Of a DNA stretch of 64,000 nucleotides, positions 1 through 64,000 are shown piece after piece. How positions within the stretch are numbered: the stretch's first letter is position 1; each line of letters starts with the position of its first letter. The position numbers and the translations under genes are program-made. This DNA comes from a virus, in IMG/VR virus record IMGVR_UViG_3300023284_001411, positions 1-64,000 of that record; one strand, written 5' to 3'. The notes beneath the pieces are model-generated. The model saw only the letters and a program-made list of their open reading frames with translations, made no database searches and had not been told where the DNA came from.

Positions 1-1980
1 GACGAGGTTGTTGGGGACTGTCCCATTCCACAAACGAAGGTCCATAGCTCCCGCTGGGAGGATCTCGTAGGTGTTGGTCCCGACGGCCTGCGTGAAGGCC
101 GGCGCCACCGTGATAGTGTTGGTGGTAAAGTTGAAGGCCGTGATCAGGCGGACCTGGCCCGTGATCGTTCCACTCGTGATCAGGAGCCACATTCCCTTAA
201 AGTAGTCCGTGTCTCCCTCGGTTCGGCCCGCGTCGACCAGGGTCGTCGCCGATCCCGAATCCGCCGTGCCGTTGATCACAGACCGGATCTGGGTTACCGC
301 GCTCATGGCCAGGGCGTTAGCGTCAAGGGCATCAGTCGCGAAGCTCGCGGCCGTAATGCCTCCAGCGGCGATCGAGCCCACGGCGCCCGTGACTGAGCCG
401 ACCGCCCCCGTGACACTGGCGACCGAGCCCGTGACGTTCCCCTGGACGGAGGCGACGCCCTCGCCGAAGGAGCCGCCGGCAGTATGAGCCGAGCGGAGCT
501 CGTCCCAAACCGCATCGGCAATGACCCCGGCAGTCGGTCCCGCGGTCGCCTGGTTGTCCCGGATGGCCTGCAGAGAGTCGGTCGTGTTGTCGAACGTGTC
601 CCAATCCGCAAGTCCAGCCTTAGCCACCATTTGTGCGATGACGGAGTCGTCGATGACGTTGGCCCCGGTGGCCGCAACCGCCAGGAGGTGGTCGAGGTGG
701 ATATCGGTCAGTGCCAAATCGACTTGAGTGTTGACCTGGGTCGGAGTCGCCCGGGTGGTGATGGCCGCGTCGATATTACCGCCCGCGAAAGCTGTGGAGT
801 CGGACAGGATGGCATCGCGAATCTCATTGACCGCGTCGGTCGCGAGCTCGGAGGCTCCGATGGCGTTGACGGCGATGGCGTCCGCATCGATCGCGGCGGT
901 AGCTATGGCCGCCGACGTGATCACGTTTGCGGCCATGGCACCCACCGAGACGTCAACCCGCCCGAAGACCAGGGCGTTCGGAGCGGCGCCGAGCCACTCC
1001 TTGACGTCCGCGTGGGCCATACCATCAGTTTCGATGACGAGGTTTGCCAGGTTGTTGGGGAAGTCCGCCGGCCAGATTTCATAGGTGTGGGTGGAGACCG
1101 CCTGGGTAAAGGCCCGGTCCACGGTCACCGTATCGGATCCCGGCGTAAAGGCGGAGATCTTACGTGCCTGGCCCAGGAGGTTCCCCGAGGTGATGACGAG
1201 CCATCCGCCCTTGAAGAAGTCTACATCCGCCTGCGTCAGGATGGCGTCGACCAATGTCGTCGCCGACCCCGAGTCCGCCGTTCCCGAGATGAGCGCCCGC
1301 TGGAGGTTCTTGTTATCGATCTCCGTCCCCACCTGGGCGGGAGTCGCCCGGGAGGAGATGGTTGCATTGATATTCGCGCCTGCGAAGGTCGTGGCGTCAG
1401 AGAGTATGGAATCCCGGATCTCATTGACCGCGTCGGTCGCCAACTCGGCGGCCCCGATGGCGTTCGTGGCGATGGCATCCGCGTCGATTGCTGCGGTAGC
1501 AATGGCCGCCGCGGTAATCACGTCCGCCGCCATGGCGCCGGTCGAGGAGTCGACCCGCCCGGAGATGAGCGCGTTCGGTGCGGAGCCCAACCACTGGGCC
1601 ACGTTCACCGACTGATTCACTGTGATCTCGACACCGCCTGTGGCGTCCACGTCTACCCCACGCCCGGTGACGTTGGGGTAGGAGAAGTCGTCGGGAATGC
1701 GTGCATGAATGCGAAACTGGTTGTTGACTTGTTTGACACCAGAGGCCGTAAACGTCAAGCTCAGGACGCCCAAGGTATTTGTGTGGGTGGTCGAGAGCGG
1801 TACGGAATACCATCCATTCTCAAGCTCGGTGATCGTTACAGTCATGGCCGCGAACGCTGCACCGTTCTTTGAGATGCGTTTAGTCCAGTTGGCATCTATC
1901 TTACCCGTGACGGCGTCGCCATTAACGTCATGCGCGAATAAGAGGTAGGTTAAAGCTGTAGATTGCTTGAGTGGAATCAT
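1..1980 (-). CDS. Repeat-rich tail fibre / virion surface protein (3' end outside window)
   Basis: The frame is open from ATG at 1980 to the left edge, 660 codons, so the C-terminus is missing. The N-terminal ~75 residues contain KRISKNGAAF and NGWYSVPLSTTHTNTLG, matching the N-terminal domain of the 1000-aa protein encoded just upstream. The rest is a series of roughly 200-residue repeats built from VNEIRD.ILSD.T.FAG.NI, RATP.QV, TADSGS.TTLVD, GQARKI and FTQAV..TYEIWPADFP, separated by Ala-rich A-I-x-A-D segments. Such repeats suit an elongated trimeric fibre. The two fibre genes are paralogues. Role inferred from repeat architecture and position after the head genes; receptor unknown. Confidence 0.75.
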   Translation of the reverse strand, partial: MIPLKQSTALTYLLFAHDVNGDAVTGKIDANWTKRISKNGAAFAAMTVTITELENGWYSVPLSTTHTNTLGVLSLTFTASGVKQVNNQFRIHARIPDDFSYPNVTGRGVDVDATGGVEITVNQSVNVAQWLGSAPNALISGRVDSSTGAMAADVITAAAIATAAIDADAIATNAIGAAELATDAVNEIRDSILSDATTFAGANINATISSRATPAQVGTEIDNKNLQRALISGTADSGSATTLVDAILTQADVDFFKGGWLVITSGNLLGQARKISAFTPGSDTVTVDRAFTQAVSTHTYEIWPADFPNNLANLVIETDGMAHADVKEWLGAAPNALVFGRVDVSVGAMAANVITSAAIATAAIDADAIAVNAIGASELATDAVNEIRDAILSDSTAFAGGNIDAAITTRATPTQVNTQVDLALTDIHLDHLLAVAATGANVIDDSVIAQMVAKAGLADWDTFDNTTDSLQAIRDNQATAGPTAGVIADAVWDELRSAHTAGGSFGEGVASVQGNVTGSVASVTGAVGSVTGAVGSIAAGGITAASFATDALDANALAMSAVTQIRSVINGTADSGSATTLVDAGRTEGDTDYFKGMWLLITSGTITGQVRLITAFNFTTNTITVAPAFTQAVGTNTYEILPAGAMDLRLWNGTVPNNLV

Positions 1981-1981
1981 C

Positions 1982-2203
1982 TCAGTTTACTCGTCCGAAA
2001 ACTCTACTTGCAATTCTCCGATGAGTCTGTCGAAGCATCGCCATGATATTAACACCGGCCGGAGATCCCGCGGCGATGCCGCTATAGGTCCATCCTACGG
2101 CCTTCCTATCCGGGGTATCGACGGTGCCATCAGCTACCGGGGATATTCGATGTCCATGGTAACAGTGTACAGATCTACGTTTGTCTTCGGTGTCAATTGC
2201 CAT
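1982..2203 (-). CDS. Small conserved phage structural-region protein
   Basis: 73 aa, lying between the two fibre genes. The ATG at 2203 overlaps the end of the upstream gene by 11 nt, which fixes the start. It opens MAIDTEDKRRSV and contains P.ADGTVDTPDRKAVGWTYSGI. Short proteins of this type (a DKR-S start, then P-x-DG and a D-R-x-x-x-x-x-x-Y-x-G-I segment) recur next to virion structural genes in environmental phages. No membrane segment. Function unknown. Confidence 0.65.
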   Translation of the reverse strand: MAIDTEDKRRSVHCYHGHRISPVADGTVDTPDRKAVGWTYSGIAAGSPAGVNIMAMLRQTHRRIASRVFGRVN

Positions 2204-2426
2204 TTGTCTTTGGGGTATGGTTTCTGATCAGGCTGCGAAGCACGAAGTCGATCTTCACGAGCTCCCCCGAGAAGATCGCCCGGGTTTCGGGTCCGTTATC
2301 GAAGTTGATGCGGAATAACCGCTCGATGTCGTCGACAAGAAACTGGGCATCTTTCAAGACAGTCGTGAGAGAGTCCGGCTTCGGGGCTTCTTCCAATTGC
2401 GGGTCGGTGAGCGGCGTATCAGGCAT
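2193..2426 (-). CDS. Hypothetical small acidic protein
   Basis: 77 aa with a Pro/Asp/Glu-rich N-terminus (MPDTPLTDPQLEEAP) and a predicted helical remainder. The start ATG overlaps the stop of the 1000-aa fibre gene, so translation is probably coupled. I do not recognise the family. Its place between two fibre genes suggests a fibre accessory or chaperone, but that is only inference from position. Confidence 0.6.
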   Translation of the reverse strand: MPDTPLTDPQLEEAPKPDSLTTVLKDAQFLVDDIERLFRINFDNGPETRAIFSGELVKIDFVLRSLIRNHTPKTNGN

Positions 2427-5421
2427 ACTTTCCTCTTATAAAAGTAGTTGCGTCGTCGGAGATAGTAGAAGCGGCGATGTTGCCGGAGTCTCCGTCGTTT
2501 CGTACACGATCTTGAGTTGCGGTCGTCTCTATTTTGTTCCGGGCGCATGCGTACAGCCATTGGATCATAACGTGCATCGGAGCGTTCGCCGCAGGGATCG
2601 CCGAGATCTGCGTCACGGTATCCGTCCGCAGCACGTCGATAACCTCAGTGTTGACCTGGGCCGGAGTCGCCCGGGAGGTGATGGTCGCGTTGATGTTCGC
2701 GCCCGCGAAGGTTGTGGCGTCAGAGAGTATGGAGTCGCGGATCTCATTGACCGCGTCGGTCGCGAGTTCGGAGGCCCCGATCGCGTCGGCCGCGATGGCG
2801 TCGGCGTCAATGGCCCCTGTACCGATCGCGGAGGCAGTGATCGTCCCCGCCGCCATGGCGCCCACAGAAACATCGACCCGCCCAGAGACAAGCGAGTTCG
2901 GCGCCGCCGCGAGCCATTCCTTGACGTCCGCATGGACCACACCATCGGTCTCGATGTTGAGGTCCGCGAACTCGTCCGGGAAGTCGGCCGGCCAGATTTC
3001 ATAGGTCTGGGTCGCCACTGCCTGCGTGAAAGCCCGATCTACCGTGATCGTGTCGGTGGTGAAGTTGAAGTCAGAGATCTTTCTGGCCTGGCCCAGGAGG
3101 TTCCCGGAGGTCATAACCAGCCATCCGCCCTTGAAGAAGTCGGTATCCGCTTGCGTTAGCGCGTCATCCACCAATGTCGTAGTTGTACCAGAATCAGAAG
3201 TCCCACTAACGAGAGCACGATGTAGGTTTTTATTGTCAATTTCTGTTCCTACCTGGGCTGGTGTCGCCCGAGAGGAGATGGTTGCATCAATGTTGGCGCC
3301 CGCGAAGGACGTGGAGTCGGACAGGATCGCGTCTCTGATCTCATTGACTGCCGTGGTGGCGAGCTCCAAGGAGCCGATGGCATCTGTGGCGATGGCCCCC
3401 GCGTCGATAGCCCCCGCGGCAAAGGTCGCGGCTACGATTCCGCCCGAGGCAATCGAGCCGACGGCACCCGTCACCGAGGCCACAGAGCCCGTCACATTAC
3501 CTTGGACTGAGGCCACCCCCTCGCCGAAGGAGCCCGCGCCCACGTGGGCTGAGCGGAGCTCGTCCCAAACTTGGTCAACAATTTCATCGACCGCGTCGGT
3601 CGCCAACTCGGAGGCCCCGATCGCGTCAGCCGCGATGGCGTCGGCGTCGATGGCAGCTGTCGCAATGGCAGAGGCCGTAATCGTCCCCGCCGCCATGGCA
3701 CCCACGGAGGCGTCGACCCGCCCGGAGATCAGGGCGTTCGGAGCCGCCGCGAGCCACTCCTTGACGTCCGCGTGGACCATCCCATCGGTCTCGATGTTGA
3801 GGTCTGCGAACTCGTCCGGGAAGTCGGCCGACCAGATCTCATAGGTCTGGGTTGCCACGGCCTGCGTGAAAGGCCGATCGACCGTGATGGTGTCCGTAGT
3901 AAAATTGAAAGCTGAGATCTTCCGGGCCTGCCCGATTAGGTTACCGGAGGTCATGACCAGCCATGCGCCCTTCCAGTAGTCGGTATCCGCTTGAGTCAGT
4001 GCGGTCGTGTCCACGAGAGTCGTCGTCGACCCAGAGTCGGCCGTGCCGGAGACCAGAGCCCGGTGTAGGTTGTCGTTGTCGAGCTCCGTCGCAACCTGGG
4101 CGGGAGTCGCCCGGGAGGAGACGGTCGCGTCGATATTCGCTCCCGCGAAGGCCGTGGAGTCGGACAGGATGGCATCGCGGATCTCATTGACCGCGTCGGT
4201 CGCCAGCTCGGAGGCCCCGATCGCGTTGGCCGCAATGGCCGCTGCGTCGATGGCACCCGCGACGAATGCCGTGGCGGCGATGGCTCCGGTGGCGATGGCG
4301 TCGTCGTCGATCGCGTCGGTGGCGATAACAGCTGCGGTGATCGTTCCCGCTGCCATGGCACCCACGGAGGCGTCGACCCGCCCGGAGGCCAGAGCATTCG
4401 GCGCCGCCGCGAGCCACTCCTTGATATCCGCGTGGGCCATCCCATCGGTCTCGATCAAGAGGCTGGAGAAGTTGTCCGGGAAGTCAGACGGCCAGATCTC
4501 GTAGGTCTGGGTCGCGACCGCCTGGGTGAAGGCCCGATCAACCGTGATGGTGTCGGAACCCGGGGCGAACGCCGAGATTTTCCGCGCCTGCCCGGAGATG
4601 TTCCCGGAGGTCATGACCAGCCAGCCGCCCTCCCAGTAGTCGGCGTCGCCCTGAGAGAGGGCGTCGTCCACCAGGGTCGTCGTCGAGCCGGAGTCGGCTG
4701 TGCCGCTTGCCAGCGCCCGCTGGAGGTTCGCATTGGTTATTTCCGTCCCCACCTGAGCGGGGGTCGCCCGGGTGGTGATGGCCGCATCGATGTTCCCGCC
4801 CGCAAAGGCCGTGGAGTCGGACAGAATGGCATCACGGATCTCATTGACTGCCGTCGTCGCCAGCTCGGAGGAGGTGATGGCATCAGCCGCGATGGCTGCC
4901 GCATCGATGGCGCCCGCGGCGAAGGCCGTGGCGGCGATGGCCCCCGTGGCGATGGCATCGTCGTCGATGGCGTCGGTGGCGATTGCGGCGGCCGTAACAG
5001 TCGCCGCCGCCATGGCGCCCACGGAGACGTCCACCCGCGAGGAGACCAGGGCATTCGGCGCCGCGCCGAGCCACTGTTGCAAGTCCGACCTGATCCCGGT
5101 GCCGGTGCCGGCGACGAGGGCATCATAGACCACGGCCGGGACGACCATGAACTCATGCCACACCGGAAGATGGGTCGCGACAGCATGCGACTTTATGATG
5201 AAGGAGCCCAGAGTATTCGTGTGGGTCGTCGTCAGGGCGACCGAGTACCAGCCTTCCGCATCGTGCGTTCCCGTCGGACCCGTGCCGAAGGCGCCGCCGT
5301 CCTTAGAGATCTCGGTCGCGGGGGAGCCGAGGGCGGTCTCCTCCGTGACGCCGTCCGTCTTATCGAGGAAAGGCCCAATGCGCTCGGTCTGCGCGGTGGA
5401 TAGTCGAAGCCACCTACTCAT
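2419..5421 (-). CDS. Tail fibre-like protein with ~200-aa repeats
   Basis: 1000 aa. Residues 1-110 form a globular N-terminal domain (RIGPFLDKTDGVTEETAL, DAEGWYSVALTTTHTNTLG). From about residue 114 onward the chain repeats a ~200-residue unit: PNAL.SGRVD.SVGAMAA, an Ala/Ile/Asp low-complexity stretch, AVNEIRDAILSD, RATPAQV, TADSGSTTTLVDDALTQ, GQARKIS, DTITVDRAFTQAVATQTYEIW and DFPDEF. EIRD occurs four times, at ~194 and then in each later unit. The low-complexity segments resemble collagen-like or beta-helical spacers of fibres. A fibre is the best call; an elongated baseplate or head fibre is possible. Paralogue of the left-edge gene. Confidence 0.75.
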   Translation of the reverse strand: MSRWLRLSTAQTERIGPFLDKTDGVTEETALGSPATEISKDGGAFGTGPTGTHDAEGWYSVALTTTHTNTLGSFIIKSHAVATHLPVWHEFMVVPAVVYDALVAGTGTGIRSDLQQWLGAAPNALVSSRVDVSVGAMAAATVTAAAIATDAIDDDAIATGAIAATAFAAGAIDAAAIAADAITSSELATTAVNEIRDAILSDSTAFAGGNIDAAITTRATPAQVGTEITNANLQRALASGTADSGSTTTLVDDALSQGDADYWEGGWLVMTSGNISGQARKISAFAPGSDTITVDRAFTQAVATQTYEIWPSDFPDNFSSLLIETDGMAHADIKEWLAAAPNALASGRVDASVGAMAAGTITAAVIATDAIDDDAIATGAIAATAFVAGAIDAAAIAANAIGASELATDAVNEIRDAILSDSTAFAGANIDATVSSRATPAQVATELDNDNLHRALVSGTADSGSTTTLVDTTALTQADTDYWKGAWLVMTSGNLIGQARKISAFNFTTDTITVDRPFTQAVATQTYEIWSADFPDEFADLNIETDGMVHADVKEWLAAAPNALISGRVDASVGAMAAGTITASAIATAAIDADAIAADAIGASELATDAVDEIVDQVWDELRSAHVGAGSFGEGVASVQGNVTGSVASVTGAVGSIASGGIVAATFAAGAIDAGAIATDAIGSLELATTAVNEIRDAILSDSTSFAGANIDATISSRATPAQVGTEIDNKNLHRALVSGTSDSGTTTTLVDDALTQADTDFFKGGWLVMTSGNLLGQARKISDFNFTTDTITVDRAFTQAVATQTYEIWPADFPDEFADLNIETDGVVHADVKEWLAAAPNSLVSGRVDVSVGAMAAGTITASAIGTGAIDADAIAADAIGASELATDAVNEIRDSILSDATTFAGANINATITSRATPAQVNTEVIDVLRTDTVTQISAIPAANAPMHVMIQWLYACARNKIETTATQDRVRNDGDSGNIAASTISDDATTFIRGKYA

Positions 5422-6200
5422 GCCACTCTCCTCGTTCTGTAGTTATACATCGCCACTGCAATAGAAAGAGCCCCACCCGCGGCGACCGTGAAGGGCATGA
5501 GCGGTTGATCAAATCCGATCAATGGACCAACTCCTCGAGGATTGTCTTTAATAGTAGGGTTTCCAGTTCCATTTACATCCCACCCAGTAAAGACACCCCC
5601 CCAATCGGGTGTAAGCGATGCAGCTACTGGGTATACGCAAGGAATAAAAGATTGCCCACCAAGCTGGCAGTAAGTCCTATAGGGAGTGATTCGATATTGT
5701 TGGACCTCTGCAAGAGACATATTTCTGTCGATATAGGCTACGAAGGCATGCTTGCCGTTAAATTCATCATTCGAACCGTTTATCGCGGCTACTTGTAGAT
5801 CGTTGGTTAGATTAGCGTCGTTGCCATTTCCTGTCGCATTAGAATCCACGTTAACGGTAACGCTGTTTAGGTCAATGATCCTCAACGTTACTAAATTGTC
5901 GCTTCCTCTGTTGGAGACCGCAATCAATTTCCATACTTCATCATCAATAGTGAAGGAAGTAGTAAGTACCGTACCGGCGTCCTGGTATACAGTTACTGTA
6001 TTATCTGAATTTATTCTTACACGGAACTGACGTTTCGTACCTGTGCCCCACTTACTAATCCCTAACGTCTGGTCAATGCCGTTAGTATCAGCAAAAATAA
6101 ATGCCAGCATGGTCCAGTCTGTAGTCGTATCGAACCGCAACGTTGAGACGTCGGTTTTAGAAAGAAACTGCCCAGAAGCCCTAACAAAGTCTAAAGACAT
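5418..6200 (-). CDS. LamG/concanavalin-like lectin-fold surface protein
   Basis: 260 aa. Residues ~1-170 show alternating beta strands typical of a LamG/concanavalin A-like jelly roll: SLDFVRASGQFLSKTD, TDWTMLAFIF, RQFRVRINSDNTVTVYQD, DEVWKLIAVSNRG, NGKHAFVAYIDRNMSLAEVQQY. This fold commonly binds glycans on phage adhesins. The C-terminus ends in a hydrophobic stretch plus YNYRTRRVA, very similar to the end of the protein at 6949-7959. The start overlaps the upstream stop. Probably an adhesin or decoration protein; the fold call rests on the strand pattern alone. Confidence 0.6.
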   Translation of the reverse strand: MSLDFVRASGQFLSKTDVSTLRFDTTTDWTMLAFIFADTNGIDQTLGISKWGTGTKRQFRVRINSDNTVTVYQDAGTVLTTSFTIDDEVWKLIAVSNRGSDNLVTLRIIDLNSVTVNVDSNATGNGNDANLTNDLQVAAINGSNDEFNGKHAFVAYIDRNMSLAEVQQYRITPYRTYCQLGGQSFIPCVYPVAASLTPDWGGVFTGWDVNGTGNPTIKDNPRGVGPLIGFDQPLMPFTVAAGGALSIAVAMYNYRTRRVA

Positions 6201-6700
6201 TATGCGTCCGCATATTCGAAATAAAGACCAAAGAGAATGGCAGCGCCGGACATAGTGTCACCGGTGTCTACTTGATCTCTGAAAAATTCGTATTCCACTT
6301 CGTCCCCAACTACAAAATTAGTATCGGTGAGGGCAATAGACAGAACCTGCAATTCATTAATTGCCGACGGAGCAAGATCATTAAGATTAACGCTCTCGTC
6401 GTTTCCCGTCTGATCCAAAGATTCCCCCGCAGCTACCGCACGATAATCGAGGTCCCATTCCACGTCACCGGAGGTGACTATCGCGGTCCACGGGATGATG
6501 AGGTTCGCGGAGCCCACGTAGTTTTGGGGAACCTGGAACCCGCCGTGGATCCCGTTTCGAGTGTTTCCGGCATCAAAAATGCAGACCTCACGAATCCAGA
6601 CCTTGTTCGTAGCCTTGACGGAGTACGACTCGAAAAAAACAACACCAGAAGTATCTGGCAAGGTGCCGAATCCAATAATCGGAAGCCTATGAATTGCCAT
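6200..6700 (-). CDS. Conserved virion-region protein, unknown function
   Basis: 166 aa, with no signal peptide or membrane segment. It contains FESYSVKATNKVWIREVCIF and a beta-rich remainder (DVEWDLDYRAVAAGESLDQ, DTNFVVGDEVEYEFFRDQVD) ending GAAILFGLYFEYADA. Proteins of this size and composition sit among head/tail structural genes in many environmental siphoviruses and are probably virion components. I infer a structural role from context; no motif assigns one. Confidence 0.6.
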   Translation of the reverse strand: MAIHRLPIIGFGTLPDTSGVVFFESYSVKATNKVWIREVCIFDAGNTRNGIHGGFQVPQNYVGSANLIIPWTAIVTSGDVEWDLDYRAVAAGESLDQTGNDESVNLNDLAPSAINELQVLSIALTDTNFVVGDEVEYEFFRDQVDTGDTMSGAAILFGLYFEYADA

Positions 6701-6701
6701 G

Positions 6702-6944
6702 TTATAGGAGGCTGTACCTTTCTATGAGAATCAGGGCCAGGAGGGCTGCCTTTTGCGTCACGGTCGCGCTTGTCTTGAACTCAACCGGTAATGCGGCGTT
6801 GAACGCACTTTGGGAGCTATCCACCCAATCGTCCGCTGCGTTTACCGCAGCTCGGAACTCTGTTTTTGAAAGATTACCGGGAACTACTTTCTCTTTCATG
6901 CCCCGCACCCAAACTTTTAATCGAGAAGTCTCGTCCAATGCCAT
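6702..6944 (-). CDS. Small conserved helical protein of the virion module
   Basis: 80 aa from ATG 6944, chosen because it directly follows the upstream stop and begins with the conserved MALDETSRLKVWVRGM. The remainder (KTEFRAAVNAADDWVDSSQSAF, then AALLALILIERYSLL) is helical with a hydrophobic end. Homologous short ORFs (R-x-x-V-W-x-x-x-M, A-x-x-x-x-D-D-W-x-D) accompany tail-fibre or decoration genes in many uncultured phages. Function unknown. Confidence 0.65.
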   Translation of the reverse strand: MALDETSRLKVWVRGMKEKVVPGNLSKTEFRAAVNAADDWVDSSQSAFNAALPVEFKTSATVTQKAALLALILIERYSLL

Positions 6945-6948
6945 CTTT

Positions 6949-7959
6949 TTACGCCGCCCTTCGTGCCCTATAGCTATGCATGAAGATGGGCACGGCGATT
7001 CCTGTTGCCGCGTTACCATCATACGGTCCAATATTGAATGATCCACCCGCGTCTTTGTGGTCCACACCAGGTTCAAAGGAGATGCTGGAGGAGAAGTGAT
7101 CATCGAACTTGGCATCCAAATCCTTTCCATCGAGATACCCATCAGAGTCGGTATCTTTGAGCCGGAAGTCAAGACTCCCAACGTCATTGAAAGTGTCCGC
7201 CTCTACAAAGTTGGTAATATGGCCTGTACCCCCGTCGTCATCCGCCGTACCATCTCGGGACATGTTGTTGTTTACCGCCCCGGTCCAGCTCGCACCCATA
7301 TCTATATTCTGCCCGCTTCCATCTGACCAACAATTTTCGATGATGTCATCCCCGGCGTCGGTGACGAAACCGCCACCGGTATCCGTGTCCATAACACCGC
7401 AGTTGTAAAGCTCAACTCCAAGGAGGTCGGTGGCGTTATTGTACCCTCTCCGCTGTCCGTCGGTCCGTGCCGGGTCTCCGGTCAGGATGAGGTTGTAACC
7501 TCGAAAATTGCTCGATCCCGCGCTCATATACAAACCCGCGGAGGTGCTATTACTTGAGGTCGACGTCGCGTGAAGGCAAAAACAGTTATACGCCATTTGG
7601 TCCGGGTCCGAGGGACGGAGGCAACGTCTCGCCGTGCTGTTCGTGGAGTTCTGCTCGAGCTTCAATTGACCCGTACGGAAGAAGTCTTCGTCCGGCCTGA
7701 TGACGTGTTGTGTTGCCCCATCAACCATCTCCGCACCGGTATCCGTGATCGGATTGTATTCGCTCCCTGACTGGGCATGAAGCTCCCGGTAAACCGTGGC
7801 GCTTAAGCCGGTAGCACCGGCCGGTTGACTATTTTCCGAGAAGGTCTGGCTTTTGCATTGACCCCTCTCAATCTCTGTTATAGGGTCAAGGTCCGTTGCC
7901 CCCTCCCAGGAGGCGATCGTCGTGTGGGTCTCGCCCGTGCCTATGAGGAGATCAGCCAT
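6949..7959 (-). CDS. Putative beta-helical surface/adhesin protein
   Basis: 336 aa from ATG 7959 (MADLLIGTGETHTTI), which overlaps the upstream gene by 8 nt. The sequence is rich in Gly, Asp, Ser and Asn with short strand-turn repeats (YNLILTGDPARTDGQRRGYNN, VELYNCGVMDTDTGGGFVTDAG), typical of parallel beta-helix virion proteins. A calcium-loop-like DTDSDGYLDGKDLDA stretch lies near residue 275. The C-terminus IFMHSYRARRAA resembles the end of the neighbouring lectin-like protein. Probably a surface adhesin or head fibre. Confidence 0.6.
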   Translation of the reverse strand: MADLLIGTGETHTTIASWEGATDLDPITEIERGQCKSQTFSENSQPAGATGLSATVYRELHAQSGSEYNPITDTGAEMVDGATQHVIRPDEDFFRTGQLKLEQNSTNSTARRCLRPSDPDQMAYNCFCLHATSTSSNSTSAGLYMSAGSSNFRGYNLILTGDPARTDGQRRGYNNATDLLGVELYNCGVMDTDTGGGFVTDAGDDIIENCWSDGSGQNIDMGASWTGAVNNNMSRDGTADDDGGTGHITNFVEADTFNDVGSLDFRLKDTDSDGYLDGKDLDAKFDDHFSSSISFEPGVDHKDAGGSFNIGPYDGNAATGIAVPIFMHSYRARRAA

Positions 7960-8677
7960 TGACAATCTCTCCTGTTTCATCTTGAACTGGCATCATGATC
8001 GTGTCAATGTCCGTGGACTTCCATGCCATCATATCCTTCCAAGCCGGATCCAGAGTAGCCGGAAGCACATGCTTGGTTACATCTCTCCAGTCGAGAGTCG
8101 ACTGGGTCGAGAGAAGGGTTGGGTAATCGAGGACGTACTGCCGTTTCCGCGTCGGCCGTAGTCGATGATACGGAGGGCCGACATTCGTTTCGGTTGGGGG
8201 CTGAATTAAGTCCATGAGCATATCGTTAGAGATATCCAAAACCGCAATCCCATAATCCGTTAAAGCACCCCAGCCCCAGTATTGATGCAGGCCATAATTG
8301 AGTTGCTCGAGGCGGAAGTTGATAGCCCAATCGACAAACTCCCCGACCTGCTCTTCCAGGAACAACTGCCTGGATGGACGGAGCGTCGCCCACCGTCGCT
8401 TGACGGTATCCTTGCGGGCGTCCCATCGCATCTGGGCAGCGACTCTCCGATCAAGAGCAGGGTCCATCCAGTACCGGCAATGACGAATCTCCTCGACATG
8501 GGCTTGGAGAGCGTTCAACAGAACCCCCGACATGTTCGGCTGGACACCATCGTCGATCCAGCTTTTCATCTCGGCCGGGGTCCAATAGCGACCCTTGGCC
8601 GGAGCCCATATCCAGGTAGCGCCATCCTCTTGCTTGGCTTTGACGCCAAGCGATAAGGCAACCTCAACCAACGGCAT
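7952..8677 (-). CDS. Unrecognised virion-module protein
   Basis: 241 aa and Trp-rich: WIWAPAKGRYWTPAEM, CRYWMDPALDRRV, HQYWGWGALTDYG. The composition is mixed alpha/beta, with no membrane segment and no catalytic motif I can name. It lies between small capsid-associated genes and the putative adhesin, consistent with a head-tail connector, internal virion or adaptor protein. No more specific call is justified. Confidence 0.55.
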   Translation of the reverse strand: MPLVEVALSLGVKAKQEDGATWIWAPAKGRYWTPAEMKSWIDDGVQPNMSGVLLNALQAHVEEIRHCRYWMDPALDRRVAAQMRWDARKDTVKRRWATLRPSRQLFLEEQVGEFVDWAINFRLEQLNYGLHQYWGWGALTDYGIAVLDISNDMLMDLIQPPTETNVGPPYHRLRPTRKRQYVLDYPTLLSTQSTLDWRDVTKHVLPATLDPAWKDMMAWKSTDIDTIMMPVQDETGEIVNG

Positions 8678-8683
8678 CGGCGA

Positions 8684-8848
8684 TTACCCCATGCCCTTGT
8701 CGGGTCCCTTGATTGGGCTGACGAGGTCGTCTCGGAGTTGCTTGCCGGCTCTGGTCGGCTGCCGCATACGGTTGGGGTTCTGCGGACCGCGTCGGGTCAT
8801 TGCGCTGTCGCTCTTGGCCTTACTGGCCGCCGTTTCTAACTTTGCCAT
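8684..8848 (-). CDS. Small basic protein of the head module
   Basis: 54 aa starting MAKLETAASKAKSD. The start ATG at 8848 follows an AAGGAGACAACG ribosome-binding site, which identifies the gene despite its size. It is Lys/Arg/Pro-rich (RRGPQNPNRMRQPTRAG) and probably unstructured. It lies between two virion genes. Unknown function; a nucleic-acid-contacting or minor capsid peptide is conceivable. Confidence 0.55.
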   Translation of the reverse strand: MAKLETAASKAKSDSAMTRRGPQNPNRMRQPTRAGKQLRDDLVSPIKGPDKGMG

Positions 8849-8858
8849 CGTTGTCTCC

Positions 8859-9323
8859 TTACTGTGGCACTCGGGTAGATGTGATCAAGTATGGTTTGAT
8901 GAAGTTGGTCGTTCCGTCGAAGAGCGCTGTCACGTCGATCACGACTATGATCTCCGCCGGAGCGGCATGCATGAGTTGAATGAAATCGCTGCCCAGGGTC
9001 GGGTCCCCCGCGTCCGTAGTGTTGATGAGCGTCACGGATCCATCCGCCGTCACGGTAAAGCCCAAGGCGCCCGCGTTCGTCGGTGAGATTGCGGGGATCA
9101 TGTTCCCCGAGAAGATCAGGTCTGACTGTGGGTTATACACCTCCAGGTCAATCGTGAACGTTCCGACGGTAGTCGTCCCCGTCTCGACCACATCCAGGAG
9201 GACGGCAAAAGCCGTCATATCCTTGACATTGATCTTCGGCGTCTTGCTAACGGCGATCGACTGTGAATTGATGCCCGCCGCGGCAAAAAGGAGCTCTTCG
9301 GGACCGCGAAACTGCTTACTCAT
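8859..9323 (-). CDS. Probable capsid decoration-type protein
   Basis: 154 aa, beta-rich and dominated by Thr/Val/Ile/Gly (INVKDMTAFAVLLDVVETGT, GTFTIDLEVYNPQSDLIFSG, APAEIIVVIDVTALFDGT). No Cys, no membrane segment. Small beta-sandwich proteins encoded just downstream of the major capsid gene are often decoration or head-completion proteins. That role is inferred from gene order and composition only. Confidence 0.5.
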   Translation of the reverse strand: MSKQFRGPEELLFAAAGINSQSIAVSKTPKINVKDMTAFAVLLDVVETGTTTVGTFTIDLEVYNPQSDLIFSGNMIPAISPTNAGALGFTVTADGSVTLINTTDAGDPTLGSDFIQLMHAAPAEIIVVIDVTALFDGTTNFIKPYLITSTRVPQ

Positions 9324-9678
9324 TTACTTCAGCCTCGGCGCTTTCTTGTCCGTTCCCCTTGGCTCGAACCCTCTTACGCCGCTTTTTGGGTTTAGCATCT
9401 GTTCCGCTGTCATCTGGGGATGCTTCGGTAGGCCTCCCACCCGTATAAATTCCGCTTGGTACGTCTTGAACGGTCCGCTCTGGCTTATCTGCCTCAAATG
9501 TACACTTGCCATCGAGAGAAATCTCCGCTTGGTAGCACTTTGAAAGGTAGTTGTGCAGGCCGACAAAGTCGGCGACTGAAACGTGGGACAGGTCGGCCAC
9601 TCCGTTGACAAACTTGACCCCCGCGAGGTTGATAGTCTGACCTTTGAAGTAGCCTTTGTTGAGAGCTAACGCTTGCAT
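9316..9678 (-). CDS. Head-module protein with basic/acidic tail
   Basis: 120 aa. The N-terminal half (KGYFKGQTINLAGVKFVNG, VSVADFVGLHNYLSKCYQA) looks folded. The C-terminal 45 residues are disordered and highly charged, with KPKKRRKRVRAKG followed by an acidic end. It overlaps the start of the next gene by 8 nt. Similar small proteins in capsid operons carry a short structured domain plus a charged tail. Function unknown. Confidence 0.55.
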   Translation of the reverse strand: MQALALNKGYFKGQTINLAGVKFVNGVADLSHVSVADFVGLHNYLSKCYQAEISLDGKCTFEADKPERTVQDVPSGIYTGGRPTEASPDDSGTDAKPKKRRKRVRAKGNGQESAEAEVNE

Positions 9679-9690
9679 GAATCCTCCGGG

Positions 9691-10662
9691 TTAGAACTTT
9701 TTCGAAATAATTGGAATCGCTGTAGGAATGTCGAGGGCCACATCAAGAACGGCAGCCGCTATACCTTCATCCGTAATGGCGCCGATGGCACTGGAGTAGG
9801 TGTTGAGGGCGCCCGGCGCAGTCGCCGTCACTTCGAGCACCTGATCACCAAGGCCGTCCGCAATCGCGGCAGCGTCGAGGGTAGGGGTCGAGTAAGAGGC
9901 TCGCGTACCAGTGCCCATGTAGATCTGGCCGGCGAGAGGTGTTGCGGTATATGTTCCCGCGTCACCCACTGCTCGGATGAAGAAGAAGGGACCCTGGCTG
10001 TTGACCGTGTTCTTGACCCAATCGGTCGGAGCCGTAAAAGTGATGTCGTTGAGGCCAGTCGTTTTGAAATCGGACGTATCGTCGACAACGCCCGGGATCG
10101 TGGTCCATGCCCCATTCCAATACTGCAAGTCGAGAGTATAGGTGCCCGTTCCGACCGTGGTGATGTCGAGCAATACGCGCTCAAAGATGCTGGCCTGGCC
10201 CATGTAAAAGGCGTCGCTCGCTACCGGCGTCGCCGGGAAGAGGTTGACATCGTCCACCGTGGATTCGTTGGCCGGAGTCGTCTCGTCAGTGAAGGACCCG
10301 CCGTCGTCCGCGATAGCGGCCGCAATAGCCGCGCCCTTGAGGCGTTCCCGCAGGGCCGCGCCGATCAGGTTGACGGTATCGGAGGCGATCGCTGTGTAGG
10401 ACACATCGACTACGTCCGCGCCAGAGCCGGTCGGAGGCCGAATACGAGCGCGGTAGACCCAGCCCAGGTAGTCCGAGGCTGATAGGGTTGTGACGTCCGG
10501 GCCGGTGACACCAGTATCATCCCAGTTGGCATCGCCATGGGACTCTGCGGCGGCGAGAGTTCTCGCCTCGGCCAAGGTGTCCGCCTCGATCAGCATGGCC
10601 TTGGTTCCGTCTATGCGAGTCTCGCCCCCGGTCTCCGGAAGTTCGAGAATAAAAATTGCCAT
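9691..10662 (-). CDS. Virion structural protein (putative head/tail spike-type)
   Basis: 323 aa from ATG 10662 (MAIFILELPETGG), preceded by an AAGGAAACCGACG ribosome-binding site and a terminator that ends the capsid transcript. The middle (residues ~170-270) contains a beta domain with MGQASIFERVLLDITTVGTG, TYTLDLQYWNGAWTTI and FFFIRAVGDAGTYTATPLAG. This is the strand-turn pattern of C-terminal domains of phage spike or decoration proteins. Position directly after the major capsid protein suggests an abundant virion component. Confidence 0.55.
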   Translation of the reverse strand: MAIFILELPETGGETRIDGTKAMLIEADTLAEARTLAAAESHGDANWDDTGVTGPDVTTLSASDYLGWVYRARIRPPTGSGADVVDVSYTAIASDTVNLIGAALRERLKGAAIAAAIADDGGSFTDETTPANESTVDDVNLFPATPVASDAFYMGQASIFERVLLDITTVGTGTYTLDLQYWNGAWTTIPGVVDDTSDFKTTGLNDITFTAPTDWVKNTVNSQGPFFFIRAVGDAGTYTATPLAGQIYMGTGTRASYSTPTLDAAAIADGLGDQVLEVTATAPGALNTYSSAIGAITDEGIAAAVLDVALDIPTAIPIISKKF

Positions 10663-10673
10663 CGTCGGTTTCC

Positions 10674-10715
10674 TTGAAAAAAGAAGGTTGAGTAGGGATC
10701 CGACCCTACTCAACC
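10674..10715 (-). terminator. Rho-independent terminator after major capsid gene
   Basis: On the minus strand GGTTGAGTAGGG pairs perfectly with CCCTACTCAACC across a 6-nt loop and is followed by TTCTTTTTT. It lies between the capsid stop and the next gene start, so it can limit read-through and raise the capsid:downstream ratio. Confidence 0.9.
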
Positions 10716-10726
10716 GTCGGTTAGTG

Positions 10727-11683
10727 TTAGTCAGTGATACCGTCCGCGCAAGCCAGTCCGAGCTCGCTGAACAGCGCGAGGCCCGAATACCACTTGACAC
10801 GGGTGATGGACTCGTCCTTATCCTCGGCTTCGCCGACTTCCACAACCCGGATCCCAGACTCTCTCGAGGCCGTCAGACCTGCGATACCATGTTCGCGGTT
10901 ACCTTCGTCGATCGTGCCGGCGAAGATCGTGGTCTGGGCAGAGCCCGAGCCCTTGGTCTGGGTGATGGGAATGTAGTCGTTTCGAAGAATCGGAATTCGG
11001 CGATACTGCGGAACCTCCTGCCCGCTTGGCAGTTCCATTGTCTGGTTGATGGCCGCCCCGCCCAGAGCACGCAAGAGCTTGAAGTAAGAGTCGATGGTTC
11101 TCTGGTTGAACGTCATGTAGTCCACAGTGCCATCCTTGTCCTTGACAAGGGAAATCAGCTGGTCCATAAACTCAAAGGTCAGCGCGCCACCGTTCGCACC
11201 CGTGGCAACCGTCTGACCGGCGACGCACAAGTTGATGAGACCGTTGAACTGGTTGGTGGCACCGGTACCGTTGATCAGCATGTGCTGATAGACGCGGCCG
11301 ATGTGCTTCGCCTTGGAGGCGACCTGTGTACCCTTCTGGTCGTTGCCGTCACCCGAGCGCGTCGCCTGAATGAGGCCGTTGACCTCGGCGTCACCGATGA
11401 TCGTGGTGAGCGTGGAGGTAACGTTCGTAAACGTCGCGGCGGTCTTACCGTCACTGGACGCATCAATGGGGTTCGTGGTACCCGTTGAAATCTGGGAACC
11501 AACGCCGGCCACGACCACATTACCGAGGGCGTTTTCCCGATTGTACGCGAGAGCGTTGCCGTCGATACCGTCGAAGGGCAAGATCTCGAACATGGGGTTC
11601 ACGGTGATGATGTTCTCGATCACCCCGGTAACGAGTTCGTTTTGAGCCAGCTTTGCGGACTCAACGAGTGTAACTGACGCCAT
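10727..11683 (-). CDS. Major capsid protein (HK97-fold type)
   Basis: 318 aa starting MASVTLVESAKLAQNELV. Length, composition and sequence (ITVNPMFEILPFDGIDG, ALAYNRENALG, AEVNGLIQATRSGDG, KHIGRVYQHMLINGTGA) match phage major capsid proteins of HK97-like fold. GTVDYMTFNQRTIDSYFKLL and RRIPILRNDYIP correspond to the P-domain and E-loop-distal region. Its place directly after the scaffold gene, and the terminator at its 3' end, agree with high-level expression. It self-assembles with scaffold into the prohead. Confidence 0.9.
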   Translation of the reverse strand: MASVTLVESAKLAQNELVTGVIENIITVNPMFEILPFDGIDGNALAYNRENALGNVVVAGVGSQISTGTTNPIDASSDGKTAATFTNVTSTLTTIIGDAEVNGLIQATRSGDGNDQKGTQVASKAKHIGRVYQHMLINGTGATNQFNGLINLCVAGQTVATGANGGALTFEFMDQLISLVKDKDGTVDYMTFNQRTIDSYFKLLRALGGAAINQTMELPSGQEVPQYRRIPILRNDYIPITQTKGSGSAQTTIFAGTIDEGNREHGIAGLTASRESGIRVVEVGEAEDKDESITRVKWYSGLALFSELGLACADGITD

Positions 11684-11694
11684 TTAACCTACTC

Positions 11695-11846
11695 CTGTAT
11701 GTTGGATGCTTTGAAACCGACCCTCGCCAGTCGGATCACCCGATGGAGTAGGTCCGCCTCTCGTGTACGGATCACCCGAGAGAGGCCCTCAATCAAACGT
11801 TTATCTTACCCGGTTCTACAGTAGACGGGTGGAAAATCTTGAAAAA
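11695..11846 (-). promoter_or_regulatory. Capsid-gene leader with two hairpins and a direct repeat
   Basis: The ~150-nt gap before the capsid ATG has two minus-strand hairpins: GCCTCTC/GAGAGGC (11756-11786) and CCGAC/GTCGG (11717-11734). A 12-nt direct repeat, TCGGGTGATCCG, lies at 11732-11743 and 11768-11779. The RBS region ACAGGAGTAGGTTAA follows. Neither hairpin has a U-tract, so RNA processing or mRNA stabilisation is likelier than termination. Confidence 0.6.
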
Positions 11847-12677
11847 TTATCGAGCCCCTGCTTTCTCCTGTGCTCGGAGACCATCCTGAATCTTCTGTAA
11901 GGGGCTCTTGGTATCCTTTTGCCCAGCAGGGATGGGCCTCGCGGACGCGCCCGGGCGCGAGTTTGAACCCGCGGGGGCTTCGGAGGGGAAGAAGATGCCA
12001 AGCCGTTTGTCAGTCTTCATTTCCCGAGCCCGCTCGAGGATCGTCATCGGGTTGCCACTGGCCCCGCTATAGCGGATCGGCAGTTTCCCATCTTCGCCTT
12101 TGACCCCGCTTGGGTCGACCACATATACGTTCAAGCTGCCGTCCTCTTCCTGGACGAAGGTCTCTTTCATGAGTTGGTCCTCCAGGAGGGGGTCGGCCTT
12201 GAGCTCGACGATAGCGCCGCGGATCTCGTTCCCGCGCAAGAGCTTCTCCAGCTGCCCCGAGAGGGCCGTGGTCCGCTTCTCCATGACATCGTGCTTGGCG
12301 TCGTGGCCACGCTGAAGGTCGGCTTTGATCTTATCCAAGTCCTTGACTGCCTGAAGGTCGCCCTTGGTCTTCTTCTCGCCCTTGGCCTCGAGCTCGTTCA
12401 GTTTCTCCTGGATGGCCGTGGCCATCTCCTTGGGGGACTCGCCCCAGGCAGAGAGGGGGGAGAGGTCGACCGTTTTCTTCTTGCCCTGGACCCGAGATTC
12501 TTTTAGGGTCTTGTGTAGGCTGGCAATCGTCGATACCGAGGCCTTGACCTCGGGCGTGTCCTTCAGGGCGAAGGTTTCCTTGCCGCCTTCATCTTCAACA
12601 GGGACATAGAACGAATGGAACTGCTCCGGAACCCCGTCTAACGTTTCAATCTTCGTATTCTGTGCAAAATCAAACAT
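11847..12677 (-). CDS. Capsid scaffolding protein
   Basis: 276 aa from ATG 12677 (MFDFAQNTKIETLDGVPEQF), with GGAG upstream. The N-terminal segment F-x-x-F-Y-V-P resembles the start of many phage scaffolds. The centre (residues ~60-170) is a Lys/Glu/Gln-rich coiled coil (KLNELEAKGEKKTKGDLQAV). The C-terminus is disordered and basic (SRPGASARPIPAGQKDTKSP), as expected for the capsid-binding end. It lies immediately upstream of the major capsid gene in transcription order, the canonical scaffold position. Confidence 0.85.
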   Translation of the reverse strand: MFDFAQNTKIETLDGVPEQFHSFYVPVEDEGGKETFALKDTPEVKASVSTIASLHKTLKESRVQGKKKTVDLSPLSAWGESPKEMATAIQEKLNELEAKGEKKTKGDLQAVKDLDKIKADLQRGHDAKHDVMEKRTTALSGQLEKLLRGNEIRGAIVELKADPLLEDQLMKETFVQEEDGSLNVYVVDPSGVKGEDGKLPIRYSGASGNPMTILERAREMKTDKRLGIFFPSEAPAGSNSRPGASARPIPAGQKDTKSPLQKIQDGLRAQEKAGAR

Positions 12678-12750
12678 GAAAATCTCCAGTAGAATCACTC
12701 CACCAGACGGAGGGGATCACCCCCGCCGGTACCCATCGTCCGTCGGCCCG

Positions 12751-12831
12751 TTACCTTTTCTTACCGCCTCTGCCGCCTTTCTTTTTACCTCTGCCGCCTT
12801 TTCGTCTCTCACTGATTGTGTGTTTAGGCAC
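12751..12831 (-). CDS. 26-aa Lys/Arg/Gly-rich peptide
   Basis: GTG start at 12831 overlapping the end of the preceding gene, giving MPKHTISERRKGGRGKKKGG plus RGGKKR. A GGAGAAATTGCGAC ribosome-binding context lies upstream. The peptide is extremely basic, with K/R-G-G repeats like RGG-type nucleic-acid-binding tails. It sits just before the scaffold gene. It could be an internal DNA-condensing peptide, but nothing proves that it is translated. Confidence 0.4.
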   Translation of the reverse strand: MPKHTISERRKGGRGKKKGGRGGKKR

Positions 12832-13144
12832 GTCGCAATTTCTCCAAAAGTTCGTCCTCACCCGCCCAGGCCTTGGCGAACGCTTCCATGACGGCCCGGA
12901 TCGAGTTCCACTTGGTAAAGTCCACGAAAGTTTTATTCACTTGGGCGGCGCTCTCAGCTTCAAGCCGCATCCCTTGCATGTCCATTTCATGCTGATTCTC
13001 GAGTCCGAGGATCTCCAGTTCGTGGGCTCGTGAGCTTTGAACCATCCCATCGATGCCCAGCGCCACGACAATCGTCACCAAGAGGCAGCCCACGACGATC
13101 AGGACCGTCCGCGTAAACCCCCCTAACCACGCCAGGAATCTCAA
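12824..13144 (-). CDS. Small membrane protein with coiled coil
   Basis: 106 aa. One transmembrane helix at residues ~12-32 (TRTVLIVVGCLLVTIVVALG), then a helical cytoplasmic or periplasmic segment (SRAHELEILGLENQHEMDM). The start overlaps the MuF-gene stop (ATG at 13144). Inside a head operon such proteins may be holins, spanins or membrane-anchored assembly factors. The topology (N-terminal anchor, long helix) resembles an inner-membrane spanin, but no lysis partner is adjacent. Confidence 0.6.
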   Translation of the reverse strand: MRFLAWLGGFTRTVLIVVGCLLVTIVVALGIDGMVQSSRAHELEILGLENQHEMDMQGMRLEAESAAQVNKTFVDFTKWNSIRAVMEAFAKAWAGEDELLEKLRRA

Positions 13145-14352
13145 TTGAAGTCCTCCGGCTTTAGGCCCGCCTTGACGAATGCCTCCGGCTGGGAGTCCGC
13201 TAACTGGGTCAGCGTGAGCTCGTTCCCCTTCACATCCACGAATTTGTCCACGTCGAGTTCGCCCTTGCGAAAAAGCTTTCCCTTCGTCTGCCCGAGGGCC
13301 TGGTCTTGAAAGGCCGCCGGTTGACGTTTCAGGAATTGATTATAGGTGGTTTTCGAGGGAACGGTTCCAATATTTTCAGAAATCCACTCTCGACGGACCC
13401 GGGAGACCGATTTTCCCGTGTTCCGAGCAATCTTACGGAAGTCAACTTCTCGGAGGCGCCGCGTCCGAGTATCCCTAACAAAGGGTTTTTGGCCCACAAT
13501 TCCGACCCCATCCACGGCGGCAATCATGACCGAGCGGCAGGCCATGTGGGCCGGGGGCCGAGCCCCGGCGGGCTGCAAGGGCGCAAACTCCGCCGGAAGA
13601 GCCCGGCCGCCGACAGTGGTAAACGTCCCATCCCGCGCCCGACAGATCGGGGTTGTCCGGCCGTCGAGCATGGCCGTCCAGCGAATGGCCGAGATCACGT
13701 CGGAATTGGCGTCCCACATCGTCTCTCGGGCTCGGTTCGAGACGTGGTTGACGGCCGTTCGAACAATAGTCTCTGCCTTCCGACGGGTGATGGCCAGGGC
13801 GCCATCCGTGAAGTTCCGTGCCCGAGTACCAGCCACCCGCCTCACAATGGCCGGGATCGACTCCCCCTGGGACATGCCCAGCTGGATCGCTGCACGAAGG
13901 TTTCCCCGGTCGATAGCGGCAAGGTCCATGTACCACTCGCGCAGGAGGCGCCCCTGGAAGGGCCGGCTGAAGACGATCGTCCGGAGCTGTGACGTCTCGA
14001 CCGCGGCGAAGTTGAACTCCACGGGGACGGAGGACCGAATCATTCGCTGTTCGAAATCGACCTCCAGAGGCGCCAGCTTGACGAGGCTCCCGGTTATCTG
14101 GGTCCGGACCTGCTGCATGGCTATCTTCCGAGCGCCGCGAACGTCCGCGAGCAGTCGCCCGAAGCGCTTGGAGCGGAAGTCCGGCGGGGCGTCCCCGAAC
14201 TTGATGAGGCGTAGTCGCAGCATCTCGGTCAGCTCGCGGTCCGCCTTCTCGAGGATCGTCAGGACGCGCCGGACCTCGCCCGACTGGAAGCGCCGGACAC
14301 CGATCTGGTGGCGGACCGAGGCGTCGAATAGGAGTTCATTGGCCGTGGGCAC
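13141..14352 (-). CDS. MuF/SPP1 gp7-like minor head protein
   Basis: 403 aa. The family signature is clear around residues 190-290: AETIVRTAVNHVSNRARETM, then WTAMLDGRTTPICRARDG and PPAHMACRSVMIA. This is the conserved LD-x-R-T-x-x-x-C ... P-x-H-x-x-C-R core of the Mu gpF / SPP1 gp7 family. These proteins sit at the portal vertex and help DNA packaging or ejection. Downstream of the portal and protease, as usual. The ~110-residue C-terminal extension (RRLREVDFRKIARNTGKSVS) is not part of the core and is unassigned. Confidence 0.9.
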   Translation of the reverse strand: MPTANELLFDASVRHQIGVRRFQSGEVRRVLTILEKADRELTEMLRLRLIKFGDAPPDFRSKRFGRLLADVRGARKIAMQQVRTQITGSLVKLAPLEVDFEQRMIRSSVPVEFNFAAVETSQLRTIVFSRPFQGRLLREWYMDLAAIDRGNLRAAIQLGMSQGESIPAIVRRVAGTRARNFTDGALAITRRKAETIVRTAVNHVSNRARETMWDANSDVISAIRWTAMLDGRTTPICRARDGTFTTVGGRALPAEFAPLQPAGARPPAHMACRSVMIAAVDGVGIVGQKPFVRDTRTRRLREVDFRKIARNTGKSVSRVRREWISENIGTVPSKTTYNQFLKRQPAAFQDQALGQTKGKLFRKGELDVDKFVDVKGNELTLTQLADSQPEAFVKAGLKPEDFN

Positions 14353-14545
14353 GTGGTTTCAACTTCAAACATTCCGCGTTACACGACCAGACCCCACCGT
14401 CGGGATTCTCGATGTAGCACACCAAATCGCCTCGGTCAATCTTCACCGCCACAATCTCGCCTTCGGCAGGTATGGTTGTTCCATAGCTGTGGGCGAGGGT
14501 TATACGTCCCACCAGATTGGTTGCAAACATTGCCAAGTCCATCAT
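14336..14545 (-). CDS. Small hypothetical protein between protease and MuF gene
   Basis: 69 aa; the ATG at 14545 abuts the upstream stop. Sequence MMDLAMFATNLVGRITLAHS, then EGEIVAVKIDRGDLVCYIEN and WSCNAECLKL. The pattern of short beta strands (E-I-V-A-V, L-V-C-Y-I-E) suggests an SH3-like or OB-like small barrel. Two Cys near the C-terminus. It overlaps the MuF gene by 17 nt. Function unknown. Confidence 0.6.
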   Translation of the reverse strand: MMDLAMFATNLVGRITLAHSYGTTIPAEGEIVAVKIDRGDLVCYIENPDGGVWSCNAECLKLKPRAHGQ

Positions 14546-15186
14546 CACTTCCTCCGCTTTTTAAGTTGTCGTCCCTTCAGCTGGTCCTTCATAACCTCGT
14601 CGATGATGCCCAGTTTCTTCGCCTCCTCGGCGCTGAAGTACCAGGGCTTGTGTGTAGAGAGCTTCTCCTGCCACCACTTTAAGGTGCCGGCGCAGTAGCG
14701 CGCCATTACCTGGGAGTAGATGAGCTCTACCGCTGCTATCTCTTCCTCGTTAGCCTGGTAGTCCGTGCGTTCAAATCGCCCGTCCGGAGTGTCATACGCA
14801 GGGTGGAGCATAAACCTCGTCCGATGGGTCGCGAACCTTTGACCGGGAGTGCCGGCGGCGATGATCGGCACCGCGGCCGACATGCACGCGCCCGTGGCGA
14901 TGGTCGTCAGGTCGTCCACCTCCTCGAAGAGGTCTACGATGGAGTTGGCAGTGTAGCACGAGCCGCCGAGAGAGTTGAGGAAGAGGCGCCGATTCTCCTT
15001 CCCCTTCGCCGCCGGGCCGTCGAGCTTGATCCCTGACTTCAGGAGCCCGTCCCAGAGGAACGAGAACATCCGATCGTCCACGTCGCCGGAGAAGATGAGG
15101 TCGTTCCCTCGTACGGCGGCGTAACCATCCATGTCGTAGGGGTTGTGGGCATCATTCCTCGGCGAACGGATCAATCGCTTCCCCAT
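14545..15186 (-). CDS. ClpP-like prohead maturation protease
   Basis: 213 aa from ATG 15186, selected for its AGGAGAACCCACGG ribosome-binding site; it overlaps the portal 3' end by 35 nt. The ClpP/crotonase core is evident: RRLFLNSLGGSCYTANSIVD, then the nucleophile region TGACMSAAVPIIAAGTPGQR with Ser in ACMSA, then the His region RTRFMLHPAYD. The C-terminal helix KPWYFSAEEAKKLGIIDEV is typical of ClpP-family members. It probably cleaves scaffold and capsid during prohead maturation; portal-protease-MuF-scaffold-capsid is the standard order. Confidence 0.9.
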   Translation of the reverse strand: MGKRLIRSPRNDAHNPYDMDGYAAVRGNDLIFSGDVDDRMFSFLWDGLLKSGIKLDGPAAKGKENRRLFLNSLGGSCYTANSIVDLFEEVDDLTTIATGACMSAAVPIIAAGTPGQRFATHRTRFMLHPAYDTPDGRFERTDYQANEEEIAAVELIYSQVMARYCAGTLKWWQEKLSTHKPWYFSAEEAKKLGIIDEVMKDQLKGRQLKKRRK

Positions 15187-16675
15187 CCGTGGGTTCTCCT
15201 GTCGGTATGTCCATTGCTGCGGTTTCTTCCTCGAGTTCTTTATCATTCTGATCTTGATCGAACTCATCGCGCAGTGTCGCTCGCCGCTTGAGCTCCTCAA
15301 TAAACTGGATCTTACTGATGTCACGGTTCGTTCGCGAAAACTTCAGGAGCTCGGAGTCACTGTTGATCAACTCCTCGGGGCCGAACTCCGTACTCACGGA
15401 CACGGTCCCTGGGAGGTCGCCATCCGGCCGACTGAGCCATTTCTTCGTAATGAAGAGGGCCGTATTGATGGCGTCGTTGAATCGGATAGTTGCATCCTGT
15501 AGCGGGGAGGTCGCCTCCGCCGAGTCCAGAGCCTTGGCTGTGGCCGTGGTGTCCCCGGGCCGCTTCTTCAGGAAGTCGGCGCCATAGTTTCCCATCTGCT
15601 CTTCCAGGTCGAGGATGTCTTTGCGCCCGGCCTCGATCGCCTTGCCGGTTGGCTCGACGTAGTAAAACCGCCCCCGCGGGTCCGGGGTGAAGAGCGACCG
15701 CTTCGGGCCGACTTCGAAGACGGAATCATCTTCCTGCCCTCCCGACTGGGCCAGCATTGGGAACCGCCCGACCGTTAGGATGCTTATCTGGTCAGAGGTC
15801 GACTGCCAGTGGCGAACGTTGAGATCCACGAGGTCCTCGATCGGGCTCTTACCCATCATGATGCCCGTCCGGTCGGCGTAGAAGGTGACGATAGGGATCT
15901 CATCGATGTCCATCCGCTGGGGTGGGTCCGTCAATACCCACTCCTCCTTCTTCGTCACCGGGTCCCTCATGAAGGTCCAGATGCTAAAGAAGACCCCCGC
16001 GGGGATGATCACTCCCTCGGGAGTGATCGTGTCGAACAGCTCGCGATCAAAAACTCTAATGCGGTCGACAACGGCCTCGGTGAAACCGACGCGGACCACC
16101 TCCTGCTCGCGGATTCGAACGTGGGTCAACACCTCTCGCCCAACGATGATCTCCGCGGAGGCAAAGATCAGATTCTCCGGCGCGATGAAACTCCAGAACG
16201 GCCGCAGGCCGTCGGCTCGGTCGTCGGCCAAGGTTCGCGGGATTTCGTTCCCTTCCTCGTCGGTCCTCGCGAATGGCTGTGGGTGCTCAATCAGCACATG
16301 CCCAAAAGCTTTGGATAGACCTTGCATGAACCAGTTCCGTGCAAAGACGCCGAGAGCATTACCCTGCATGTCGATGTCGTCGAAGAGCTCCTCCAGTTGC
16401 GGCGCCACGTCGTCAGAAGGGAGAATGGGATCGCTAAACGGCCGCCCAACCCAGCTATCAAGGGTCAGCTGCGAGATGTTAAGGAGCGTCGTGACGTTAA
16501 GGCGATCAGTGTAGGCGTTTGGTTTCTCGTTCTCATGTTTGGGGAGCAGTGCCTCCCCGGCGGCTCGCATAGATTCCGTCCCGCCAAGCAAAGTGTCAAC
16601 CTTTCCCCAGGCAGGGGCCATCAGGTCATACGCGGCAGATGTGGTGGAAGGATCTTTCGATTTGTCATGTGGCAT
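15152..16675 (-). CDS. Portal protein (DUF4055 type)
   Basis: 507 aa. It forms the dodecameric DNA portal at one capsid vertex. Sequence features fit DUF4055-type phage portals: NVTTLLNISQLTLDSWVGRP near the N-terminus, FGHVLIEHPQP, YADRTGIMMGKSPIEDLVDL, WQSTSDQISILTVGRFPMLA, YVEPTGKAIEAGRKDI and the late basic/acidic tail. The start TAATG overlaps the terminase stop. Position between terminase and protease gives independent support. Confidence 0.9.
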   Translation of the reverse strand: MPHDKSKDPSTTSAAYDLMAPAWGKVDTLLGGTESMRAAGEALLPKHENEKPNAYTDRLNVTTLLNISQLTLDSWVGRPFSDPILPSDDVAPQLEELFDDIDMQGNALGVFARNWFMQGLSKAFGHVLIEHPQPFARTDEEGNEIPRTLADDRADGLRPFWSFIAPENLIFASAEIIVGREVLTHVRIREQEVVRVGFTEAVVDRIRVFDRELFDTITPEGVIIPAGVFFSIWTFMRDPVTKKEEWVLTDPPQRMDIDEIPIVTFYADRTGIMMGKSPIEDLVDLNVRHWQSTSDQISILTVGRFPMLAQSGGQEDDSVFEVGPKRSLFTPDPRGRFYYVEPTGKAIEAGRKDILDLEEQMGNYGADFLKKRPGDTTATAKALDSAEATSPLQDATIRFNDAINTALFITKKWLSRPDGDLPGTVSVSTEFGPEELINSDSELLKFSRTNRDISKIQFIEELKRRATLRDEFDQDQNDKELEEETAAMDIPTGEPTDGEAIDPFAEE

Positions 16676-18138
16676 TAGTCAATCCAGCTCCAACTTTTGG
16701 TTCCTCTCAGTTTCTCACGGCACCGGTAGCGGACCTCATCCGCGATGTGGTCTTCAGCTTCCGTATCGGCATCGTCGGGATCTTTCGTATCGCGTGGCAA
16801 AACCGGAATGGTACGGATGAATTGTTCACAACCCTCGCAGACGAAAAGCCCGGGGTCTTCACGGACCCCTTCCTTCCCCGGGATGGCCGCCTTGAGGAGC
16901 TTCCGCATCTGATCCCAGCCCTGCTTCCTCGAGCCAGGGCCTTTGTCGGCCGGCGTCCAGCGGACCCCGTTCTTTGCCATGTCCCCCGCCACCGACTTTC
17001 CGGGCTCCCACTCATCGAAGATCGAACTATCTGCCGGACCCGGGTGGAACCGCGGCCCCCCGACCTCTCTCCGCGCCACCTCCTTCGCGATGTCCACAGA
17101 AAGCATCCGCAGGCCCCCATTCGGTACCCCGTTCCATCCGTACCACTCGGCAACCCGAATCAGGTCGCCCGGGACGGCGCCAATAGTCCTCGACCCTATC
17201 TTAATCGGTTCTCCGTTAGATTGCGCCCACCAACCCACAGAAAAAGGCGCCGACTGCCCGTGGTCGTAGCTCCGATTGAGCCGCCACCCCTTTGGAATAG
17301 CCGCCATCGGGATGTCGGGGAGAATGTGAAATTCTGGAGCCCAGAGGTCATCGAACATTCCACCAGCGATGATATCCCAGCTGCCATCGATCCAGGCCGC
17401 CCTCTCGGAGGGGTTCCGGGCCGCGGCCTCGATCCGGTGGATGTAGTCCGGGTCAGCCTTCATCAAGATTTTGTTCTCCCTGATGTGCCCGTGGATTGCC
17501 ACCCGCGGCGGGTTGTTTCCGTCGATGACGGTCCGCCCGATGATCTGCCCGTGGGGTGCTGGCAGTCGGAAGCGCGCCTTGACCCAGTTATGGCCCACGC
17601 CATAGGGGTTCGTGGTCGAGCGGTACTTCCGCGGCATGTTTGGGTTCGTGGACCTCGAGCACGACATCATGAGCCGGTAGCATGTGTCGTTGGGCCAGGT
17701 CGTCAGCTCCTCGAACGCGATCCAGGGGTAGGAGTGGCCGTGATATTTGTAGTAGTCGGTATCCCGTTCGATGTGCCGGAGGTAGAGCCGCTCACCCGAG
17801 GGCCAGCCCCAGTACATCTTCGCCTCATTGAATGTGGCAGAGGGGAAGAACTGCGGGAACCACTTCTTCGTCTTGCCGACGACGTCCGCGAGCATCGGAT
17901 ACTGCTGCCGGAACAGGATCCCCACCCAGTCCGCGCCGAAGCCTTTGCCCACGTGTTGGGCGTAGTCCATGATCAACGCGTCCGTCTTCCCGGGGCCGCG
18001 GGTCCCCTCGTAGAGGACCTCAAAGACTGGACACTTGAGAAATGCCTGCTGCGATCCCGGTTGCGCCGCCCACGTTCCAATCGTCTCACCTATAGACGGT
18101 TGGAGATCCTTGTCCCATTGAATCTCGCCCAAACCCAT
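16675..18138 (-). CDS. terL: Terminase large subunit
   Basis: 487 aa. It is the packaging ATPase and nuclease. Walker A GTRGPGKT lies at residues 45-52, Walker B PWIAFEEL at 138-145. C-terminal RNase H-like nuclease acidic residues are probably Asp292 (SYDHGQSAPF), Asp370 (GPADSSIF) and the ADEVRYRC region near the end. A coupling-type motif STTNPYG follows Walker B. A small ORF of unknown family precedes it where the small subunit would be expected; an HTH protein resembling small terminases lies far away at 32238-32684. Confidence 0.95.
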   Translation of the reverse strand: MGLGEIQWDKDLQPSIGETIGTWAAQPGSQQAFLKCPVFEVLYEGTRGPGKTDALIMDYAQHVGKGFGADWVGILFRQQYPMLADVVGKTKKWFPQFFPSATFNEAKMYWGWPSGERLYLRHIERDTDYYKYHGHSYPWIAFEELTTWPNDTCYRLMMSCSRSTNPNMPRKYRSTTNPYGVGHNWVKARFRLPAPHGQIIGRTVIDGNNPPRVAIHGHIRENKILMKADPDYIHRIEAAARNPSERAAWIDGSWDIIAGGMFDDLWAPEFHILPDIPMAAIPKGWRLNRSYDHGQSAPFSVGWWAQSNGEPIKIGSRTIGAVPGDLIRVAEWYGWNGVPNGGLRMLSVDIAKEVARREVGGPRFHPGPADSSIFDEWEPGKSVAGDMAKNGVRWTPADKGPGSRKQGWDQMRKLLKAAIPGKEGVREDPGLFVCEGCEQFIRTIPVLPRDTKDPDDADTEAEDHIADEVRYRCREKLRGTKSWSWID

Positions 18139-18153
18139 AAAAACCCGTCAACC

Positions 18154-18345
18154 CTAAATCTTACAATCCCGAAAATCCTCACTCTTCAAATTTTCGATCA
18201 TTCTCTTGAAGTCTTTATTCATTTTCAGCAACTCAGTCATAGCGCCAATGCGATTTGGGGCCGTTCTCAAAAAAGCTAAACTGGGAAGAGCCCGAGCAAA
18301 CAACTCTCGCTCACGTTGTTCTTTTGTTCGCCAGCGCCAGTTCAT
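18154..18345 (-). CDS. Small basic protein upstream of terminase
   Basis: 63 aa from ATG 18345 (MNWRWRTKEQRERELFARAL), overlapping the upstream stop as ATGA. Highly charged and helical (NKDFKRMIENLKSEDFRD). It sits 15 nt before terL, the normal place of a small terminase subunit, but it is short for that role and has no recognisable HTH. Function unknown. Confidence 0.6.
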   Translation of the reverse strand: MNWRWRTKEQRERELFARALPSLAFLRTAPNRIGAMTELLKMNKDFKRMIENLKSEDFRDCKI

Positions 18346-19205
18346 GAACAAAGAAACTCCATCATCGGCCGTACCCACGGCCCTCTCTGCTTGTGTATCG
18401 CGTAAGCATCGATAAAATCAGATGTCACTTGTACACCCGCCTGCCGCACGTAGCGGAGCGGGTCGACGTAGATGCGGATGGTGAACAGTATCGCGCCGGT
18501 CTCCGGCAAGCGGCGAACGGTCTGCCGCTCCGAGCGGACGTAGAGAAGATCCCCGGCGTTGTGCTTGTCGAGCCCGGCCCGGTCCTCCAGGGTCGTCCGC
18601 TCGTACAGACGGTTCGGGAAGTCGTGGCGCAGATGCGGGCAGGCGTAAACGAACCAGTTCGCCCGGCACATGATCTGCCCCGGCTCGAGCTTCGCCAGCT
18701 TCTTCGCGATGCCGCGCTGGAACTTCTCGGTCGAGATGTCCTTATGGACACCGACGGTGTCCTCCCCCATCTTCTCGTCCAGGGTCCAGCTCGTAGGGAA
18801 GCAGACCGATGCCGCGACGAGCTTGTCATCCTGCATGATGCAGAGGTCATCCTGGACGGCGGCCGAGATGCCGCGGAGACGTTCATGGTAGACCGCGCCC
18901 CAGTAGAAATCTCCATCGGGAAATTGTTCGCAGAGGTAACTTGATATTAGACTCCAGACCTCCATCTGCTCTTCGTCCGTGTCTGGCATCGCCCGAAAAC
19001 AATCATCCGGCCCCGGTCCCATGAGATACCGCTGTTTGAGCTCGAGCTGGATCTCCTGGTCCTCGTCGAAGGACAGCCAGGGCTCGTCCGCCGGCAAGGG
19101 CTCCAGGTCGAGCCGCGGTCCGCCCCGGCCGGTAGCCCAGGGCACGTGGGCGAGCTTCGTCCGCCGCGTGGCGAGTGTGTTGAGGGTGTCGGTGGAGATG
19201 GCCAT
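18342..19205 (-). CDS. Heme-dependent oxidative N-demethylase-like protein (DUF3445)
   Basis: 287 aa from ATG 19205 (MAISTDTLN), overlapping the upstream stop as TGATG. Signature segments of the DUF3445/HDMA family are present: DDKLVAASVCFPTSWTLDEKMG (CFPTSW at 135-140), the His-containing GVHKDIS (H154), RANWFVYACP (181-190) and a C-terminal SERQTVRRLPETGAILFTIR. Characterised relatives are heme enzymes that demethylate dimethylamine-type substrates. The substrate here is unknown. It is a metabolic-type gene wedged directly upstream of the packaging genes. Confidence 0.8.
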   Translation of the reverse strand: MAISTDTLNTLATRRTKLAHVPWATGRGGPRLDLEPLPADEPWLSFDEDQEIQLELKQRYLMGPGPDDCFRAMPDTDEEQMEVWSLISSYLCEQFPDGDFYWGAVYHERLRGISAAVQDDLCIMQDDKLVAASVCFPTSWTLDEKMGEDTVGVHKDISTEKFQRGIAKKLAKLEPGQIMCRANWFVYACPHLRHDFPNRLYERTTLEDRAGLDKHNAGDLLYVRSERQTVRRLPETGAILFTIRIYVDPLRYVRQAGVQVTSDFIDAYAIHKQRGPWVRPMMEFLCS

Positions 19206-19405
19206 CAGTCCCACTCCTCGTCGTCCGCCGCCGCGGCGGCTATGGAGGCTATCAAGATGCGTTCCCGTTCCGACAAGGAGGACCAGTCTTTCTCGACCCA
19301 AAACGGCACATGGTTTCGCCAGTCGTGAACTTTCTCCGTTCTGCTGAATGTGTCATCTGACAGGTCGCCAGGACACAAGTCCTCTTTGAGTTTTTGAAGG
19401 TTCAT
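19205..19405 (-). CDS. Small hypothetical protein
   Basis: 66 aa from ATG 19405 (MNLQKLKEDLCPGDLSDDTF), overlapping the upstream stop as ATGA. Acidic and helical, with WVEKDWSSLSERERILIASI and an Ala-rich C-terminus. No motif recognised. It is translationally coupled to the DUF3445 gene by a TGATG overlap. Confidence 0.6.
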   Translation of the reverse strand: MNLQKLKEDLCPGDLSDDTFSRTEKVHDWRNHVPFWVEKDWSSLSERERILIASIAAAAADDEEWD

Positions 19406-19632
19406 GAGTCCTCCTGCTGCTCGGCCTCGATCTCGCGCTCTCGGTCGAGTTGGTCGGCGCGCTCGCGGCGCATCTTCTGAGTCATCACCCGCCCGTCCTT
19501 CGCGTCGAGGGCGGCGTTCCATGCGCTGGCCATCTGATCCCGGAGAGGCCACTCGGGGCGTATCGGCGCCCATCTGGCAAGAAATGCCTCGAAGGCCTCG
19601 CTGTTGGTGAGAATTCCGTTGTATAGGCTCAT
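19402..19632 (-). CDS. Small hypothetical helical protein
   Basis: 76 aa from ATG 19632 (MSLYNGILTNSEAFEAFLAR), overlapping the upstream stop as ATGA. The N-terminal half, ending LRDQMASAWNAALDAKDG, recurs in many small phage proteins that carry an A-W-x-A-A-L motif. The C-terminus is a charged helix rich in Arg/Glu/Gln. Function unknown. Confidence 0.6.
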   Translation of the reverse strand: MSLYNGILTNSEAFEAFLARWAPIRPEWPLRDQMASAWNAALDAKDGRVMTQKMRRERADQLDREREIEAEQQEDS

Positions 19633-20198
19633 GGCATCTCCTCGATGTTCTCGGTGAAGCCGCAACGCTTGTCGCCGTCCACGGCGATGGAGCCGCAGGC
19701 ACATTCTACGTAGTCGTGTGTATGGTGCGACTCGACTACCGTCCCACACTTCCGGCAGCGGGCGCGGTTTCGCCTTACTTCGTTATCGCCTTCACGTACT
19801 TGGCAGGTATCGCTACCAAGTCCCCATCCCTCGCCCGGATCCAAAGTGTTTGGTTCTGGTCTCTCCACGCCTCCACCACTACACTTGGTGTCTGCGGGAT
19901 TGGAAACCTCATCGTCTTCACGTGGTCTGAATTCTTCACGAAGCTTCTCCCGTGTTCTTTGAACGTGGAGCTTCTCCCAATGTTGATTGCATAAAAATTG
20001 AAGAGCCTGCAGTGAACATCGAGGACAGGTTTTTACTGTTCCTGGTCGTTCTGTGTTTCCATCCGCGCAGAAGTGCGTGGGCCTCTGCCGCTTGCCGACA
20101 GCCCGATCCCAGTCCTCGTCGGGGATCTCAGCCTTGCCGCCGCCAGAGATGATCTTCCCCTCCTCGTAGGGAGGCCGTTCGGACTCCCACTTACCCAT
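19629..20198 (-). CDS. Zinc-ribbon protein with DUF7695-like C-terminus
   Basis: 189 aa from ATG 20198, chosen for its GGAGGTGACG ribosome-binding site. Two Cys clusters: a central one (TCPRCSLQALQFLCNQHW) and a C-terminal zinc ribbon, RCRKCGTVVESHHTHDYVEC followed by ACGSIAVDGD. The latter matches the small DUF7695-type ribbon common in phage and bacterial small ORFs. The middle is disordered and acidic. Probably a zinc-stabilised protein-protein or nucleic-acid interaction module; no partner is evident. Confidence 0.65.
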   Translation of the reverse strand: MGKWESERPPYEEGKIISGGGKAEIPDEDWDRAVGKRQRPTHFCADGNTERPGTVKTCPRCSLQALQFLCNQHWEKLHVQRTREKLREEFRPREDDEVSNPADTKCSGGGVERPEPNTLDPGEGWGLGSDTCQVREGDNEVRRNRARCRKCGTVVESHHTHDYVECACGSIAVDGDKRCGFTENIEEMP

Positions 20199-20586
20199 CG
20201 TCACCTCCAATACAGGTAAGCTTGACGGTGTAGGGGCAAGCTGTGTTTGGGCAAGCGTAATTGGTCGCCTGGGAAAGGTCGATGCCGCAGACGCGGCAAC
20301 TGGTGTCGGAGATCTGGGGCCAGGTCGGAAGGGGTATGGCCGGACCCGGCCAGGGCGGTTGCACGGGCGGGGGCGGGGGCCACCGCTTGAGGACCTCCTC
20401 CACGGTGAGCTTTACCACCAGGTCGACCAGCTCCCGGAGGACCATCCGGGAAGCCTGTTCCCCAAACCCTTCCTTAGCCAGGGCTTGGGTCTTTTCTACC
20501 AGATTATGCATGCATTCGGTACAGAGTTCGAGGCGGTCGCTATCCTTTGCCTCCCACAGACGCCCACACTGGGCACACATCCTCAT
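20191..20586 (-). CDS. Double zinc-ribbon protein with proline-rich linker
   Basis: 131 aa. The N-terminal ribbon has CAQCGRLW...CTECMHNL and the C-terminal one CRVCGIDLSQ...CPNTACPY. They are joined by a helical segment and a Pro-rich linker (RWPPPPPVQPPWPGPAIPLP). Two-ribbon proteins of this kind often regulate transcription or host proteins. Function unknown. It overlaps both neighbours by a few bases, so it belongs to the same polycistron. Confidence 0.6.
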   Translation of the reverse strand: MRMCAQCGRLWEAKDSDRLELCTECMHNLVEKTQALAKEGFGEQASRMVLRELVDLVVKLTVEEVLKRWPPPPPVQPPWPGPAIPLPTWPQISDTSCRVCGIDLSQATNYACPNTACPYTVKLTCIGGDDG

Positions 20587-20840
20587 GGTTTGTCCTTCGT
20601 CTCGAGGTGGCCACAGTCACAGCATAAGACGCCGTGGCTGGACCAGTTAAGATTCGCGCTGAGACATTTACAGCAAAGCTTTATCTTACAGGCGGAGTCC
20701 TTGAAAAGTCCAGTGGGATTTTTTATGAATCCTCCAGTCCGCGGCTTGCGGAGGGCACAGTCTTCCGTATGGAAGGACAGGGGCAGGGTAGGATCACTGA
20801 GGAGACAGCGACAGGAGCACGTTTCATCCGGGTTTGCCAT
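20583..20840 (-). CDS. Cys-rich protein with C-x-C-R-C-L-L-x-D-P motif
   Basis: 85 aa from ATG 20840. The N-terminus TCSCRCLLSDPTLPLSFHTE followed by DCA is almost the same as the N-termini of the proteins at 28231-29316 and 34900-36753. The pattern C-x-C-x-C ... H-x-x-x-C suggests a shared zinc-binding module. A second ribbon, CCKCLSANLNW...CCDCGHLE, lies at the C-terminus. Function unknown; probably an early host-interaction protein. Confidence 0.65.
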   Translation of the reverse strand: MANPDETCSCRCLLSDPTLPLSFHTEDCALRKPRTGGFIKNPTGLFKDSACKIKLCCKCLSANLNWSSHGVLCCDCGHLETKDKP

Positions 20841-20994
20841 GGCGTAGGAGGAACTCCACAAGCTTGAATTTCCTTTTCTCCTTCGCCGGGGTCCTGGCGT
20901 ATTCGCTCTTGAGCTTCCGCCAGAGGTTCTTCGACATCTTTAGATTATACCGCGAAACGAGGTCTTGTAGTCTACGAACTGCTGAGCCACTCAT
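20824..20994 (-). CDS. Small basic helical protein
   Basis: 56 aa from ATG 20994, taken over ATG 21000 because GGGAGG is six bases upstream. Sequence MSGSAVRRLQDLVSRYNLKM, then KNLWRKLKSEYARTPAKEKR. Strongly basic and helical, so nucleic-acid binding is plausible. It overlaps both neighbours by 17-23 nt. No family recognised. Confidence 0.5.
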   Translation of the reverse strand: MSGSAVRRLQDLVSRYNLKMSKNLWRKLKSEYARTPAKEKRKFKLVEFLLRHGKPG

Positions 20995-21292
20995 CGACAT
21001 CCTCCCTAAGAGCCATCCTTTCCAGGACTTGTGCCCTTTTGGCCGTTGAATCTGCCCTTCGTCGATAGTTGAGGGCACACAACAAAAGGTCCTCTCGCTT
21101 TGCGGCAAGCCAAAAACCATCCTGGTCAGAAACGACAGGATGCTCTTTAAAAACCAGGTCACCCAATACCTTTCGTGTCGGCTGTTCGGTCTTCTCCCTG
21201 GGCATGCCTGCTTTCTCGGCTATCACATCAGCTTTTTGCTTCACTTGGTTAAGGACACAGAGCACTCGTAATTCTCGATGAGTCAGGTTCAT
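20972..21292 (-). CDS. Winged-helix-type small DNA-binding protein
   Basis: 106 aa. MNLTHRELRVLCVLNQVKQK and AEKAGMPREKTEQPTRKVLG resemble helices of a winged HTH (recognition helix around residues 30-42). EHPVVSDQDGFWLAAK would be the wing. The C-terminal helix ends DEWLSSS. Probably a phage transcription regulator, but operator and partners are unknown. The start overlaps the upstream stop as ATGA. Confidence 0.5.
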   Translation of the reverse strand: MNLTHRELRVLCVLNQVKQKADVIAEKAGMPREKTEQPTRKVLGDLVFKEHPVVSDQDGFWLAAKREDLLLCALNYRRRADSTAKRAQVLERMALREDVDEWLSSS

Positions 21293-21363
21293 GCGAACAC
21301 CACAATATAGGACAGGACGAAGCCGCTCAGGGCAGCCAAAAGGAACAGGGTCCAGCGGCTCAT
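21289..21363 (-). CDS. 24-aa single-span membrane peptide
   Basis: ATG at 21363 overlaps the upstream stop as ATGA. The peptide MSRWTLFLLAALSGFVLSYI plus VVFA is almost entirely one transmembrane helix. It is one of several very short membrane peptides in this phage (compare 29519-29617, 42670-42744, 22879-22983). Function unknown. Confidence 0.5.
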   Translation of the reverse strand: MSRWTLFLLAALSGFVLSYIVVFA

Positions 21364-21782
21364 AGCCCCACCTCCTCCAGGTCCCGGACCAGCTCTCGCA
21401 TGTCCGCTCGGAAGTCGGCGGGGGACACCTTGTAAGGTGTCACCTTACGATCGAGATCACATTCATCGTTCTCGTTCAAATGGCCTTCTATCTCCAGCTC
21501 TTCCAAGGCTTCACCGACCTCGCCCGACCGCAAAGCGTCCAAGGCCCAGAGCGCGCTTCGAACCTCCCGGTCGAAATCTCCCGGAAGCCATGTCTCATTC
21601 TTTGCCAAGCCAAGGCTTTTGGCCATAACGGCACCGGCAAAACAAACCCTACAAGTCCGACCCCCGGAGTGAAAACGTTTCATGTCTACTGTGTAGCCCT
21701 TGCTCCTCTCGACCCTGTTCAAGTCAGAGAGGGCCAACTTCACCAAGGCCGAGGGCTTCTTAGGTAACTTCGTCAGTGTCAT
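21360..21782 (-). CDS. Conserved phage protein of C-x-x-x-G-x-V-M type
   Basis: 140 aa. GRTCRVCFAGAVMAKSLGLA is the recognisable part. Similar short proteins with a Cys-x-x-Cys ... A-G-A-V-M-A motif followed by acidic helices (ALWALDALRSGEVGEALEEL) are widespread in phages and remain unassigned. The segment is reminiscent of C-A-x-G-F-L in the paralogue pair at 37040-37746. Function unknown. Confidence 0.6.
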   Translation of the reverse strand: MTLTKLPKKPSALVKLALSDLNRVERSKGYTVDMKRFHSGGRTCRVCFAGAVMAKSLGLAKNETWLPGDFDREVRSALWALDALRSGEVGEALEELEIEGHLNENDECDLDRKVTPYKVSPADFRADMRELVRDLEEVGL

Positions 21783-22155
21783 CTTCTTCCTCCGTGGGTG
21801 TAGGGATGTGTATAATACTATCGAGCTCTTTCAGCATGTCATGCATCAAGCCCAGGCAAGTGTGATGTCCTCCATGGTTGTAATACTCAACGCTATCGCT
21901 CGCCTTGTCGTGCGTCCGCAGGGTAGTCATGATCACAGCGTCGAACCGCTTGGCAATCACCGCGAACAGGTCGTCATTCGACAGCTCATCGAGGACCACG
22001 GTCCCGTCGCCAACGACGCAGGTCGTGAGGAAGGTGGCGATGGCATGTAGTCTCTGTACTGTCGTATTTGTAAATCTGTCCAGAGTGGCCAAGCCAGCAA
22101 GCCATGTGGCCTCCGCCGCTGGGTCAAACTTCTTGGGCATTGGGCCGTTCACCAT
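21760..22155 (-). CDS. Hypothetical protein
   Basis: 131 aa from ATG 22155, which overlaps the end of the phospholipase-like gene. Helical, with LATLDRFTNTTVQRLHAIAT and CVVGDGTVVLDELSNDDL. HNHGG-like His-rich residues (YYNHGGHHTCLGLMHDML) could bind metal. The C-terminus is very acidic (TPTEEEDDTDEVT). No family recognised. Confidence 0.55.
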   Translation of the reverse strand: MVNGPMPKKFDPAAEATWLAGLATLDRFTNTTVQRLHAIATFLTTCVVGDGTVVLDELSNDDLFAVIAKRFDAVIMTTLRTHDKASDSVEYYNHGGHHTCLGLMHDMLKELDSIIHIPTPTEEEDDTDEVT

Positions 22156-22529
22156 GCCTCCAAATTCTCCCACCCTCGCGGGCGCGTGGTGTAGTGAAAG
22201 AAGGGCCGGCCGCAGTAGCGGACGGCCAGGTAGTACGCCCGAGCGATCGAGTAGCCCAGCCAGTGACGACCCCAGAGCATGTGCCGGCGAACGTCTTCCT
22301 GCATGGCGATGAGGAACTTCTTGTCGCAACGCTTCCGCTCTGCCTCGTCCCCGCCCCGCCAGTAGCCGAAGTCGTGGTGATTGCAATCGGCCACGAACAT
22401 AAAGTTCGGGGGCTTGACCCAACCGCCCTTCCCGCCGCAGCCATTGGCGATGTGCTTCTGCTGACGCCACGTGAGATTGAGCCAGGTGAACTTCGTCTGC
22501 TTCTGTCCGTCTTTTACTTCGATAGGCAT
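22149..22529 (-). CDS. Phospholipase A2-like protein
   Basis: 126 aa from ATG 22529 (MPIEVKDGQKQTKFTWLNL). The PLA2 signature is visible: a Cys/Gly-rich loop NGCGGKGGW (residues 29-37), then C-N-H-H-D-F-G-Y (49-56) with the catalytic His52-Asp53 pair, and a downstream Arg/Asp helix RKRCDKKFLIAM in which Asp69 may be the second acid. Length is close to bacterial secreted PLA2s, but there is no signal peptide. Possible roles: membrane damage at lysis, or a virion-borne lipase. Overlaps MazG by TAATG. Confidence 0.7.
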   Translation of the reverse strand: MPIEVKDGQKQTKFTWLNLTWRQQKHIANGCGGKGGWVKPPNFMFVADCNHHDFGYWRGGDEAERKRCDKKFLIAMQEDVRRHMLWGRHWLGYSIARAYYLAVRYCGRPFFHYTTRPRGWENLEAW

Positions 22530-22873
22530 TAGCGATCGTCTCCTGATCCGTGAACAGTGCCGCGCTCCTGCCGGCCCTGGATCTTCTCGATGTTCAAAGT
22601 GGCCACGGTCGAAAAAGGGTAACCCAACATCGTCGCGATACCCGCTACATACCAAAGGACGTCGCCCAGTTCCTTCAGGAGATCCACTCGATCGACAGCG
22701 GGAATGTCATCCCAGCGGAAAACGCCCTGGTCCCGCATCAGCTTGCCAATCTTCTCGGCGACCTCGCCCGCCTCGCCCGCAAGCTTCAGTGGGAGGTAGG
22801 CCGTCTCGTCCATCATGGCAGCGCCCTTGGCGTGTTTGAAAGCTTCAGTTTGGTAGGTGTCGAAGTGTTGCAT
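22529..22873 (-). CDS. mazG: MazG-type nucleotide pyrophosphohydrolase
   Basis: 114 aa if started at ATG 22873 (MQHFDTYQTEAFKHAKG); an in-frame ATG at 22888 is an alternative. The MazG fold signature is present: LKLAGEAGEVAEKIGKLMRD (E-x-x-E pair) and DLLKELGDVLWYVAGIAT (E-x-x-D). These chelate Mg for hydrolysis of (d)NTPs to (d)NMP and PPi. Phage MazGs clean the dNTP pool or reduce (p)ppGpp. It complements two further putative nucleotide hydrolases at 52114-52578 and 53030-53539. Confidence 0.85.
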   Translation of the reverse strand: MQHFDTYQTEAFKHAKGAAMMDETAYLPLKLAGEAGEVAEKIGKLMRDQGVFRWDDIPAVDRVDLLKELGDVLWYVAGIATMLGYPFSTVATLNIEKIQGRQERGTVHGSGDDR

Positions 22874-22878
22874 TTTAT

Positions 22879-22983
22879 TTAATCCCATTCTCCCCGGCAG
22901 ATGAAGAACACAACGACACCCAGCCATAGCAAGGCGCCCATGAGCAACCACCATGACCATTTGTCTTCCTTAGAAACGGTCAC
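22879..22983 (-). CDS. 34-aa single-span membrane peptide
   Basis: GTG start at 22983 after GGGAGGACGTGA. It encodes MTVSKEDKWSWWLLMGALLW plus LGVVVFFICRGEWD: a short polar N-terminus, one transmembrane helix and a charged end. It overlaps the upstream stop. Too short for homology; function unknown. Confidence 0.5.
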   Translation of the reverse strand: MTVSKEDKWSWWLLMGALLWLGVVVFFICRGEWD

Positions 22984-23173
22984 TCACGTCCTCCCAGTGT
23001 ATACACGTGCCCTCATAGTGGTCACAGCCCACCTCGCGACAGATCGCACAGTCGGCCTCGTTTGTCACTTGGCATTCGCTCAGGACCGGAATGACACTGG
23101 CCACGGAGAACATTACCAGACCAGCAAGACATACGCCGCCCAAGAACATCAGGATCCCGAACATATATCTCAT
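22970..23173 (-). CDS. Small Cys-rich membrane protein
   Basis: 67 aa from ATG 23173 (MRYMFGILMFLGGVCLAGLV), with a strong GAAGGAGGAAAAAC ribosome-binding site. One N-terminal transmembrane helix or signal sequence, then a Cys-rich outside domain with C-x-x-C...C...C spacing (ADCAICREVGCDHYEGTCIH). It is the first gene after a good promoter, so it heads its own transcript. Function unknown. Confidence 0.65.
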   Translation of the reverse strand: MRYMFGILMFLGGVCLAGLVMFSVASVIPVLSECQVTNEADCAICREVGCDHYEGTCIHWEDVSDRF

Positions 23174-23199
23174 GTTTTTCCTCCTTCGGGAAAACACCT

Positions 23200-23227
23200 A
23201 TCGTACCACGTCCTGGCCGAGGGTCAA
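23200..23227 (-). promoter_or_regulatory. Sigma70-type promoter (TTGACC-16-TACGAT)
   Basis: Minus-strand -35 TTGACC (23222-23227), 16-nt spacer, then GTGG and the -10 TACGAT (23200-23205). It lies 27 nt before the start at 23173 and just after a terminator-like structure. The -10 is part of the GTGGTANGATAG motif repeated at four other intergenic sites. Confidence 0.7.
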
Positions 23228-23232
23228 GGTAG

Positions 23233-23330
23233 AAAAACCCCCCGGAGGTCTCGGCGAGAACTTATTCATTTGAGGAATTAGCCTCCCGACTAACCGGATG
23301 AGCAAGCCCTTGATCGCTGCTCCGGGGGTT
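23233..23330 (-). terminator. Long-stem terminator-like structure
   Basis: AACCCCCGGAG (minus, 23330-23320) can pair with CTCCGGGGGGTT (23247-23236) followed by TTT. The loop is about 70 nt, so the fold is less certain than a compact hairpin. It closes the small-gene block 24537-23351 just before a new promoter. The ~180 nt between genes here contain nothing else convincing; a 45-codon GTG ORF through the stem lacks a ribosome-binding site. Confidence 0.45.
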
Positions 23331-23350
23331 GTCACAAAGTCTCAAGTCTA

Positions 23351-23539
23351 TCAGCAACTCTCGTACCTGATCCAGACGTGGGGATTATCGTCCCATTTAT
23401 TCGCCGAACAGGGCTCCCGCTCGGAACAGCAGAGGCATCGGCCGCAGGCCGAACAGCAGTCCCATAGGTGCTGGGGCTCCGGGGCGTCCTCAAACCGGAG
23501 GAACTGTCCGTCGCTTTTACGATGAACCTGGCGGGTCAT
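23351..23539 (-). CDS. Small Cys-rich protein
   Basis: 62 aa from ATG 23539, overlapping the upstream stop as ATGA. A dense Cys cluster, WDCCSACGRCLCCSEREPC, follows a short strand-rich N-terminus (HRKSDGQFLRFEDAPEPQHL). It may bind one or two zinc ions. Function unknown. Confidence 0.6.
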   Translation of the reverse strand: MTRQVHRKSDGQFLRFEDAPEPQHLWDCCSACGRCLCCSEREPCSANKWDDNPHVWIRYESC

Positions 23540-23763
23540 AGGGTAACGGGACCTCGTTCCTTTCGCCAATATTGTTTCTCAAGACTCCGAACCGTCTTTT
23601 GGGGTTCGTTAAGGGCCGGGCGCGCCGCGGCGCGCTTGAGATTATCCAGCTCCTTTCTATGGACACCAAGCACCTTGTTCACTCGGGCAGTGATCTCGGT
23701 TAATCGCCAAACAGTGTATGCGGCAAGGACCAGGACCAGAACGAAAGTAAATTCAACCATCAA
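23536..23763 (-). CDS. Small membrane protein with coiled coil
   Basis: 75 aa. Transmembrane helix at residues ~4-20 (EFTFVLVLVLAAYTVWRL), then an amphipathic helix (ITARVNKVLGVHRKELDNL) and a basic tail. N-in single-span topology with a helical domain. The gene before it overlaps by 4 nt. Function unknown. Confidence 0.6.
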   Translation of the reverse strand: MMVEFTFVLVLVLAAYTVWRLTEITARVNKVLGVHRKELDNLKRAAARPALNEPQKTVRSLEKQYWRKERGPVTL

Positions 23764-23942
23764 CTTCTCTTTATTACATCTTTAGGCACAACCACGGCTC
23801 GCTCCTCGAGCGGCGGCGGCAAAAGATCGGGGTCTCGACATTTGGCACAAAGCCAGCAACTACGGATCCACAACGCCGGGCCGACGGACCGGCACCGTGA
23901 ACAGGCGACGACGATCGGCGGCTCTTTGGCTTTCTTCTTCAT
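23760..23942 (-). CDS. Small zinc-ribbon protein
   Basis: 60 aa from ATG 23942 (MKKKAKEPPIVVACSRCRSV). Two Cys pairs, CSRC and CAKC, about 17 residues apart form a plausible ribbon. The C-terminus is Pro/Leu/Glu-rich. Overlaps both neighbours as ATGA. Function unknown. Confidence 0.55.
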   Translation of the reverse strand: MKKKAKEPPIVVACSRCRSVGPALWIRSCWLCAKCRDPDLLPPPLEERAVVVPKDVIKRS

Positions 23943-24214
23943 GGTACGTTGAACACACCACACATTCTGATGACACGGCCCTGATTGCGAAGGACATTGA
24001 GCGCATAGCTCGCAACCATCCGCGAGCGTTCGCACGCGGAGCAGTCCTCGGCTACTTCCTCCACGTTATAGGCCCACGGAGACCCCTTCTTCAGAAAGGC
24101 GAAGACGGCATTCGGCAAGGCATCAGGGTCGCCGGGCACCCGAAGCATCATGCCCCGGTCCCACTTGACCCGTCGTCGCCCGCCCTTGTCGTGGTTCCGT
24201 GTCCGGGAGCCCAT
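23939..24214 (-). CDS. Hypothetical protein with winged-helix-like features
   Basis: 91 aa with a basic N-terminus (MGSRTRNHDKGGRRRVKWDR). NAVFAFLKKGSPWAYNVEEV and ASYALNVLRNQGRVIRMCGV look like helix 1, the recognition helix and the wing of a small winged HTH. DCSAC is in the middle. TAATG overlap with the co-chaperonin gene. Tentative DNA-binding call only. Confidence 0.5.
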   Translation of the reverse strand: MGSRTRNHDKGGRRRVKWDRGMMLRVPGDPDALPNAVFAFLKKGSPWAYNVEEVAEDCSACERSRMVASYALNVLRNQGRVIRMCGVFNVP

Positions 24215-24537
24215 TACTTACCCAGGACAGAGTCACGAACCTCGTTGGTCACATCAATTGCCAATTTGGTAGCCCCTGCGTCATCAATGAGTTTGGCCCA
24301 GATGTAGTCGACGTCGATGATTGTATAGGTAACGCCGTCGATCGTATGCTCAACGCCGTCCCAACCGGTTAGCAGGACCTTAGCCTCAAGTCCAATTTGG
24401 ATGACGTTCGGCCCGATGGCGACGACCGTTCCGACGGGATCAAACTTCGGCTTTTCGTCCGCTTCCTTTTCCTCGAGCGTCAGGGGCAGAGCGATTCTCT
24501 CAACGACGATGAATTTTCCGAGCGGTTCGAGCTTCAT
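24214..24537 (-). CDS. GroES-like co-chaperonin
   Basis: 107 aa with CCAGGAGACCCTT before the ATG. The GroES beta-barrel pattern is clear: LEPLGKFIVVERIALP at the start, GTVVAIGPNVIQIGLEAKVL in the middle and VDYIWAKL at the end of the barrel (compare P-L-x-D-R-V-x-V, G-x-V-V-A-x-G, D-V-V-L-F and ED-I-L-A-x-v). It would cap host GroEL to fold phage proteins, as T4 gp31 does. Residues 90-107 form a helical extension. No phage GroEL is visible. Confidence 0.8.
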   Translation of the reverse strand: MKLEPLGKFIVVERIALPLTLEEKEADEKPKFDPVGTVVAIGPNVIQIGLEAKVLLTGWDGVEHTIDGVTYTIIDVDYIWAKLIDDAGATKLAIDVTNEVRDSVLGK

Positions 24538-24572
24538 AAGGGTCTCCTGGGGGTTAGGAAAAAGTTCAACCT

Positions 24573-24584
24573 CTATCCTACCAC
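24573..24584 (-). promoter_or_regulatory. GTGGTAGGATAG intergenic motif (putative -10)
   Basis: Copy of the repeated GTGGTANGATAG element, 36 nt before the co-chaperonin ATG. It forms the last four codons of the HNH gene (stop TAG at 24573). No good -35 is present at the right distance; the HNH insertion may have replaced it. Confidence 0.4.
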
Positions 24585-25064
24585 ATGACCCCAGATTTCT
24601 CTTCGAATAATTTTGCTAATAACGGTTTGATCAACATCCCAGATTTCAGCAATCTGGGGAGAAGACAATCCACGTTTCATAAGAGGATCTCTTCTTGAAT
24701 ACAACCTCCGAATCACCCTAACATCCATAGGAGACAACTTTGACCTATGATGATTTGTCCCATTTACCCTTTTGCCTCTTCCTTTTTGTTCACGATCTCT
24801 CGCGTTATCACCATGAGTGCCAATAAAAAGATGATCCGGCCTTACGCATGGAGGATTGTCACAATGATGACAGACGCACAACTCATCAGGAATAGTCCCG
24901 TAATGAAGGATCCAAGAAAGGCGATGTGCATGAATCATTTGTGATCGAAACCCCCGTATCCTCCCGTACCCATCTCTGCCTCGCCAACCTACGAACTCCC
25001 AGCACTCTCCAGCTTTACGGACCTTCTCCCAAAAACGTTTTTCTAACAGAACTCTTCTACCCAT
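24573..25064 (-). CDS. HNH homing endonuclease
   Basis: 163 aa. HNH core: IHAHRLSWILHYG, then CVCHHCDNPPCVRPDHLFIG with the paired Cys-x-x-Cys zinc site and the catalytic His/Asn. The C-terminal ~50 residues are a DNA-binding HTH (SSPQIAEIWDVDQTVISKII). Composition is visibly more AT-rich than the flanking genes. It sits exactly between the UDG-like gene and the co-chaperonin gene, like a free-standing homing endonuclease. Paralogous to the HNH protein at 52560-53033. Confidence 0.9.
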   Translation of the reverse strand: MGRRVLLEKRFWEKVRKAGECWEFVGWRGRDGYGRIRGFRSQMIHAHRLSWILHYGTIPDELCVCHHCDNPPCVRPDHLFIGTHGDNARDREQKGRGKRVNGTNHHRSKLSPMDVRVIRRLYSRRDPLMKRGLSSPQIAEIWDVDQTVISKIIRREIWGHVVG

Positions 25065-25438
25065 TTTCTAACCTCCTTATTTGAGCTCTGAAAACGGGAC
25101 GGATGAGGTATAACCAAGCAATCCACGTTCCCGCACGTGACCCGGTCCAGGGGCTTGGGGTCAGCGTAGAAGGCCGCGGCCACGAGCCCGCCCATGAGGA
25201 TCAGGCGGTCGCCGGTCCTTCGGCAGTAGTCCATGAGCTCGTACGCCGTGCCGGCGGCCCGCGGGGCGTCCCAACCCTCCCCGGGCTCAAGGAGATTGAC
25301 GAAGGTGTACCGGTCCAGGTCCCCGACCATGGCCGTCAGCTGGTCCCGGGCCTTGCCCTCGGGAATGGCCGAGTAAAACGGGCTCAGCTTGTGGATGATG
25401 CTGGACGACTGGACGCGCTCACCGACGAGGTAGATCAC
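25043..25438 (-). CDS. Uracil-DNA glycosylase-superfamily-like protein
   Basis: 131 aa from a GTG (25438) that shares GTGA with the Ro stop, so it should be translationally coupled to the Ro gene. The pattern is UDG-like: FVNLLEPGEGWDAPRAAGTA (N-L-x-x-P), a central hydrophobic strand RLILMGGLVAAAFYAD (L-x-G-x-x-V-A-x-x-F) and CLVIPHPSRFQSSN (P-H-P-S motif with a following Asn). It is shorter than canonical UDGs and lacks a clear catalytic G-E-A-P-G. It could be a repair enzyme or a non-catalytic relative. Confidence 0.6.
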   Translation of the reverse strand: MIYLVGERVQSSSIIHKLSPFYSAIPEGKARDQLTAMVGDLDRYTFVNLLEPGEGWDAPRAAGTAYELMDYCRRTGDRLILMGGLVAAAFYADPKPLDRVTCGNVDCLVIPHPSRFQSSNKEVRKWVEEFC

Positions 25439-26958
25439 CCCGTCACGAACTCCCGCAGCACGGACGGCACCGAAGGATCGAAGCCCACGACGTCCAGCAT
25501 CCCCGGGTCGTTGGGGTCGGCGATGGAGAAGTTGTTCGCCAACATGGACACGACGATCAGTTTCGCGTTGGGATTGAGCTTTCGGCGGTACTTGTCGAGC
25601 GCGGCCTTCGGGTGAATGCCGCCGGCCCATGTCTGGTTGTCCGTGTAGACCACGAAGGCATCGACCTCGATGTTCTTGCGGAGCGCATAGGTCATCGGCT
25701 GCGCGCAGTCCGTCCCGCCGAAGGGAAGTTTCGACGTCTTCCGCAGGACCTCGGTATAGGTCATGTCCCGAGTCACCGAGAGCGGTGAGAATATGTGGGT
25801 GAACGCCATGGGCACGCACAGCGGCTCAGTCCTCATAGTCACCAGGAGCATGGCCGCCGCGGCCTCTCGGCAAGTGACCCCGACGACGCCGGCACAGTCG
25901 GCCCAGGTCATGGAGCCCGAGACGTCCAGGCCCAGGAGGAAGCGCTTCCCGGACGGCTTTACCTGGTCGAAGGACAGGCTGAAGGCCTCCTCGACCGCGG
26001 CCGAGATACCCGCGTCCACTTCCCATTTGAGGCTACCTCGCACGCCCTTTCCCTGCTTGTAGGTCTTGAGGGCCGAGAGCAGCTGGATCGGGTGAATACG
26101 GGACCTCTTGATCAGTACCGTGTCCGTCAGCCGGTTTTCGACGATCTTGTTCGCGTCCCAGCGTCCAGGACCCAGGACCTCCCGCGCCGAGAGCGCGCCG
26201 AGGTGCTTGAGGGTCGCCTGGTAGGGCATGAAAGGCAAGAGGGCCTGCCAAACGTCCGTCCGCTTCTTGAGCTCAGGGGTCAGCATCTCATGGGAGATGC
26301 GGCCCGACTCCTTGATCAGCTGGATACACTCGTCGAGGCCCAGCCCTTCGAAGGGGTCGTTCCGTCCCTGGACAATGGCCCGAAAGAGGTGGTTGAGGCG
26401 CCCATTCTTCGGGTGCGTTAGCCGCAGGAGGTCGCGATGTGACCAGCCCTCGCGCTGGATGTATTTCAAGCGCTGATAGTCGACATTCTCCGTGGTTTTC
26501 GACAGATACCAGCCCCGGATCATGCGCCGCGGCCGGCGTCCCCAGCCGCGGAGCTCATTGACGTAGTGGGCGAAGCGGAAGAGGTGAAAGCCCGTGCGGA
26601 CGGTGTTGTTGAAACGGTTTTCAACTATTCGCGCCGCCCGAGGGCTCAACGTACAGAGGGCCAGGGACAGCATGACCGGGTCCGGGCGCGCTGCACGGCC
26701 CTGGTTCCAGATGTCGCAGATCTCCTCCGCTGTTCGCTCAGGATCCTCGGCGAGGCACTCGTGGATCGCCTTCAGGTTCTCGCGAACGAGCGGCCCTTCC
26801 TTGGTGTAGTACGTCCCTCCCTCAGCGCCCAGGATCAAGAACCGGCGGAGCCGTTCGAACGGGTCGACGGTAAAAGAGAACCCTCCCGCGCTGTTTTCAA
26901 CTTGACCCGGGAGGGCCTCACTCTGGGGCGTGTCGAGGTGAGTGGCGTAATCCATCAT
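25435..26958 (-). CDS. rsr: Ro60/Rsr-family TROVE-vWA RNA-binding protein
   Basis: 507 aa. Residues ~25-330 form the TROVE HEAT-repeat ring (FERLRRFLILGAEGGTYY, SLALCTLSPRAARIVENRF, LPFMPYQATLKHLGALSARE). Residues ~335-507 form a von Willebrand A domain with an intact MIDAS: DVSGSM (345-350), GGTD (414-417) and YTDNQT (438-443). The segment NNFSIADPNDPGMLDVVGFD closely follows vertebrate Ro60. Ro proteins are ring-shaped and bind misfolded RNA in the cavity and Y RNA on the outside. Start ATG 26958 lies 14 nt after the U-tract of the last Y RNA (26972). A UDG-like gene is coupled downstream. Confidence 0.95.
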   Translation of the reverse strand: MMDYATHLDTPQSEALPGQVENSAGGFSFTVDPFERLRRFLILGAEGGTYYTKEGPLVRENLKAIHECLAEDPERTAEEICDIWNQGRAARPDPVMLSLALCTLSPRAARIVENRFNNTVRTGFHLFRFAHYVNELRGWGRRPRRMIRGWYLSKTTENVDYQRLKYIQREGWSHRDLLRLTHPKNGRLNHLFRAIVQGRNDPFEGLGLDECIQLIKESGRISHEMLTPELKKRTDVWQALLPFMPYQATLKHLGALSAREVLGPGRWDANKIVENRLTDTVLIKRSRIHPIQLLSALKTYKQGKGVRGSLKWEVDAGISAAVEEAFSLSFDQVKPSGKRFLLGLDVSGSMTWADCAGVVGVTCREAAAAMLLVTMRTEPLCVPMAFTHIFSPLSVTRDMTYTEVLRKTSKLPFGGTDCAQPMTYALRKNIEVDAFVVYTDNQTWAGGIHPKAALDKYRRKLNPNAKLIVVSMLANNFSIADPNDPGMLDVVGFDPSVPSVLREFVTG

Positions 26959-26971
26959 CCGTCCTTTCGAG

Positions 26972-27112
26972 AAAAATGCCGAGCAAGTTTGTGAACGCAG
27001 TTTAATAACTGGCGCTCTCGGCTGTCTGAGCTACCCCGACTCAATTGCCGGGGGCAGGTTTCGCACCTGCGACCTCCAGTTCCATGATAATCTACATTCG
27101 TCGGCTCAGCAA
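26972..27112 (-). ncRNA. Y RNA 1 (YrlA-like, with permuted tRNA module)
   Basis: Lower stem GCTGAGC/GCTCGGC with CCGA on the 5' side and ACAAACTTG on the 3' side, then TTTTT: the Ro-binding signature of Y RNAs. Upper stem AATGTAG/CTGCGTT. Inside lies a tRNA-like module in permuted order: half anticodon stem ACTGG, AGGTC, T-arm GCAGG-TGCGAAA-CCTGC, acceptor CCCCGGC, 6-nt linker, acceptor GTCGGGG, D-arm GCTC...GAGC, half anticodon stem CCAGT. All stems pair. It ends 14 nt before the Ro gene. Confidence 0.85.
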
Positions 27113-27121
27113 AACCTATCC

Positions 27122-27249
27122 AAAAAGAACCGAGCAAGGTGTGACCGTAGGATGTGCCTATGCCATTTGGCGACATCGCGCAAGGCAATGACGGGATTCG
27201 AACCCGCATTCTTCGTGAAAAGATAACCTACAATCGTCGGCTCGGTGAC
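27122..27249 (-). ncRNA. Y RNA 2 (YrlA-like, with permuted tRNA module)
   Basis: Lower stem ACCGAGC/GCTCGGT, with CCGACG opposite ACACCTTG and a TTCTTTTT end. Upper stem GATTGTAGG/CCTACGGTC (9 bp with G-U pairs). The loop carries a textbook T-arm, GCGGGTTCGAATCCCGT, then acceptor strand CATTGCC, a short turn, the opposite acceptor strand GCGATG and a D-arm GCC...GGC. The tRNA halves are circularly permuted, so it is not an ordinary tRNA gene. No full anticodon arm forms. Confidence 0.85.
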
Positions 27250-27261
27250 AGTACTGCAAAA

Positions 27262-27333
27262 CAAAAAGCCGAACAAGTTTGTAGCCGAGGGGGATACTTT
27301 ATGATGGTAACCCTCAGCCATCGGCTCGGCTAA
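27262..27333 (-). ncRNA. Y RNA 3 (short hairpin type)
   Basis: About 70 nt. Lower stem AGCCGAG/TTCGGCT with CCGATG opposite ACAAACTTG. Upper stem GCTGAGGG/CCCTCGGC (8 bp), loop opening with TTACC, TTTTT at the 3' end. It keeps the Ro-binding stem but lacks the tRNA-like module. Compensatory differences from copies 4 and 5 support the fold. Confidence 0.8.
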
Positions 27334-27352
27334 ACAGATTGGGCTCTAAATC

Positions 27353-27428
27353 AAAAACCGAACAAGGTAACGGTCGAAGGGAAAAACTTTCCATATAAAG
27401 GTAACCTTCAACCAATCGGCTCGGTTTA
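27353..27428 (-). ncRNA. Y RNA 4 (short hairpin type)
   Basis: Lower stem AACCGAG/TTCGGTT, internal loop CCGATTG opposite GTTACCTTG. Upper stem GGTTGAAGG/CCTTCGACC, loop opening TTACC, then TTTTTG. It differs from its neighbours at many stem positions but keeps pairing. Same orientation as the Ro gene. Confidence 0.8.
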
Positions 27429-27439
27429 TCTGAATGTCA

Positions 27440-27510
27440 AAGAAGGTCGAGCAAGTTTGTGACCAAAGGGTAAATGGTATGCTGATAACCTCCAGCCTTC
27501 GGCTCGACTG
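27440..27510 (-). ncRNA. Y RNA 5 (short hairpin type, promoter-proximal)
   Basis: Lower stem GTCGAG/CTCGAC, internal loop CCGAA opposite ACAAACTTG. Upper stem GGCTGGAGG/CCTTTGGTC with several G-U pairs, loop opening TTATC, 3' CTTCTTT. It begins about 6 nt after the -10 of the promoter at 27516-27545, so its 5' end may be the transcription start. Confidence 0.8.
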
Positions 27511-27515
27511 ATCCC

Positions 27516-27545
27516 AGTGTACCATCATCAGGGGTCCGAGGTCAA
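27516..27545 (-). promoter_or_regulatory. Promoter of the Y RNA-Ro locus (TTGACC-18-TACACT)
   Basis: Minus-strand -35 TTGACC at 27540-27545, 18-nt spacer, -10 TACACT at 27516-27521. The -35 overlaps the stop region of the exonuclease gene. No equally good promoter separates the five RNAs, so they and the Ro gene may form one transcript that is processed. Confidence 0.7.
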
Positions 27546-28234
27546 CCCTTTTTCTCGAGCAATTCCTTCTCGCGCTCCAAGGTGAGCTCGCCGGTCATGA
27601 CCCGGGTTCGCAGGAACACGGCGTAGGTGTCCTCCACGTCCCGCGCACAGTAGTCGTAGATCGTCTCGAGTTGGCCCTTGAGCCAGAGGCCGTAGACATC
27701 CTTCCCGACCGTGGCGCCCTTCCCAGGCCTTCCCACGACCCGCGCCAGTAGGTCCAGGCCGCCCGTGCAGCGGAAAGCGCCGAACTCCGTCATCCACTCC
27801 ATCAGATCGATCCGGTCAGAGGTGAACCGGTAGCGGTAACCGAACTTCGGGCCGGCGTAGTAGGCCGGGCACGATACACCGTACCGGAAGGCTGTCATGG
27901 ACAGGAGGGGGAGGTCGAAGCCCCGCCCGTTGAAGTCCACGAGGATCGGGCGATGCTTCTGGACACCTTCCCAGAAGCGCTGGGCAATCTCCTGAGCGGA
28001 ACCCTTAATGACGCCCGTCTTCTCGATCTTGAACCCCGCATCCAGGGCCAGGAAGGCCACGCAGATCGGTACCTGGTAAGTGACCGGGATGAAGTCAGAG
28101 CCCTTGTCCGCGAGGAGGTCCGCCTGGTATTGGCCGACGGTCTCGGAGCCACTCCAATCCTCGGGGTAGCCCCGGGAGTCCCGGATCAGTGTCCCGTCGG
28201 GCCGCGACTCGCAGTCGTAGACAAGGTACCTCAT
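27542..28234 (-). CDS. DEDD-family 3'-5' exonuclease
   Basis: 230 aa from ATG 28234, overlapping the upstream stop as ATGA. Exonuclease motif I is LVYDCESR (Asp7, Glu9). Motif II is DFNGRGFDLPLL, the N-x-x-x-F-D core. Motif III is YCARDVEDTYAVFL (Y-x-x-x-D). The arrangement matches stand-alone PolB-type 3'-5' exonucleases. It is separate from the exonuclease domain fused to the family A polymerase. A role in nucleic acid degradation or repair is likely. It is the last gene before the Y RNA promoter. Confidence 0.85.
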   Translation of the reverse strand: MRYLVYDCESRPDGTLIRDSRGYPEDWSGSETVGQYQADLLADKGSDFIPVTYQVPICVAFLALDAGFKIEKTGVIKGSAQEIAQRFWEGVQKHRPILVDFNGRGFDLPLLSMTAFRYGVSCPAYYAGPKFGYRYRFTSDRIDLMEWMTEFGAFRCTGGLDLLARVVGRPGKGATVGKDVYGLWLKGQLETIYDYCARDVEDTYAVFLRTRVMTGELTLEREKELLEKKG

Positions 28235-29316
28235 TCCGGAAACCTTCCAAACTTGACACCATCGAGCCTGAACCAAGGAGACTTCACATCCAAGGGATTA
28301 CCGATCACGATCATCTCGAGAAAGTCACGAAACAACGGCTCATAATCTGCCTTGGGAAGAAAAACCTCATTCGGTTTTGGGTCACAGGCCAGGGCCTTCG
28401 CCACTGTTCTCCAACCGTTCTTGGTATCCCCGCTCGAGCGCTCCATCCACTCATCAAGATCTCCAGCCTTAGCGTGCTCCACGAGCTCGTCGAGCATCGT
28501 CATAGTCATGGGCTGATGGAGTTCAAATTCTCCGCCGCATTTGAACAACACCGCCTGAGCGCAGTCGCCATCGTGCAGCGGCTTCGACTCGGGGTTCTCC
28601 GGGTTACCGGTCCACCACACATAGCCACTGGTCACAGCCATCCCGCAGTGGCCGCACGGGCCATGCCCCATGTGTGGGGGAGGGCCGAGCTGGCCGACCT
28701 GGCCGACCTGGTCAGCTGTAAAGAAAAACTTATCCGGCTCAAACGGAGCGTCCTTGGGGAAGTCGAGAGATAAAGTACCATCACCCTCATTCGACCGAAA
28801 CTCAACGCCACTGATTTTGACTTTCGCGGAAGTGGACGCCACATCAGGATCATCCATCCGTATAGCATGCTCCACCAACTGGTCGAATGCCTTGGGTTCC
28901 ATGTAAACGACCGAGGGCTTCGGATAGGCCTGGGTATGGGAGAGGATGAAGTGCCCCATGCTATATATCTCAATCGCGGGGGTGGTGTCCACAGTATGAA
29001 CGGAGTTCCCATCTGTGGCTTCCGGCGCCAGGGTTTTCCCTTTCCCCACCACTCCTTCACGGATACAGGAATTACACACTTGCCCATGGAGCCGAGGAGC
29101 GTTGCCACCGCAAAACGGGCAACAGCCCTTGGCCATGACCGGATTCGACCGAAAAGCCTCCTTACCATAGTCCAGGACCTGGCCCCAGGAGTCCTTTGAC
29201 GCCTCCGCGGGCGCCCCGGCAATGTCGATCAGGGTCCGCTTCGCGCAGTCCTCGGCGTGTTGCTCGAGGGGGAGGTCCGGGTCAGAGAGTAGGCATCGAC
29301 AGCTGCAGTGTATCAT
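28231..29316 (-). CDS. Cys-rich protein with C-x-C-R-C-L-L-x-D-P module
   Basis: 361 aa. The N-terminus IHCSCRCLLSDPDLPLEQHA followed by EDCA is shared with the proteins at 20583-20840 and 34900-36753. A second Cys cluster, CCPFCGGNAPRLHGQVCNSC, is at ~75-95 and a third, HGPCGHCGMAVTSGYVW, at ~215. The rest is unassigned. Repeated zinc modules plus acidic helices suggest a scaffold or host-protein-binding role. The start overlaps the upstream stop. Confidence 0.6.
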   Translation of the reverse strand: MIHCSCRCLLSDPDLPLEQHAEDCAKRTLIDIAGAPAEASKDSWGQVLDYGKEAFRSNPVMAKGCCPFCGGNAPRLHGQVCNSCIREGVVGKGKTLAPEATDGNSVHTVDTTPAIEIYSMGHFILSHTQAYPKPSVVYMEPKAFDQLVEHAIRMDDPDVASTSAKVKISGVEFRSNEGDGTLSLDFPKDAPFEPDKFFFTADQVGQVGQLGPPPHMGHGPCGHCGMAVTSGYVWWTGNPENPESKPLHDGDCAQAVLFKCGGEFELHQPMTMTMLDELVEHAKAGDLDEWMERSSGDTKNGWRTVAKALACDPKPNEVFLPKADYEPLFRDFLEMIVIGNPLDVKSPWFRLDGVKFGRFPE

Positions 29317-29522
29317 GCTTTCGTCTTCCCTACTACTGATGAGAGGTAAGTCTGGGCCAGGGCCATCGACTGTTCCGCAGTGAAGCCCTTGGCAAGGGCC
29401 GCATCGTAAACGTTCTTGATAACTTCCATCAAGATGGGCGCGGTGTCTTTCGTGTTCTCGGCCGCCGCTTCAATCTCGGCGAGCTTCGCCGCGTCATCTT
29501 CGGGGAGATGGGGTGTGGTCAT
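29313..29522 (-). CDS. Small acidic helical protein
   Basis: 69 aa from ATG 29522 (MTTPHLPEDDAAKLAEIEAA), overlapping the previous stop. Helical and acidic, ending FTAEQSMALAQTYLSSVVGK. No motif recognised. Confidence 0.55.
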   Translation of the reverse strand: MTTPHLPEDDAAKLAEIEAAAENTKDTAPILMEVIKNVYDAALAKGFTAEQSMALAQTYLSSVVGKTKA

Positions 29523-29617
29523 CCTACTTGACATCCTTTCATGAGTATTCCTACGAGGTAAACGACCCCGAGCCAAAAGGTCGAGGCGAACACAGATTCA
29601 GGCCAGGTAAATTGCAT
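29519..29617 (-). CDS. 32-aa single-span membrane peptide
   Basis: ATG 29617 forms a TGATG overlap with the upstream stop after a GGGAGGAGTCTG ribosome-binding site. It encodes MQFTWPESVFASTFWLGVVY plus LVGILMKGCQVG, essentially one membrane helix. Coupled to the next gene by TGA/ATG. Function unknown. Confidence 0.5.
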   Translation of the reverse strand: MQFTWPESVFASTFWLGVVYLVGILMKGCQVG

Positions 29618-29964
29618 CAGACTCCTCCCATCATCGCGTTGAACCACTGCCGCCGGGCCTCGCCCTCGGGCGTGGGTTCAGGGGTCACAGGAAAGAACTC
29701 TGACAAAGCTGTCGCGTACCTTCCGAAATCACCAAAGAACTTCTGAGCGATAACAGCCAGGGAGTGTTCCCCTTCGTGGAAGGCCATTGCCGAGTTGTGT
29801 ACGGGTGCATAGACCCTGTCCCTGGCAACATCGTACAGATCTACATGGCAAATATTACAGGCATAAAGCTCTCGGCCTTCCTTCCAGTCCTTATAGAAAG
29901 ACTTATTCTGTGCGTCTACTGAAATAATCTCATGGGAGCCGCACAATGGGCAGTAGGCGATCAT
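29617..29964 (-). CDS. Zinc-ribbon protein
   Basis: 115 aa. N-terminal ribbon CPLCGSHEII...CNICHVDL (residues ~5-42). The C-terminal half contains HNSAMAFHEGEHSLAVIAQK and a Pro-rich segment. Function unknown; one of many small zinc proteins in this early region. Confidence 0.6.
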   Translation of the reverse strand: MIAYCPLCGSHEIISVDAQNKSFYKDWKEGRELYACNICHVDLYDVARDRVYAPVHNSAMAFHEGEHSLAVIAQKFFGDFGRYATALSEFFPVTPEPTPEGEARRQWFNAMMGGV

Positions 29965-30230
29965 ACCTCGCGCCCCTTCCAGTCATCCCACACCTTGGGC
30001 GGGTGGATCTTGTCCCGGCCGTGGCATGAGTAACACTCCTTCAGGATCCGGTTGCCCTCACCGTGGACGCGATAGGCCCGCTGGGCCGGCGTCTCGAGGA
30101 GCTCAGCCTGGGCCGCGGGCGGGAGCTGAGCGGGCTTGTCGGCAAAACCAGTAGCCCAACCCATACTAATCGCAAACAGCAACATCAGGCCAAGGAAGCT
30201 ATACCACGTTTCTACTGGATACAGCCTCAT
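29961..30230 (-). CDS. Membrane-anchored protein with CXXCH motif
   Basis: 89 aa. An N-terminal hydrophobic helix (SFLGLMLLFAISMGWATGFA) acts as anchor or signal peptide. The C-terminal part has KECYSCHGRDKIHPP, a c-type heme attachment signature (CXXCH). Real cytochromes c need a distal Met/His ligand and about 80 residues; here only ~55 follow the helix, so a minimal heme protein or a coincidental zinc motif are both possible. Overlaps its neighbours. Confidence 0.55.
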   Translation of the reverse strand: MRLYPVETWYSFLGLMLLFAISMGWATGFADKPAQLPPAAQAELLETPAQRAYRVHGEGNRILKECYSCHGRDKIHPPKVWDDWKGREV

Positions 30231-30634
30231 TCCTCCTCCTCACTGTCAATAGACTTGACCAGGGCAGCGAAGCTCGAGGCCAGGCGGGCCAGGTCGTCCC
30301 GCGTCTGACCGGAGAGCTGCATCCCGTTGATCTCGATGGTGAAGGAAGGCCCATCCAGGAGCTTCCCCTCCCGGAGCTGTACCCACGTGGCAAAGGTCAG
30401 GCCCGACTCCACGAAGGCCTCGAACGTGCCGAGCATGGTCGGCTGGCGAGAGGCCCACGGCGTACCGGTGAAGAGGTTGGCGCCGACGTAAACGTCCTCT
30501 TCGCCGAGCTTCTGCTTCGTGTCCTTAAGGATGATGGCGAAGTCACCTCCCTCCTCGGGCAGGGACTTTGCGATCATGCCCGTGGTGCTGAGTTGGTTGA
30601 TGACCTTGAAGATATCGCCTTGGTGATTGGTCAT
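30227..30634 (-). CDS. Hypothetical soluble protein
   Basis: 135 aa from ATG 30634, taken because it overlaps the upstream stop as ATGA; an ATG at 30646 is possible. Beta strands dominate the centre (DVYVGANLFTGTPWASRQPT, GPSFTIEINGMQLSGQTRDD). The end is an acidic helix, DLARLASSFAALVKSIDSEE. No family recognised. Confidence 0.6.
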   Translation of the reverse strand: MTNHQGDIFKVINQLSTTGMIAKSLPEEGGDFAIILKDTKQKLGEEDVYVGANLFTGTPWASRQPTMLGTFEAFVESGLTFATWVQLREGKLLDGPSFTIEINGMQLSGQTRDDLARLASSFAALVKSIDSEEEE

Positions 30635-30813
30635 TGACAATCCCATCTATCAAGAGCTTTCTGCATAGTCACACTCACAGCGTCCGTCTTTCCCCATTTT
30701 CCTGTAGTGGCGTTAGCCCATACGCGGATAACACAAAAATAGACAACCTTCCTTGGTAAATGGTCAGCTATCCAACGACTTATCTTGTTTTTTCTTTCAT
30801 GCCAGTCAGTCAT
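30631..30813 (-). CDS. Small hypothetical protein
   Basis: 60 aa from ATG 30813 (MTDWHERKNKISRWIADHLP). One strand-rich segment KVVYFCVIRVWANATTGKWG, then a helix (DAVSVTMQKALDRW). Overlaps the previous stop. Function unknown. Confidence 0.55.
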   Translation of the reverse strand: MTDWHERKNKISRWIADHLPRKVVYFCVIRVWANATTGKWGKTDAVSVTMQKALDRWDCQ

Positions 30814-30964
30814 TGGGCACCACGCAGTGAATGGTTGTGTCGAGGCTCTCGATCCTATTGGCCAGGAGCGCGAAGCCCTTCTCGGTGACGTCAGCCAAGC
30901 GCTCAAGGGCGTCGGCTATCCGCTTCACGTCTGCGAGGTAGGTTTCTGTTTCCTTACAGTCCAT
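30806..30964 (-). CDS. Small coiled-coil protein
   Basis: 52 aa from ATG 30964 (MDCKETETYLADVKRIADAL). A single amphipathic helix of about 40 residues with heptad-like Leu/Ile spacing. GAGGAG lies about 15 nt upstream. No family recognised. Confidence 0.45.
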   Translation of the reverse strand: MDCKETETYLADVKRIADALERLADVTEKGFALLANRIESLDTTIHCVVPND

Positions 30965-31182
30965 CGTTCTTCGAGTCTCCTCATAGCCTTCGGTCCGGGT
31001 AAAGCGCCTATACGACGTCTTCGAGTCTCCGTCCAGTATACCACGGCATCTTTCGGTGTATACCCCGATTCCACGAGATTTCGAATCTTCTTCCGCGCCA
31101 GAGAGTCGGTGCTCCAGTAGCGCTTCCGCGCCGGGCGCAGATCGGGGCGCTTGCACTTCTTACCCGCTTGTTTTACCGCCAT
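30925..31182 (-). CDS. Small basic protein
   Basis: 85 aa, very basic: MAVKQAGKKCKRPDLRPARK, then NLVESGYTPKDAVVYWTETR. It overlaps the next gene by 40 nt, long for this phage, so one of the two starts may be misplaced. Possibly nucleic-acid binding. Not recognised. Confidence 0.5.
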   Translation of the reverse strand: MAVKQAGKKCKRPDLRPARKRYWSTDSLARKKIRNLVESGYTPKDAVVYWTETRRRRIGALPGPKAMRRLEERWTVRKQKPTSQT

Positions 31183-31447
31183 CGTCCTTCTTCCTTTCTA
31201 CTTGGCCCTTTGTCGTCACTGTAATATAGCGTTGCCGCTCCTTGAGGAACTCCTTCACATCCACCTTCTGCGTTAGCAGGCCGTCCCGGTAGACAGGGTA
31301 CTCGCCCTCGGCCAGGACGTGGACCTTCCCGTCGATGTCCGTGAACGTCCGGAGCTCGCAGTCCTTACAGGCCCAGGTCCCGGGTCGGGGGCCGAAGGCC
31401 ACGGCCTCCATCGAGCTGCAGTTCCAGCAGACCAGCTCACAACTCAT
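31160..31447 (-). CDS. Zinc-ribbon protein
   Basis: 95 aa. Ribbon CWNCSSMEAVAFGPRPGTWA followed by CKDC at residues ~7-30, then strands (DGKVHVLAEGEYPVYRDG) and a basic C-terminus. Function unknown. Confidence 0.55.
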   Translation of the reverse strand: MSCELVCWNCSSMEAVAFGPRPGTWACKDCELRTFTDIDGKVHVLAEGEYPVYRDGLLTQKVDVKEFLKERQRYITVTTKGQVERKKDDGGKTSG

Positions 31448-31574
31448 CCTTTACCTCCTCCGCGGTCAAGTCTTCATTCTCAAGTTCGGCGTCGTCGGCA
31501 GCGTCCAAGGCTTCGTCCTCGTTCTCCGCTTCGACGAAAGCGATTCGAGTCAGGGTGAGCTTCCACGTCTTCAT
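31437..31574 (-). CDS. 45-aa acidic protein
   Basis: ATG 31574 (MKTWKLTLTRIAFVEAENED). One beta strand then a strongly acidic helix (EALDAADDAELENEDL). Overlaps both neighbours as ATGA-type junctions. It resembles small proteins whose N-terminal strand is W-x-L-T-x-T. Function unknown. Confidence 0.5.
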   Translation of the reverse strand: MKTWKLTLTRIAFVEAENEDEALDAADDAELENEDLTAEEVKDEL

Positions 31575-31774
31575 TTGCGCCGCCTCGCCCCGCAGCCGTC
31601 GCAGCGGCGAAGGCCCGGGGTTAGTTTGGTGGCGCAGTGTCGGCAATGGGATTTAATCACCACCAAGGGAAAGGGGCCGACTGATTTGGGCAAGCCCAGC
31701 AGCCACTCGGCCACGAACGCCAGGATAATGAAATAGATCAGACCAAAAACAACAATCCATCCAGGACCAATCAT
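31571..31774 (-). CDS. Membrane protein with zinc ribbon
   Basis: 67 aa from ATG 31774. Transmembrane helix GWIVVFGLIYFIILAFVAEW, then a C-terminal ribbon CRHCATKL...CDGCGARRRK. Overlaps both neighbours. Function unknown. Confidence 0.6.
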   Translation of the reverse strand: MIGPGWIVVFGLIYFIILAFVAEWLLGLPKSVGPFPLVVIKSHCRHCATKLTPGLRRCDGCGARRRK

Positions 31775-32064
31775 GCGCCCGCCTCCTCGGCCTTGCGGTA
31801 GAGGAGCTCGGCCAGGGCCTTCGCGGTCTCGGGGAGGAACCAAACCCTCGTGCCGTCGGCCAAACAGAGCACGACGCGCCCGGTCGACCCATCAAGGGCC
31901 ACTGACGCAGCCGCGCAGGAAGGAATCCCCTCCAGCGCGGCGTCAATAGCTTGTTTCGCGTTTATGGCGTCCGCCTCGGCCCGGTAACGATCAAGAACGG
32001 CCTTCTGCTTCTTGAGGATCTCAGCCTCGGCCTCGGCCCTGAAGTCTCGAAAGAAATCACCCAT
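31771..32064 (-). CDS. Hypothetical protein with N-terminal coiled coil
   Basis: 97 aa. Residues 1-45 are a charged helix (DFRAEAEAEILKKQKAVLDR). Then a small beta domain (ASVALDGSTGRVVLCLADGT, RVWFLPETAKALAELLYRKA). No family recognised. Confidence 0.55.
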   Translation of the reverse strand: MGDFFRDFRAEAEAEILKKQKAVLDRYRAEADAINAKQAIDAALEGIPSCAAASVALDGSTGRVVLCLADGTRVWFLPETAKALAELLYRKAEEAGA

Positions 32065-32263
32065 TGTCGTCCTCCTCCATCAGGTCAAAGCCGTCAGCCA
32101 GTTGGTCGTCGTAGCACGCTGGCTCATACCGAGCGTCCTCGGGCTCGAGGGTCGCGACGGCATGCGCCTCGTCGAGGCACCGCATCGCAGCCTCGGAAAA
32201 CTCGCTTCTGTGAACGCCGCCACAGTAAGGGCAGAGGCTACTCTCCCTCGTCTGCGTCGTCAT
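32057..32263 (-). CDS. Small zinc-binding-type protein
   Basis: 68 aa. The N-terminus LCPYCGGVHRSEFSEAAMRC suggests a C-x-x-C ... H ... C site. The C-terminus is very acidic (DLMEEDDNG). Overlaps both neighbours. Function unknown. Confidence 0.5.
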   Translation of the reverse strand: MTTQTRESSLCPYCGGVHRSEFSEAAMRCLDEAHAVATLEPEDARYEPACYDDQLADGFDLMEEDDNG

Positions 32264-32684
32264 TTGTGAACTCCTCTCTCCACTCTTTCTCAGTGTCGCA
32301 CGGCTTCTCGACGATCAGCACGCCGCCGTTGAAGGTCGCGTCGATCGGGGACTTGTCCTTGTACGCGGGGTTGTGGCGCTTGACATGCATTGCAAGTAGC
32401 GATCCATCGAACCTTCGGATATGGCCACAGACCTTGCCGTTGTGAAACTTGGGCTCGTCCCAGCCGTCGACGCCACGCTTGTGGAGCGCAGCCTCCAGGA
32501 CGTTCTCGCAGTAGAAGTTCATTGCGTCGCGCTCGTCATCCTCGAAGTGGGAATCACGCGCTCGCATTCGGCGCAAGGTCCCGTAGCTCATGCCCGCGGC
32601 GCGGGCCGACGGGCCATAGCGGCCGGTTCGCTCGAGCTCGACCAAGTAGGCCTGAATGGTTTTTTCGTCAATCGCTGGATTCAA
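32238..32684 (-). CDS. HTH protein resembling terminase small subunits
   Basis: 148 aa. Residues 8-50 form an HTH (KTIQAYLVELERTGRYGPSA, then RAAGMSYGTLRRMRARDSHF). The middle (MNFYCENVLEAALHKRGVDG) and KRHNPAYKDKSPID match the layout of phage small-terminase-like DNA-binding proteins, whose last conserved part is a K-x-x-x-P-x-x-Y/ydk segment. It lies 14 kb from terL, so it may be a diverged small subunit encoded elsewhere or an unrelated regulator. Confidence 0.5.
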   Translation of the reverse strand: MNPAIDEKTIQAYLVELERTGRYGPSARAAGMSYGTLRRMRARDSHFEDDERDAMNFYCENVLEAALHKRGVDGWDEPKFHNGKVCGHIRRFDGSLLAMHVKRHNPAYKDKSPIDATFNGGVLIVEKPCDTEKEWREEFTNDDADEGE

Positions 32685-32721
32685 TTGTCTCTCCCAAAAA
32701 AAATTATAACTTAACCCAGCA

Positions 32722-33222
32722 CTATGTTACCACACTTTTAGCCAAAAGGTCGGCATAAACGTACTCCTCGCGCCCATGCTCGGGAGGAGGCCTGATCCGC
32801 TGAATGCCCAAGGGGATCTCTTTAAGCGTCGAGAGGACCACCAGTTTGTCGCGGTCGCGCCGGAAAATACGGGCGCTAACCTTCTTCTCGTTCAGAAGCT
32901 TCTTGATCCGGTCGCGAATGTACCTGGACGTCACAGCCTCATCGAGCATCCGGGCCTGCTGCCGAAAGCGTATGCGGCTCTTCGTCCGTGGGTTGCCGGT
33001 GTCGTCTGACTTGACCCGTAGGGCGGCGGCCACGTCGGCGAACCTGTAAAACTTCAGGGAGCCCATGGTGAAATAAGGAACGGTGTCAAGGAGTATATAA
33101 GGGTTCCCGTAACGGTTCAGGCCCAACGCTCCAAGCACGTCGGGCCGAGTACCCACAGGGAATGCGATCGTTAAAGCCTGAAACTGTCGTAAGTTCTTGC
33201 CTGTTATCTTTATAATTCTCAT
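32722..33222 (-). CDS. Unrecognised basic protein
   Basis: 166 aa, first gene after an AT-rich intergenic region. N-terminus MRIIKITGKNLRQFQALTIA, centre FADVAAALRVKSDDTGNPRT (an HTH-like helix pair is possible) and a basic helix-rich C-terminal half (SRYIRDRIKKLLNEKKVSAR). Probably nucleic-acid binding. The CAGCAAAGA direct repeat lies directly before the start. Family unknown. Confidence 0.55.
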   Translation of the reverse strand: MRIIKITGKNLRQFQALTIAFPVGTRPDVLGALGLNRYGNPYILLDTVPYFTMGSLKFYRFADVAAALRVKSDDTGNPRTKSRIRFRQQARMLDEAVTSRYIRDRIKKLLNEKKVSARIFRRDRDKLVVLSTLKEIPLGIQRIRPPPEHGREEYVYADLLAKSVVT

Positions 33223-33445
33223 AATTATCTTTGCTGGTCTTTGCTGGAAAACAGGATTCTCAAAGTCGTAAGCCCAAGTGGCGTCACGCCCCCCGGGGAA
33301 AAAACTTTACTTACTTTAAACTTATATAGATGTTGTGGGGTAAAATATAATAAACATTTATACACCCCCTGTAAACCCTGTGTCTATAAACTTAGGGGGT
33401 AAAGTTATGAAGTGAATAAAGATCTGAGCCGTAACTCCAACAAAA
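33223..33445 (-). promoter_or_regulatory. AT-rich intergenic region with inverted and direct repeats
   Basis: The longest AT-rich stretch in the window. On the minus strand CCCCCT and AGGGGG are 23 nt apart around TTTATAGACACAGGGTTTAC. Then come TATAAATGTTTATTATATTT, a -10-like TATATAAG and a CAGCAAAGAC/CAGCAAAGAT direct repeat. No convincing -35. A promoter with operators or a replication start site could each explain it. Confidence 0.4.
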
Positions 33446-33997
33446 CTACCGATTCGTCTTTTGGTCACACTTCACTACCTTCCAGGCGTCGATCGGCCCC
33501 GAGTATAGATCCACGAACACCGCCCGCACGCGCCGCTCGAATTCGTCCGGCGACACTACATCCGTGAGTGTGAATTCTTCGGGCACTTCCCCACCCTCAT
33601 AGAGCGCCTCGTCTGCGAGCTCGAGCATGCCCACGGGGTCCAGGAAGGCCGCCAGCGTCCCCGCTGTATGCCGCTCGACCTCGTAGAGGCAGTAGTCATG
33701 CGGGTGTCCTGGCGCCCCTTCTCCGGCCAGTAGGGCCTCTAACCAGGCATTGTGGACCTCCCAAGCCTCCTCCGGCGTCGCGAATGTCACCTCACATGAC
33801 ATGAATCCAGCGTATTTCTCGTCGACCACGTACCGAGGCCCCTTGGCCGGTGCCGCTGGCAGTTGGCCAAGGACCCACTGCAACGATCCTTGGCGCGCCG
33901 TCAGCCGATGCCATTCGGGCGATCCGGCGACGGCCCTATCAGCCATATCCCCTATTCGGTCCCATTCCTTCTCAATCGTCCTTCGTAAGTCGTCCAT
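33446..33997 (-). CDS. Unrecognised soluble protein
   Basis: 183 aa from ATG 33997 (MDDLRRTIEKEWDRIGDMAD), overlapping the membrane-protein gene by 26 nt. A helical N-terminus precedes VDEKYAGFMSCEVTFATPEE and HDYCLYEVERHTAGTLAAFL. No catalytic signature recognised. It is the last gene before the AT-rich region. Confidence 0.6.
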   Translation of the reverse strand: MDDLRRTIEKEWDRIGDMADRAVAGSPEWHRLTARQGSLQWVLGQLPAAPAKGPRYVVDEKYAGFMSCEVTFATPEEAWEVHNAWLEALLAGEGAPGHPHDYCLYEVERHTAGTLAAFLDPVGMLELADEALYEGGEVPEEFTLTDVVSPDEFERRVRAVFVDLYSGPIDAWKVVKCDQKTNR

Positions 33998-34253
33998 CGT
34001 CCTTCCTCCAATAGTAAAGCGCCAGCGCCAGCCACACAGTAGTGGCCGCAAAGGCCCCAAGCCCGCCCCAAAATGAATTCCACTGGGCGAGGGAGGGGTA
34101 GTAAAAGAGATTCCAAACGCTCCATACCCAGAAAAACCCAATCGCCACCAGCGACACCCCGCGAAGCCCGCGGTCCAGCCAGATCCGCCGCACGTTCAGG
34201 AGAACAAACAGCCCGCCAGAGAGCTCGAACAGGCTGTTCACGAGATCATGCAT
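33972..34253 (-). CDS. Three-span membrane protein (phage-conserved)
   Basis: 93 aa. Hydrophobic spans at ~7-21, ~33-53 and ~60-80. Conserved-looking residues LNVRRIWLDRGLRGVSLVAI, FFWVWSVWNLFYYPSLAQW and NSFWGG are shared with a small membrane protein family common in phages. The L-R-G-V-S-x-x-x-x-x-F segment resembles one PQ-loop repeat, but there is no duplicate. Function unknown; lysis timing or superinfection exclusion are possibilities. Confidence 0.6.
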   Translation of the reverse strand: MHDLVNSLFELSGGLFVLLNVRRIWLDRGLRGVSLVAIGFFWVWSVWNLFYYPSLAQWNSFWGGLGAFAATTVWLALALYYWRKDDGRLTKDD

Positions 34254-34545
34254 CGCCCAAGAAAATGAAAGCGGAGGGGCTGAAGTTCACTTCCCGCAGT
34301 TCTTTGTCAAACTGTGCCTTGAGTTCTTCAGAGAAGGTCCTGGCCACTACCCCTATAAAGTCGACACCAGCGGTCATGAAGTCTGTAACTATGCTGACGT
34401 CCGCGCCGCGAAGTATGACGTCCTTCCCTTCCCGGTCGACGTCTTGGAGACGTTTCAACAGCTCATGCGGAGGGGTGTAAAGGAGGATTGCCGCGGCGCG
34501 CTGTACTTTCTCGTCAAGGGTGATGGTCAGATCAGGGACTTTCAT
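34246..34545 (-). CDS. Hypothetical soluble protein
   Basis: 99 aa, start ATG overlapping the previous stop. Sequence MKVPDLTITLDEKVQRAAAI then LLYTPPHELLKRLQDVDREG. Alternating helix/strand pattern. No family recognised. Confidence 0.55.
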   Translation of the reverse strand: MKVPDLTITLDEKVQRAAAILLYTPPHELLKRLQDVDREGKDVILRGADVSIVTDFMTAGVDFIGVVARTFSEELKAQFDKELREVNFSPSAFIFLGDA

Positions 34546-34688
34546 TTCCTTTTCTCCAAATCTAATAGTCGGCCGTGGGCCGTGTCCAGTCGCTCGTGAA
34601 TCATCTTGATGCGACCGTTTGTCAAACGGTCATTGAGGAGGATGTAGACGACAAGGAGCGCCAGCCCCAGAAATGTTACTGCGTCCAT
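34542..34688 (-). CDS. 48-aa single-span membrane protein
   Basis: ATG 34688 starts inside the end of the preceding gene. MDAVTFLGLALLVVYILLND gives one N-terminal membrane helix, followed by a charged amphipathic helix (MIHERLDTAHGRLLDLEKRK). It ends with ATGA overlap into the next gene. Function unknown. Confidence 0.5.
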   Translation of the reverse strand: MDAVTFLGLALLVVYILLNDRLTNGRIKMIHERLDTAHGRLLDLEKRK

Positions 34689-34900
34689 GCTCGCACCTCC
34701 CCTATCACATCAACCCGCTCCACGTCCGTCGCGTCGCCCCAGCTTGCCGTCTCTCCATTAATCAGTTTCACGGTATTGAGTGACGAAACACTGGGCAACG
34801 TCCGCATCCAGACATCCCCGTTTTTTTCACGGAAACAGTCCCCGGGCAGCAGCGCCCCGACCGTCGTCCATGCTCCTCTGGGCGCTTTTCGAATCTTCAT
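34676..34900 (-). CDS. Small beta-rich protein
   Basis: 74 aa. MKIRKAPRGAWTTVGALLPG, then DCFREKNGDVWMRTLPS and ATDVERVDVIGEVRAWTQ. The strand pattern looks like a small SH3-like barrel. The L-x-x-G-D-x-F...G-x-x-W-M-R pattern is common in small phage proteins. Function unknown. Confidence 0.55.
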   Translation of the reverse strand: MKIRKAPRGAWTTVGALLPGDCFREKNGDVWMRTLPSVSSLNTVKLINGETASWGDATDVERVDVIGEVRAWTQ

Positions 34901-36753
34901 TAAACCAATCCTCCTTTCTCGAAGGGGTTCACCGACGGCGGTTGGTAGGAGACCATAGGCGTCTCAGGACTTATCGACAGTCGGCAAGGCTCATCCCGCA
35001 TCGGGTGCTGGGCGTGCGGCGACCACTTCTTTTTTAGGCCTGCAGCAATCCTCTCAAGAATCGTCCGGGTGTCTCCGACTACGTTTTGAAGCTCGATGGT
35101 GATATCACTCGTCCCAGATCCAAAGTCGCATTCCGTTCGTAGAGCGACAGCATTTGGGTAGAGTAGATGTACAAGTTGGAGCTGATTCGGCCCGTTCGAC
35201 ATCTCGCGGAGGGCCTTTATGTGTTCTGCCGCTGCCTCCATGTGGGCCTGAACATCCGCGGGGGTCGACACCGCCTCGTAGTGTGCCGACCACTCGACAT
35301 CGTCCGCCGACGATGTTGGTGCGACGCCGTGCTCCGGGCAGTCGGCCGACTGCCCCGGTGGACAGCCGTGCTCGACACAAGTGCATTTGTCGCCGTGCAT
35401 CTGGCATTCGGCCTTGGACCCAGGCTCGTCCCCAAAGGTCCCGGTCGCGATGCAGACGCACTCTGGGTCGGAGTTCGGAAGTCCACAGCACGCACAGTCA
35501 TCCTCGTGCCGGGCCTCGCACGGGATGACCTTGTCCATCCACCCGTACTCGTGGTCCCCCATGTCGTATAGGAGAGTGTTTGACACCTTCACTCCACAGA
35601 TGCTACAAGAAGTCTCATCCGTGTCGTCTCCTATCCAGTCGTGCTCATACTCACCCGATCGCCCGGGCACGACGACGTCGAGGAAGTGTAGGCAAGCGGC
35701 GTTGTACATATGGATGTCCACCGTACGCTTTATACCACTCGCTCTGACGGACACATTACCACAAACCGATACCAGCTTATCATCCTTTGGCCCCCAGGCC
35801 ATGGTGAGGTTCAGGTTCCGCTGGCACTCCTCGGGGAACTCATCGCGGATCGCCGTGTACGACTGCTCCTTGAAGTACGACGCCGCGAGCTCGAAGTCCT
35901 TCTTGCCGATGGGTCGGCTGCCCCACCCCTCGAATTCAATCTGCACGGGGTTGCCGCTGTAAGGTAGCTTCTTGGCCAGCTGCTCCTTGAGGCACTGCTT
36001 TGCGTGCTCGTCCGGGGCCTGCCGCATGACGCGCTCGAACGCACCGCGCTTGCCGCCACCGCCGTACGCCATCATGAGCTTATCCTCCTTGGCCTTCGTC
36101 CTTTGGCGCTTCTTCTCTATCTCCCGGCCCTTGAACCCGGTACATGCCGGGTCCGCCAGGGAGAGACCGCAGATGATACACTGCGAGCCGCTGAATTTGT
36201 CCATGCTCCTTCGACGATGGCATGATAAGGCGGCGCGATGCGACGCTTCCCACTCTTTATGGGATAGCACCCCGTCGGGACGGAACGGCTTCCCGTTGAA
36301 GTCCGTCGGGACCTCGGGGAACTCAGTCTTTTCTTTTACAGGCGCTTTCGTCTGCCAATACCACCGCGCCTCGTTCCAGGTCTTCATGTCGAAGCAAGCG
36401 GTCCGGTTTATAAGTTGGTCGTCAGGGCATGAACCCAAGATGACTTCGATCACGTTCCCTGCTCTGGGTGGTTTGCTGAGCTCCTTCTGTAAGGCTTGCT
36501 GCTCCATCGGGGTATTGGCCTTTGCCAGTACGCGGTCGAACGAGGCCTTCGTCACCTTCTCCTCGAAGTCGGCATCGCGCTCGTGAACGTAGCCGGTCGC
36601 TGGCGCCGGCACATCTTCGCGGTACTCCTTCGCCGCGTCTCCGCGGAGGTATAGGGTGACGCCCTCGTGAACCGCACATTCGGCCGTGTGCATGTCCGCG
36701 GTGATGGTCGACGGGTCGTACAGTAAACAGCGGCAATTGCATTGACTCATCAA
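34900..36753 (-). CDS. Large multi-zinc protein with C-x-C-R-C-L-L-x-D-P module
   Basis: 617 aa. The N-terminus QCNCRCLLYDPSTITADMHT followed by AECA is shared with two smaller proteins of this phage. Further Cys/His clusters: CIICGLSLADPACTGFKG (~192), CSICGVKVSN (~385) and a long Cys-rich stretch at ~420-480 (CACCGLPNSDPECVCIATG, CQMHGDKCTCVEHGCPPGQ). The intervening acidic/basic segments are unassigned. It is the largest protein of the early region. Probably an RNA- or protein-binding factor acting on the host; this is inference. Confidence 0.6.
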   Translation of the reverse strand: MMSQCNCRCLLYDPSTITADMHTAECAVHEGVTLYLRGDAAKEYREDVPAPATGYVHERDADFEEKVTKASFDRVLAKANTPMEQQALQKELSKPPRAGNVIEVILGSCPDDQLINRTACFDMKTWNEARWYWQTKAPVKEKTEFPEVPTDFNGKPFRPDGVLSHKEWEASHRAALSCHRRRSMDKFSGSQCIICGLSLADPACTGFKGREIEKKRQRTKAKEDKLMMAYGGGGKRGAFERVMRQAPDEHAKQCLKEQLAKKLPYSGNPVQIEFEGWGSRPIGKKDFELAASYFKEQSYTAIRDEFPEECQRNLNLTMAWGPKDDKLVSVCGNVSVRASGIKRTVDIHMYNAACLHFLDVVVPGRSGEYEHDWIGDDTDETSCSICGVKVSNTLLYDMGDHEYGWMDKVIPCEARHEDDCACCGLPNSDPECVCIATGTFGDEPGSKAECQMHGDKCTCVEHGCPPGQSADCPEHGVAPTSSADDVEWSAHYEAVSTPADVQAHMEAAAEHIKALREMSNGPNQLQLVHLLYPNAVALRTECDFGSGTSDITIELQNVVGDTRTILERIAAGLKKKWSPHAQHPMRDEPCRLSISPETPMVSYQPPSVNPFEKGGLV

Positions 36754-37043
36754 ATTACTCCTGCTGCCTCGGCTCGCTTGGCAGCTAATTCTGTAAACTC
36801 GGCCTCTATAGTAAGTCCGTCTTGTTCAATATCATACATCCCATCTGGAAGCTCTATTAGCGGGAATACCCCACGATCTTTGAGAGCTCGAGTATAGCTT
36901 GCAGCAACTTCTTTCGCTCGAGTTCCTTCAGGGAACTTGTGTTGGCATTCGGCCAAGAACCCTACAAATTCGTCGAGCAATTTGCGGAGATGAATCTTTT
37001 TCTCCTGGTGATAGTTCTGGGCTGCCGCGTCGAGTCGGTTCAT
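36750..37043 (-). CDS. Hypothetical protein
   Basis: 97 aa, helical N-terminal half (QEKKIHLRKLLDEFVGFLAE) and a C-terminal beta hairpin (LPDGMYDIEQDGLTIEAEFT). ATGA overlaps at both ends. Family not recognised. Confidence 0.6.
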   Translation of the reverse strand: MNRLDAAAQNYHQEKKIHLRKLLDEFVGFLAECQHKFPEGTRAKEVAASYTRALKDRGVFPLIELPDGMYDIEQDGLTIEAEFTELAAKRAEAAGVI

Positions 37044-37402
37044 TGCGGAACCTCCAATTCGAATTTTTCGGCAAATCTACTTGTGGCATTTTCGAACTCT
37101 TCAGGCGACCATTTGCCTCCCAAATCATCGGCGAGGTTGTCGTGGAGTGTGTTCTGAGCAGCTGTAAGAAAAGATATGTCGTCTTCGGTAGTCCATAGGC
37201 CCGTGAGTATTCCTACATTCTTAATCGACCCTATGCCGTCGTCGAAGTTGGGTTGGTACTTGTCGTCCGGGATTAGAAAGCCGACGGCGCACCTTAGCCC
37301 GTTGCAACCACGGTAACAGCAACCATCACTCTCGTCGAAGCTAAACTTCTTCTGGGCTCGCAGGCCTCGGACCATCGTGTCGAACATCTCTTGTCGGGTC
37401 AT
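37040..37402 (-). CDS. Tandem paralogue A (MTRQE-x-FDT family)
   Basis: 120 aa from ATG 37402. MTRQEMFDTMVRGLRAQKKF and GCCYRGCNGLRCAVGFLIPD are nearly the same as in the adjacent gene upstream, so this is a recent tandem duplication with divergence. Helical C-terminus, LTAAQNTLHDNLADDLGGKW. Similar proteins occur widely in phages without assigned function. Confidence 0.65.
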   Translation of the reverse strand: MTRQEMFDTMVRGLRAQKKFSFDESDGCCYRGCNGLRCAVGFLIPDDKYQPNFDDGIGSIKNVGILTGLWTTEDDISFLTAAQNTLHDNLADDLGGKWSPEEFENATSRFAEKFELEVPQ

Positions 37403-37746
37403 GGCACCTCCAATACTTCGGCTTTGGCGAAATCGATAACGGCCTGCTCGAAGCCCGACCAGTCTTTTTTGAGTCCATCGTGTATGCAACCTTGCATCTC
37501 TGCAAGGAAGCGGGCGTCAGAGCTTGTTCTGTCGATGCCCAAGGCCCCAGCAACTCGATCGGAGTTGACGGGCGAACATTGCTCCATAAGGATATCGTAT
37601 TTCTCATCGGGGATCAGGAAGCCGATGGCGCACTTCCGCCCCTCTGGTCCGCGATAGACGCAGAAGCCGGACACTTCACAGACAGACGGCCCACCCTGGG
37701 CACGCAGCCCACGCACGGAGGTATCAAACCATTCTTGACGGGTCAT
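37399..37746 (-). CDS. Tandem paralogue B (MTRQE-x-FDT family)
   Basis: 115 aa from ATG 37746, overlapping the previous stop. MTRQEWFDTSVRGLRAQGGP, then CVYRGPEGRKCAIGFLIPDE and ARFLAEMQGCIHDGLKKDWS. Same order of motifs as paralogue A (Y-R-G, C-A-x-G-F-L-I-P-D-x-K-Y, L-x-x-x-Q). Function unknown. Confidence 0.65.
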   Translation of the reverse strand: MTRQEWFDTSVRGLRAQGGPSVCEVSGFCVYRGPEGRKCAIGFLIPDEKYDILMEQCSPVNSDRVAGALGIDRTSSDARFLAEMQGCIHDGLKKDWSGFEQAVIDFAKAEVLEVP

Positions 37747-37907
37747 CGTATTCCTTTCACGAGACGCACAATGGCGATCATGGAGATGACGCAAATGGTG
37801 GTCAACCCCACTCCGCGCAGGATGTCGTCGAAGTATAGGTAAGTCAGGTAATCGTCGAAGCAACGCTCGGCAACCTCGATCGCTTTCAATGCAACTTCAG
37901 TCATCAT
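37743..37907 (-). CDS. 54-aa single-span membrane protein
   Basis: ATG ATG at 37907/37904. MMTEVALKAIEVAERCFDDY, then LGLTTICVISMIAIVRLVKG-type hydrophobic segment near the C-terminus. Tail-anchored topology. Overlaps both neighbours. Function unknown. Confidence 0.5.
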   Translation of the reverse strand: MMTEVALKAIEVAERCFDDYLTYLYFDDILRGVGLTTICVISMIAIVRLVKGIR

Positions 37908-38071
37908 CACTTACTCCAAACACGGGTCATAATCGGACAGTTTGTACAGTGGAGGATGATCTTCTCGCCGTCCCCCGTCCAGCGTCCCCAGAAGTGGCCG
38001 TTCACGGCACAGTCCCAGTTGTAGGGACGGTGCCACGAGAACAGCCAACGAATCACGCGCCACAGTCTCAT
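37907..38071 (-). CDS. 54-aa Trp-rich protein
   Basis: ATG 38071 shares ATGA with the upstream stop. MRLWRVIRWLFSWHRPYNWD, then CAVNGHFWGRWTGDGEKIIL and HCTNCP. Seven Trp and a C-x-x-C at the end. Might bind zinc or membranes. Function unknown. Confidence 0.5.
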   Translation of the reverse strand: MRLWRVIRWLFSWHRPYNWDCAVNGHFWGRWTGDGEKIILHCTNCPIMTRVWSK

Positions 38072-39309
38072 AGGTTTTCTTTGATGTCCTTTCGAATTTT
38101 GAGGAGGTCTATGGCGACTTCGTCCAGGCGATTTAGGATCGACCCCTTGCTCTTGTCCACTGGCGGAGGAACAACGGCCTCCGGCGGCCTGACGTCGGAG
38201 GAGTAGGCCGCTATTCTCATGCCGTCAAATGTCACCATCTTCGGTCCAAAGTTGGCGTAGATGGTCCCCTTCTCGAAGTACCGCTGGGCGACGTGCTCGT
38301 GAATGAAGGTAAAGCGCCCGAGGGGCTCGCCCCAGTCCTGTTGGTACCCGTCCCAGTCGTTGAAGTGGCCATACGAATACCCGAGGTAGAACGTCGGCCC
38401 GTCAACCAAGAGCGAGCAGTGGTAGTCGAAGATCTGCCGCCTGGGCTGGTCGTCCTCCGTCCGTCGCGACATCTTGAAGAACGGCAGCCCGAGCACGTTG
38501 ACGACTTCGTCGATCGATCTGAACTGGGTCCGTACCTCCTCGGGGGTGTAGTACCCTTGGACGGACGGCGCGAGCCACCCGCGGCCCTCGGACATGGCTC
38601 CGCGGTAGACTCGGACGAGATCCATCTCCACCGGGGCGATAGTCTTTGCGATGTTGGGGATCAGCAACTTCTCCGGGCCGAATTCCCTATCGACAGCAAA
38701 ACGAAGCGCCCGGGCCATGGCGAGCTTGTCGTTGATTTCCTCCGCGAGGGTGAATCGCTTCCCGGTCCGCGGGTTGAGCGGCGGTCTCTTCTTCCGCGTG
38801 GCGACCGACCGCGCCTCCCAGGGCTTCTCGCCCCAGCCGGCGTTGTCGACCCAAAACCCATTCAATTCAGGAGATGCACGGAAGACACGAAGAACAGACT
38901 CCACGAAGAAGTCGATGAAGCCCGGGTGTCCGGTGTCGTAGACCCAGGCGTGGTGTTTGTCGAGGTTGTCTTGCACGACGCGGTTGGGGCCAACGCAGCG
39001 ATTCTCGCGCTTCAGGACGCCGATGGGCTCGTGCAGGTAGAACTCCTCCGGTACAGCGTCCTTCTCGAACGGGTTTCCTGCCCAGTTGCGGGGGTTGCAG
39101 TATTCCGTCAGGAGCGCGTCCGGCCAAAGACCGTGAAGATGCTCGTGGACATGCGGGTGAGTGACGCCCTTGCGCGAGCCCCAGACGGGGTGCAGCGCGA
39201 CGGAGTGCTCGCCGACGTCGGCGAGGTACTTAACCGCCTCGTCCGGGAGTGGCTCCGTCGCGTAATGTTTCTTCGCGATGTACTTCGACAGTAGCTTAAA
39301 AAGGTTCAT
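38068..39309 (-). CDS. Putative glycoside hydrolase-like TIM-barrel protein (GHL15-like)
   Basis: 413 aa from ATG 39309, the first start after the lipoprotein stop. FFVESVLRVFRASPELNGFW followed by VDNAGWG resembles the G-x-W/F-x-D-N strand of GHL15-type hydrolases. Late segments YFEKGTIYANFGPKMVTFDG and EMDLVRVYRGAMSEGRG fit strands near the barrel's C-terminus. Acidic residues in WVDNAGWGE and MDLVRVYR are catalytic candidates. No signal peptide. It could degrade host glycans (a lysin or depolymerase); the call rests on a few motifs. Confidence 0.5.
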   Translation of the reverse strand: MNLFKLLSKYIAKKHYATEPLPDEAVKYLADVGEHSVALHPVWGSRKGVTHPHVHEHLHGLWPDALLTEYCNPRNWAGNPFEKDAVPEEFYLHEPIGVLKRENRCVGPNRVVQDNLDKHHAWVYDTGHPGFIDFFVESVLRVFRASPELNGFWVDNAGWGEKPWEARSVATRKKRPPLNPRTGKRFTLAEEINDKLAMARALRFAVDREFGPEKLLIPNIAKTIAPVEMDLVRVYRGAMSEGRGWLAPSVQGYYTPEEVRTQFRSIDEVVNVLGLPFFKMSRRTEDDQPRRQIFDYHCSLLVDGPTFYLGYSYGHFNDWDGYQQDWGEPLGRFTFIHEHVAQRYFEKGTIYANFGPKMVTFDGMRIAAYSSDVRPPEAVVPPPVDKSKGSILNRLDEVAIDLLKIRKDIKENL

Positions 39310-39317
39310 GATTGTTC

Positions 39318-39692
39318 CTATGGTAACACATGGAAAGGGTTGGTCCAAGGATGTTTTGTGGTTCCGAAGATCAGACCGTTTTCGTCAATGAAGAAAACGT
39401 ACACCTTAAAACCGCCATAGCCGCCGAAGCCGTTTCGAAGGTTCAGCGATGCGTCCCACGTCCAACCGACGCGGCGCGGTGTGAATAACGTCGGGCTCAT
39501 GTACGCAGGGCGGGCCGAGGAGGAGACGCCGCGGATCTGCAGGCTCTCGGGGTCCTTGGCGCGGCGGTTGACCCAGCGCTCCGTCATGCCCCGAAGGCTT
39601 GAGGAGGTTGGTTCGGTGGGTAACCGGCCACGCATCTCGGCGACCGAAACACAGCCGGTTAAAAGAGTTAGGACGATAATCAAGGCTTTCAT
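39318..39692 (-). CDS. Small lipoprotein
   Basis: 124 aa from ATG 39692. A signal peptide MKALIIVLTLLTGC with a lipobox-like L-L-T-G-C predicts lipidation at Cys14. The mature domain (TERWVNRRAKDPESLQIRGV, GYGGFKVYVFFIDENGLIFG) is soluble and beta-rich. It is first after a strong terminator and immediately precedes the hydrolase-like gene. Possible roles include outer-membrane spanin or superinfection exclusion. Confidence 0.6.
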   Translation of the reverse strand: MKALIIVLTLLTGCVSVAEMRGRLPTEPTSSSLRGMTERWVNRRAKDPESLQIRGVSSSARPAYMSPTLFTPRRVGWTWDASLNLRNGFGGYGGFKVYVFFIDENGLIFGTTKHPWTNPFHVLP

Positions 39693-39709
39693 TGTACTTT
39701 CCTTCCGTG

Positions 39710-39746
39710 AAAAAAAGTGGGGGCCGGCCCACCACGACCGACCCCC
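39710..39746 (-). terminator. Rho-independent terminator
   Basis: Minus strand GGGGGTCGG pairs with CCGGCCCCC (one G-U) and is followed by AC and seven T. It separates the small-gene block above 39768 from the lipoprotein/hydrolase block. Confidence 0.85.
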
Positions 39747-39767
39747 GACCACCAACGGAGAGGTATA

Positions 39768-39893
39768 TCAGTAGACGATGTCCAGGTCCTCCTCCCAGGC
39801 TCCCTCCTCGTCTGACTCGTAGTAGTCTTCTTCGCAGTCCTCCGAGCAGAAGAGGTTATCGCATTCGCGTTCACAGTGTAGACACGTGTTCAT
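39768..39893 (-). CDS. 41-aa acidic zinc-finger-like peptide
   Basis: ATG 39893 inside the end of the preceding gene. MNTCLHCERECDNLFCSEDC followed by a run of Glu/Asp/Tyr. C-x-x-C ... C-x-x-x-C spacing suggests a treble-clef-type zinc site. Ends 22 nt before the terminator. Function unknown. Confidence 0.5.
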   Translation of the reverse strand: MNTCLHCERECDNLFCSEDCEEDYYESDEEGAWEEDLDIVY

Positions 39894-40041
39894 TGTTGAT
39901 GATCCTTGTGGCTGTTTCCACGACCTCGGAGACTACCACCACCTCCTCGGGGCTCAGCGCGAGCTGGAGTTGTTGGGCGCACCAAATCAACACCGGCACG
40001 CACATGGCAAAACAGACATAGGTAAAAGCTTCAAGCGTCAT
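39871..40041 (-). CDS. 56-aa membrane protein
   Basis: ATG 40041 shares ATGA with the upstream stop. MTLEAFTYVCFAMCVPVLIW forms the membrane helix; EEVVVVSEVVETATRIINNE follows as a soluble helix. Function unknown. Confidence 0.5.
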   Translation of the reverse strand: MTLEAFTYVCFAMCVPVLIWCAQQLQLALSPEEVVVVSEVVETATRIINNEHVSTL

Positions 40042-40346
40042 GATTTCTCCTCTAAGGCTTTTCGGGCGCGGCCGTAGGCAATCGACCTCCCGCGCTTGAT
40101 CACGAAGTTGTCCTTCTTGGAACAGAACGAGTAGCCGCAGACCTGTGTCCCATCGTTCATTGTCAGTGTGCAGATGACCGCGGCTTTGATATTGGGCCAT
40201 TGCCCGGTTACCCTGCGCCACCTCCCATAGACATTGACTTGTTTTAGGACTCTGGCGTTGCCGAAGAGCGCGAGGATTTCGTTTTCGCTGGCTTTCTGGG
40301 GACCCTCGGGGAGGTCCGTCCGGTAGTGGGTAAACTCTGTTTTCAT
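40038..40346 (-). CDS. Hypothetical soluble protein
   Basis: 102 aa. The C-terminal half AAVICTLTMNDGTQVCGYSF and the basic end KKDNFVIKRGRSIAYGRARK resemble small phage proteins in which a beta hairpin precedes a G-R-x-x-A-x-G-R-A helix. ATGA overlaps at both ends. Function unknown. Confidence 0.6.
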   Translation of the reverse strand: MKTEFTHYRTDLPEGPQKASENEILALFGNARVLKQVNVYGRWRRVTGQWPNIKAAVICTLTMNDGTQVCGYSFCSKKDNFVIKRGRSIAYGRARKALEEKS

Positions 40347-40552
40347 ACCTGGTACTCCACGACGCGCTCGCGTCCGATGCCGTCGACAGTGTGGACCGCA
40401 CGGCGGGCGCCGCGCTTCAGGTCCGCGATGACCCGCTGGAAGCCGTGCCTCCGGAGGTCCTCCAGGATGCTCCCGGGCGTCGGGCCGTCGGACACCTTCC
40501 AGCCGCGGAGCTCCGAGGCAGTGGCGGGGGTTTGGGTCAGTAGGTTACTCAT
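40343..40552 (-). CDS. Small basic protein under promoter a
   Basis: 69 aa from ATG 40552, chosen for the TTTGAAAGGAGAGGAA ribosome-binding site. MSNLLTQTPATASELRGWKV, then ILEDLRRHGFQRVIADLKRG. First gene after promoter a and the leader hairpin. Function unknown. Confidence 0.6.
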   Translation of the reverse strand: MSNLLTQTPATASELRGWKVSDGPTPGSILEDLRRHGFQRVIADLKRGARRAVHTVDGIGRERVVEYQV

Positions 40553-40573
40553 TTCCTCTCCTTTCAAAGTTGC

Positions 40574-40600
40574 CTCCCGGAGGGTGCCCACCTCCGGGAG
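40574..40600 (-). promoter_or_regulatory. Perfect 10-bp leader hairpin
   Basis: Minus strand CTCCCGGAGG-TGGGCAC-CCTCCGGGAG in the 5' leader between promoter a and the gene at 40552. No U-tract follows, so it is more likely an RNA-stability or translation element than a terminator. Confidence 0.6.
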
Positions 40601-40621
40601 ACGTCCGAGCTTCCTTGGTGC

Positions 40622-40852
40622 TTAACACTGAAGCTTACCACCCTCCGGCGGGGTGTCAAGTGACAAAATTGGGCTGTACACAAAGCGGATATTGTTTGTC
40701 GCCAGGAGCTCGATAAGTTCGCGGACGGTCATATCCAGGAGGGAGACACCCCTCGTGGGCTCGCCGCTGGCCGCTCGGACCGCAGCCCCGAGGGAGCAGA
40801 TCGTCTCCGCCTGGGCTGCGCAGAAGAGCCTCCGTCGCCATTGTGGGTCCAT
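40622..40852 (-). CDS. Small hypothetical protein
   Basis: 76 aa. Start ATG in TAATG overlap with the upstream stop. MDPQWRRRLFCAAQAETICS, C-terminal helix VRELIELLATNNIRFVYSPI. The last codons contain promoter a. Function unknown. Confidence 0.55.
   Translation of the reverse strand: MDPQWRRRLFCAAQAETICSLGAAVRAASGEPTRGVSLLDMTVRELIELLATNNIRFVYSPILSLDTPPEGGKLQC
40632..40659 (-). promoter_or_regulatory. Repeated early promoter a (TTGACA-16-TAAGCT)
   Basis: -35 TTGACA at 40654-40659, -10 TAAGCT at 40632-40637, then TCAGTGTTAAG. Upstream lies TTTTGTCAC, a half of the inverted repeat seen complete at promoters b and c. It overlaps the 3' end of the gene at 40622-40852. Confidence 0.75.
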
Positions 40853-41040
40853 TACAGGCTGCCGTAGTGGCTCAGGACGATCCCGAAGAACACCTCCCAG
40901 GGGACGGTATGGGAGCCGCGCTTGTTCTTGATCCGGACGGTAATGCCCTTGTCATTGTGGACCTGGACGACGTACTCCCGGGTTGGCATGCCCTTGATGG
41001 AGCTCTTCATCTTGACGTCGAAATTCGCAAGTTGCCTCAT
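40852..41040 (-). CDS. Small beta-rich protein
   Basis: 62 aa. MRQLANFDVKMKSSIKGMPT, then REYVVQVHNDKGITVRIKNK: strand-rich, basic and possibly an SH3/OB-like barrel. ATGA overlap upstream. Function unknown. Confidence 0.55.
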   Translation of the reverse strand: MRQLANFDVKMKSSIKGMPTREYVVQVHNDKGITVRIKNKRGSHTVPWEVFFGIVLSHYGSL

Positions 41041-41303
41041 CGGGGGTTCCTTTCTACAAGGCGTAATTTTGATACGGGTTTGGACTCGTCCAGCTGGTAA
41101 GGGTCCCAGGACTGCGGCGCCTCGTCCAGGAGGCGCGCCCCCTTCCGGAGGCGGTCGTAGTAGGCGGCGATGCGGTCAGCGACCACAGCCCGCTCCCCAA
41201 GGTCGAAGACCTCGAGCCCCTCAAGCTGCGGCGCCGGCCGACCGAAGATCTCCCGGAGCTTTTCGAGCCCCTTTCGAATGAATCGTGATGATGGAGTTGA
41301 CAT
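41037..41303 (-). CDS. Small hypothetical protein
   Basis: 88 aa with CCAAGGAGATTTCTG before the ATG. Basic N-terminus MSTPSSRFIRKGLEKLREIF and a helix ERAVVADRIAAYYDRLRKGA. It is the first gene after the structured RNA at 41329-41424, which would lie in its leader. Function unknown. Confidence 0.6.
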   Translation of the reverse strand: MSTPSSRFIRKGLEKLREIFGRPAPQLEGLEVFDLGERAVVADRIAAYYDRLRKGARLLDEAPQSWDPYQLDESKPVSKLRLVERNPR

Positions 41304-41328
41304 CAGAAATCTCCTTGGGTTAAAAGAG

Positions 41329-41424
41329 CTGCGGTACCAACAGGGGACGCTTTGTGGTTCCCAGGTTTCCCTGAGTTGGGGTCCGAAAATCCCTGAACGC
41401 TTTCGCGCTCGACCCCTACCGCAG
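41329..41424 (-). ncRNA. Compact multi-helix RNA element with two GAAA tetraloops
   Basis: The whole 96-nt intergenic region folds on the minus strand. Closing stem CTGCGGTA/TACCGCAG (8 bp). Arm GGGGTC/GACCCC enclosing hairpin GAGCGC-GAAA-GCGTTC. Hairpin CTCAGG-GAAA-CCTGGG. A weaker ACCA/TGGT arm. It looks like a multi-way junction. It sits 5 nt after one gene's stop and 25 nt before the next start, so a cis-regulator, processed small RNA or new ribozyme are all possible. I recognise no known class. Confidence 0.55.
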
Positions 41425-41429
41425 ACTCT

Positions 41430-41759
41430 TTATTTGTTCACCATGTGATAAACGACATTGCCAAGCTTGTCGCAGTGGACGTATGAGGCGGTCTCTTCGA
41501 CGCGGATGGTTTGATCCTTGGCCCGGCGGGTGGGGATCCGCAGACGGCGGACGGTGTAGGTGTCATTCAGTTCGAGGGTGATCTGGATGAAGTGCGACCG
41601 ACCCTTGAGAACCGTCCCGGTGACGCGGACGTCGAAGTCGTCGTCGGCAACTCCGGCCACAAAGCTCGCGTCTCTCCAGCCGCAGGACATCCGGGTCAGG
41701 GCGGGGATCTGTGCGATCATCGTCCGGGCCTTGGTGGTGACTTCTTCGGTTCTCGTCAT
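41430..41759 (-). CDS. Hypothetical protein under promoter b
   Basis: 109 aa from ATG 41759, after a CCAAGGAGAGAACC ribosome-binding site. MTRTEEVTTKARTMIAQIPA, then a beta-rich core (FDVRVTGTVLKGRSHFIQIT, TYTVRRLRIPTRRAKDQTIR). First gene after promoter b. Function unknown. Confidence 0.6.
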   Translation of the reverse strand: MTRTEEVTTKARTMIAQIPALTRMSCGWRDASFVAGVADDDFDVRVTGTVLKGRSHFIQITLELNDTYTVRRLRIPTRRAKDQTIRVEETASYVHCDKLGNVVYHMVNK

Positions 41760-41795
41760 GGTTCTCTCCTTGGTGGTGGTTGCTCTTAACACTGA

Positions 41796-41841
41796 AGAGT
41801 ACAACACCCGCCCCCGGGTGTCAAGTGACAAAAAGTGTCAC
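41796..41841 (-). promoter_or_regulatory. Repeated early promoter b with operator
   Basis: -35 TTGACA (41819-41824), 17-nt spacer, -10 TACTCT (41796-41801), then TCAGTGTTAAG. Just upstream of the -35 is the inverted repeat GTGACACTTTTTGTCAC (41825-41841), a likely operator or activator site. It begins in the stop codon of the preceding gene. Confidence 0.85.
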
Positions 41842-42074
41842 TCGTCGCCGAAATCGAAGTGCAGAATGATGGTGCCGCTCTGTAGGTTCTTCGGCTCCTC
41901 GACGATGTCAAGAAGGCGGTAAGGCCATTCTCCTTTAACTTGATGTTCCACGTTGGCCTTTTTCACTCGTTCCTCGGCCTTCTCTCGGGCCTCAATCCCT
42001 GAAGGCGCGAGGACCAAGACCTCTCCGTCGTAGGGCGATCCGCCCGTGACACCGAATTTGTACAGTTTCCTCAT
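41838..42074 (-). CDS. Small hypothetical protein
   Basis: 78 aa from ATG 42074 (MRKLYKFGVTGGSPYDGEVL). The strand-helix-strand pattern continues as VLAPSGIEAREKAEERVKKA. It overlaps the preceding stop. The stop codon abuts operator b. Function unknown. Confidence 0.55.
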   Translation of the reverse strand: MRKLYKFGVTGGSPYDGEVLVLAPSGIEAREKAEERVKKANVEHQVKGEWPYRLLDIVEEPKNLQSGTIILHFDFGDE

Positions 42075-42226
42075 CTTGCCTCCTTCATGACGGCGGTATA
42101 GGTGCTTCCGACGAAACCGGTCTTCCCGTCCGTGCTCTCGGTGAGAGCGTTGACGGCCTCTCCCAGCTTGGCTCCTGCGAGGGCCAGAAGGGCCATCAGG
42201 GCGACGAGTACGATGGTCTTCTTCAC
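42071..42226 (-). CDS. 51-aa signal-anchor peptide
   Basis: GTG start at 42226 after GGAGGTAAAGACCC. MKKTIVLVALMALLALAGAK is a signal peptide or membrane anchor; the rest (LGEAVNALTESTDGKTGFVG) is exported if cleaved. First gene after the promoter at 42273-42300. Function unknown. Confidence 0.55.
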   Translation of the reverse strand: MKKTIVLVALMALLALAGAKLGEAVNALTESTDGKTGFVGSTYTAVMKEAR

Positions 42227-42270
42227 GGGTCTTTACCTCCCTGCGGTTAGTAGTGCGGTCTTCATACAGT

Positions 42271-42516
42271 TCAGTATACACTTATCCTGGGGATGTGCAA
42301 ATCCCGCTGGTTTAAGCTTTCCCAGAATTTTTTCCAACCGATTCGGTAGGCTTCCTGGGTCATCGCAGTCGCCGGGGTGCGGTCGGGCTCGCAGGGTAGT
42401 CCCTTCCAGGCGTGCCGGGTCCCTCGAGCGTATCCGATGAGGAAGTCCAGGCGGTCTTCGGTGCTGTGGAGCTCGCGGTAGCAGGACTCCTGCTTGGCTC
42501 GGTCGTCAATCTTCAT
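42271..42516 (-). CDS. Small hypothetical protein
   Basis: 81 aa, ATG sharing ATGA with the upstream stop. Helical (SCYRELHSTEDRLDFLIGYA), then AYRIGWKKFWESLNQRDLHI. Might be an Ocr/RMF-like small basic-acidic protein, but I have no firm match. Function unknown. Confidence 0.55.
   Translation of the reverse strand: MKIDDRAKQESCYRELHSTEDRLDFLIGYARGTRHAWKGLPCEPDRTPATAMTQEAYRIGWKKFWESLNQRDLHIPRISVY
42273..42300 (-). promoter_or_regulatory. Sigma70-type promoter (TTGCAC-16-TATACT)
   Basis: -35 TTGCAC at 42295-42300, -10 TATACT at 42273-42278, inside the end of the gene at 42271-42516. It should drive the exported peptide at 42071-42226 and what follows. Confidence 0.7.
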
Positions 42517-42650
42517 CGAAAAAGTTTCCCCAGTAGGCGGCCTGTAAACTTGCCCGCCAGGCGGCGCCCGACGCGGCGCCCGACGCGGTCCTTTTTGACT
42601 GCTTGAAAGTCGCCCAGTAACCGAGCAAAAAGATAAAGGAACGATCTCAT
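42513..42650 (-). CDS. 45-aa Arg/Gly-rich basic protein
   Basis: ATG 42650 after AAGGAGAAAAA. MRSFLYLFARLLGDFQAVKK, then RVGRRVGRRLAGKFTGRLLG. The duplicated R-V-G-R-R is encoded by a 12-bp direct repeat. Amphipathic and strongly basic; it could be membrane-active or nucleic-acid binding. Function unknown. Confidence 0.5.
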   Translation of the reverse strand: MRSFLYLFARLLGDFQAVKKDRVGRRVGRRLAGKFTGRLLGKLFR

Positions 42651-42669
42651 TTTTTCTCCTTGGTGTAGG

Positions 42670-42744
42670 TTACAGTCCGAGGGCATATCCTGCAGAGATC
42701 AGCAATGCGAACATGATGGCGGCGTAAATTATTAATCCCTTCAT
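42670..42744 (-). CDS. 24-aa membrane peptide under promoter c
   Basis: ATG 42744 after CCAAGGAGAGAAAGTC. MKGLIIYAAIMFALLISAGY plus ALGL is one transmembrane helix. It is the first ORF after promoter c, so it would be strongly expressed early. Function unknown. Confidence 0.55.
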   Translation of the reverse strand: MKGLIIYAAIMFALLISAGYALGL

Positions 42745-42788
42745 GACTTTCTCTCCTTGGTTCGTGGTGGTGGTTTTCGTTACAGTGA

Positions 42789-42832
42789 AGAATACGACTT
42801 TTTTCGTAGACGTCAACTGACAAAAATTGTCA
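42789..42832 (-). promoter_or_regulatory. Repeated early promoter c with operator
   Basis: -35 TTGACG (42811-42816), 16-nt spacer, -10 TATTCT (42789-42794), then TCACTGTAACG. Upstream inverted repeat TGACAATTTTTGTCA (42818-42832). Same layout as promoters a and b. It lies at the downstream edge of the degenerate pentamer repeat. Confidence 0.8.
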
Positions 42833-43227
42833 TGTCGTGCCATGCCTATTCGCGCCGCGACATGTCGTGATTTGCCTGCCGTGTCAGGCCGCTCCGTGTC
42901 TTGCCTGCCGTGTCGTGCCCTGTCAAGTCTCACCGTGCCAGGCCCGGGCTTGTCTCGCCTGCCGTACTGTGCCTAACCAGGCCCGTTCTGGGCGGGCCGT
43001 GTCTGGACCTGTCTTGCCTGCTGTGCCGAGTCATGTCTTGTCCTGTCGAGACACGCCTATCCTGCTTTGCCTTGTCAGGTCTGGCCGCGTCAGGCCACGT
43101 CTCGCCTGCCGGGTCACGTCTCGCCTCACCCTATCGAGACTTGCCTGCCGTGCTGTGCCGTATCGCGTCGGGCCCCGCCTCGCCACGCCAAGTCTCGCCT
43201 GCCGAGTCGAGCCGAAACGAGCCGAGG
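42829..43227. repeat. Degenerate 5-bp tandem repeat, ~80 units
   Basis: About 400 bp with no minus-strand gene. The minus strand reads as near-continuous 5-mers of the form R-C-R-N-G, e.g. ACACG GCACG ACATG ACAGG and GCGAG GCGTG GCGAG, with occasional phase slips. No two long stretches are the same, so it is not a simple microsatellite. All + strand frames remain open only because stops are excluded by the 5-mer. It starts right after the stop at 43229 and ends at promoter c. Confidence 0.75.
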
Positions 43228-43228
43228 T

Positions 43229-43702
43229 TTAGCCGATCATTGTTTTCAGAAGTTCTACCTCCTTGCGTACTCCTTTCAGCTCTTTGAGCTCCGCATACCG
43301 GTTTAGAATCCCGAGGAGAAGTCGGTAGGATTCTTCCAAAGCCAGCTTTCGCAGATCCGGGGATTTTTGGATTTTGTCGGTCGAATAGTATCCTGGACCG
43401 TCAGGGGCATTTTTGATGTGAAAGTGGGGGCGAAGCAATCGCTTCGCCCCATCTGGTTCTTCGATAACTAAGCGATACGATCGCGACATGTCGGAAGCGA
43501 CAGAGAGGCGATGCTTGTGGGCCGCGGTGGCGTCGTCCCATGGAAAAGCTTGATGAAGAGGGGACGATCTCATGGTCGCTGCTTTCACGATCATTTCTGG
43601 CTCGACCTTGCCGTGTTTGTCTCGGAGGCTTTCTATTACCTCACCGGCAACTTGCGGCGAGACGTTGAACCTTGCGCCAGGGGTCCATTCGTAGGTCTTC
43701 AT
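43229..43702 (-). CDS. Conserved phage protein paired with the 43699 gene
   Basis: 157 aa. MKTYEWTPGARFNVSPQVAG, then EPEMIVKAATMRSSPLHQAF and PWDDATAAHKHRLSVASDMS form a conserved-looking first half (W-x-P-G-A-R, SPLH-x-x-F-x-W-D-D-x-x-A-A-x-x-x-R). The second half is helical. In other phages this type is encoded next to homologues of the 43699-44349 protein, as here (ATGA overlap). Likely DNA-metabolism accessory; function unknown. Confidence 0.65.
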   Translation of the reverse strand: MKTYEWTPGARFNVSPQVAGEVIESLRDKHGKVEPEMIVKAATMRSSPLHQAFPWDDATAAHKHRLSVASDMSRSYRLVIEEPDGAKRLLRPHFHIKNAPDGPGYYSTDKIQKSPDLRKLALEESYRLLLGILNRYAELKELKGVRKEVELLKTMIG

Positions 43703-44349
43703 GACTTTTCCTCCAAGACTCGAAATGTGCCCCAGCCGCAGCCGGCGCTGTTTTTACTGAAAGGACGACCCTCACCGACTCCGATCTGCCTACCAGCTCT
43801 GATAAGCAAATTGAGAACATCGACGGGTTGAAACTGGTCCGCATCGAACTCGATTGTGACGTTTGCCTGCCAGCCCGGACCCCACATTGGCCGGGCCCGA
43901 AGGTCCATGGTTCCGCTTGCAGGGAGAGGAACTGGCAACACGGACATTTTGGGCTCACCTTTGGTGATTTTCACCATACCGGTCTCATCTTCGTCGAAAC
44001 CATCGGCGATTGTCACCAAGCTGCACTTCGCAATTGTCATTTTGAATCCGACAAGCCTACAGGCGTCGATCATCGCACATCGAAAAGCAGCAGCCGGGAT
44101 GCCATACCACCCTTCAGTGGATACATGAAGTGCCGCATCGCAGGCCTTTTGGAAGTCTTTTGGTTCCCGCTTCTTTCCTTTGCGGGCTGTAGAACCTGCC
44201 TCTTGTGCTTCTCGTATGGCGTTTCGAGCCTTCTCTGAAAATTTGTTTTGAACGTAGGGGGTGGTTCCTTCGATCGTTGCCACGACCCGCTTGATATTCG
44301 GGGGTGGGATCACGATGCGACTTTGATCGTTCGTCTTCTTCGTCGTCAT
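43699..44349 (-). CDS. Conserved phage protein with Gly-rich C-terminus, RAMP-like pattern
   Basis: 216 aa. Segments RVVATIEGTTPYVQNKFSEK, GIPAAAFRCAMIDACRLVGF and a Gly-rich end, QIGVGEGRPFSKNSAGCGWG, then TFRV. The last motif resembles the glycine-rich loop of RAMP/Cas7-type RNA-binding folds (G-x-G-x-x-x-x-x-x-G-x-F). Wide phage distribution, normally beside DNA-replication genes and the 43229-type partner. Possibly a single-strand nucleic-acid-binding protein. I have no direct proof. Confidence 0.6.
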   Translation of the reverse strand: MTTKKTNDQSRIVIPPPNIKRVVATIEGTTPYVQNKFSEKARNAIREAQEAGSTARKGKKREPKDFQKACDAALHVSTEGWYGIPAAAFRCAMIDACRLVGFKMTIAKCSLVTIADGFDEDETGMVKITKGEPKMSVLPVPLPASGTMDLRARPMWGPGWQANVTIEFDADQFQPVDVLNLLIRAGRQIGVGEGRPFSKNSAGCGWGTFRVLEEKS

Positions 44350-44433
44350 CTGTCTACCTCGTGTATGTTAAGGGTTAAAAACTAAACGGCCTTTGTCGTA
44401 ACCTCCTTTTTATCGGCCTCATGGTCGGTTTTC

Positions 44434-44745
44434 TTATTTATTATGCAACTTCGATGCCGGTTTCTTCCGGGGGTGTTCGGCCTGGAGGCGGACGATGGCC
44501 GCCCTCACGGCTTCCTCGTCGTCCCAGTCCAGGGCCTCGAGCTCCGCCCGGGTCTCCTTGGCGTCGGCCAGGATCCGTGCCCGTAGGACGACCCGCCCGG
44601 TCTCGAGGTGCGTCAAAAGGTATCCCTTACCCCCATCGAGATTTTTATGTATGCCGAGGATGCGAGTCTTGGCAACCACGTCCATTTTGACCGTTGGTCC
44701 GGCCTTTCCACCATCAATCGGAACAAAACAGTATTCAGCCTTCAT
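44434..44745 (-). CDS. Hypothetical protein downstream of primase
   Basis: 103 aa. TAATG-type overlap with the primase stop. N-terminal strands (AEYCFVPIDGGKAGPTVKMD), then KGYLLTHLETGRVVLRARIL and an acidic helix. No family recognised. Confidence 0.55.
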   Translation of the reverse strand: MKAEYCFVPIDGGKAGPTVKMDVVAKTRILGIHKNLDGGKGYLLTHLETGRVVLRARILADAKETRAELEALDWDDEEAVRAAIVRLQAEHPRKKPASKLHNK

Positions 44746-47123
44746 CAGAGTCCTCCTTCGTCGTCGTTGATCACTTCGGAGCTCGGCCAGGAGTTTCGGC
44801 CGTAGTTCTCAACCCAGAAATCCCTGCACTCCTCCAGGGGCGGAAAGACGTACCACCACGGCCGCGGAATGCTCATCGTCTTGCCGTCGGACCCCAGCGC
44901 CTCGACCGGGCTGGTCCGTTGCTGCCGCTCCGGGAAGTCCCCCGGGCAGATCTTCTTGAGGAAGCATCCCAGACGGGTGCTATTTGTCCGCCGCCCCGAG
45001 GTGAATTGGCGGGTGTAGGAGAAAAAATCATAGATCAGCTGGGCGCAGGGAATCTCTGCCACCCACCCATCATCGGTTATCTGAAGACGGCCGTCACAGA
45101 GTTTGGTGTACCACCAGTCCTCCTCCGTGGTAAAGCTGTATTGCTTCTGTTGGTTCAAGGCATCTGTCTTTGGTACTTCGCGGACGTTGAAATTCGAGAT
45201 ATCGTAGACAGTGAGGAAGTGCAAGAGAGCTTCGCGGCCACCGGAGTCGAGCTGGGCCTGGATTTTTTCGAAGTAGCTGTGATCTTCACGGTTCATGTCG
45301 CCAACGTCGAGGACGAAGTATCGCCGAGCGTCGGGTCCGGCAGGGACAACCCAATCAGCGTTCGATGCCATGATGAGCTTGATGCGATTCGGGGCCATCT
45401 CGGCGTTGACATGCTTGGGCTCTATCATTACGGTTTTTTCTGTCACAAGAGTTTTAAGGACGGACTCATGCTCCTTATCTCCGGCCCAGAAGGCCTCGTC
45501 TCCGAACAGGACGGAGCAGTCGCGTAGGTGGGCATTAAAGTTCCCGGTCAGATGCTTCGAGTTCGCGACGTGGAGGAAGTGGCAGCCCCAAAGGCTGCCG
45601 AAGGCCTCAGCGAAAAAACCCTTCCCAATACCCTCTTTGCCGCGCATGACAATGGCAGCATGTCCTTGTGAGCCGGGCTTCTGTATTGCTCGCGCCATCC
45701 AGCCCAAGAGGTAATTGTAGTGCTCCTCGTTCTCGCCGCAGACGTTCTTGCGGACATGCTCCAGGAATAGAGAACAGTCGCCCGGTCTGGCCTCGCAACT
45801 AAATCCCCTCCATAGATTATAGGCGTCAGGGTCATCTTGCCCAGGGGCAAAGATCAGCGTTTCGAACTGCCGACGATGTGGGTTGTTGAGCCACCACTTG
45901 CCCACCGGAGCGAACTGCGGGATTTTGTTCCCCTGCTTGTCCTTCTTCGACTCCACCTCGACGTACTTATTCATATAACGATTTCGGAAGTCTTCGAAGG
46001 TTTGTTTGCTTATACGGGTTCGCTTCATGGATGAATCATAGACCTCAGATACAATGCGGCACTTGTCGCCGATGTCCGAGATGACCGCGTGCTTTTCGTT
46101 CAGCTTCCGGAGCCATGGATCGATGGCCTCGTCCCGGGCGGTCTCGATCTGTTTGATGGCGTAGCGCTCGACGCCAGCTCCTTTGTCAAGGACCGACTTG
46201 GAGATACCCCATTCGGGGTCGGTGATGACCCCGTAGATCTTCTCGTCCGAGACCCCCGCCCGAACGAGATCACAGCATACGCGGAAGAGCACCTCTGATT
46301 TGGATGGGTACTTCGTCGGTTCGTCGGGGTCCTCGCCTTGGACGATCAGCATCTTGCAGTAGTCGGAGACGTCGTCGCCCAGATCCTCGACGTCGTTGAG
46401 CCGCGGGATGTTCCCAGGCACTTGGATGCGGTGTGTAGTGAAGCCCTCGGACGCTGGACCCTGGACGGCCGGCGCCTTCGTAAACTGCGCCAGGTCGTAG
46501 ACCCGTTCGGGGTGCCACTCCACTACCTGGGCGAGAGCGAGTTGCTGACCGCGTTTTCTTTTTTTTGCGTTCGGCCGGTTGAGGGTTCCCGGGAGTCTCA
46601 TGACGTGGTCGACGCTGTGGCAACTGTCCGCGTGAAAGAGGAGCTCAAGCTGGAGATTCCATCGCATGGCTTCCTCAGCCAGCGCCAGGTCACCATTGAT
46701 CATGAACGACTCGAGGAGTTTCCAGAAGCCCTGATAGCCGCCGCCGGAGTCGTGTATGCGGGTGGCCGGGGGAATGTCGCCGGGCGGGTCCTGCAGCAAG
46801 GCCAGCATCCGCGCTCGCTCCTCGTCGATGTCTTCGCCCGCCTCCGGGTCGAGGTCGACGTGGAGCCAGGCGAGCTCCTTGACGTCCTCGCGCCTGGCTT
46901 TACTCGTCAGATCGCCCATCGTTGGGTTTACGTGGTAGTAAATGTTCCGGGTCGCCCCTTGCTGGGCGAGCCACGCTGCTATCGACGTGTCGCCCTTGTG
47001 GAATGTTTTTGTGGTGATCCCTTTTTGGTCGACCTCAATTGTCGTTAGAATCCATGGCCCATCGGGAGCCCACTCCTTGAGGAAGTTGATCGCGGTTTTG
47101 TAATTTGGTTCTGGTACCATCAA
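44745..47123 (-). CDS. Replicative primase-helicase (AEP-like plus DUF5906 SF3-type)
   Basis: 792 aa. N-terminal RepB/AEP-like primase domain: LAWLHVDLDP (residues 84-93, metal-binding DxD) and a basic HSVDHVMRLPGTLNRP (residues ~169-184). C-terminal superfamily 3/DUF5906 ATPase: Walker A RGKEGIGKG (494-502), Walker B VLFGDEAFW (538-546), sensor MASNAD (585-590) and arginine-finger region PDARRYFVLDV (597-607). Primes and unwinds at the phage origin. It lies next to an HTH regulator and the RAMP-like pair. Confidence 0.9.
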   Translation of the reverse strand: MMVPEPNYKTAINFLKEWAPDGPWILTTIEVDQKGITTKTFHKGDTSIAAWLAQQGATRNIYYHVNPTMGDLTSKARREDVKELAWLHVDLDPEAGEDIDEERARMLALLQDPPGDIPPATRIHDSGGGYQGFWKLLESFMINGDLALAEEAMRWNLQLELLFHADSCHSVDHVMRLPGTLNRPNAKKRKRGQQLALAQVVEWHPERVYDLAQFTKAPAVQGPASEGFTTHRIQVPGNIPRLNDVEDLGDDVSDYCKMLIVQGEDPDEPTKYPSKSEVLFRVCCDLVRAGVSDEKIYGVITDPEWGISKSVLDKGAGVERYAIKQIETARDEAIDPWLRKLNEKHAVISDIGDKCRIVSEVYDSSMKRTRISKQTFEDFRNRYMNKYVEVESKKDKQGNKIPQFAPVGKWWLNNPHRRQFETLIFAPGQDDPDAYNLWRGFSCEARPGDCSLFLEHVRKNVCGENEEHYNYLLGWMARAIQKPGSQGHAAIVMRGKEGIGKGFFAEAFGSLWGCHFLHVANSKHLTGNFNAHLRDCSVLFGDEAFWAGDKEHESVLKTLVTEKTVMIEPKHVNAEMAPNRIKLIMASNADWVVPAGPDARRYFVLDVGDMNREDHSYFEKIQAQLDSGGREALLHFLTVYDISNFNVREVPKTDALNQQKQYSFTTEEDWWYTKLCDGRLQITDDGWVAEIPCAQLIYDFFSYTRQFTSGRRTNSTRLGCFLKKICPGDFPERQQRTSPVEALGSDGKTMSIPRPWWYVFPPLEECRDFWVENYGRNSWPSSEVINDDEGGL

Positions 47124-47437
47124 TGCCCCCAGTAGTCAATCTGCCGCTGCAAAGAGCCCTTGCCCTTTTCCATGCGGCGAAGTACCGCGTCGTGTAAACC
47201 CATGTCCTCGGCTTGCTGCCCTATGCTCTTGCCAATGCGGAGGCGGAGGACGATATAATGTTCATGGGGATCGAGGCCGCCGATATCGATGTCGGGACCC
47301 TCGACCTCGTCCTGCTCCCAGGCCGCGTAGATGTTTGGCTCTACCTTGTGGTCCTCCGCCGCCTGCTGAACAGTCGTACCGGTCCGACTGCGAAGGAGGT
47401 AAAGCTTCTCGCCGCGGGTCAAGTCTTCCTCGAGCAT
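47120..47437 (-). CDS. Small HTH protein (XRE-like)
   Basis: 105 aa. EKLYLLRSRTGTTVQQAAED and HKVEPNIYAAWEQDEVEGPD fit an XRE/Cro-type five-helix HTH, followed by a second repeat-like RLRIGKSIGQQAEDMGLHDA. Directly upstream of the primase (ATGA overlap). It may control replication-gene expression or bind the origin. Confidence 0.6.
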   Translation of the reverse strand: MLEEDLTRGEKLYLLRSRTGTTVQQAAEDHKVEPNIYAAWEQDEVEGPDIDIGGLDPHEHYIVLRLRIGKSIGQQAEDMGLHDAVLRRMEKGKGSLQRQIDYWGH

Positions 47438-47844
47438 CGCCGATCCCTTATGACTTGTCGGAATTCCTCTTCATCAAGCCCATCGTACCATACCCAGTCA
47501 GCCCAAAGTAAGAGGGACTCCTTGGTTGACTTTCCAACGAATGCGGTAGCGACTCCGCCCTCAAATAGAAGCCAATCATTCCCGACTTTCAAGAGGAGGT
47601 CCGCGACCCCGCCCGCTTCACAGCGCTTGGTGAGCCAGATCTTCTGGGCCGGGTTGAAGTGCTCGACGCGGAGGATTGTGTCCGCCCGTTTTGGCCAGGC
47701 CGCGACCGACTTGAGCTCGATCCAGCCGCCCGCGTAGTTGACGTCGGGCGTGCCGGCTCCTCCGACCCCGTTCTCCACACTGACGGCGTGCAGTGGCCGG
47801 AGGGCCTTGACTACCTTCTTTCGCATGTTCTGTTCAGAACTCAT
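47419..47844 (-). CDS. PD-(D/E)XK / VRR-NUC-like nuclease
   Basis: 141 aa from ATG 47844 (MSSEQNMRKKVVKALRPLHA). Core of the fold: GVGGAGTPDVNYAGGWIELK, i.e. G-x-P-D ... W-I-E-L-K, with Asp and Glu-x-Lys as metal-binding residues, then a conserved helix with RVEHFNPAQKIWLTKRCEAG. Related phage proteins are VRR-NUC resolvase-like enzymes. It overlaps the methylase gene. Confidence 0.75.
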   Translation of the reverse strand: MSSEQNMRKKVVKALRPLHAVSVENGVGGAGTPDVNYAGGWIELKSVAAWPKRADTILRVEHFNPAQKIWLTKRCEAGGVADLLLKVGNDWLLFEGGVATAFVGKSTKESLLLWADWVWYDGLDEEEFRQVIRDRRCSRKT

Positions 47845-48400
47845 GGTAATGCTCGATGGCCGCCTCCAATGTCCTTCCGTCGCTTTCAAGTCCCGTAGCG
47901 AACCAGCCCGGCGTCTTCTGCCGGGCGAAGAGTTCGATTCGCGGATGGTCTCCGACCAGCTTGATGATGCGGTCTCGGATCTCGGGGGGCTTCGAACTGT
48001 GGGGACGAGTGACCGGGGCTGTCACCACTTGCCGCTCAGCGGTGACGATTCTCTTCAGGCCCTTGCCTTTTCGGCCCAGGAGGACGACCTCGGCGCCGCA
48101 GCGACTCCAGAAACCGACACCGCAGAATGGATTCCCGTTTGTGTAGGTCTTATTCCAGACGAAGGGCGCCGTCACATACTTGAATCCCCACGCCTTCAAG
48201 ACGTTGAGGCAGATGTCGATCTTCGGGAACGTCGCCCACAAAAATAGGAGGGAGTCCTTATCGGCGATCTTGCCGACGTCCCAGCTCGCGATGTCCTCGT
48301 CCGTTGCCACCGTGTAGGCGTTCTCAGCCAGCCCGCCGAGCTTGCTTTTGCCGTTGTTGTAGGACCAGGGCGGGTCGGCGTAGATGATTTTGAACTTCAT
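47834..48400 (-). CDS. MT-A70-family adenine-N6 methyltransferase
   Basis: 188 aa. Catalytic D-P-P-W at residues 9-12 (KIIYADPPWSYNNG). AdoMet/target region FLWATFPKIDICLNVLKAWG, FVWNKTYTNGNPFCGVGFWS and the C-terminal ELFARQKTPGWFATGLES are typical of this family. It probably methylates adenine in phage DNA to evade restriction. ATGA overlap with the exonuclease. Confidence 0.9.
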   Translation of the reverse strand: MKFKIIYADPPWSYNNGKSKLGGLAENAYTVATDEDIASWDVGKIADKDSLLFLWATFPKIDICLNVLKAWGFKYVTAPFVWNKTYTNGNPFCGVGFWSRCGAEVVLLGRKGKGLKRIVTAERQVVTAPVTRPHSSKPPEIRDRIIKLVGDHPRIELFARQKTPGWFATGLESDGRTLEAAIEHYHEF

Positions 48401-48930
48401 GGTACCACACTTGTTATAAGGTTTGGGGGTGCATAGTGAAGGAAACTTTTCGTGTATTCAATCTCGCAGAGGATATCCGGCATGGCGCGGTGCTTCACGT
48501 CAGGCTGTGGCTTCTCGATGCTCGGGAACATGACGCGGAAGTTATTCGTCTCGAAGTGTCGGTGATGGAATAGTGCCGCCGTGCGGGGGAGGTGGACCTC
48601 GCAGAAGCGACGGTCGAAGGACGGATTCGATCCGGCGAGAGGGAGATTGTAGAACTTGTTCTGTAGAATCCACTCCCTAAACTCCCGATCGATTCGGCTC
48701 CGTATGTGACTCGTGCCGGCACGTTCGCACGCCGCGAAAAGCCCGTTCTCGATGTGCATCTTCGCAATGGAGGAATCGAAGGCGGGCAGTGCCTCGTGCC
48801 AGATGACACTCTTCCTCGAACCCAGCTGGTTTAGCGTCTGGTCTGTTACCAGTATCCCGATCTCGAGCAGCTCGTCCTTGTGTTCGTCCAGGCCAGTCGT
48901 CTCGACGTCGATCCACATTAGTCGATCCAT
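48397..48930 (-). CDS. orn: Oligoribonuclease-like DEDDh exonuclease
   Basis: 177 aa from ATG 48930 (MDRLMWIDVETTGLDEHKDE), with AAGGAAGGACACAC upstream. Motif I D-V-E (residues 8-10), motif II around GSNPSFDRRFCEVHLPR, motif III in VKHRAMPDILCEIEY (H-R-A-x-x-D). Length equals bacterial Orn (~180 aa). It degrades short oligoribonucleotides or oligodeoxynucleotides, recycling nucleotides from digested host nucleic acid. Confidence 0.85.
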   Translation of the reverse strand: MDRLMWIDVETTGLDEHKDELLEIGILVTDQTLNQLGSRKSVIWHEALPAFDSSIAKMHIENGLFAACERAGTSHIRSRIDREFREWILQNKFYNLPLAGSNPSFDRRFCEVHLPRTAALFHHRHFETNNFRVMFPSIEKPQPDVKHRAMPDILCEIEYTKSFLHYAPPNLITSVVP

Positions 48931-49670
48931 GTGTGTCCTTCCTTCCCCGGCCCATGGGCCGGAATCCAGATTGATTTGACAGTCTCGCCGACGCCCGTTC
49001 CCATACAAAGTCGGCACTTGTCGCAGGTCGTCTTCCTCCCGGCCTCGATCGAGGCGGGACAGAGAATGTTTTTTTTTAACTTTGATTCGATGGCGCTGTA
49101 CGTTTTGGTAAATGTGTGCGGAACGACGAAGAACGTCCGCCAACCCGCATCCTGCGCCTCTCGTCGTTCTTCAAGGGTGTCGACTGACGCCATGCAGATG
49201 CGGCGGAGGTCCGGATCGGCCGTCCGCCAGATGTGGGTGTACCCCGTCCAGCGGTCGGCGTGGTGAATGAGCTCCTCCCACACTCGGGTCGGCACCGCTG
49301 CGGGGTCGCCGTACGACCCCACGCGGACGGAAAGTTCCCCTAAATATTTCCAGGCTTTTGCTGCATAGCAGTAATCCCAATTTTCATCGGCATACATATA
49401 AATGCCCCGCTTGTACGCCTCCCAGATCGTCCGTGGTTCGAGGTGCGTTCGCACGTAGCACGTGCGCTCGCCGGTCTCGAGGTTGGCGCGGTAGCGACAG
49501 CCCCCGCAGATGGACTCGTCGCGCCCGTCGAAGGCCGCCTTGTGCGGCGGGACGTCTTGCAGGAGGATCCACGTGCAGAGCATCCGCCCGATCTTGATGT
49601 TGCCACCCGGCCGGGCGATAGCAACGATCGGCTCGCCGTCGATGAGGGATTCACCTTCGTAAAGAATCAT
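48918..49670 (-). CDS. Conserved Cys-rich phage protein (unknown function)
   Basis: 250 aa. N-terminus MILYEGESLIDGEPIVAIAR, then CTWILLQDVPPHKAAFDGRD and CGGCRYRANLETGERTC. Near the C-terminus CPASIEAGRKTTCDKCRLCM forms a second Cys cluster. Proteins with this order (G-x-P-I-V-A, W-I-L, D-x-x-x-C-x-x-C, CPASxEx...C-x-x-C-x-x-C) are common in phage replication modules and remain uncharacterised; they may bind an Fe-S cluster or zinc. Overlaps orn by 13 nt. Confidence 0.65.
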   Translation of the reverse strand: MILYEGESLIDGEPIVAIARPGGNIKIGRMLCTWILLQDVPPHKAAFDGRDESICGGCRYRANLETGERTCYVRTHLEPRTIWEAYKRGIYMYADENWDYCYAAKAWKYLGELSVRVGSYGDPAAVPTRVWEELIHHADRWTGYTHIWRTADPDLRRICMASVDTLEERREAQDAGWRTFFVVPHTFTKTYSAIESKLKKNILCPASIEAGRKTTCDKCRLCMGTGVGETVKSIWIPAHGPGKEGHTWID

Positions 49671-50125
49671 GCCTCGTAGACCACCTTCCCGGTTCCGGTG
49701 TCGAAGACGTGTGCCCAGGCATCAGCATCGGCACTGGCGAACACATCGTCCCAATCACCGCCGTGATTGAGGGCTCTGCCCTTCACTTCGTTTGCTACGT
49801 CTACGGCGTAGACTTGGGTGGCACCGCTGCCGACGATGTCCCAGGCACCACCGCGGGGATGGTCTCGTCGTCCGTTGCCAGCAAAAACTAAATATCGCTT
49901 TTTACAGACGTCGTCTCTCAGCGCGTTCATCCTTCTGTTAAGGTCTCTTTGTTTCTTGTCCTTGACTTCGCGCTCTCGCCGGCTCAGCTCGTCCGTGCGT
50001 TCCTTGAGCCTTGCATTCAGAGCGGCGCGGTCGTCAATAAGTTTCAGAATCTCTTCGAACTCCTCGTCGGGCGTCTCCGGGAATCGTTCGCGTAACCAGT
50101 TTTCCTTCGTCTGTACCTCGGGCAT
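49667..50125 (-). CDS. Hypothetical protein with coiled coil
   Basis: 152 aa. Residues 20-70 form a charged coiled coil (DRAALNARLKERTDELSRRE). The C-terminal half is a small beta domain (CKKRYLVFAGNGRRDHPRGG, TQVYAVDVANEVKGRALNHG). ATGA overlap downstream. Family unknown. Confidence 0.6.
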   Translation of the reverse strand: MPEVQTKENWLRERFPETPDEEFEEILKLIDDRAALNARLKERTDELSRREREVKDKKQRDLNRRMNALRDDVCKKRYLVFAGNGRRDHPRGGAWDIVGSGATQVYAVDVANEVKGRALNHGGDWDDVFASADADAWAHVFDTGTGKVVYEA

Positions 50126-50126
50126 G

Positions 50127-50213
50127 TTAGTTCCTTCCTGTAAAGGCTTCGTGGCGCCACCAGGCGCTCTCGATGGGAATCAAAAGTGTCCATCCGAACG
50201 GATTGAAAATCAA
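50127..50213 (-). CDS. Possible 28-aa peptide downstream of DNA polymerase
   Basis: TTG start at 50213. It encodes MIFNPFGWTLLIPIESAWWR plus HEAFTGRN, and its TAA lies directly before the next ATG. The only support is the open frame that fills the gap between two genes; the start is weak and no good ribosome-binding site is seen. Confidence 0.3.
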   Translation of the reverse strand: MIFNPFGWTLLIPIESAWWRHEAFTGRN

Positions 50214-50224
50214 CTCTATATGGG

Positions 50225-52117
50225 TCACTCAAGTTTTTCGGCATCACCCCACGAGGGTCCGATCTCAATGTCGACTTTGGACGGGACCAGCATCTTGACG
50301 CACGTCTCCATGATCTCGGCGCACTCCCGCGCCTCCCGAGGGATCCCCACCGTTAGATCGAGCTCGTCGTGGACCTGCAGCTGGATCCGGTGTCCGGCCG
50401 CCTCGGCCAGGACGAGGGCCAATTTCGTTTGGTCCGCGCTCGAGCCTTGGATGATCCGGTTCAGGGCCTTGTAGGCCCAGTCGTAGCCCCGCCCACCGGG
50501 CTTCTTCGGGAAGTGACAATGGCGCCCGGCCTGGGTTTTGACGATGCCGTAGGCTTCCGCCCTGATTTGGGCCTTCTTCGCCAGCTGGCGAATGAACGGG
50601 ACCTTCTCGTCGAACTCGGCCAGGACCGCGGCCCCCTCGGGGCCGGCGGCCTCGCGGACAGCGCCGTAGATCTCTTTCATCTCAGTCGGTAGGCCCAAGT
50701 TTCGGCAGAGTTTCGCGCCGCCCATCCCGTAGCAGAGGCCCAGGAAGATGATCTTTGCCTGACCCCGCTGGGCCTTGGTGGCGTCCGCGCCCCAGATCAT
50801 GCGGGCCATCATCCAGTGGTTGTCAGTGGTCGGGTCGTTCCGGTACTTCTCCGCGGCCTCCAGCGCCCGGGTGCAGTGGGTCATGGTCGCGTAGTGGACG
50901 ATCCAGCGGGGCTCCTGCTGGCTGTAGTCCAGGGCCGCCCAGAGGCCGCCCTCGTCTGGGACGTAAATGCTCCGCCATACCGAGTCCTTGGGCTGTTGTT
51001 GGAAGTTGAAGTCTGAGCTCGAGAGCCGGCCGTAGCGGGCGCCCTTGTCGTCTCCACTGTCCCTGGTGACCCGGAGCTGATTGAAGGTGCAGTGGGCGCG
51101 GCCCCGGATCAAGTGTTTACGGACGGAGTTCACGAAGTCTCGGCGGATCTTGTCGTTCTTCTTGGCCTCCAAGAATGCTTTGGCCACCGGGTGGTCGATC
51201 GCCCCGATGACGTCCTTCGCGGTGGCCGGTTGGCCGGAGGCGGTCCGGGGTAGTGCAATGCCCAGGGACATGAAGGCCCGCTCTATGAGTTTTTTCTGAT
51301 CGAGCTCCCCGAGCCCGATGGAGACGCCCGTTTCGTGCTTGATCCGGGCCAGCGCGCTCGTTTCCTTCTGGGCGTAGATCTGCTCGACCTCGTCGAGCCG
51401 GTCTTGGTCGATCCGGACCCCACGTCGCCTCATCTTGACGAGGATCGGCAGCACGCGGCTCTCGAGGTTGTAGATGTCCCATAGGCCTTGCTCGTCGATG
51501 ACGCGCTCCTGGCGGCGCAGGAGGGCCAGGGGAAGGCGTACGTCCTGCTCCGCATAGGCGCCGACGTGGCGAGCCGGGAGTTTCCAGAGGTCCTTCTTTG
51601 GGTCCAGGCCCCAAGCCCGAGCGGCGAGGCCCAGTTGGCCCTCGCTCTTTCCTGGCATCTTGTAGCGGGCGGCGATGGCGTCGAGGCTGTACTGGAACTG
51701 GTTTTCATCGATCAGGGGCTCCGCCACTTGGACGTCGCGGAAGAACTTGACCCGGGGGAAGGTCACCCTATTTTCTTCCAGGTAGTCGAGGTCGTAGGGT
51801 AGGTTCGCCCCGACAAGGATCCCCTTGAAGTTTCGGCCCTGGTCCCTGAGATATCGCCAAATGGTCTCCGGGTCCACGTTCCCGCCGGACTCGTGGTGGA
51901 TCGGGAGGTAGTGGGCCGGCCCGCGTTCGAGCGCGAAGGAGATGCCCACGACGTAGCCATCCCGCCGGACGCCGGGACCAAGCTTTATTAGCTGTGGGTC
52001 CCGGGTCTCGACGTCGACCGCCACCCGCTTGGCATCGCCCCACGACGGGAGCTCGCTCATTCTCGGAGCCTCCCAGTCGCAGGGCGGGTCAAGGTAGGGT
52101 TGCTGCACGAATGTCAT
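50225..52117 (-). CDS. polA: DNA polymerase, family A
   Basis: 630 aa, without a 5'-nuclease domain. 3'-5' exonuclease: Exo I VAVDVETRD (32-40), Exo II ILVGANLPYDLDYLEE (~100-115), Exo III region GAYAEQDVRLPLAL (~186-199). Polymerase: motif A AALDYSQQEPR (Asp397, Glu402), motif B RGQAKIIFLGLCYGMG (451-466), motif C QVHDELD (581-587, catalytic His-Asp). All catalytic residues are present. The phage replicative polymerase. ATGA overlap with the dNTP diphosphohydrolase gene. Confidence 0.95.
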   Translation of the reverse strand: MTFVQQPYLDPPCDWEAPRMSELPSWGDAKRVAVDVETRDPQLIKLGPGVRRDGYVVGISFALERGPAHYLPIHHESGGNVDPETIWRYLRDQGRNFKGILVGANLPYDLDYLEENRVTFPRVKFFRDVQVAEPLIDENQFQYSLDAIAARYKMPGKSEGQLGLAARAWGLDPKKDLWKLPARHVGAYAEQDVRLPLALLRRQERVIDEQGLWDIYNLESRVLPILVKMRRRGVRIDQDRLDEVEQIYAQKETSALARIKHETGVSIGLGELDQKKLIERAFMSLGIALPRTASGQPATAKDVIGAIDHPVAKAFLEAKKNDKIRRDFVNSVRKHLIRGRAHCTFNQLRVTRDSGDDKGARYGRLSSSDFNFQQQPKDSVWRSIYVPDEGGLWAALDYSQQEPRWIVHYATMTHCTRALEAAEKYRNDPTTDNHWMMARMIWGADATKAQRGQAKIIFLGLCYGMGGAKLCRNLGLPTEMKEIYGAVREAAGPEGAAVLAEFDEKVPFIRQLAKKAQIRAEAYGIVKTQAGRHCHFPKKPGGRGYDWAYKALNRIIQGSSADQTKLALVLAEAAGHRIQLQVHDELDLTVGIPREARECAEIMETCVKMLVPSKVDIEIGPSWGDAEKLE

Positions 52118-52578
52118 TGGGTAGCAACAATGTCGGAGGTAGATGGAGAGACGTCGACTGACACCGCGGTGAAGATCCCATCGACAAGGCCCTCGGCCTC
52201 TCGAGCCTCGACGTATTTCTCAACGGCGCTCTCCCGCCAGCGCTCCATGAGCTCGGGGTTGTTTTTCAGGGTTGTGAGCTCTTTACGCTTGAACCAGATG
52301 AGGAAAAAAGCGTTGCACGCGATGTGCGCCAAGTGGTGGAGACCCGTGTCCGAATCGAATTTCTCACCTTGCTTGATGTCGGAGATGTGCCGCAGGAGGG
52401 CGCCCCAGAATCGCTTCTCTATTTCCGGGTCTCCATCGGAAGTTTTCCAATTCTCGGCGGTATACTTCAGAGCTCCATAGGTCATGACCAATGCCACTTG
52501 CTCAATAGGTTCCCACGGCACGAGTTCCAGCCGCGGCTTTACATCATCAAACTTTAGGGTTACTTCACATGAGCCCAT
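52114..52578 (-). CDS. dATP/dGTP diphosphohydrolase-like protein (DUF5664)
   Basis: 154 aa. DVKPRLELVPWEPIEQVALV, then MTYGALKYTAENWKTSDG, LLRHISDIKQGEKFDSDTGL and HHLAHIACNAFFLIWFKRKE match DUF5664 (K-P-R-x-x-L-V-P, G-x-x-K-Y-x-x-x-N-W, RH, S-G-x-x-H-L-x-H-x-x-C-N). An all-alpha MazG-like pyrophosphohydrolase fold is likely. Proposed to edit dNTP pools next to the polymerase. Overlaps HNH2 by 19 nt. Confidence 0.8.
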   Translation of the reverse strand: MGSCEVTLKFDDVKPRLELVPWEPIEQVALVMTYGALKYTAENWKTSDGDPEIEKRFWGALLRHISDIKQGEKFDSDTGLHHLAHIACNAFFLIWFKRKELTTLKNNPELMERWRESAVEKYVEAREAEGLVDGIFTAVSVDVSPSTSDIVATQ

Positions 52579-53033
52579 GTTCTTTTTCCTTGTATATTTG
52601 CTACTGATGATTTACAGATGCCAAATGTTTTTGCAATTTCTCTTTGACCTATGAATTTTTCTAACCTACGAATCATCCTAACGTCGTCGTTAGTCAGATG
52701 AGTCAGATGGTGCTTCTCCCCTACAGGAAAACTATTTGGTTTCCTCCTTACTCGATCCAGACTGTTAGTTTTAGAAGTTCCGGCGTATAGGTGGTCTGGG
52801 TTTACACAACCAGGGTTATCACACTTATGACAGATTATTGCTCCTTCAGGTATTGGCCCAACGAAGAATTCGTAAGACCTTCGATGGGCAAGTATGTTCC
52901 CACCAGCTCCACATGCCCCATACCCTGCTGGGGTCCTTTTACTCCCCAACCATTGCCAGCAAGTGTGACCGGCTGAGCATGCTGACCAATCTATTCGGTC
53001 ATAAAAACTTTGAATCAATAGCTCTTTTCTCAT
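52560..53033 (-). CDS. HNH homing endonuclease (paralogue of 24573 gene)
   Basis: 157 aa. HNH core LAHRRSYEFFVGPIPEGAII, then CHKCDNPGCVNPDHLYAGTS. The C-terminal HTH is RMIRRLEKFIGQREIAKTFG ending in TWAHV, matching the W-G-H-V end of the other HNH protein. It is wedged between two nucleotide hydrolase genes with ATGA/19-nt overlaps, so it has become embedded in the operon. AT-rich relative to its neighbours. Confidence 0.9.
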   Translation of the reverse strand: MRKELLIQSFYDRIDWSACSAGHTCWQWLGSKRTPAGYGACGAGGNILAHRRSYEFFVGPIPEGAIICHKCDNPGCVNPDHLYAGTSKTNSLDRVRRKPNSFPVGEKHHLTHLTNDDVRMIRRLEKFIGQREIAKTFGICKSSVANIQGKRTWAHVK

Positions 53034-53539
53034 TCCAGGTCATCCCTTGTCCGTTCCCATTGGTAGGACCTCAAAAACTGTTGACATGGTTCTGGGAGTT
53101 GGATCCTTTTAAGTGAGGTTATAACCTCTTCTCTTTTGAGTTCCGCGATTTTATTTCCCATCGCGATCTGATCGTCAGTCCACATGAGGAATTCTATTTC
53201 GTCAAGAGCTTTAAGCCATCCTTCTTTGTCTGTGCCTGGTTGATGGATGCCGGTTTTTTGTTCGACATACTTCTCAGCCTTGATTATGGTGCTTCGCAGT
53301 TCCGGTACTATTCGTTTAATAATAGACGGGGTGTCTCCCGTCCAACGCTCAAACAGGTCATGTCGAAGAATAGCGCTGTAAAGCTTTTTTGGTGGATCAG
53401 GATGTAGTTCTTCAAGCAAGATCAACATGTGAAAAGAGTGTTGGGCCACGTCGTACGATCCATGGTGCGGGAAGCAATGGCATCGTTGCGTTGTACCGCC
53501 CTCTCTCATGCGGATGATCTTTGTTACTTGGTCTTCCAT
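53030..53539 (-). CDS. HD-domain nucleotidase (DatZ/YfbR-like)
   Basis: 169 aa. GGTTQRCHCFPHHGSYDVAQ and HS (His34), ILRHDLFERWTGDTPS (His60-Asp61, Glu64) and the late KALDEIEFLMW (Asp113) give the H...HD...D metal site of HD-type dNTP hydrolases. Length fits phage DatZ-like dATPases and YfbR 5'-nucleotidases; the R-x-H ... H-S opening favours the former. Lying beside DUF5664 and PolA genes suggests dNTP-pool editing. No PurZ gene is visible in this window. Confidence 0.75.
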   Translation of the reverse strand: MEDQVTKIIRMREGGTTQRCHCFPHHGSYDVAQHSFHMLILLEELHPDPPKKLYSAILRHDLFERWTGDTPSIIKRIVPELRSTIIKAEKYVEQKTGIHQPGTDKEGWLKALDEIEFLMWTDDQIAMGNKIAELKREEVITSLKRIQLPEPCQQFLRSYQWERTRDDLE

Positions 53540-53772
53540 GGATCGTACTCTCTTTCTTTGCCGTCTTTTCGGTGTTCGTAGATCTCAGACTTCTCCATCA
53601 TCGTCGCACAGATGGCGCCGTCCCAGTAAGTAAGCGCCCTACAGATGACCTCCTCCGGGTCGGGGATCCCGAGGTAGCTCTGGAGAAACTCAAGCCGATC
53701 AAGGATCTTCTTGGGCATCAGGTACTTTCGGGATCTCCGCCGCGGTGCAACAGGGATTTTTCTTTCAGACAC
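53524..53772 (-). CDS. Ribbon-helix-helix-type small regulator
   Basis: 82 aa from a GTG (53772) that overlaps the lipoprotein stop. VAPRRRSRKYLMPKKILDRL could form the strand and first helix, and EFLQSYLGIPDPEEVICRAL the second helix, of a MetJ/Arc-like fold. Basic N-terminus, charged C-terminus (KDGKEREYDPWKTK). Probable DNA-binding regulator; operator unknown. Confidence 0.5.
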   Translation of the reverse strand: MSERKIPVAPRRRSRKYLMPKKILDRLEFLQSYLGIPDPEEVICRALTYWDGAICATMMEKSEIYEHRKDGKEREYDPWKTK

Positions 53773-54103
53773 CGCCGTTGACGACCTTTTTTGCCACTCG
53801 CTCAGCCACCAGATCCATTTTCTTATCTTCCAGGGCATCGCGCCGTAACTTGAGTTTACGTCCGCCCAGGTAGGCATTTTGTATACCCATGAGAGCAAGC
53901 ATAATAGCCTGGCCGTAAGGGCCGGTGAAAGGGGCCGCGGCCCCGCCGACAATCTCGGCCCGGGATTTACCATCGGGATCGGCGGCTGTCTCGGTCCCTG
54001 GCCGAGTGAGGAAGAGGTAGTCCAGCGGCGCGCACGCATCGAGGGTGAGGGCGAGCGCCCCGAGAAGGAGCAGTGAGGCGAGAAAGTTTGTGGAAGGTTT
54101 CAA
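53765..54103 (-). CDS. Small lipoprotein
   Basis: 112 aa with a TTG start at 54103 (CGGAGGAATACCA upstream) that shares TTGA with the preceding stop. Signal peptide LKPSTNFLASLLLLGALALT ending LDACAP gives a lipidated Cys. A second hydrophobic stretch (PYGQAIMLALMGIQNAYLGG) and a charged C-terminal helix follow. Might be an outer-membrane spanin or exclusion factor; no partner is recognised. Confidence 0.6.
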   Translation of the reverse strand: MKPSTNFLASLLLLGALALTLDACAPLDYLFLTRPGTETAADPDGKSRAEIVGGAAAPFTGPYGQAIMLALMGIQNAYLGGRKLKLRRDALEDKKMDLVAERVAKKVVNGGV

Positions 54104-54570
54104 TGGTATTCCTCCGTGTGAATGTGAATATGGCCGTTGGGGTCCTCCCGCAGGCCGAAGCCGACGTAATCCCAAATCAGATACAGCTGCCCATATGTCT
54201 CCTGGTAGGTGCCTTTGGTGGTGACCGCTTGGCACTCCTCGAACGTCGCCCCCTCCGGGCGGGTCAGGAGCGTGATTATTTTGTCGCGGATAGTGCCCTT
54301 TCGCCATTGTACGATCCGCCCGCGGTAGGGCCGATTGAACTTCACTTTCCTTTCCGTGGGCGGCGGCGGTGAAAACCTGTCCTTGAGTACATCCCGGACA
54401 AGTCTTTCCGCTCTCTGGCGGCTATCAAATACCTCCCACTCAATCTTATCTTCGGTGAGTTCGAAATACAGCGCCGCGAGCTGCGGCAAAGTATACGCGC
54501 CCAGCATTTCCATGTAGACCCGACCGACCGACACGGTTTCAACAAAATTGTTTTCTTTTTCAGAGCACAT
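54100..54570 (-). CDS. Hypothetical winged-helix-type protein
   Basis: 156 aa. The C-terminal ~60 residues (RDKIITLLTRPEGATFEECQ, YGQLYLIWDYVGFGLREDPN) have the helix-helix-wing layout of DUF3489-like DNA-binding domains. The N-terminal half is helical (AYTLPQLAALYFELTEDKIE). Start ATG is 14 nt after a terminator. Unknown target. Confidence 0.55.
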   Translation of the reverse strand: MCSEKENNFVETVSVGRVYMEMLGAYTLPQLAALYFELTEDKIEWEVFDSRQRAERLVRDVLKDRFSPPPPTERKVKFNRPYRGRIVQWRKGTIRDKIITLLTRPEGATFEECQAVTTKGTYQETYGQLYLIWDYVGFGLREDPNGHIHIHTEEYH

Positions 54571-54583
54571 GTTTCATCCTAAG

Positions 54584-54610
54584 AAAAACCCGGGGTGCAA
54601 GCACCCCGGG
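54584..54610 (-). terminator. Rho-independent terminator
   Basis: Minus strand CCCGGGGTGC-TT-GCACCCCGGG followed by TTTTT. Perfect 10-bp stem. It ends the transcript carrying the SSB-like and coiled-coil genes. Confidence 0.9.
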
Positions 54611-54628
54611 CTAAGGAGAAAAGGAAAT

Positions 54629-55456
54629 TCAGAAGGCTCCTCCTCCGTCGCCTTCTGAGGCCCCGCCTTCGTCTTGCTTGGTCACGTCGGCCTTGGCCGT
54701 CCCGGCCTCGACCATTCTGGACAGCTCCTTCGCTGCCAAGAACCGGGCGTCGGTGGGAGCAAGCATACTCGCCAAGATCCGATCGTGGACCTTCATCGTT
54801 GAGTCACCGCCCGTGGGGGTAACGACGAAGTTGTAGTACGTCCCCTTCTTGCCCGTCTCCCGAACGGTCGTAAGATTGACCGGGTGGGCGTAGAGCGGGG
54901 GCCGACGCTTGGTGTCGCCTGCGAGAACGGTGATCTTGTTCAAGGCCGTTCGCCAGGCGCGGTAGACCTTCAGCTTCGAAGACGTGAAGGAGATGGCGGC
55001 CGGTTCGACGGGCTCGGCCTCTTCACAAATGAACCCGTAGACGGTGATCGTCTCGACGATGTCGTTGTTCGTCTCTGGATTCTTCAGTAGTCCGAACTTG
55101 GTCGCCGTCCGCAGGCGCAGGATGAGATCAGACTCCGGGTCGTGGACGCCGACGAAGCCGCCGCCGCTGGTCCGCGGGATCCACTCGATGAAGGACTTGA
55201 CCCGAAAAGCCGGGACAAAGAGGAGCTTGTTCGTTCGGTCCTTGCTGACCGAGTTGATGATCTCCCCGGCCTTCGCGCCGTCGATGGCCTTTCCGTCCGC
55301 CCCGGTGATCTCGGGGGAGAGGTCCTGCAGGATGTTGACCCAAGGAATCAGGAGCTCGTCGCTGCTCTGATCCTGGAAGCCCTGCTCGAAGTCGTCACCG
55401 TAGTCGAACTTCTCGAGCTCAAGCTTCTCACGTTTTGTCAATGCCTTCGTCTCCAT
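54629..55456 (-). CDS. Putative single-strand DNA-binding-type protein
   Basis: 275 aa. The centre is beta-rich (RTNKLLFVPAFRVKSFIEWI, DIVETITVYGFICEEAEPVE, GTYYNFVVTPTGGDSTMKVH). The last ~25 residues are acidic, Gly-rich and end in GDGGGAF, a tail like those of SSBs such as T7 gp2.5 that recruit replication partners. Close to helicase and exonuclease genes. The SSB role is inferred from tail, size and context. Confidence 0.5.
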   Translation of the reverse strand: METKALTKREKLELEKFDYGDDFEQGFQDQSSDELLIPWVNILQDLSPEITGADGKAIDGAKAGEIINSVSKDRTNKLLFVPAFRVKSFIEWIPRTSGGGFVGVHDPESDLILRLRTATKFGLLKNPETNNDIVETITVYGFICEEAEPVEPAAISFTSSKLKVYRAWRTALNKITVLAGDTKRRPPLYAHPVNLTTVRETGKKGTYYNFVVTPTGGDSTMKVHDRILASMLAPTDARFLAAKELSRMVEAGTAKADVTKQDEGGASEGDGGGAF

Positions 55457-55468
55457 AGTTCTATGGTC

Positions 55469-56002
55469 CTATTCTTCTGTGACCTTGGCAAAGGTCCGAT
55501 GGAAAACACTAAAACATGGAGGGAGTTCCTCCCCCTCCTCCAGAATCATCTTCCGCACCCAGGCAGCCATCGTCGAATGATGTACCTCCTTTTCCTGTTT
55601 GACGCCTGGGTATTTGCCTCGGAGAGAGTCGAGGAGTTGTATAACCTCGACCTCTTGCTCCCGGTTGAACGCTACCACCACTTGCCGCTTGATCATGCCG
55701 CCGTAGCCGTTCTTCTCGAGCCACTCATGGGCTTCGGGGCGATCGGCCTTGGTCACGCTGCCTTTGACGTCCTCGGTCAAGGTCACTTCGAAGCTTCCGA
55801 CAGTAACTCTATTATGACCAAGTTCGCTCATGAGCTCGGGGAGATGGGTCTCCTCGATTGCGGCGACCTCTTTCTCCATCTTCTTGAATTGAAACTCCGC
55901 TGCCGCAAGCTCCTTTCGCTTGTCGCGGAGGTGACGGACCATGTTAATCAACTTGGCCATCTGCTCCGGCAAAACCTTCTCGAAGTCGTCTCCGTAATCC
56001 AT
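55469..56002 (-). CDS. Conserved phage protein with N-terminal coiled coil
   Basis: 177 aa. A coiled coil (residues ~10-60, AKLINMVRHLRDKRKELAAA) precedes a conserved-looking core: LPELMSELGHNRVTVGSFEV, AHEWLEKNGYGGMIKRQVVV, and HHSTMAAWVRKMILEEGEEL. This protein is widespread in lytic phages beside replication genes, and I do not know its biochemical role. It is preceded by the GTGGTAGGATAG element. Confidence 0.65.
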   Translation of the reverse strand: MDYGDDFEKVLPEQMAKLINMVRHLRDKRKELAAAEFQFKKMEKEVAAIEETHLPELMSELGHNRVTVGSFEVTLTEDVKGSVTKADRPEAHEWLEKNGYGGMIKRQVVVAFNREQEVEVIQLLDSLRGKYPGVKQEKEVHHSTMAAWVRKMILEEGEELPPCFSVFHRTFAKVTEE

Positions 56003-56026
56003 CCTGTTCTCCTTTGAGTGAGAGTC

Positions 56027-56038
56027 TATCCTACCACG
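56027..56038 (-). promoter_or_regulatory. GTGGTAGGATAG motif (putative -10)
   Basis: Second copy of the motif, 25 nt before the ATG at 56002 and just after the helicase stop. TTCGAG is 17 nt upstream as a weak -35. Confidence 0.5.
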
Positions 56039-56039
56039 A

Positions 56040-57527
56040 TCAAAGCCATTCTCGAAGCTTATCTTTTGTAATTGTCGAAGCGAGCGTGCGCTTCTCGCGG
56101 AGCGAGTCGATGATGTGGGAGTCCACGGTGTTGATGCCGCAGAGGTCGATGTAGAGGACCGAGTTCGTCTGCCCGATGCGGTGGGCGCGGTCCTCGGACT
56201 GTAGGCGATGCTCGAAATTGAAGCTGTTGGAATAGTAGATCACGGTCTTCGCCCGGTGGAGTGTTAGGCCGACGCCCGCAGCCGCGGGGTTGCCCACAAA
56301 GAAGCGGACGTCTCCATCCTGGAACCGGTTCCGGGCGATCTGGCGCTCGCGGTCGTTGACCTTTCCGTCGAAGCGTACGGCGTGCGCCCCAAGCTCCGCA
56401 CAGATCTGGTTGATGTCCTCGCGGAACCGCGCCCAAATGATAGCCGAGCCGTCGACGTCGGTGAGGGTGTCCAGGAGGAGCTTTAGCCGGGGGTTCTCCG
56501 GGAGCCGTTGTAACTTGTGTTTGTCGTCGACGACATAGCCGCATGTCAGCTGCTGCAGCCGCAGGAGTCGCGTAATCACAAGCGGCGCCGTAATGAGCTC
56601 TCCGGAATCCAGGAAGGTCATGAAGTCGCGGATGAGGTCCTCATAGATCTTCCTCTGCTGCGATGAGAGGTCGAAGTACCGCTTTGTGTATAGCTTGGGC
56701 GGAAGGTCAAGGACATCCTCTTTTAGGACGCGAGTCGTGTGCTCGGCCACGGTGTCCGACAGAATCTCAAGGTTCTTGTATTCCACGAGGTCCGGGAAGC
56801 GCCTCTCATTAGACCTACCCTCGTTTGCCACTCGTGTCACCCAGACCCCGAAGAAGGTCTTGAAGGCGAAGAAGTCCCCGAAGCCGCGGTCCTTCCAGAA
56901 TCGCTCGTCGAGGAACTTCATTTGGGAGTAGATATCGAAGGGGCTGTTCGTGATCGGCGTCCCAGAGAGGATTCTCTTGTAGGTCGCTCGGCGCCCAGAC
57001 GCGACCACGGAGATGGTCCGCTTGGCCTTGGGGCTCTTGATCCGCTGCGACTCGTCGAGGACGTAAAAGGTGTTCCGCTCATGGAGGAACTTCTCCGCAA
57101 ACTGCCGTCCCTTCTTGGTCATGAAGGCGTCGTAACTCATCGTGACGATCGGGAACCCCCGGTAGGCCAGGACCTCCTCGCAGGCTTGCTTATGCCACTT
57201 GGTCAAGGCTCGCTTCGACTGGTAGACGTGGACCTTGATGGGGACGTCCTCGGGCATATGGGCCGGGATCTCGTCCGTGGCCCAGTTTACCTGAACGCCG
57301 TTTGGCGCCAGGACCAGGAGCCCGTCGGCCTTCTGCGCCCGCCAGAGGTGGGCGGCCGTGTCGAGGATGAGCTTCGTTTTCCCCGTGCCCTGCTCCCAGA
57401 GGATGCCGCGGACCTCGCGATCCTTGCTAATCATCCACTCCGTGGCCTGATGCTCCAGGGGATCTGTCTTGAATGTTAGTGCTGTTGCGACGGTGAACTC
57501 ATCCCAACCAAGATCGGATTTTGTCAT
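56040..57527 (-). CDS. SNF2-family DNA helicase
   Basis: 495 aa from ATG 57527, chosen for GGGG six nt upstream; ATG 57539 is an alternative. Walker A WEQGTGKTKL (GTGKT 47-51), motif II VLDESQRIKS (DESQ 158-161), motif III SGTP (188-191), motif V and motif VI SEDRAHRIGQT (444-454). This is the SNF2/RapA branch with Gln-x-Q in motif VI. Probably drives or remodels replication intermediates. Its leader contains a terminator, see 57540-57571. Confidence 0.9.
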   Translation of the reverse strand: MTKSDLGWDEFTVATALTFKTDPLEHQATEWMISKDREVRGILWEQGTGKTKLILDTAAHLWRAQKADGLLVLAPNGVQVNWATDEIPAHMPEDVPIKVHVYQSKRALTKWHKQACEEVLAYRGFPIVTMSYDAFMTKKGRQFAEKFLHERNTFYVLDESQRIKSPKAKRTISVVASGRRATYKRILSGTPITNSPFDIYSQMKFLDERFWKDRGFGDFFAFKTFFGVWVTRVANEGRSNERRFPDLVEYKNLEILSDTVAEHTTRVLKEDVLDLPPKLYTKRYFDLSSQQRKIYEDLIRDFMTFLDSGELITAPLVITRLLRLQQLTCGYVVDDKHKLQRLPENPRLKLLLDTLTDVDGSAIIWARFREDINQICAELGAHAVRFDGKVNDRERQIARNRFQDGDVRFFVGNPAAAGVGLTLHRAKTVIYYSNSFNFEHRLQSEDRAHRIGQTNSVLYIDLCGINTVDSHIIDSLREKRTLASTITKDKLREWL

Positions 57528-57539
57528 GTGGTTCCCCAT

Positions 57540-57571
57540 AAAAACAGCCCAGGACCAAGGTCCCAGGCTGT
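57540..57571 (-). terminator. Terminator/attenuator in the helicase leader
   Basis: Minus strand ACAGCC..GGACC-TT-GGTCC..GGCTGT followed by TTTTT, immediately before the helicase start. A TATAAT box lies about 30 nt upstream (57602-57607), so a transcript from it would meet the stem before the helicase. It may simply end the previous operon. Confidence 0.65.
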
Positions 57572-57620
57572 CAAAGGAGGGAAGGAATTCAAATCCCTCC
57601 TATTATAACCAGCCTGGGGG

Positions 57621-57911
57621 TTAGAAGGCGCTTGGAGTTTCAGTTTTTCCCCCGCCGCTGCCGATTTTGCCTTGCACTATACAAAGTTCACGGTAGGCTG
57701 CCTGTAGAACAAGAATCAGGGCCGGGATCTCGCGATCCGAAAAAGACGTCGTGCTTTCCCATTTGCCGGTAGCAGGGTTCTTGTAGCTCTTGCTGGCCTT
57801 GAAGTTGTACCAAGGATGCTTGGTCTTCTCGTTTATATGGGTCCAGACCGAAACCTGGACCGGCCATGCCTCGAGCTTGAAATCGGGCGGTCGCTGCCTT
57901 TCACTCATCAT
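57621..57911 (-). CDS. Small conserved protein of mobile elements
   Basis: 96 aa from ATG 57911. VSVWTHINEKTKHPWYNFKA, then SKSYKNPATGKWESTTSFSD and REIPALILVLQAAYRELCIV: the pattern S-Y-K-x-x-x-G-x-W-x-x-T-x-x-F-x-x-x-[DE]-[LI] is common in small plasmid and phage proteins of unknown role, sometimes near single-strand-binding genes. Possibly a small OB/PC4-like DNA-binding protein. Confidence 0.6.
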   Translation of the reverse strand: MMSERQRPPDFKLEAWPVQVSVWTHINEKTKHPWYNFKASKSYKNPATGKWESTTSFSDREIPALILVLQAAYRELCIVQGKIGSGGGKTETPSAF

Positions 57912-57937
57912 ATTCCTCCTATGAGATTGTAAAGAGT

Positions 57938-57949
57938 CTATCCTACCAC
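57938..57949 (-). promoter_or_regulatory. GTGGTAGGATAG motif (putative -10)
   Basis: Third copy, 27 nt before the ATG at 57911, immediately after the phosphoesterase stop. -35 poor (TAGGAC at 17 nt). Confidence 0.45.
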
Positions 57950-59302
57950 TTACTTCGAGGCGGTCCTAACTCTTTCTTCATCCTTTGCCCAAACTACATG
58001 GCTCCCGCGGATGCCCGTGCGGTCGTAGCGGCAAGCTTCAACGGACTTGATGGGGTGGCCGAGCCATCCGTTTTTGTAGTGGTAGGCATCGGTCGCGCAG
58101 AGGCAGGGGTTCATCCGGATGATCAGTTCGTTTGTTGACATGAGTCCTTGAACCCACTTCTCATCCTTGCGATGTTTGTGACCGATCTGGAGTTCGCGGT
58201 AGGTGGCGTCGTCCCATTTCCCGCGGGTCTCCCGGGAGAACGTCGAGAAGGTGTTGGTGAGCTTGAGATCCTTCCCGTGCTCCCAGCCCAGGAGTGTGCC
58301 TCCGAAGCTGGCGTATTTGCGGGAGGTCGCGTCCATATCAAACGTTACGCGGGGGTCGTTGAGAAAACGTTGGTTGAGGGCGGAGATGATTCCGTAGCTG
58401 GACGAGGGGTCGTGATTTCCGGGGACGTAGAACGCCCGCACGTCGTCGGTTAGCTCGAGCGCCCGGTTGATCATGTGCGCCAGGCAGTTTAGGCCGGTCT
58501 CATATACCTTCTGGTAGCGCGAGTCGGAGTCAAGGGGCGCGGTCTCCTGCGCGGTCATCTTCCGGACGGAGTCGTAGTGCATGTAATCGTTGCCGATCGG
58601 CATCCAGATCCTGTCGATGGGGTAAAGGGAAAGCTCTTCCACCATATCATCAATAGAATTCATGACGCGATGCTTCGCGATGTGGACGTCGTAGTCGTTA
58701 CCGGTCTCCCCGCGCCATGCGTACATCCCGATGTGGACATCCCAAAGGCCCCAGCTCACGGCGTAGCCTCCGTCTTTCTTCGTCTTTTTCCGCCCGAGCT
58801 TCAGCTTCGGCAAGGGCCTGACGTTCTGACTGCCGAACTCAATGATGGCTCTTGCCAGAGGGTCAGAAACGGCCCGGGTAAACCCTACTCCGGAGGCGAA
58901 GAACTGGACCTTCTTGTTAGACGCGAGCTTCTGTCCCGTCTTCTCATCTATGATGTCTACACGGTGAGTTCCCTGCCAGGTTTTTAGCTTGCCGCTGCTG
59001 AGTACCCACTTTCTCAGGTCGACTTTCGCCAGGCTCGCCAGCTCTTCACCATTTAGCGGGCGATCCATTTTCAGGATGTCCACAGTTCCATCGATATCCA
59101 GCTTATCTATGATCTGGTTGACAGGCTGATCAGGCGGTGGGCCACATTTCTCGGTTCCGACCTGCTCGATCTTTTTCAGCGCTCGATGGATGGTTGAGCC
59201 GTTGACACCGATCTTATCCCCAATCTCCCGCGCAGTCCAGCCTTGGCGGTGTAGCTCAATTGCTTCGCGGATTTGGTCCGCGGTTAGCTTTTGCAGCCCC
59301 AT
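57950..59302 (-). CDS. HTH plus calcineurin-like metallophosphoesterase
   Basis: 450 aa. Residues 5-45 form a resolvase-type HTH (TADQIREAIELHRQGWTARE, IGVNGSTIHRALKK). The phosphoesterase core follows: GLWDVHIGMY (Asp188, His190), GNDY (237-240), VPGNHD (293-298), GWEHG (339-343) and IGHKH (373-377), the five metal-binding motifs in order. Related phage proteins are SbcD-like nucleases or phosphatases. The fused HTH suggests DNA targeting. Stop abuts the GTGGTAGGATAG motif. Confidence 0.85.
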   Translation of the reverse strand: MGLQKLTADQIREAIELHRQGWTAREIGDKIGVNGSTIHRALKKIEQVGTEKCGPPPDQPVNQIIDKLDIDGTVDILKMDRPLNGEELASLAKVDLRKWVLSSGKLKTWQGTHRVDIIDEKTGQKLASNKKVQFFASGVGFTRAVSDPLARAIIEFGSQNVRPLPKLKLGRKKTKKDGGYAVSWGLWDVHIGMYAWRGETGNDYDVHIAKHRVMNSIDDMVEELSLYPIDRIWMPIGNDYMHYDSVRKMTAQETAPLDSDSRYQKVYETGLNCLAHMINRALELTDDVRAFYVPGNHDPSSSYGIISALNQRFLNDPRVTFDMDATSRKYASFGGTLLGWEHGKDLKLTNTFSTFSRETRGKWDDATYRELQIGHKHRKDEKWVQGLMSTNELIIRMNPCLCATDAYHYKNGWLGHPIKSVEACRYDRTGIRGSHVVWAKDEERVRTASK

Positions 59303-59316
59303 CCTTTCCTCCTCAG

Positions 59317-59619
59317 TTAGTCGTCTTTGTCAAGTAGGGCGTCCACTTTCGTCACGAGAACCCGTTGCTCGATGATGAGCTCTTGCTGGGCCATGAGCAT
59401 TCGGCCCACGGCCTTCTCGAGTTTCCCCACGCTCTCGGCGTTGCTCTTAATGGCTGCCGTCGTTTCGCCGCGTTCCATGATCCATGGTGAGCGTGTCTTA
59501 ACGTGCTCCATCAGTTCGGGTCGAGTGACCTTGTCCTGGCCGAAGACCATCCAGCTGGCCGCGCCGGTCAAAAGAATAGAGGTGAGAGCGGCGACCAATA
59601 TTTTGAGTAGGTCTTTCAT
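59317..59619 (-). CDS. Small membrane protein with helical domain
   Basis: 100 aa. MKDLLKILVAALTSILLTGA anchors the protein; residues 30-95 are helical with heptad-like hydrophobics (VGKLEKAVGRMLMAQQELII). N-in anchor plus periplasmic coiled coil resembles an inner-membrane spanin or a pinholin-type factor. Start is only 9 nt after a GTGGTATGATAG -10-like element, so the mRNA may be nearly leaderless. Confidence 0.6.
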   Translation of the reverse strand: MKDLLKILVAALTSILLTGAASWMVFGQDKVTRPELMEHVKTRSPWIMERGETTAAIKSNAESVGKLEKAVGRMLMAQQELIIEQRVLVTKVDALLDKDD

Positions 59620-59627
59620 GCCACGTT

Positions 59628-59640
59628 CCTATCATACCAC
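59628..59640 (-). promoter_or_regulatory. GTGGTATGATAGG motif (putative -10)
   Basis: Fourth copy, in the gap between the tail-tip stop (59644) and the membrane-protein start. If it is a -10, transcription would begin at or near the ATG. Confidence 0.45.
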
Positions 59641-59643
59641 CGA

Positions 59644-62628
59644 TCAGGTCGTGAGTATAGCGTAAGCTTCAACAGAACTTGTGGGAGCGCTGACTTGCAG
59701 AAATGTCTCGGACACGGAGCCGCCCGACTGGGTATGGCGAACTTTAATTGTATCGCCCGACATGACCCCTGTCAAGGTGCCAGTGGTAGCGGTGGCGGCG
59801 ATGATGGTGTTGAAGCCGAGCGCGTTGATCTCGGCCTCGACGATGCCCGTCGCGAACGCCGTCCCAATTTCAAAGGGGTAGCTTCCAGTATCCGGCGCCG
59901 AATAAGTAGAGGAGGCGACATTAGGCGCCAAATTACCATAATTTGTGTCATTGTCAAGGGTCGAGGCGTCCAGGTTGAACTCGTGGCGCAGGTCCTCCGT
60001 TGCCGAGCGGACTATGCTCTCGAACGTGTGACGAGTGCCGACCTTGACCGCCACCCGGGTTGGGATGACGCCTGCGGTGTTGCGGAGGATCAGCGTCCGG
60101 GAGAGGAAGATGTTTTTCGTGTTGGCGAATGCCGCCGTAAAGAGGGAGGTCGGCGAGCCATCGGGATCGTCGATGATCTCCGCGTCGTACTCCGTCGTGT
60201 TCACCGCCGGGAATGTCGGGTTGAGTGTGGCCGCGTCGGTCTGTATGGATGACGTTTCGTCCCCGGTCCGGAAGTCCTTCCGGATGAACTCCACCTCGAA
60301 GCCCCGGTCGTCCAGCCCTGAGCCGCCGGCCTTCAGGGTGTCGATGTCGGCGGAAGTGTCGTAGAGGACTGTATTTATCTTCATCTGCGCGGGTGGGTAG
60401 GGTAGCCGCTCGCGGTTTGCCATGGTGATCTGGACCGTGATCGCGTCCCCCTCCAGCACTACATCCGTCCGGCTCTCGGATCGTACCTGTACATCCACAA
60501 CGTTGGGCTGGGGAATGGTGCCCAGGCTCAGCCCGCCGTTGATGAAGATCAGATAGACCGATGCGTCGATGGCGTGGTCCTTGGGCGTGGTGTCCAGGAG
60601 CCCGCGCCAGCAATTCGTCAGGTCGATATGGGTCGTCTGGTCCGTGAAACCCTCAAAGGCGATAAACTCGTCGTCGATTAGGATCAGATTCGTGAGGTTC
60701 TGCCCAATGTCGCTCGCCTCGGGGGTTTCGGACATACTCAGGAGCATGCTCGCCACCGTGTCTTCGCCCGGGTCCACCCCCACCGTCGCGGTCCCCGCTT
60801 GGTCGCCGGAGGTCAGAGCTGCCCGAAGGTCCCCGATCTTGAAGAAGCCCGGGACGTCGCCCTCGTTTGTGAACGCACCCGCGGGCGTCGTTGGGTGGTT
60901 TCGCTGGTAGATCGTGAAGGTGATGGCCTGGGCCTCCTGAGCGCGGCCTCCACACCAGATACGGTCGCCCACACCCGGGTTATCCTCATCGCGGTTGACG
61001 AAGGCTTTAGGCGCTTCGATGATCACCGACTGCACCGCGGGGATGGCCGTGACGTCCTGGACCGGAGGTAACCAAAGCGTGTCATCCGGTTCTCCCGAGA
61101 ACGGGAGGGCGAAGACAAAGACATCCTCAATCAGCTGTAGCTGGATCTTCCCATCGGTGAGTGTTCCGAAGTCGATCCGGGCAACCCGCATGGGTTGCTT
61201 TGTAAAGCCCAGGGTAGCGTCGGTCCACGCCACGACGTCGGCTGGCTTTATCTGCCAGAGGCTGCGGTCTACCGTGATGTTAGCCTTGGCCAAGGGGCGG
61301 CTAATCATCTTTATGGTCCGGGAGGCGATGTTATTGGCCAGGGTTTTGTCCTTCACTCCCGGGTATTTCTCGGTAACTGCCACGAGTCGCCCGCCCTGGA
61401 TCCTCTGGTTCGCCAGGTTTTGCGACTGAGCAAATGTGCCAAAATAGTCACGGTCGCGGTCCACAAACTGGACCCTGACCTGATTGGCCGTCTCCGACCA
61501 CGTCCCTCGGGAGAAGTCATTGACGCTGATGATGTTCGCGGAGGTTATCTGGGGGATTGTGTCGATGTCGTACCCACCTCGAGCGAGGTTGATCTTCAAC
61601 TTCCCGGTTTCATGGTCCAGGAAGAGTACCCCATCGATCTGTCGCTCAACTTCCTGAAGGAAGTCCACGGCCTCCAAGGCGCGGTCGAGGATCATCGAGA
61701 AACCATTGCCCTCGGTAAAGAGAGTCGCCGCCGCGGCCTGGAAGTTGACCAAATCAATGTCCGTGGCCGGGAAGCCCAGGCCCCAGTCATTGTCCGTTAG
61801 AACCTCGTAGATCACCTCCATTGGGTTGGAGTCCCCGCCCGAGCCGATGGCGCCGCCGATGATGTGCGTGTCGCTGGGTAAGCTGAGGTTGTCGGGGAAC
61901 CGTTGGAGCTCGAATTTCCACGGCTTGATCTGGGTAGAGTTACCGATGTACCCGCCCTCGAAAACCGCGTAGCACGTCCCGCGGTAGGCCGGCTGCGGGG
62001 TCTGGAAAGTCGAGAGATAGGTATCCACCAGCTGGGTCTCATTGCCAGGATGGACGCGCAGGTCGCCCTCTATGCCGCCTGTTCCGAACTTGTCGCCACC
62101 GAAGAAGTCCGGTTTAACGATGGAGACATCAGCATCGTCCACGACGAAAAGGGCCTTGAGGGTTCCATCTCCGACCCAGATCGTGGTCATGGCGTCGATG
62201 ATGCCGCGGCACAGCGCGAACTGGATACCGACGAAGTATTGGAAACCGATGGTGATTCTTTTAGAGGAGAACAGCCCGGTCTTGACCTTCTCCTTGATGG
62301 GGACCTGCCGAAGGTCGCCCCACCAGACGATGTTTGGCCCTTCCATTTTGACGGTACCCCAGATGAGCGGGACCACGCGGCCCTCGATGGCGGTGGGAAA
62401 CTTGAAGTCGCCCTCCCCCGCTGGGCGAGCGTCCTCGATGTCAGGCTTCGGCCGCAGCAGCTCTGCGAGTATTGTTAGAGTCGCAGAGAGAAGGAGCCCG
62501 ATGACGATGATGACTGCTATCCCAACCGCGTGAATCTCGTTGGCTGATGTCGGATCTTTATGTGGTGCCAGTAGGGCGACCGTGAGGAGTGTGTTTTGCC
62601 AGGTAATCGATGAACGAGTAAAAGTCAT
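59644..62628 (-). CDS. Tail-tip / central fibre protein (GTA-gp15-like)
   Basis: 994 aa, the largest complete virion gene on the right. A hydrophobic segment at residues ~33-56 (EIHAVGIAVIIVIGLLLSAT) near the N-terminus, then RVVPLIWGTVKMEGPNIVWW, FVGIQFALCRGIIDAMTTIW and LDRALEAVDFLQEVERQIDG, the layout of GTA-type/J-like tail-tip proteins (Phage-tail_3). Late region WRGLLDTTPKDHAIDASVYL and RHEFNLDAS is typical. It forms the baseplate hub that follows the BR0599-type protein. It is assigned on conserved layout and order. Confidence 0.8.
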   Translation of the reverse strand: MTFTRSSITWQNTLLTVALLAPHKDPTSANEIHAVGIAVIIVIGLLLSATLTILAELLRPKPDIEDARPAGEGDFKFPTAIEGRVVPLIWGTVKMEGPNIVWWGDLRQVPIKEKVKTGLFSSKRITIGFQYFVGIQFALCRGIIDAMTTIWVGDGTLKALFVVDDADVSIVKPDFFGGDKFGTGGIEGDLRVHPGNETQLVDTYLSTFQTPQPAYRGTCYAVFEGGYIGNSTQIKPWKFELQRFPDNLSLPSDTHIIGGAIGSGGDSNPMEVIYEVLTDNDWGLGFPATDIDLVNFQAAAATLFTEGNGFSMILDRALEAVDFLQEVERQIDGVLFLDHETGKLKINLARGGYDIDTIPQITSANIISVNDFSRGTWSETANQVRVQFVDRDRDYFGTFAQSQNLANQRIQGGRLVAVTEKYPGVKDKTLANNIASRTIKMISRPLAKANITVDRSLWQIKPADVVAWTDATLGFTKQPMRVARIDFGTLTDGKIQLQLIEDVFVFALPFSGEPDDTLWLPPVQDVTAIPAVQSVIIEAPKAFVNRDEDNPGVGDRIWCGGRAQEAQAITFTIYQRNHPTTPAGAFTNEGDVPGFFKIGDLRAALTSGDQAGTATVGVDPGEDTVASMLLSMSETPEASDIGQNLTNLILIDDEFIAFEGFTDQTTHIDLTNCWRGLLDTTPKDHAIDASVYLIFINGGLSLGTIPQPNVVDVQVRSESRTDVVLEGDAITVQITMANRERLPYPPAQMKINTVLYDTSADIDTLKAGGSGLDDRGFEVEFIRKDFRTGDETSSIQTDAATLNPTFPAVNTTEYDAEIIDDPDGSPTSLFTAAFANTKNIFLSRTLILRNTAGVIPTRVAVKVGTRHTFESIVRSATEDLRHEFNLDASTLDNDTNYGNLAPNVASSTYSAPDTGSYPFEIGTAFATGIVEAEINALGFNTIIAATATTGTLTGVMSGDTIKVRHTQSGGSVSETFLQVSAPTSSVEAYAILTT

Positions 62629-62634
62629 AAGTTC

Positions 62635-63468
62635 TTAGTCCAAGCCAGTTTCAAAGATGTTCTTCGTTGAAACATAGGGGAAGCCGCCAAAGTTGATGCC
62701 GTTTGCGAATTTGTTGACGCAGTCGAGCTGTATTCGAAGCTTGCATCCGGCCAGGCATCGTACCGTTTGGCTCAGCGGACTCAGGATGAAAGGTAGATGG
62801 ATGGTGAGGTCGTTATTACCCGCCCCACCCTGGGCGATAACCATTCGGAAATCACTATCGAACGCAATGAACCCTTGCTCGAAGAAGTCGGAGCCGAAGG
62901 ATCCGGCGGTGTCTACTGTCAGGACTGTCTTATCGGCGCTGACTGCAGAGACGTTCAGGAACTTTTCAAAGCTCGCATCGTTCTCCGAAATCTTGCACCG
63001 TGCGTCATAGAGCATGTGGTTACACAGATTGGAGTAAACGAAGCGGGGGATGATGCGGCTGCGTGCCGTTGTGATCGGCGCCACCTTCATATTCACTTCC
63101 CGGTTGTTGTTGGTGAATGCAACCGTTTGAACGTCCCCCTTGAAGATCACCACTGTCTCTTTAGCGAGGTCGTTTCTGTGGGTTCGATACACCGTCAGGG
63201 TCGACAGCACACCCGGGACCGCCGTGAGGTACTTGGCCACAAACGTATTGTTCGATGGTACCTTGACCTCGAGTTGGTCCGAGGTCTTTTCCCCCAGTTC
63301 CAGGACCAGTTTCCCGCGAGAGATGGCGGTTGCGACGAAGGTCCCGCCCAGGATGACGACGTTGGTCTGGTTAGAGGTGAAGCGAAATTGATCGCTGCCC
63401 AAGCGGAAGTCGTAGAGCTCGATCGGCTCCCCAGACTCAGCGCTGATTTCTTGTGCGTTAAAACTCAT
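62635..63468 (-). CDS. BR0599/DUF2163-family tail assembly protein
   Basis: 277 aa. Mid-region TNNNREVNMKVAPITTARSR, then SNLCNHMLYDARCKISEND and C-terminal LAGCKLRIQLDCVNKFANGI, NFGGFPYVSTKN. The Cys pairs C-N-H-x-L-Y-D-x-R-C and D-C-x-x-x-F-x-N-x-x-N-F-x-G-F-P are the hallmark of this family, in which Cys residues bind a metal cluster in the tail hub. It follows the DUF2460-like gene and precedes the tail-tip gene, as in gene transfer agents. Confidence 0.9.
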   Translation of the reverse strand: MSFNAQEISAESGEPIELYDFRLGSDQFRFTSNQTNVVILGGTFVATAISRGKLVLELGEKTSDQLEVKVPSNNTFVAKYLTAVPGVLSTLTVYRTHRNDLAKETVVIFKGDVQTVAFTNNNREVNMKVAPITTARSRIIPRFVYSNLCNHMLYDARCKISENDASFEKFLNVSAVSADKTVLTVDTAGSFGSDFFEQGFIAFDSDFRMVIAQGGAGNNDLTIHLPFILSPLSQTVRCLAGCKLRIQLDCVNKFANGINFGGFPYVSTKNIFETGLD

Positions 63469-64000
63469 TCCAGCACCGCCACGACAGGGACTCGAACTGT
63501 CGCATCTCCTATTCCGCTGGTGTGAGTGATGGTCACGTCGTCGCTGTCCATCCGCACCTCCTCGATGAACTCCACCCGGGTAAAGTCTGCCAGCGCGACA
63601 TCGGTCCCCCAGGTAGAGTCTACCGTCAGGGTCTCCTCCGTGGGGCTGTTCTCGATGGAGGTCGTCACCGTGCGGATGATCTTGGTCCCGTCGTTCTTGA
63701 TCACTTGGATGATGTTCCGGGGCTGTTGGTTCTTGATGAAGACCGTATAGCCAAAGTTCTCTACCTTGATCGTCTGACTGCCGGACGTAATGCCGGCCGT
63801 CGGCGTCATCTCCGGGAAGAAGGACGGGATATAAAAGGACGTCTGCTTCCCGCTGAGGGCGTGCAGGAGTTGGCGCACCTCCCAGAGTCGCTGGCGAGAA
63901 TTACAGAAGAAAGTCTTTGCGAACCCGCGCTTTGTCACGGGGTCATCCGTGAAGGTCTCGAAGAGGCCCACCTCATTGTCGATTACCGTAGTCTTCCGCG
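63465..64000 (-). CDS. Distal tail protein (5' end outside window)
   Basis: The frame is open from the stop at 63465 to the right edge; the only internal GTG (63971) has no good ribosome-binding site, so the protein probably begins beyond the window. Visible part: NEVGLFETFTDDPVTKRGFA, RQRLWEVRQLLHALSGKQTS, FYIPSFFPEMTPTAG and a beta-rich C-terminus (VRMDSDDVTITHTSGIGDAT). Found upstream of the BR0599-type protein, matching a tail-tip adaptor. Family not fixed. Confidence 0.7.
   Translation of the reverse strand, partial: RKTTVIDNEVGLFETFTDDPVTKRGFAKTFFCNSRQRLWEVRQLLHALSGKQTSFYIPSFFPEMTPTAGITSGSQTIKVENFGYTVFIKNQQPRNIIQVIKNDGTKIIRTVTTSIENSPTEETLTVDSTWGTDVALADFTRVEFIEEVRMDSDDVTITHTSGIGDATVRVPVVAVLE

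What the first reader, a model, noticed from the sequence alone, without database searches (positions are those of the whole stretch)
26972..27249. Two of the Y RNAs carry circularly permuted tRNA modules
In units 1 and 2 the upper loop contains T-arm, 3' acceptor strand, short linker, 5' acceptor strand and D-arm in that order. Unit 1 also has a perfectly paired split anticodon stem (ACTGG with CCAGT). Unit 2 has a canonical GGTTCGAATCC T-loop. This is the tRNA mimicry known for YrlA RNAs, where the module is an effector-binding site. The two modules have different acceptor and T-stem sequences, so they are not simple copies.
Basis: partly seen in the sequence, partly recalled or inferred. 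Interest (0 to 1): 0.85.

Follow-up and report, generated by a model that had tools for sequence, protein, structure and literature searches.

The report
tRNA-mimicking Y RNAs in a phage
A tailed phage carries a gene for the RNA-binding ring protein Ro60 with five small Y RNAs in front of it, and two of these RNAs contain a tRNA-shaped module whose parts are in rearranged order; this is a new member of a known type of RNA, and related phages show the mimicry can go further than published descriptions say.

Summary
On the minus strand (27512-26972), between a PolB-exonuclease-like gene and a complete Ro60 gene of a tailed phage (IMG/VR record, 75 kb), lie five Y-RNA units that share a covarying Ro-binding stem. 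U1 and U2 hold T-arm, 3' acceptor strand, linker, 5' acceptor strand and D-arm, in that order. A covariance model built only from other Ro60 viruses finds these two modules and nothing comparable in the 64 kb (49.1 bits, E 6e-14; 41.0 bits, E 2e-11; next 12.8 bits). ARAGORN finds no tRNA as the sequence stands, but calls U1 a tRNA once its halves are swapped back (0 of 300 shuffles).

U1's odd T-loop (G55) is matched by A18 in its D-loop. The same coupled swap occurs in 31 of 35 G55 tRNAs beside bacterial Ro60 genes.

The identification as YrlA-type tRNA-mimic Y RNA is supported, but both modules fall far below Rfam's YrlA cut-off. Such modules occur in about half of 91 viral Ro60 loci examined. 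Half of the viral modules tested also keep an anticodon hairpin, absent from the YrlA descriptions I could read. Function (probably tethering Ro60 to a tRNA-recognising protein) is inferred, not shown. U2's D and acceptor arms are thermodynamically weak.

The parts
26972..27110 (-). U1: Y RNA with tRNA-like module, basal stem 27110-26978 plus U-tract
   Evidence: Rfam YrlA full-length sub-threshold match 29.0 bits; R2 49.1 bits; fold
27007..27081 (-). U1 permuted tRNA module: anticodon 3' strand AACTGG 27081-27076, variable loop AGGTC 27075-27071, T-arm 27070-27054, acceptor 3' strand 27053-27047, linker 27046-27041, acceptor 5' strand 27040-27034, T8-A9 27033-27032, D-arm 27031-27014, anticodon 5' strand CCAGTT 27012-27007
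   Evidence: R2 hit 27077-27009 E 5.9e-14; de-permuted sequence called a tRNA by ARAGORN, 0/300 shuffles; split stem
27122..27246 (-). U2: Y RNA with tRNA-like module, basal stem ACCGAG/CTCGGT plus U-tract
   Evidence: RF01656 stem-bulge RNA model 26.3 bits and YrlA 18.1 bits; R2 41.0 bits
27156..27207 (-). U2 permuted tRNA module: T-arm 27207-27191, acceptor 3' strand 27190-27185, linker 27184-27180, acceptor 5' strand 27179-27174, TC 27173-27172, D-arm 27171-27156
   Evidence: R2 hit 27214-27151 E 2.1e-11; descriptor top hit
27210..27223 (-). U2 hairpin TCTT-TTCACG-AAGA, where related RNAs have an anticodon arm (6-nt loop here, so not a canonical anticodon)
   Evidence: sequence; fold; comparison
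27263..27334 (-). U3: minimal Y RNA without tRNA module
   Evidence: window-free Ro-stem model R1 E 6.2e-7; metazoan Y_RNA RF00019 30.4 bits
27355..27428 (-). U4: minimal Y RNA without tRNA module
   Evidence: RF01656 20.9 bits; shared covarying stem
27441..27512 (-). U5: minimal Y RNA without tRNA module
   Evidence: window-free Ro-stem model R1 E 9e-5; RF01656 22.7 bits
27516..27545 (-). sigma70-like promoter candidate TTGACC-18-TACACT with extended -10 TG, just upstream of U5
   Evidence: consensus match only
25435..26958 (-). Ro60 (TROVE + Ro60 vWA domain), 507 aa, first gene downstream of the array on the same strand
   Evidence: Pfam PF25045 E 4.6e-64 and PF05731 5.1e-27; PDB Ro60 and D. 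radiodurans Rsr E about 1e-100; PHROG 850
27542..28276 (-). PolB-type 3'-5' exonuclease-like gene upstream of the array (neighbour, function in the system unknown)
   Evidence: PF10108 E 3.4e-44

Best explanation
The five units are phage-encoded Y RNAs of the adjacent phage Ro60 protein. Each binds Ro60 through the conserved basal stem. Three (U3-U5) are minimal Y RNAs. In U1 and U2 the upper loop has become a tRNA-like body: a tRNA whose chain ends have been moved to the anticodon region, where they run into the Y stem, while the two acceptor strands are joined by a short linker. Such an RNA cannot be aminoacylated or decode. Shown here: anatomy, strand, linkage to Ro60, homology to other Ro60-linked modules, and the compensated D-loop/T-loop elbow of U1. 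Inferred: transcription from the promoter before U5, with the units released by processing or by termination at the U-tract after each one; binding to Ro60; and docking of the Ro60 ring onto a protein that recognises the tRNA elbow and acceptor, most likely the host exoribonuclease PNPase as in D. radiodurans, so that host or phage structured RNA is handled during infection.
For: Ro60 gene with both domains directly downstream on the same strand. A Ro-stem model from other phages finds U3 and U5 and nothing else in 64 kb. The five stems pair in 98.7% of cells with 6 pairs changed on both sides; no shuffle or slide matches this. The tRNA-module model from other viruses finds exactly U1 and U2, also in the whole 75-kb record. 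ARAGORN calls de-permuted U1 a tRNA, 0 of 300 shuffles. U1's G55 is coupled to A18; the same coupling is seen in 31 of 35 distinct G55 tRNA D/T pairs beside other Ro60 genes against 19 of 290 T55 ones (Fisher 6e-26), which argues for a real tertiary elbow. The same arrangement (Y units on the Ro60 strand, often several, some with tRNA modules) recurs in isolated phages, IMG/VR viruses and bacteria. The record holds no ordinary tRNA gene. Published: the bacterial Y RNA tRNA-like region tethers Rsr to PNPase (PMC6181284, PMC8394870).
Against: No expression data. U2's acceptor and D arms are not in the minimum-energy fold (pair probabilities 0.01-0.05). U1, U2 and U4 were not found by the Ro-stem model R1 on its own. 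Both modules are far below Rfam's YrlA threshold. Tethering to PNPase is transferred from D. radiodurans; nothing here tests it. No intrinsic terminator was found by the consensus scan.
Confidence: 0.75

Rival explanations
1. The modules are decoys: by mimicking tRNA they titrate host enzymes that act on tRNA (tRNA-cleaving defence nucleases, modification enzymes), with Ro60 stabilising the decoy.
For: Modules in related arrays have varied acceptor stems and D-arm classes, and about half keep an anticodon hairpin with varied anticodons. Hughes et al. suggest YrlA could competitively inhibit a tRNA nuclease (PMC7790460).
Against: U1 and U2 themselves have no anticodon loop, so anticodon nucleases are unlikely targets. 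No host or defence system is known for this phage. The three minimal units need another explanation.
Confidence: 0.25
2. The array is chiefly a structured leader of the Ro60 mRNA: Ro60 binds its own leader stems and so limits its own synthesis; the tRNA modules stabilise the leader or attract RNase P or RNase E processing.
For: The array lies immediately upstream of the Ro60 ribosome-binding site, and one promoter candidate precedes it.
Against: U-tracts follow each unit, which suits separate RNAs. In other phages Y units also lie downstream of Ro60 or within tRNA clusters, where a leader role is impossible.
Confidence: 0.12
3. Permuted tRNA genes that mature into working tRNAs.
For: The order of parts is that of a circularly permuted tRNA; de-permuted U1 is accepted by ARAGORN when given an anticodon loop.
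Against: The native sequence has no anticodon loop: the anticodon stem strands of U1 lead into a long Ro-binding stem, and U2 has no anticodon stem. No CCA. ARAGORN and Rfam tRNA searches find nothing.
Confidence: 0.02
4. Chance or decayed tRNA remnants without function.
For: U2's acceptor and D arms are weak in the energy model.
Against: Two modules in adjacent units, absent elsewhere in 75 kb, E 1e-11 or better with a window-free model; compensated elbow in U1; covarying Ro stems.
Confidence: 0.03

Closest known systems
YrlA RNA (Rfam RF02553; Salmonella Typhimurium YrlA, PDB 6CU1)
   Same: Y stem for Rsr/Ro60; T-arm, acceptor, D-arm in the same permuted order; split anticodon stem as in U1 (Rfam consensus cgcc/ggcg).
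   Different: 29.0 and 18.1 bits (23.2 in the whole-record search) against a cut-off of 69. U1 has G55 with A18 instead of U55 with G18; U2 has a hairpin in place of the anticodon stem. Encoded by a phage in an array of five.
Deinococcus radiodurans Rsr/Y RNA/PNPase complex (RYPER)
   Same: Ro60 homologue (E 1e-100 to Rsr 2NVO) with adjacent Y RNA; published tether to PNPase through a T-arm-like hairpin (PMC6181284).
   Different: No PNPase partner was identified here; tethering not tested.
Y RNAs of mycobacteriophages and other actinophages (Sebata, Sparky, prophiGD43A-5, Cashline, FuzzBuster, Trina)
   Same: Ro60 gene with several Y units on the same strand, mixing minimal and tRNA-type units. 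Phage Y RNAs are already mentioned in the literature (PMC12282133, PMC7765460, citing Chen 2014 and Sim and Wolin 2018).
   Different: No sequence relative of this array was found; the Ro60 is at most 42.4% identical to that of an isolated phage and 49% to any viral contig.
Metazoan Y RNA (RF00019) and nematode stem-bulge RNA (RF01656)
   Same: Minimal units U3-U5 share the CCGA bulge, GGUUAUC and the ACUUG strand.
   Different: Below both families' gathering scores; prokaryotic virus; no Pol III context.

Membership tests
Bacterial Y RNA with tRNA-like module (YrlA type) | Ro60/Rsr-binding basal stem with conserved internal loop | tested here: met
   Five stems covary (98.7% of cells paired); U3 and U5 found by window-free model R1; U1 and U2 share the same stem and loop letters but were not found by R1 alone
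Bacterial Y RNA with tRNA-like module (YrlA type) | T-arm, 3' acceptor, linker, 5' acceptor, D-arm in this order | tested here: met
   R2 49.1 and 41.0 bits, only two comparable hits in the window
Bacterial Y RNA with tRNA-like module (YrlA type) | Encoded next to an rsr/Ro60 gene | tested here: met
   Ro60 at 25435-26958, same strand, immediately downstream
Bacterial Y RNA with tRNA-like module (YrlA type) | Module modified by tRNA enzymes (TruB, DusA) and/or binds PNPase | not testable with these tools
   U2 has U55; U1 has G55 and so cannot receive pseudouridine 55 (sequence)
Rfam RF02553 YrlA | Score at or above the gathering threshold (69 bits) | tested here: not met
   29.0 bits for U1, 18.1 bits for U2 core; 29.0 and 23.2 in the whole-record search
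Ordinary tRNA gene | Cloverleaf with anticodon loop in natural order | tested here: not met
   ARAGORN 0 genes; RF00005 no match in the record
Permuted tRNA gene (matures to tRNA) | Complete anticodon arm and mature ends after processing | tested here: not met
   U1 anticodon strands open into the Y stem, U2 has no 7-nt anticodon loop
Metazoan Y RNA RF00019 | Score at or above the gathering threshold (38 bits) | tested here: not met
   U3 30.4 bits

The most novel reading that the evidence does not exclude
Ro60-carrying viruses, this phage among them, use arrays of Y RNAs as a panel of different tRNA mimics. Many are complete permuted tRNAs, with an anticodon arm of varied identity, a compensated elbow (G18-U55 or A18-G55) and sometimes the ACCA end kept in the linker, rather than the D/T/acceptor core described for YrlA. 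The panel would be presented on the Ro60 ring to recruit or distract tRNA-acting host enzymes.
Probability: 0.3. Interest if true: 0.8.

Novelty: new member of a known kind. Interest (0 to 1): 0.5.

Why it matters
Ro60 is a human autoantigen whose RNA partners are poorly understood outside a few species. This phage supplies a compact Ro60 with both minimal and tRNA-mimicking Y RNAs side by side, so the roles of stem and module can be separated in one system. The comparison made here shows that Rfam's YrlA model misses the whole phage group, that the mimicry is maintained down to a compensated tertiary contact, and that many viral Y RNAs keep an anticodon arm. These points make the question of what the tRNA mimic is for directly testable.

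Tried and rejected
Single-sequence search of viral contigs for the Ro60 protein found nothing; the alignment query did. Assigning each module to a tRNA isotype by nearest neighbour was inconclusive: leave-one-out accuracy is only 0.53-0.65 with the island tRNAs at hand, and U2 switched between Leu, Val and Pro. My impression that U2's D-arm resembles tRNA-Gln rests on memory of E. coli tRNA-Gln and was not confirmed. That arrays pair two different D-arm classes is true of many arrays by inspection, but no significance test was made. A first stem alignment of the five units had a misplaced gap and gave no covariation; the corrected one did. A genome-wide pattern for G55 T-loops was uninformative in GC-rich genomes. 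RtcB was sought in the phage record and not found. Chen 2014 (10.1261/rna.047241.114) is not held in the library, so its text could not be checked; the Sim and Wolin reviews and Wang 2018 were seen only as references and were not looked up.

Full report
What is there. The window is part of an IMG/VR virus record of 75,452 bases of a tailed phage: portal, major head and scaffold proteins, terminase large subunit and family-A DNA polymerase were found. On the minus strand, between a PolB-type exonuclease-like gene (27542-28276) and a Ro60 gene (25435-26958; TROVE and Ro60 vWA domains; 507 aa aligned to D. radiodurans Rsr and vertebrate Ro60 at E about 1e-100), lie five units of 70-140 nt. They are read on the minus strand, as is Ro60.

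The Ro-binding stem. Sub-threshold Rfam matches already point to Y RNAs: U3 to metazoan Y_RNA (30.4 bits), U2, U4 and U5 to nematode stem-bulge RNA, U1 to YrlA (29.0 bits). A covariance model built from 18 Y units of other phages, with no window sequence (A3, R1), finds U3 (E 6.2e-7) and U5 (E 9e-5) and nothing else at E up to 5 in the 64 kb. Aligned by hand-chosen segments, the stems of all five units pair in 98.7% of cells, with six pairs changed on both sides; none of 500 shuffles reaches the observed pairing or covariation score, and sliding the partner by one column drops pairing to 45-48%. A promoter-like site (TTGACC-18-TACACT with TG before the -10) ends 4 bases before U5, and each unit is followed by a U-rich tract (34 T of 50 bases against 29% background, tails chosen by eye). 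The consensus scan saw no standard intrinsic terminator.

The tRNA modules. The order in both units is T-arm, 3' acceptor strand, linker, 5' acceptor strand, D-arm. A simple descriptor of that order ranks U2 and U1 first and second in the window on both strands; ten block-shuffled windows never reach their scores. A covariance model (R2) made from 42 modules of other Ro60 viruses (A5) gives U1 49.1 bits (E 5.9e-14) and U2 41.0 bits (E 2.1e-11); the next hit scores 12.8 bits. The same two are the only matches in the whole record. The 42 training modules were chosen with a descriptor that demands pairing, so the strong pair counts are partly built in; the score of the window is not, as no window sequence was used. 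De-permuted U1, given a 7-nt anticodon loop, is called a tRNA by ARAGORN, against 0 of 300 shuffles. In its native form neither ARAGORN nor the Rfam tRNA model finds a tRNA in the window or record. The energy model supports the T-arm, acceptor and split anticodon stem of U1 and the T-arm of U2, but gives U2's acceptor and D-arm probabilities below 0.06, 2 kcal/mol above an alternative fold. ViennaRNA also misses the acceptor stem in 12% of ordinary tRNAs from these loci and in about 20% of other Ro60-linked modules, so this weakens but does not remove U2.

A compensated elbow. U1's T-loop reads UGCGAAA: position 55 is G, not U, and its D-loop has AG where tRNAs have G18-G19. Only one other module has G55 (locus L091), and it too has AG. 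In 355 ordinary tRNA genes near Ro60 in the fetched loci, G55 occurs in 35, all in bacterial tRNA clusters, mostly myxobacterial or deltaproteobacterial. Among distinct D/T pairs 31 of 35 with G55 have AG, against 19 of 290 with T55 (Fisher 6e-26; some of the 19 are parsing errors). So U1's unusual T-loop is one half of a coupled A18/G55 replacement. This is comparative evidence that its D- and T-loops touch as in a tRNA. It also implies that U1 cannot be modified to pseudouridine 55, unlike U2.

How general. Ro60 occurs in 345 of 50,697 phage records, and 349 candidate stretches in IMG/VR encode it. By my count, 49 of 91 viral Ro60 loci have an R2 match of 40 bits or more, nearly all on the Ro60 strand; many of these loci also supplied training sequences, and a few hits may be tandem tRNAs. 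Arrays that mix minimal and tRNA-type units are common: prophiGD43A-5 has five units, Sebata and FuzzBuster three each. Bacterial Ro60 loci show the same. Beyond YrlA's published D, T and acceptor arms (PMC8394870), 28 of 57 viral modules have a hairpin of three or more pairs with a 7-nt loop carrying T33 and a purine at 37, placed between the Y stem and the variable loop, as an anticodon arm would be; shuffled regions give 1.2 on average, maximum 5. One module per locus with dinucleotide-preserving shuffles gives 21 of 40 against 1.3, maximum 6. The anticodons are varied. Linkers begin NCCA in 8 of 57 against 0.55 expected. Neither feature is in U1 or U2: U1 has the open, split stem of YrlA, and U2 a hairpin with a 6-nt loop.

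What is known. Bacterial Y RNAs with tRNA-like modules are established. They bind Rsr through the stem and PNPase through the module in D. radiodurans, and Salmonella YrlA is a substrate of TruB and DusA (PMC8394870, PMC6181284). The structure 6CU1 shows the circular permutation (PMC11472068). Y RNAs were already reported in mycobacteriophages, and a Listeria phage with an Rsr-like protein makes three abundant RNAs upstream of it (PMC12282133). I therefore call the find a new member of a known kind. The anticodon-arm and A18/G55 observations were not found in the held literature, but key papers are not held, so their novelty is unproven.

Function. The most likely working is a Ro60 particle whose minimal Y RNAs gate the ring and whose U1/U2 forms tether it to a tRNA-recognising protein, PNPase being the best precedent. 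The decoy view is a real rival, more so for relatives that keep an anticodon arm. A pure leader function is unlikely because Y units elsewhere lie downstream of Ro60. Expression, Ro60 binding and partner identity are untested.

Noticed in passing
L002-L093 (viral Ro60 loci), e.g. L003 2191-2211, L008 1749-1768, L034 1919-1938: About half of viral tRNA-type Y RNAs keep a canonical anticodon hairpin (for example CCA-CTTGTAA-TGG, TCAC-CTGTTAA-GTGA, TCGT-CTGTGAA-ACGA) of varied identity.
   Followed up: partly
L017 2042, L032 2219, L013 2318, L039 2344, L045 1760 (module starts): In 8 of 57 viral modules the linker between the acceptor strands begins with NCCA, as if the tRNA 3' end had been kept (0.55 expected).
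   Followed up: partly
L114, L115, L131, L145-L147, L153, L158, L160, L163, L164, L170, L171: Ordinary tRNA genes in clusters beside bacterial Ro60 genes often have G55 in the T-loop coupled to A18-G19 in the D-loop (31 of 35 distinct pairs).
   Followed up: partly
L172 (Minicystis rosea), L162, L114, L115, L131, L158, L171: Ro60 genes of myxobacteria and relatives lie inside dense tRNA gene clusters (up to 30 ARAGORN tRNAs in 6.6 kb).
   Followed up: no
L008 1717-1795; L013 2137-2345: Annotated 'tRNA-Thr (tgt)' of prophage prophiGD43A-5 and 'tRNA-OTHER' pseudogene of Rhodococcus phage Trina overlap Y RNAs with permuted tRNA modules and look misannotated.
   Followed up: partly
L006 4234-4645, 4955-5011; L005 4444-4865: tmRNA matches in Gordonia phages GMA2 and Sixama, and a Pistol ribozyme match in GMA2, none listed among the annotated features (annotation).
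   Followed up: no
window 18342-19301 (-): Gene for a HODM-like haem-dependent oxidative N-demethylase alpha subunit (PF11927, E 2e-36) in a tailed phage.
   Followed up: no
window 24214-24537 (-): GroES/Cpn10-like gene (PF00166, E 8e-5).
   Followed up: no

What the first reader, a model, noticed from the sequence alone, without database searches (positions are those of the whole stretch)
27262..27510. Three minimal hairpin-type Y RNAs with compensatory stem changes
Units 3, 4 and 5 are 70-76 nt and have only the Ro-binding stem, an upper stem and a loop opening TTAYC. Their upper stems (GCTGAGGG/CCCTCGGC, GGTTGAAGG/CCTTCGACC, GGCTGGAGG/CCTTTGGTC) differ in sequence but stay paired. The loop start resembles GUUAUC of human Y1 RNA. 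They would be among the smallest Y RNAs and may act as decoys that close the Ro surface, or as gates without an effector module.
Basis: partly seen in the sequence, partly recalled or inferred. Interest (0 to 1): 0.75.

Follow-up and report, generated by a model that had tools for sequence, protein, structure and literature searches.

The report
Three short phage Y RNAs
Upstream of a phage gene for a Ro60-like protein lie five small RNA genes, three of them bare 65-71-nucleotide hairpins; related hairpins occur beside Ro genes in many other phages and bacteria and look more like animal Y RNAs than like the tRNA-bearing Y RNAs usually described from bacteria.

Summary
On the minus strand, co-directional with an intact Ro60/Rsr gene (26958-25435), five Y RNA units run 27509-26977. 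U5, U4 and U3 are minimal hairpins: 7-bp lower stem, bulged C, CGA/UUG, 9-bp upper stem, loop opening UUAYC. U2 and U1 carry a tRNA-like module in the same scaffold. A covariance model trained only on other loci finds U3, U5 and U4 as its three best hits in the window (E 4e-11 to 4e-7). The upper stem, not used to select units, covaries strongly (0 of 500 shuffles). Similar short units lie beside rsr in 111 of 175 sampled loci. In 309 whole genomes of three bacterial classes the model hits 11; ten have rsr adjacent and the eleventh is an array cut off near a contig end. Several bacterial units exceed Rfam's cut-off for nematode stem-bulge RNAs. So these are bona fide Y RNAs of a widespread tRNA-less class, not a phage oddity. 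Best mechanism: they bind and gate Rsr through the lower stem without the tRNA-like tether, competing with U1/U2. Expression, binding and gating were not tested.

The parts
27445..27509 (-). U5, minimal Y RNA core (65 nt), first unit of the array; T-rich stretch follows
   Evidence: R2 model without window units: 42.4 bits, E 6.9e-9; nematode sbRNA model 22.7 bits, below its cut-off
27356..27426 (-). U4, minimal Y RNA core (71 nt); followed by TTTTT
   Evidence: R2: 35.6 bits, E 4.4e-7; fold z -3.57
27267..27331 (-). U3, minimal Y RNA core (65 nt); followed by TTTTTGTTTT
   Evidence: R2: 50.8 bits, E 4.2e-11; Rfam Y_RNA 30.4 bits, E 4e-4, below cut-off; fold z -3.75
27129..27246 (-). U2, Y RNA with a tRNA-like module (canonical T arm GCGGGTTCGAATCCCGT, D-arm-like segment) in the loop of the same scaffold
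   Evidence: sequence; nematode sbRNA model 26.3 bits and partial YrlA match 18.1 bits, both below cut-off; model R3, which includes it
26977..27111 (-). U1, YrlA-like Y RNA with a tRNA-like module, next to rsr
   Evidence: Rfam YrlA 29 bits, E 4e-4, below its cut-off of 69; lower stem pairs over 7 bp; model R3, which includes it
25435..26958 (-). rsr, Ro60/TROVE protein of 507 aa; MIDAS-type DVSGSM motif and residues K165, R169, H182 kept
   Evidence: Pfam vWA_Ro60 4.6e-64 and TROVE 5.1e-27; PDB 9nen, 2nvo, 1yvp at E 1e-97 or better; alignment A1
27516..27545 (-). sigma-70-like promoter TTGACC-18-TACACT, placed so that transcription would start near the 5' end of U5
   Evidence: consensus scan, 1 found against 0.4 expected in shuffles; weak

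Best explanation
U3, U4 and U5 are real short Y RNAs: trans-acting noncoding RNAs whose lower stem (7 bp, bulged C, CGA/UUG) is bound by the phage's own Rsr. Shown computationally: the architecture, stem covariation across phages and bacteria, restriction to rsr loci, and conservation in this Rsr of residues aligned with the Y RNA site of vertebrate Ro60. Inferred: one promoter before U5 reads the array and rsr together; the T-rich stretch after each unit helps set its 3' end; Rsr binding stabilises the units. Inferred mechanism: they occupy the Y RNA site and restrict substrate entry to the Rsr ring (gating, as described for the Deinococcus Y RNA), but lacking the tRNA-like module of U1/U2 they do not tether PNPase or mimic tRNA. 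The ratio of short to tRNA-bearing units would then set how much Rsr is merely gated and how much is tethered.
For: Non-circular model hits. Upper-stem covariation 0.607 against 0.230 in shuffles, 0 of 500, and 0.525 against 0.204 without the window units. All 243 R1 hits at E<=1 in the window and loci lie on the rsr strand. Whole-genome scans: R2 hits 11 of 309 genomes, ten with rsr adjacent and one array cut near a contig end. Rsr keeps K165, R169, H182, aligned with vertebrate K170, R174, H187; the H187S mutant of Ro60 lacks mouse Y3 binding (PMC11277228). The lower stem matches the published Ro60 site, 7-bp helix with a single bulged C (PMC4726728). Units also lie downstream of rsr in some loci, which favours free RNAs. 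U1 and U2 give the tRNA-bearing contrast within the same array. The tRNA-like domain is reported to bind PNPase (PMC8394870).
Against: No expression, binding or gating data for this phage. U5's predicted minimum-energy fold is not the Y fold. The promoter match is weak and none was found for the other units. The window's units stay below Rfam's curated cut-offs. Short loops might still bind PNPase or another partner.
Confidence: 0.65

Rival explanations
1. Cis-acting leader elements: Rsr binds the hairpins in its own mRNA leader and controls its own translation or transcript decay; free short RNAs, if any, are by-products.
For: The array lies between the last upstream gene and the rsr start codon on the same strand, with U1 ending 18 nt before it; in the sampled loci 145 of 167 short units lie before the rsr start.
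Against: 22 of 167 short units lie downstream of rsr and some 1-2 kb upstream beyond other genes. Known bacterial Y RNAs are free stable RNAs bound by Rsr (PMC4726728).
Confidence: 0.15
2. Short Y RNAs with an effector of their own: the loop with the conserved UUAYC start binds a host or phage protein (PNPase, another RNase or a replication factor), so they are alternative tethers, not gates alone.
For: UUAYC in 107 of 122 non-redundant units against 5.2 expected after shuffling (partly circular because the model was trained on it). The motif is also kept ahead of tRNA-like T arms upstream of rsr, 161 of 244 against 7 of 46 on the other strand. In nematode sbRNAs UUAUC is needed for DNA replication activity in vitro (PMC4726728).
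Against: Apart from UUAYC the loop is poorly conserved; the motif may serve Rsr binding or folding instead.
Confidence: 0.17
3. Degenerate leftovers: tRNA-bearing Y RNAs that lost their module and are decaying.
For: They neighbour tRNA-bearing units with the same scaffold.
Against: Covariation, a narrow length range (10-90% quantiles 62-74 nt) and recurrence in many phyla of bacteria and in phages.
Confidence: 0.03

Closest known systems
Metazoan Y RNAs (Rfam RF00019) and nematode stem-bulge RNAs (RF01656, ceN72-3/ceN74-2)
   Same: 7-bp lower stem with a bulged C, about 9-bp upper stem, loop opening UUAUC, no tRNA-like module. Eight bacterial or phage units exceed the RF01656 cut-off.
   Different: Encoded by phages and bacteria, in arrays beside rsr; shorter (core 65-71 nt against 84-112 nt in human, PMC8973356 abstract); the window's own units score below both cut-offs; descent from a common ancestor is not shown.
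Bacterial YrlA Y RNA (Rfam RF02553)
   Same: Ro-binding terminal stem and linkage to rsr; U1 and U2 of the same array carry the tRNA-like module.
   Different: U3, U4 and U5 have no T arm or D arm and are 65-71 nt, against 90-150 nt with a tRNA-like domain (PMC8394870).
Deinococcus Rsr-Y RNA-PNPase complex (RYPER)
   Same: An Rsr and Y RNAs, with U1/U2 as possible tethers (gate and tether described in PMC4726728).
   Different: No PNPase-type or RtcB gene in this record; host PNPase would be needed; short units lack the tether.
Y RNAs near Ro60 genes in bacteria and phages (Chen et al. 2014, RNA 20:1715)
   Same: Phage Y RNAs as such are known: PMC12282133 cites this paper for Y RNAs in bacteria and mycobacteriophages. 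From memory, its abstract says at least one Y RNA per species has a tRNA-like domain, which implies that others may lack it.
   Different: The paper is not held, so I could not check whether it describes the short class, its UUAYC loop or its likeness to sbRNAs. One genome (L154) shows only two short units with my models.

Membership tests
Y RNA (general) | Terminal lower stem of about 7 bp with a single bulged C and a bulge opposite (Ro60 site) | tested here: met
   all three units; definition from PMC4726728
Y RNA (general) | Upper stem kept by compensatory change | tested here: met
   covariation 0.607 against 0.230, 0 of 500 shuffles
Y RNA (general) | Encoded beside a Ro60/Rsr gene (bacterial and phage Y RNAs) | tested here: met
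   rsr downstream on the same strand; class scans
Y RNA (general) | Bound and stabilised by Ro60/Rsr | not testable with these tools
   biochemical assay needed; only conserved Rsr residues seen
Y RNA (general) | Reaches Rfam Y_RNA gathering score | tested here: not met
   U3 30.4 bits against 38
YrlA (RF02553) | tRNA-like module with T and D arms | tested here: not met
   absent from U3, U4, U5; present in U2 and U1
Nematode sbRNA (RF01656) | Bulged-C lower stem, nine-bp upper stem, UUAUC opening the loop | tested here: met
   U5 exactly, U3 and U4 with UUACC
Nematode sbRNA (RF01656) | Reaches the Rfam gathering score | tested here: not met
   U4 20.9 and U5 22.7 bits against 38; met by units of eight other loci
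Nematode sbRNA (RF01656) | Supports initiation of chromosomal DNA replication | not testable with these tools
   function reported for nematode sbRNAs only (PMC4450293)

The most novel reading that the evidence does not exclude
The short tRNA-less Y RNAs of phages and bacteria are homologues of metazoan Y RNAs and sbRNAs, so the animal Ro60-Y RNP and its UUAUC loop motif derive from, or share ancestry with, a prokaryotic or phage short-Y system, and the motif's original role concerns Ro and not DNA replication.
Probability: 0.35. Interest if true: 0.78.

Novelty: new variant of a known kind. Interest (0 to 1): 0.56.

Why it matters
Bacterial Y RNAs are usually described as tRNA mimics that tether Rsr to PNPase, and as not homologous with vertebrate Y RNAs (PMC8394870, PMC4726728). 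A widespread hairpin-only class with the animal-type stem and UUAUC loop separates Ro binding from tRNA mimicry, offers natural candidates for gate-only RNAs, and bears on the origin of the animal Ro-Y particle. Mycobacterium phages of the HyRo group and Streptomyces phage BoomerJR carry such units, so it can be tested in standard laboratory hosts.

Tried and rejected
ARAGORN finds no tRNA in the window and Rfam at its gathering cut-offs finds nothing there; the assignment rests on custom models and sub-threshold Rfam hits. A single-protein search of IMG/VR found nothing, so an alignment was used. The lower-stem statistics of A3 were not used as evidence, because units were selected by that stem; R1 E-values for the window were replaced by R2, trained without it. 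Listeria phage P100, whose gp165 appears to correspond to a CKA15 protein called Rsr-like, was checked as a possible expression test: gp165 is DUF2828/DUF7788, not TROVE, and the short Y RNA model finds nothing near it. No promoter was found before U4, U3, U2 or U1. No RtcB or RNase PH-type gene was found in the 75-kb record. Detection of tRNA-bearing units by pattern is rough, so counts of loci with only short units are not relied on. Chen 2013, Chen 2014, Wang 2018, Sim and Wolin 2018 and Sim 2020 are not held, so prior description of the short class could not be excluded.

Full report
What is there. The window is part of a 75,452-base IMG/VR virus record, a tailed phage by its terminase, head, tail, primase, polymerase and helicase proteins. 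An intact rsr gene lies at 25435-26958 on the minus strand. Its 5' leader, up to a PolB-type exonuclease gene (27542-28276), holds five units in transcription order U5, U4, U3, U2, U1. U2 carries a canonical T arm, U1 a T arm with a variant loop, and both a D-arm-like segment, inside the same scaffold.

Is it more than chance. Rfam finds nothing at its gathering cut-offs, but at E-value level Y_RNA matches U3 (30.4 bits, E 4e-4), YrlA matches U1 (29 bits, E 4e-4) and the nematode sbRNA model matches U2, U4 and U5 (E 0.004 to 0.11), all on the minus strand. A scan for the core (7-bp stem, CCGA, TTG) in the fetched rsr loci showed many similar short units. Twenty-four units were aligned (A3). 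The upper stem had not been used in choosing them, so its covariation is independent evidence: score 0.607 against 0.230 +/- 0.032 in shuffles, 0 of 500, and at most 0.34 in slid registers. Without the window's units it is 0.525 against 0.204 +/- 0.032. The whole structure gives 15 of 19 pairs with two-sided changes, but its lower-stem part is circular. A model from the other 21 units (R2) finds U3, U5 and U4 as the top three hits of the 64-kb window at 4.2e-11, 6.9e-9 and 4.4e-7.

How widespread. With R1, all 243 hits at E<=1 over 1.28 Mb fall on the rsr strand. At E<0.01 and at most 85 nt there are 155 units in 111 loci (62 of 95 phage or viral, 49 of 80 genomic), 122 of them non-redundant, with a median of 67 nt; two nearly identical units of L049 have 60 nt. 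R1 was trained on some of these, so whole-genome scans are the cleaner test. In 14 genomes chosen because they carry rsr (about 81 Mb) all 15 hits at E<=0.01 coincide with the rsr loci. In 141, 150 and 18 genomes of three classes, R2 hits 3, 5 and 3 genomes. In the first two classes seven of the eight have a TROVE match close by on the same strand. The eighth, G192, holds a short unit followed by a tRNA-bearing unit that is interrupted near the contig end. In the third class one genome is the known one and the other two have an rsr gene adjacent. A few of these genomes supplied training units (G012, for example). Laboratory phages carry such units too: HyRo (short, tRNA-bearing, short), whose array is found over at least 80% of its length in 190 phage records, BoomerJR and relatives, and at lower scores BearBQ, Sparky and Sixama.

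Relation to animal Y RNAs. Units at eight of twenty loci exceed the gathering score of the nematode sbRNA family RF01656. In 141 genomes of one class that published model hits two, both beside rsr. The literature gives the vertebrate Ro60 site as a 7-bp helix with a single bulged C and a three-nucleotide bulge opposite (PMC4726728), and nematode sbRNAs as having a bulged-C lower stem, a nine-bp upper stem and UUAUC at the 5' end of the loop (PMC4450293). The short units match this plan closely. The window's own units stay below both cut-offs, and similarity of plan is not proof of descent.

How it most likely works. Shown: architecture, covariation, linkage, and an Rsr that keeps K165, R169 and H182, aligned with K170, R174 and H187 of Ro60. 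H187S Ro60 lacks mouse Y3 binding (PMC11277228); that K170 and R174 matter is from memory. Inferred: transcription from the one promoter-like site ahead of U5 (weak), 3' ends near the T-rich stretches, stabilisation by Rsr, and gating without the tRNA-like tether. The tRNA-like domain is the part reported to bind PNPase (PMC8394870). A purely cis role is less likely because units also lie downstream of rsr or 1-2 kb upstream. A loop effector cannot be excluded: the UUAYC motif is also kept ahead of tRNA-like T arms (161 of 244 against 7 of 46 on the other strand).

Verdict. The units are members of a widespread tRNA-less Y RNA class. Phage-encoded Y RNAs as such are known, and I could not read the key papers to exclude an earlier description of the short class.

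Noticed in passing
L182 (Listeria phage P100, DQ004855) about 38130-38440, minus strand: Upstream of gp165 (DUF2828/DUF7788; apparently the counterpart of CKA15_055, called Rsr-like and found in virions in PMC12282133) lie three tandem hairpins with different closing stems but a shared loop start ACAGCAAWTACTA: possibly an analogous RNA array for another Ro-like protein. The paper reports three highly transcribed unannotated regions within 2 kb upstream of the gene.
   Followed up: partly
L039, L135, L139, L162, L171, L174; phage loci L005, L006, L007, L008, L016: rsr and Y RNAs often sit inside or beside large tRNA arrays, in phages and in bacteria.
   Followed up: no
window 27542-28276; L004 1974-2615: An exonuclease gene lies directly upstream of the rsr leader in both this phage and Microbacterium phage FuzzBuster.
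   Followed up: no
HyRo-group mycobacteriophages, for example MK450425 130356-130721: The array region is annotated as one or two hypothetical protein genes in several records, probably spurious calls over Y RNAs.
   Followed up: no
L049 2668-2727 and 2780-2839: Two nearly identical 60-nt units downstream of rsr, among the shortest candidates seen.
   Followed up: no
L178 (G192 contig C25) 1-280, minus strand: A short unit followed by a tRNA-bearing unit that breaks off into unrelated, possibly transposon-derived sequence near the contig end.
   Followed up: partly
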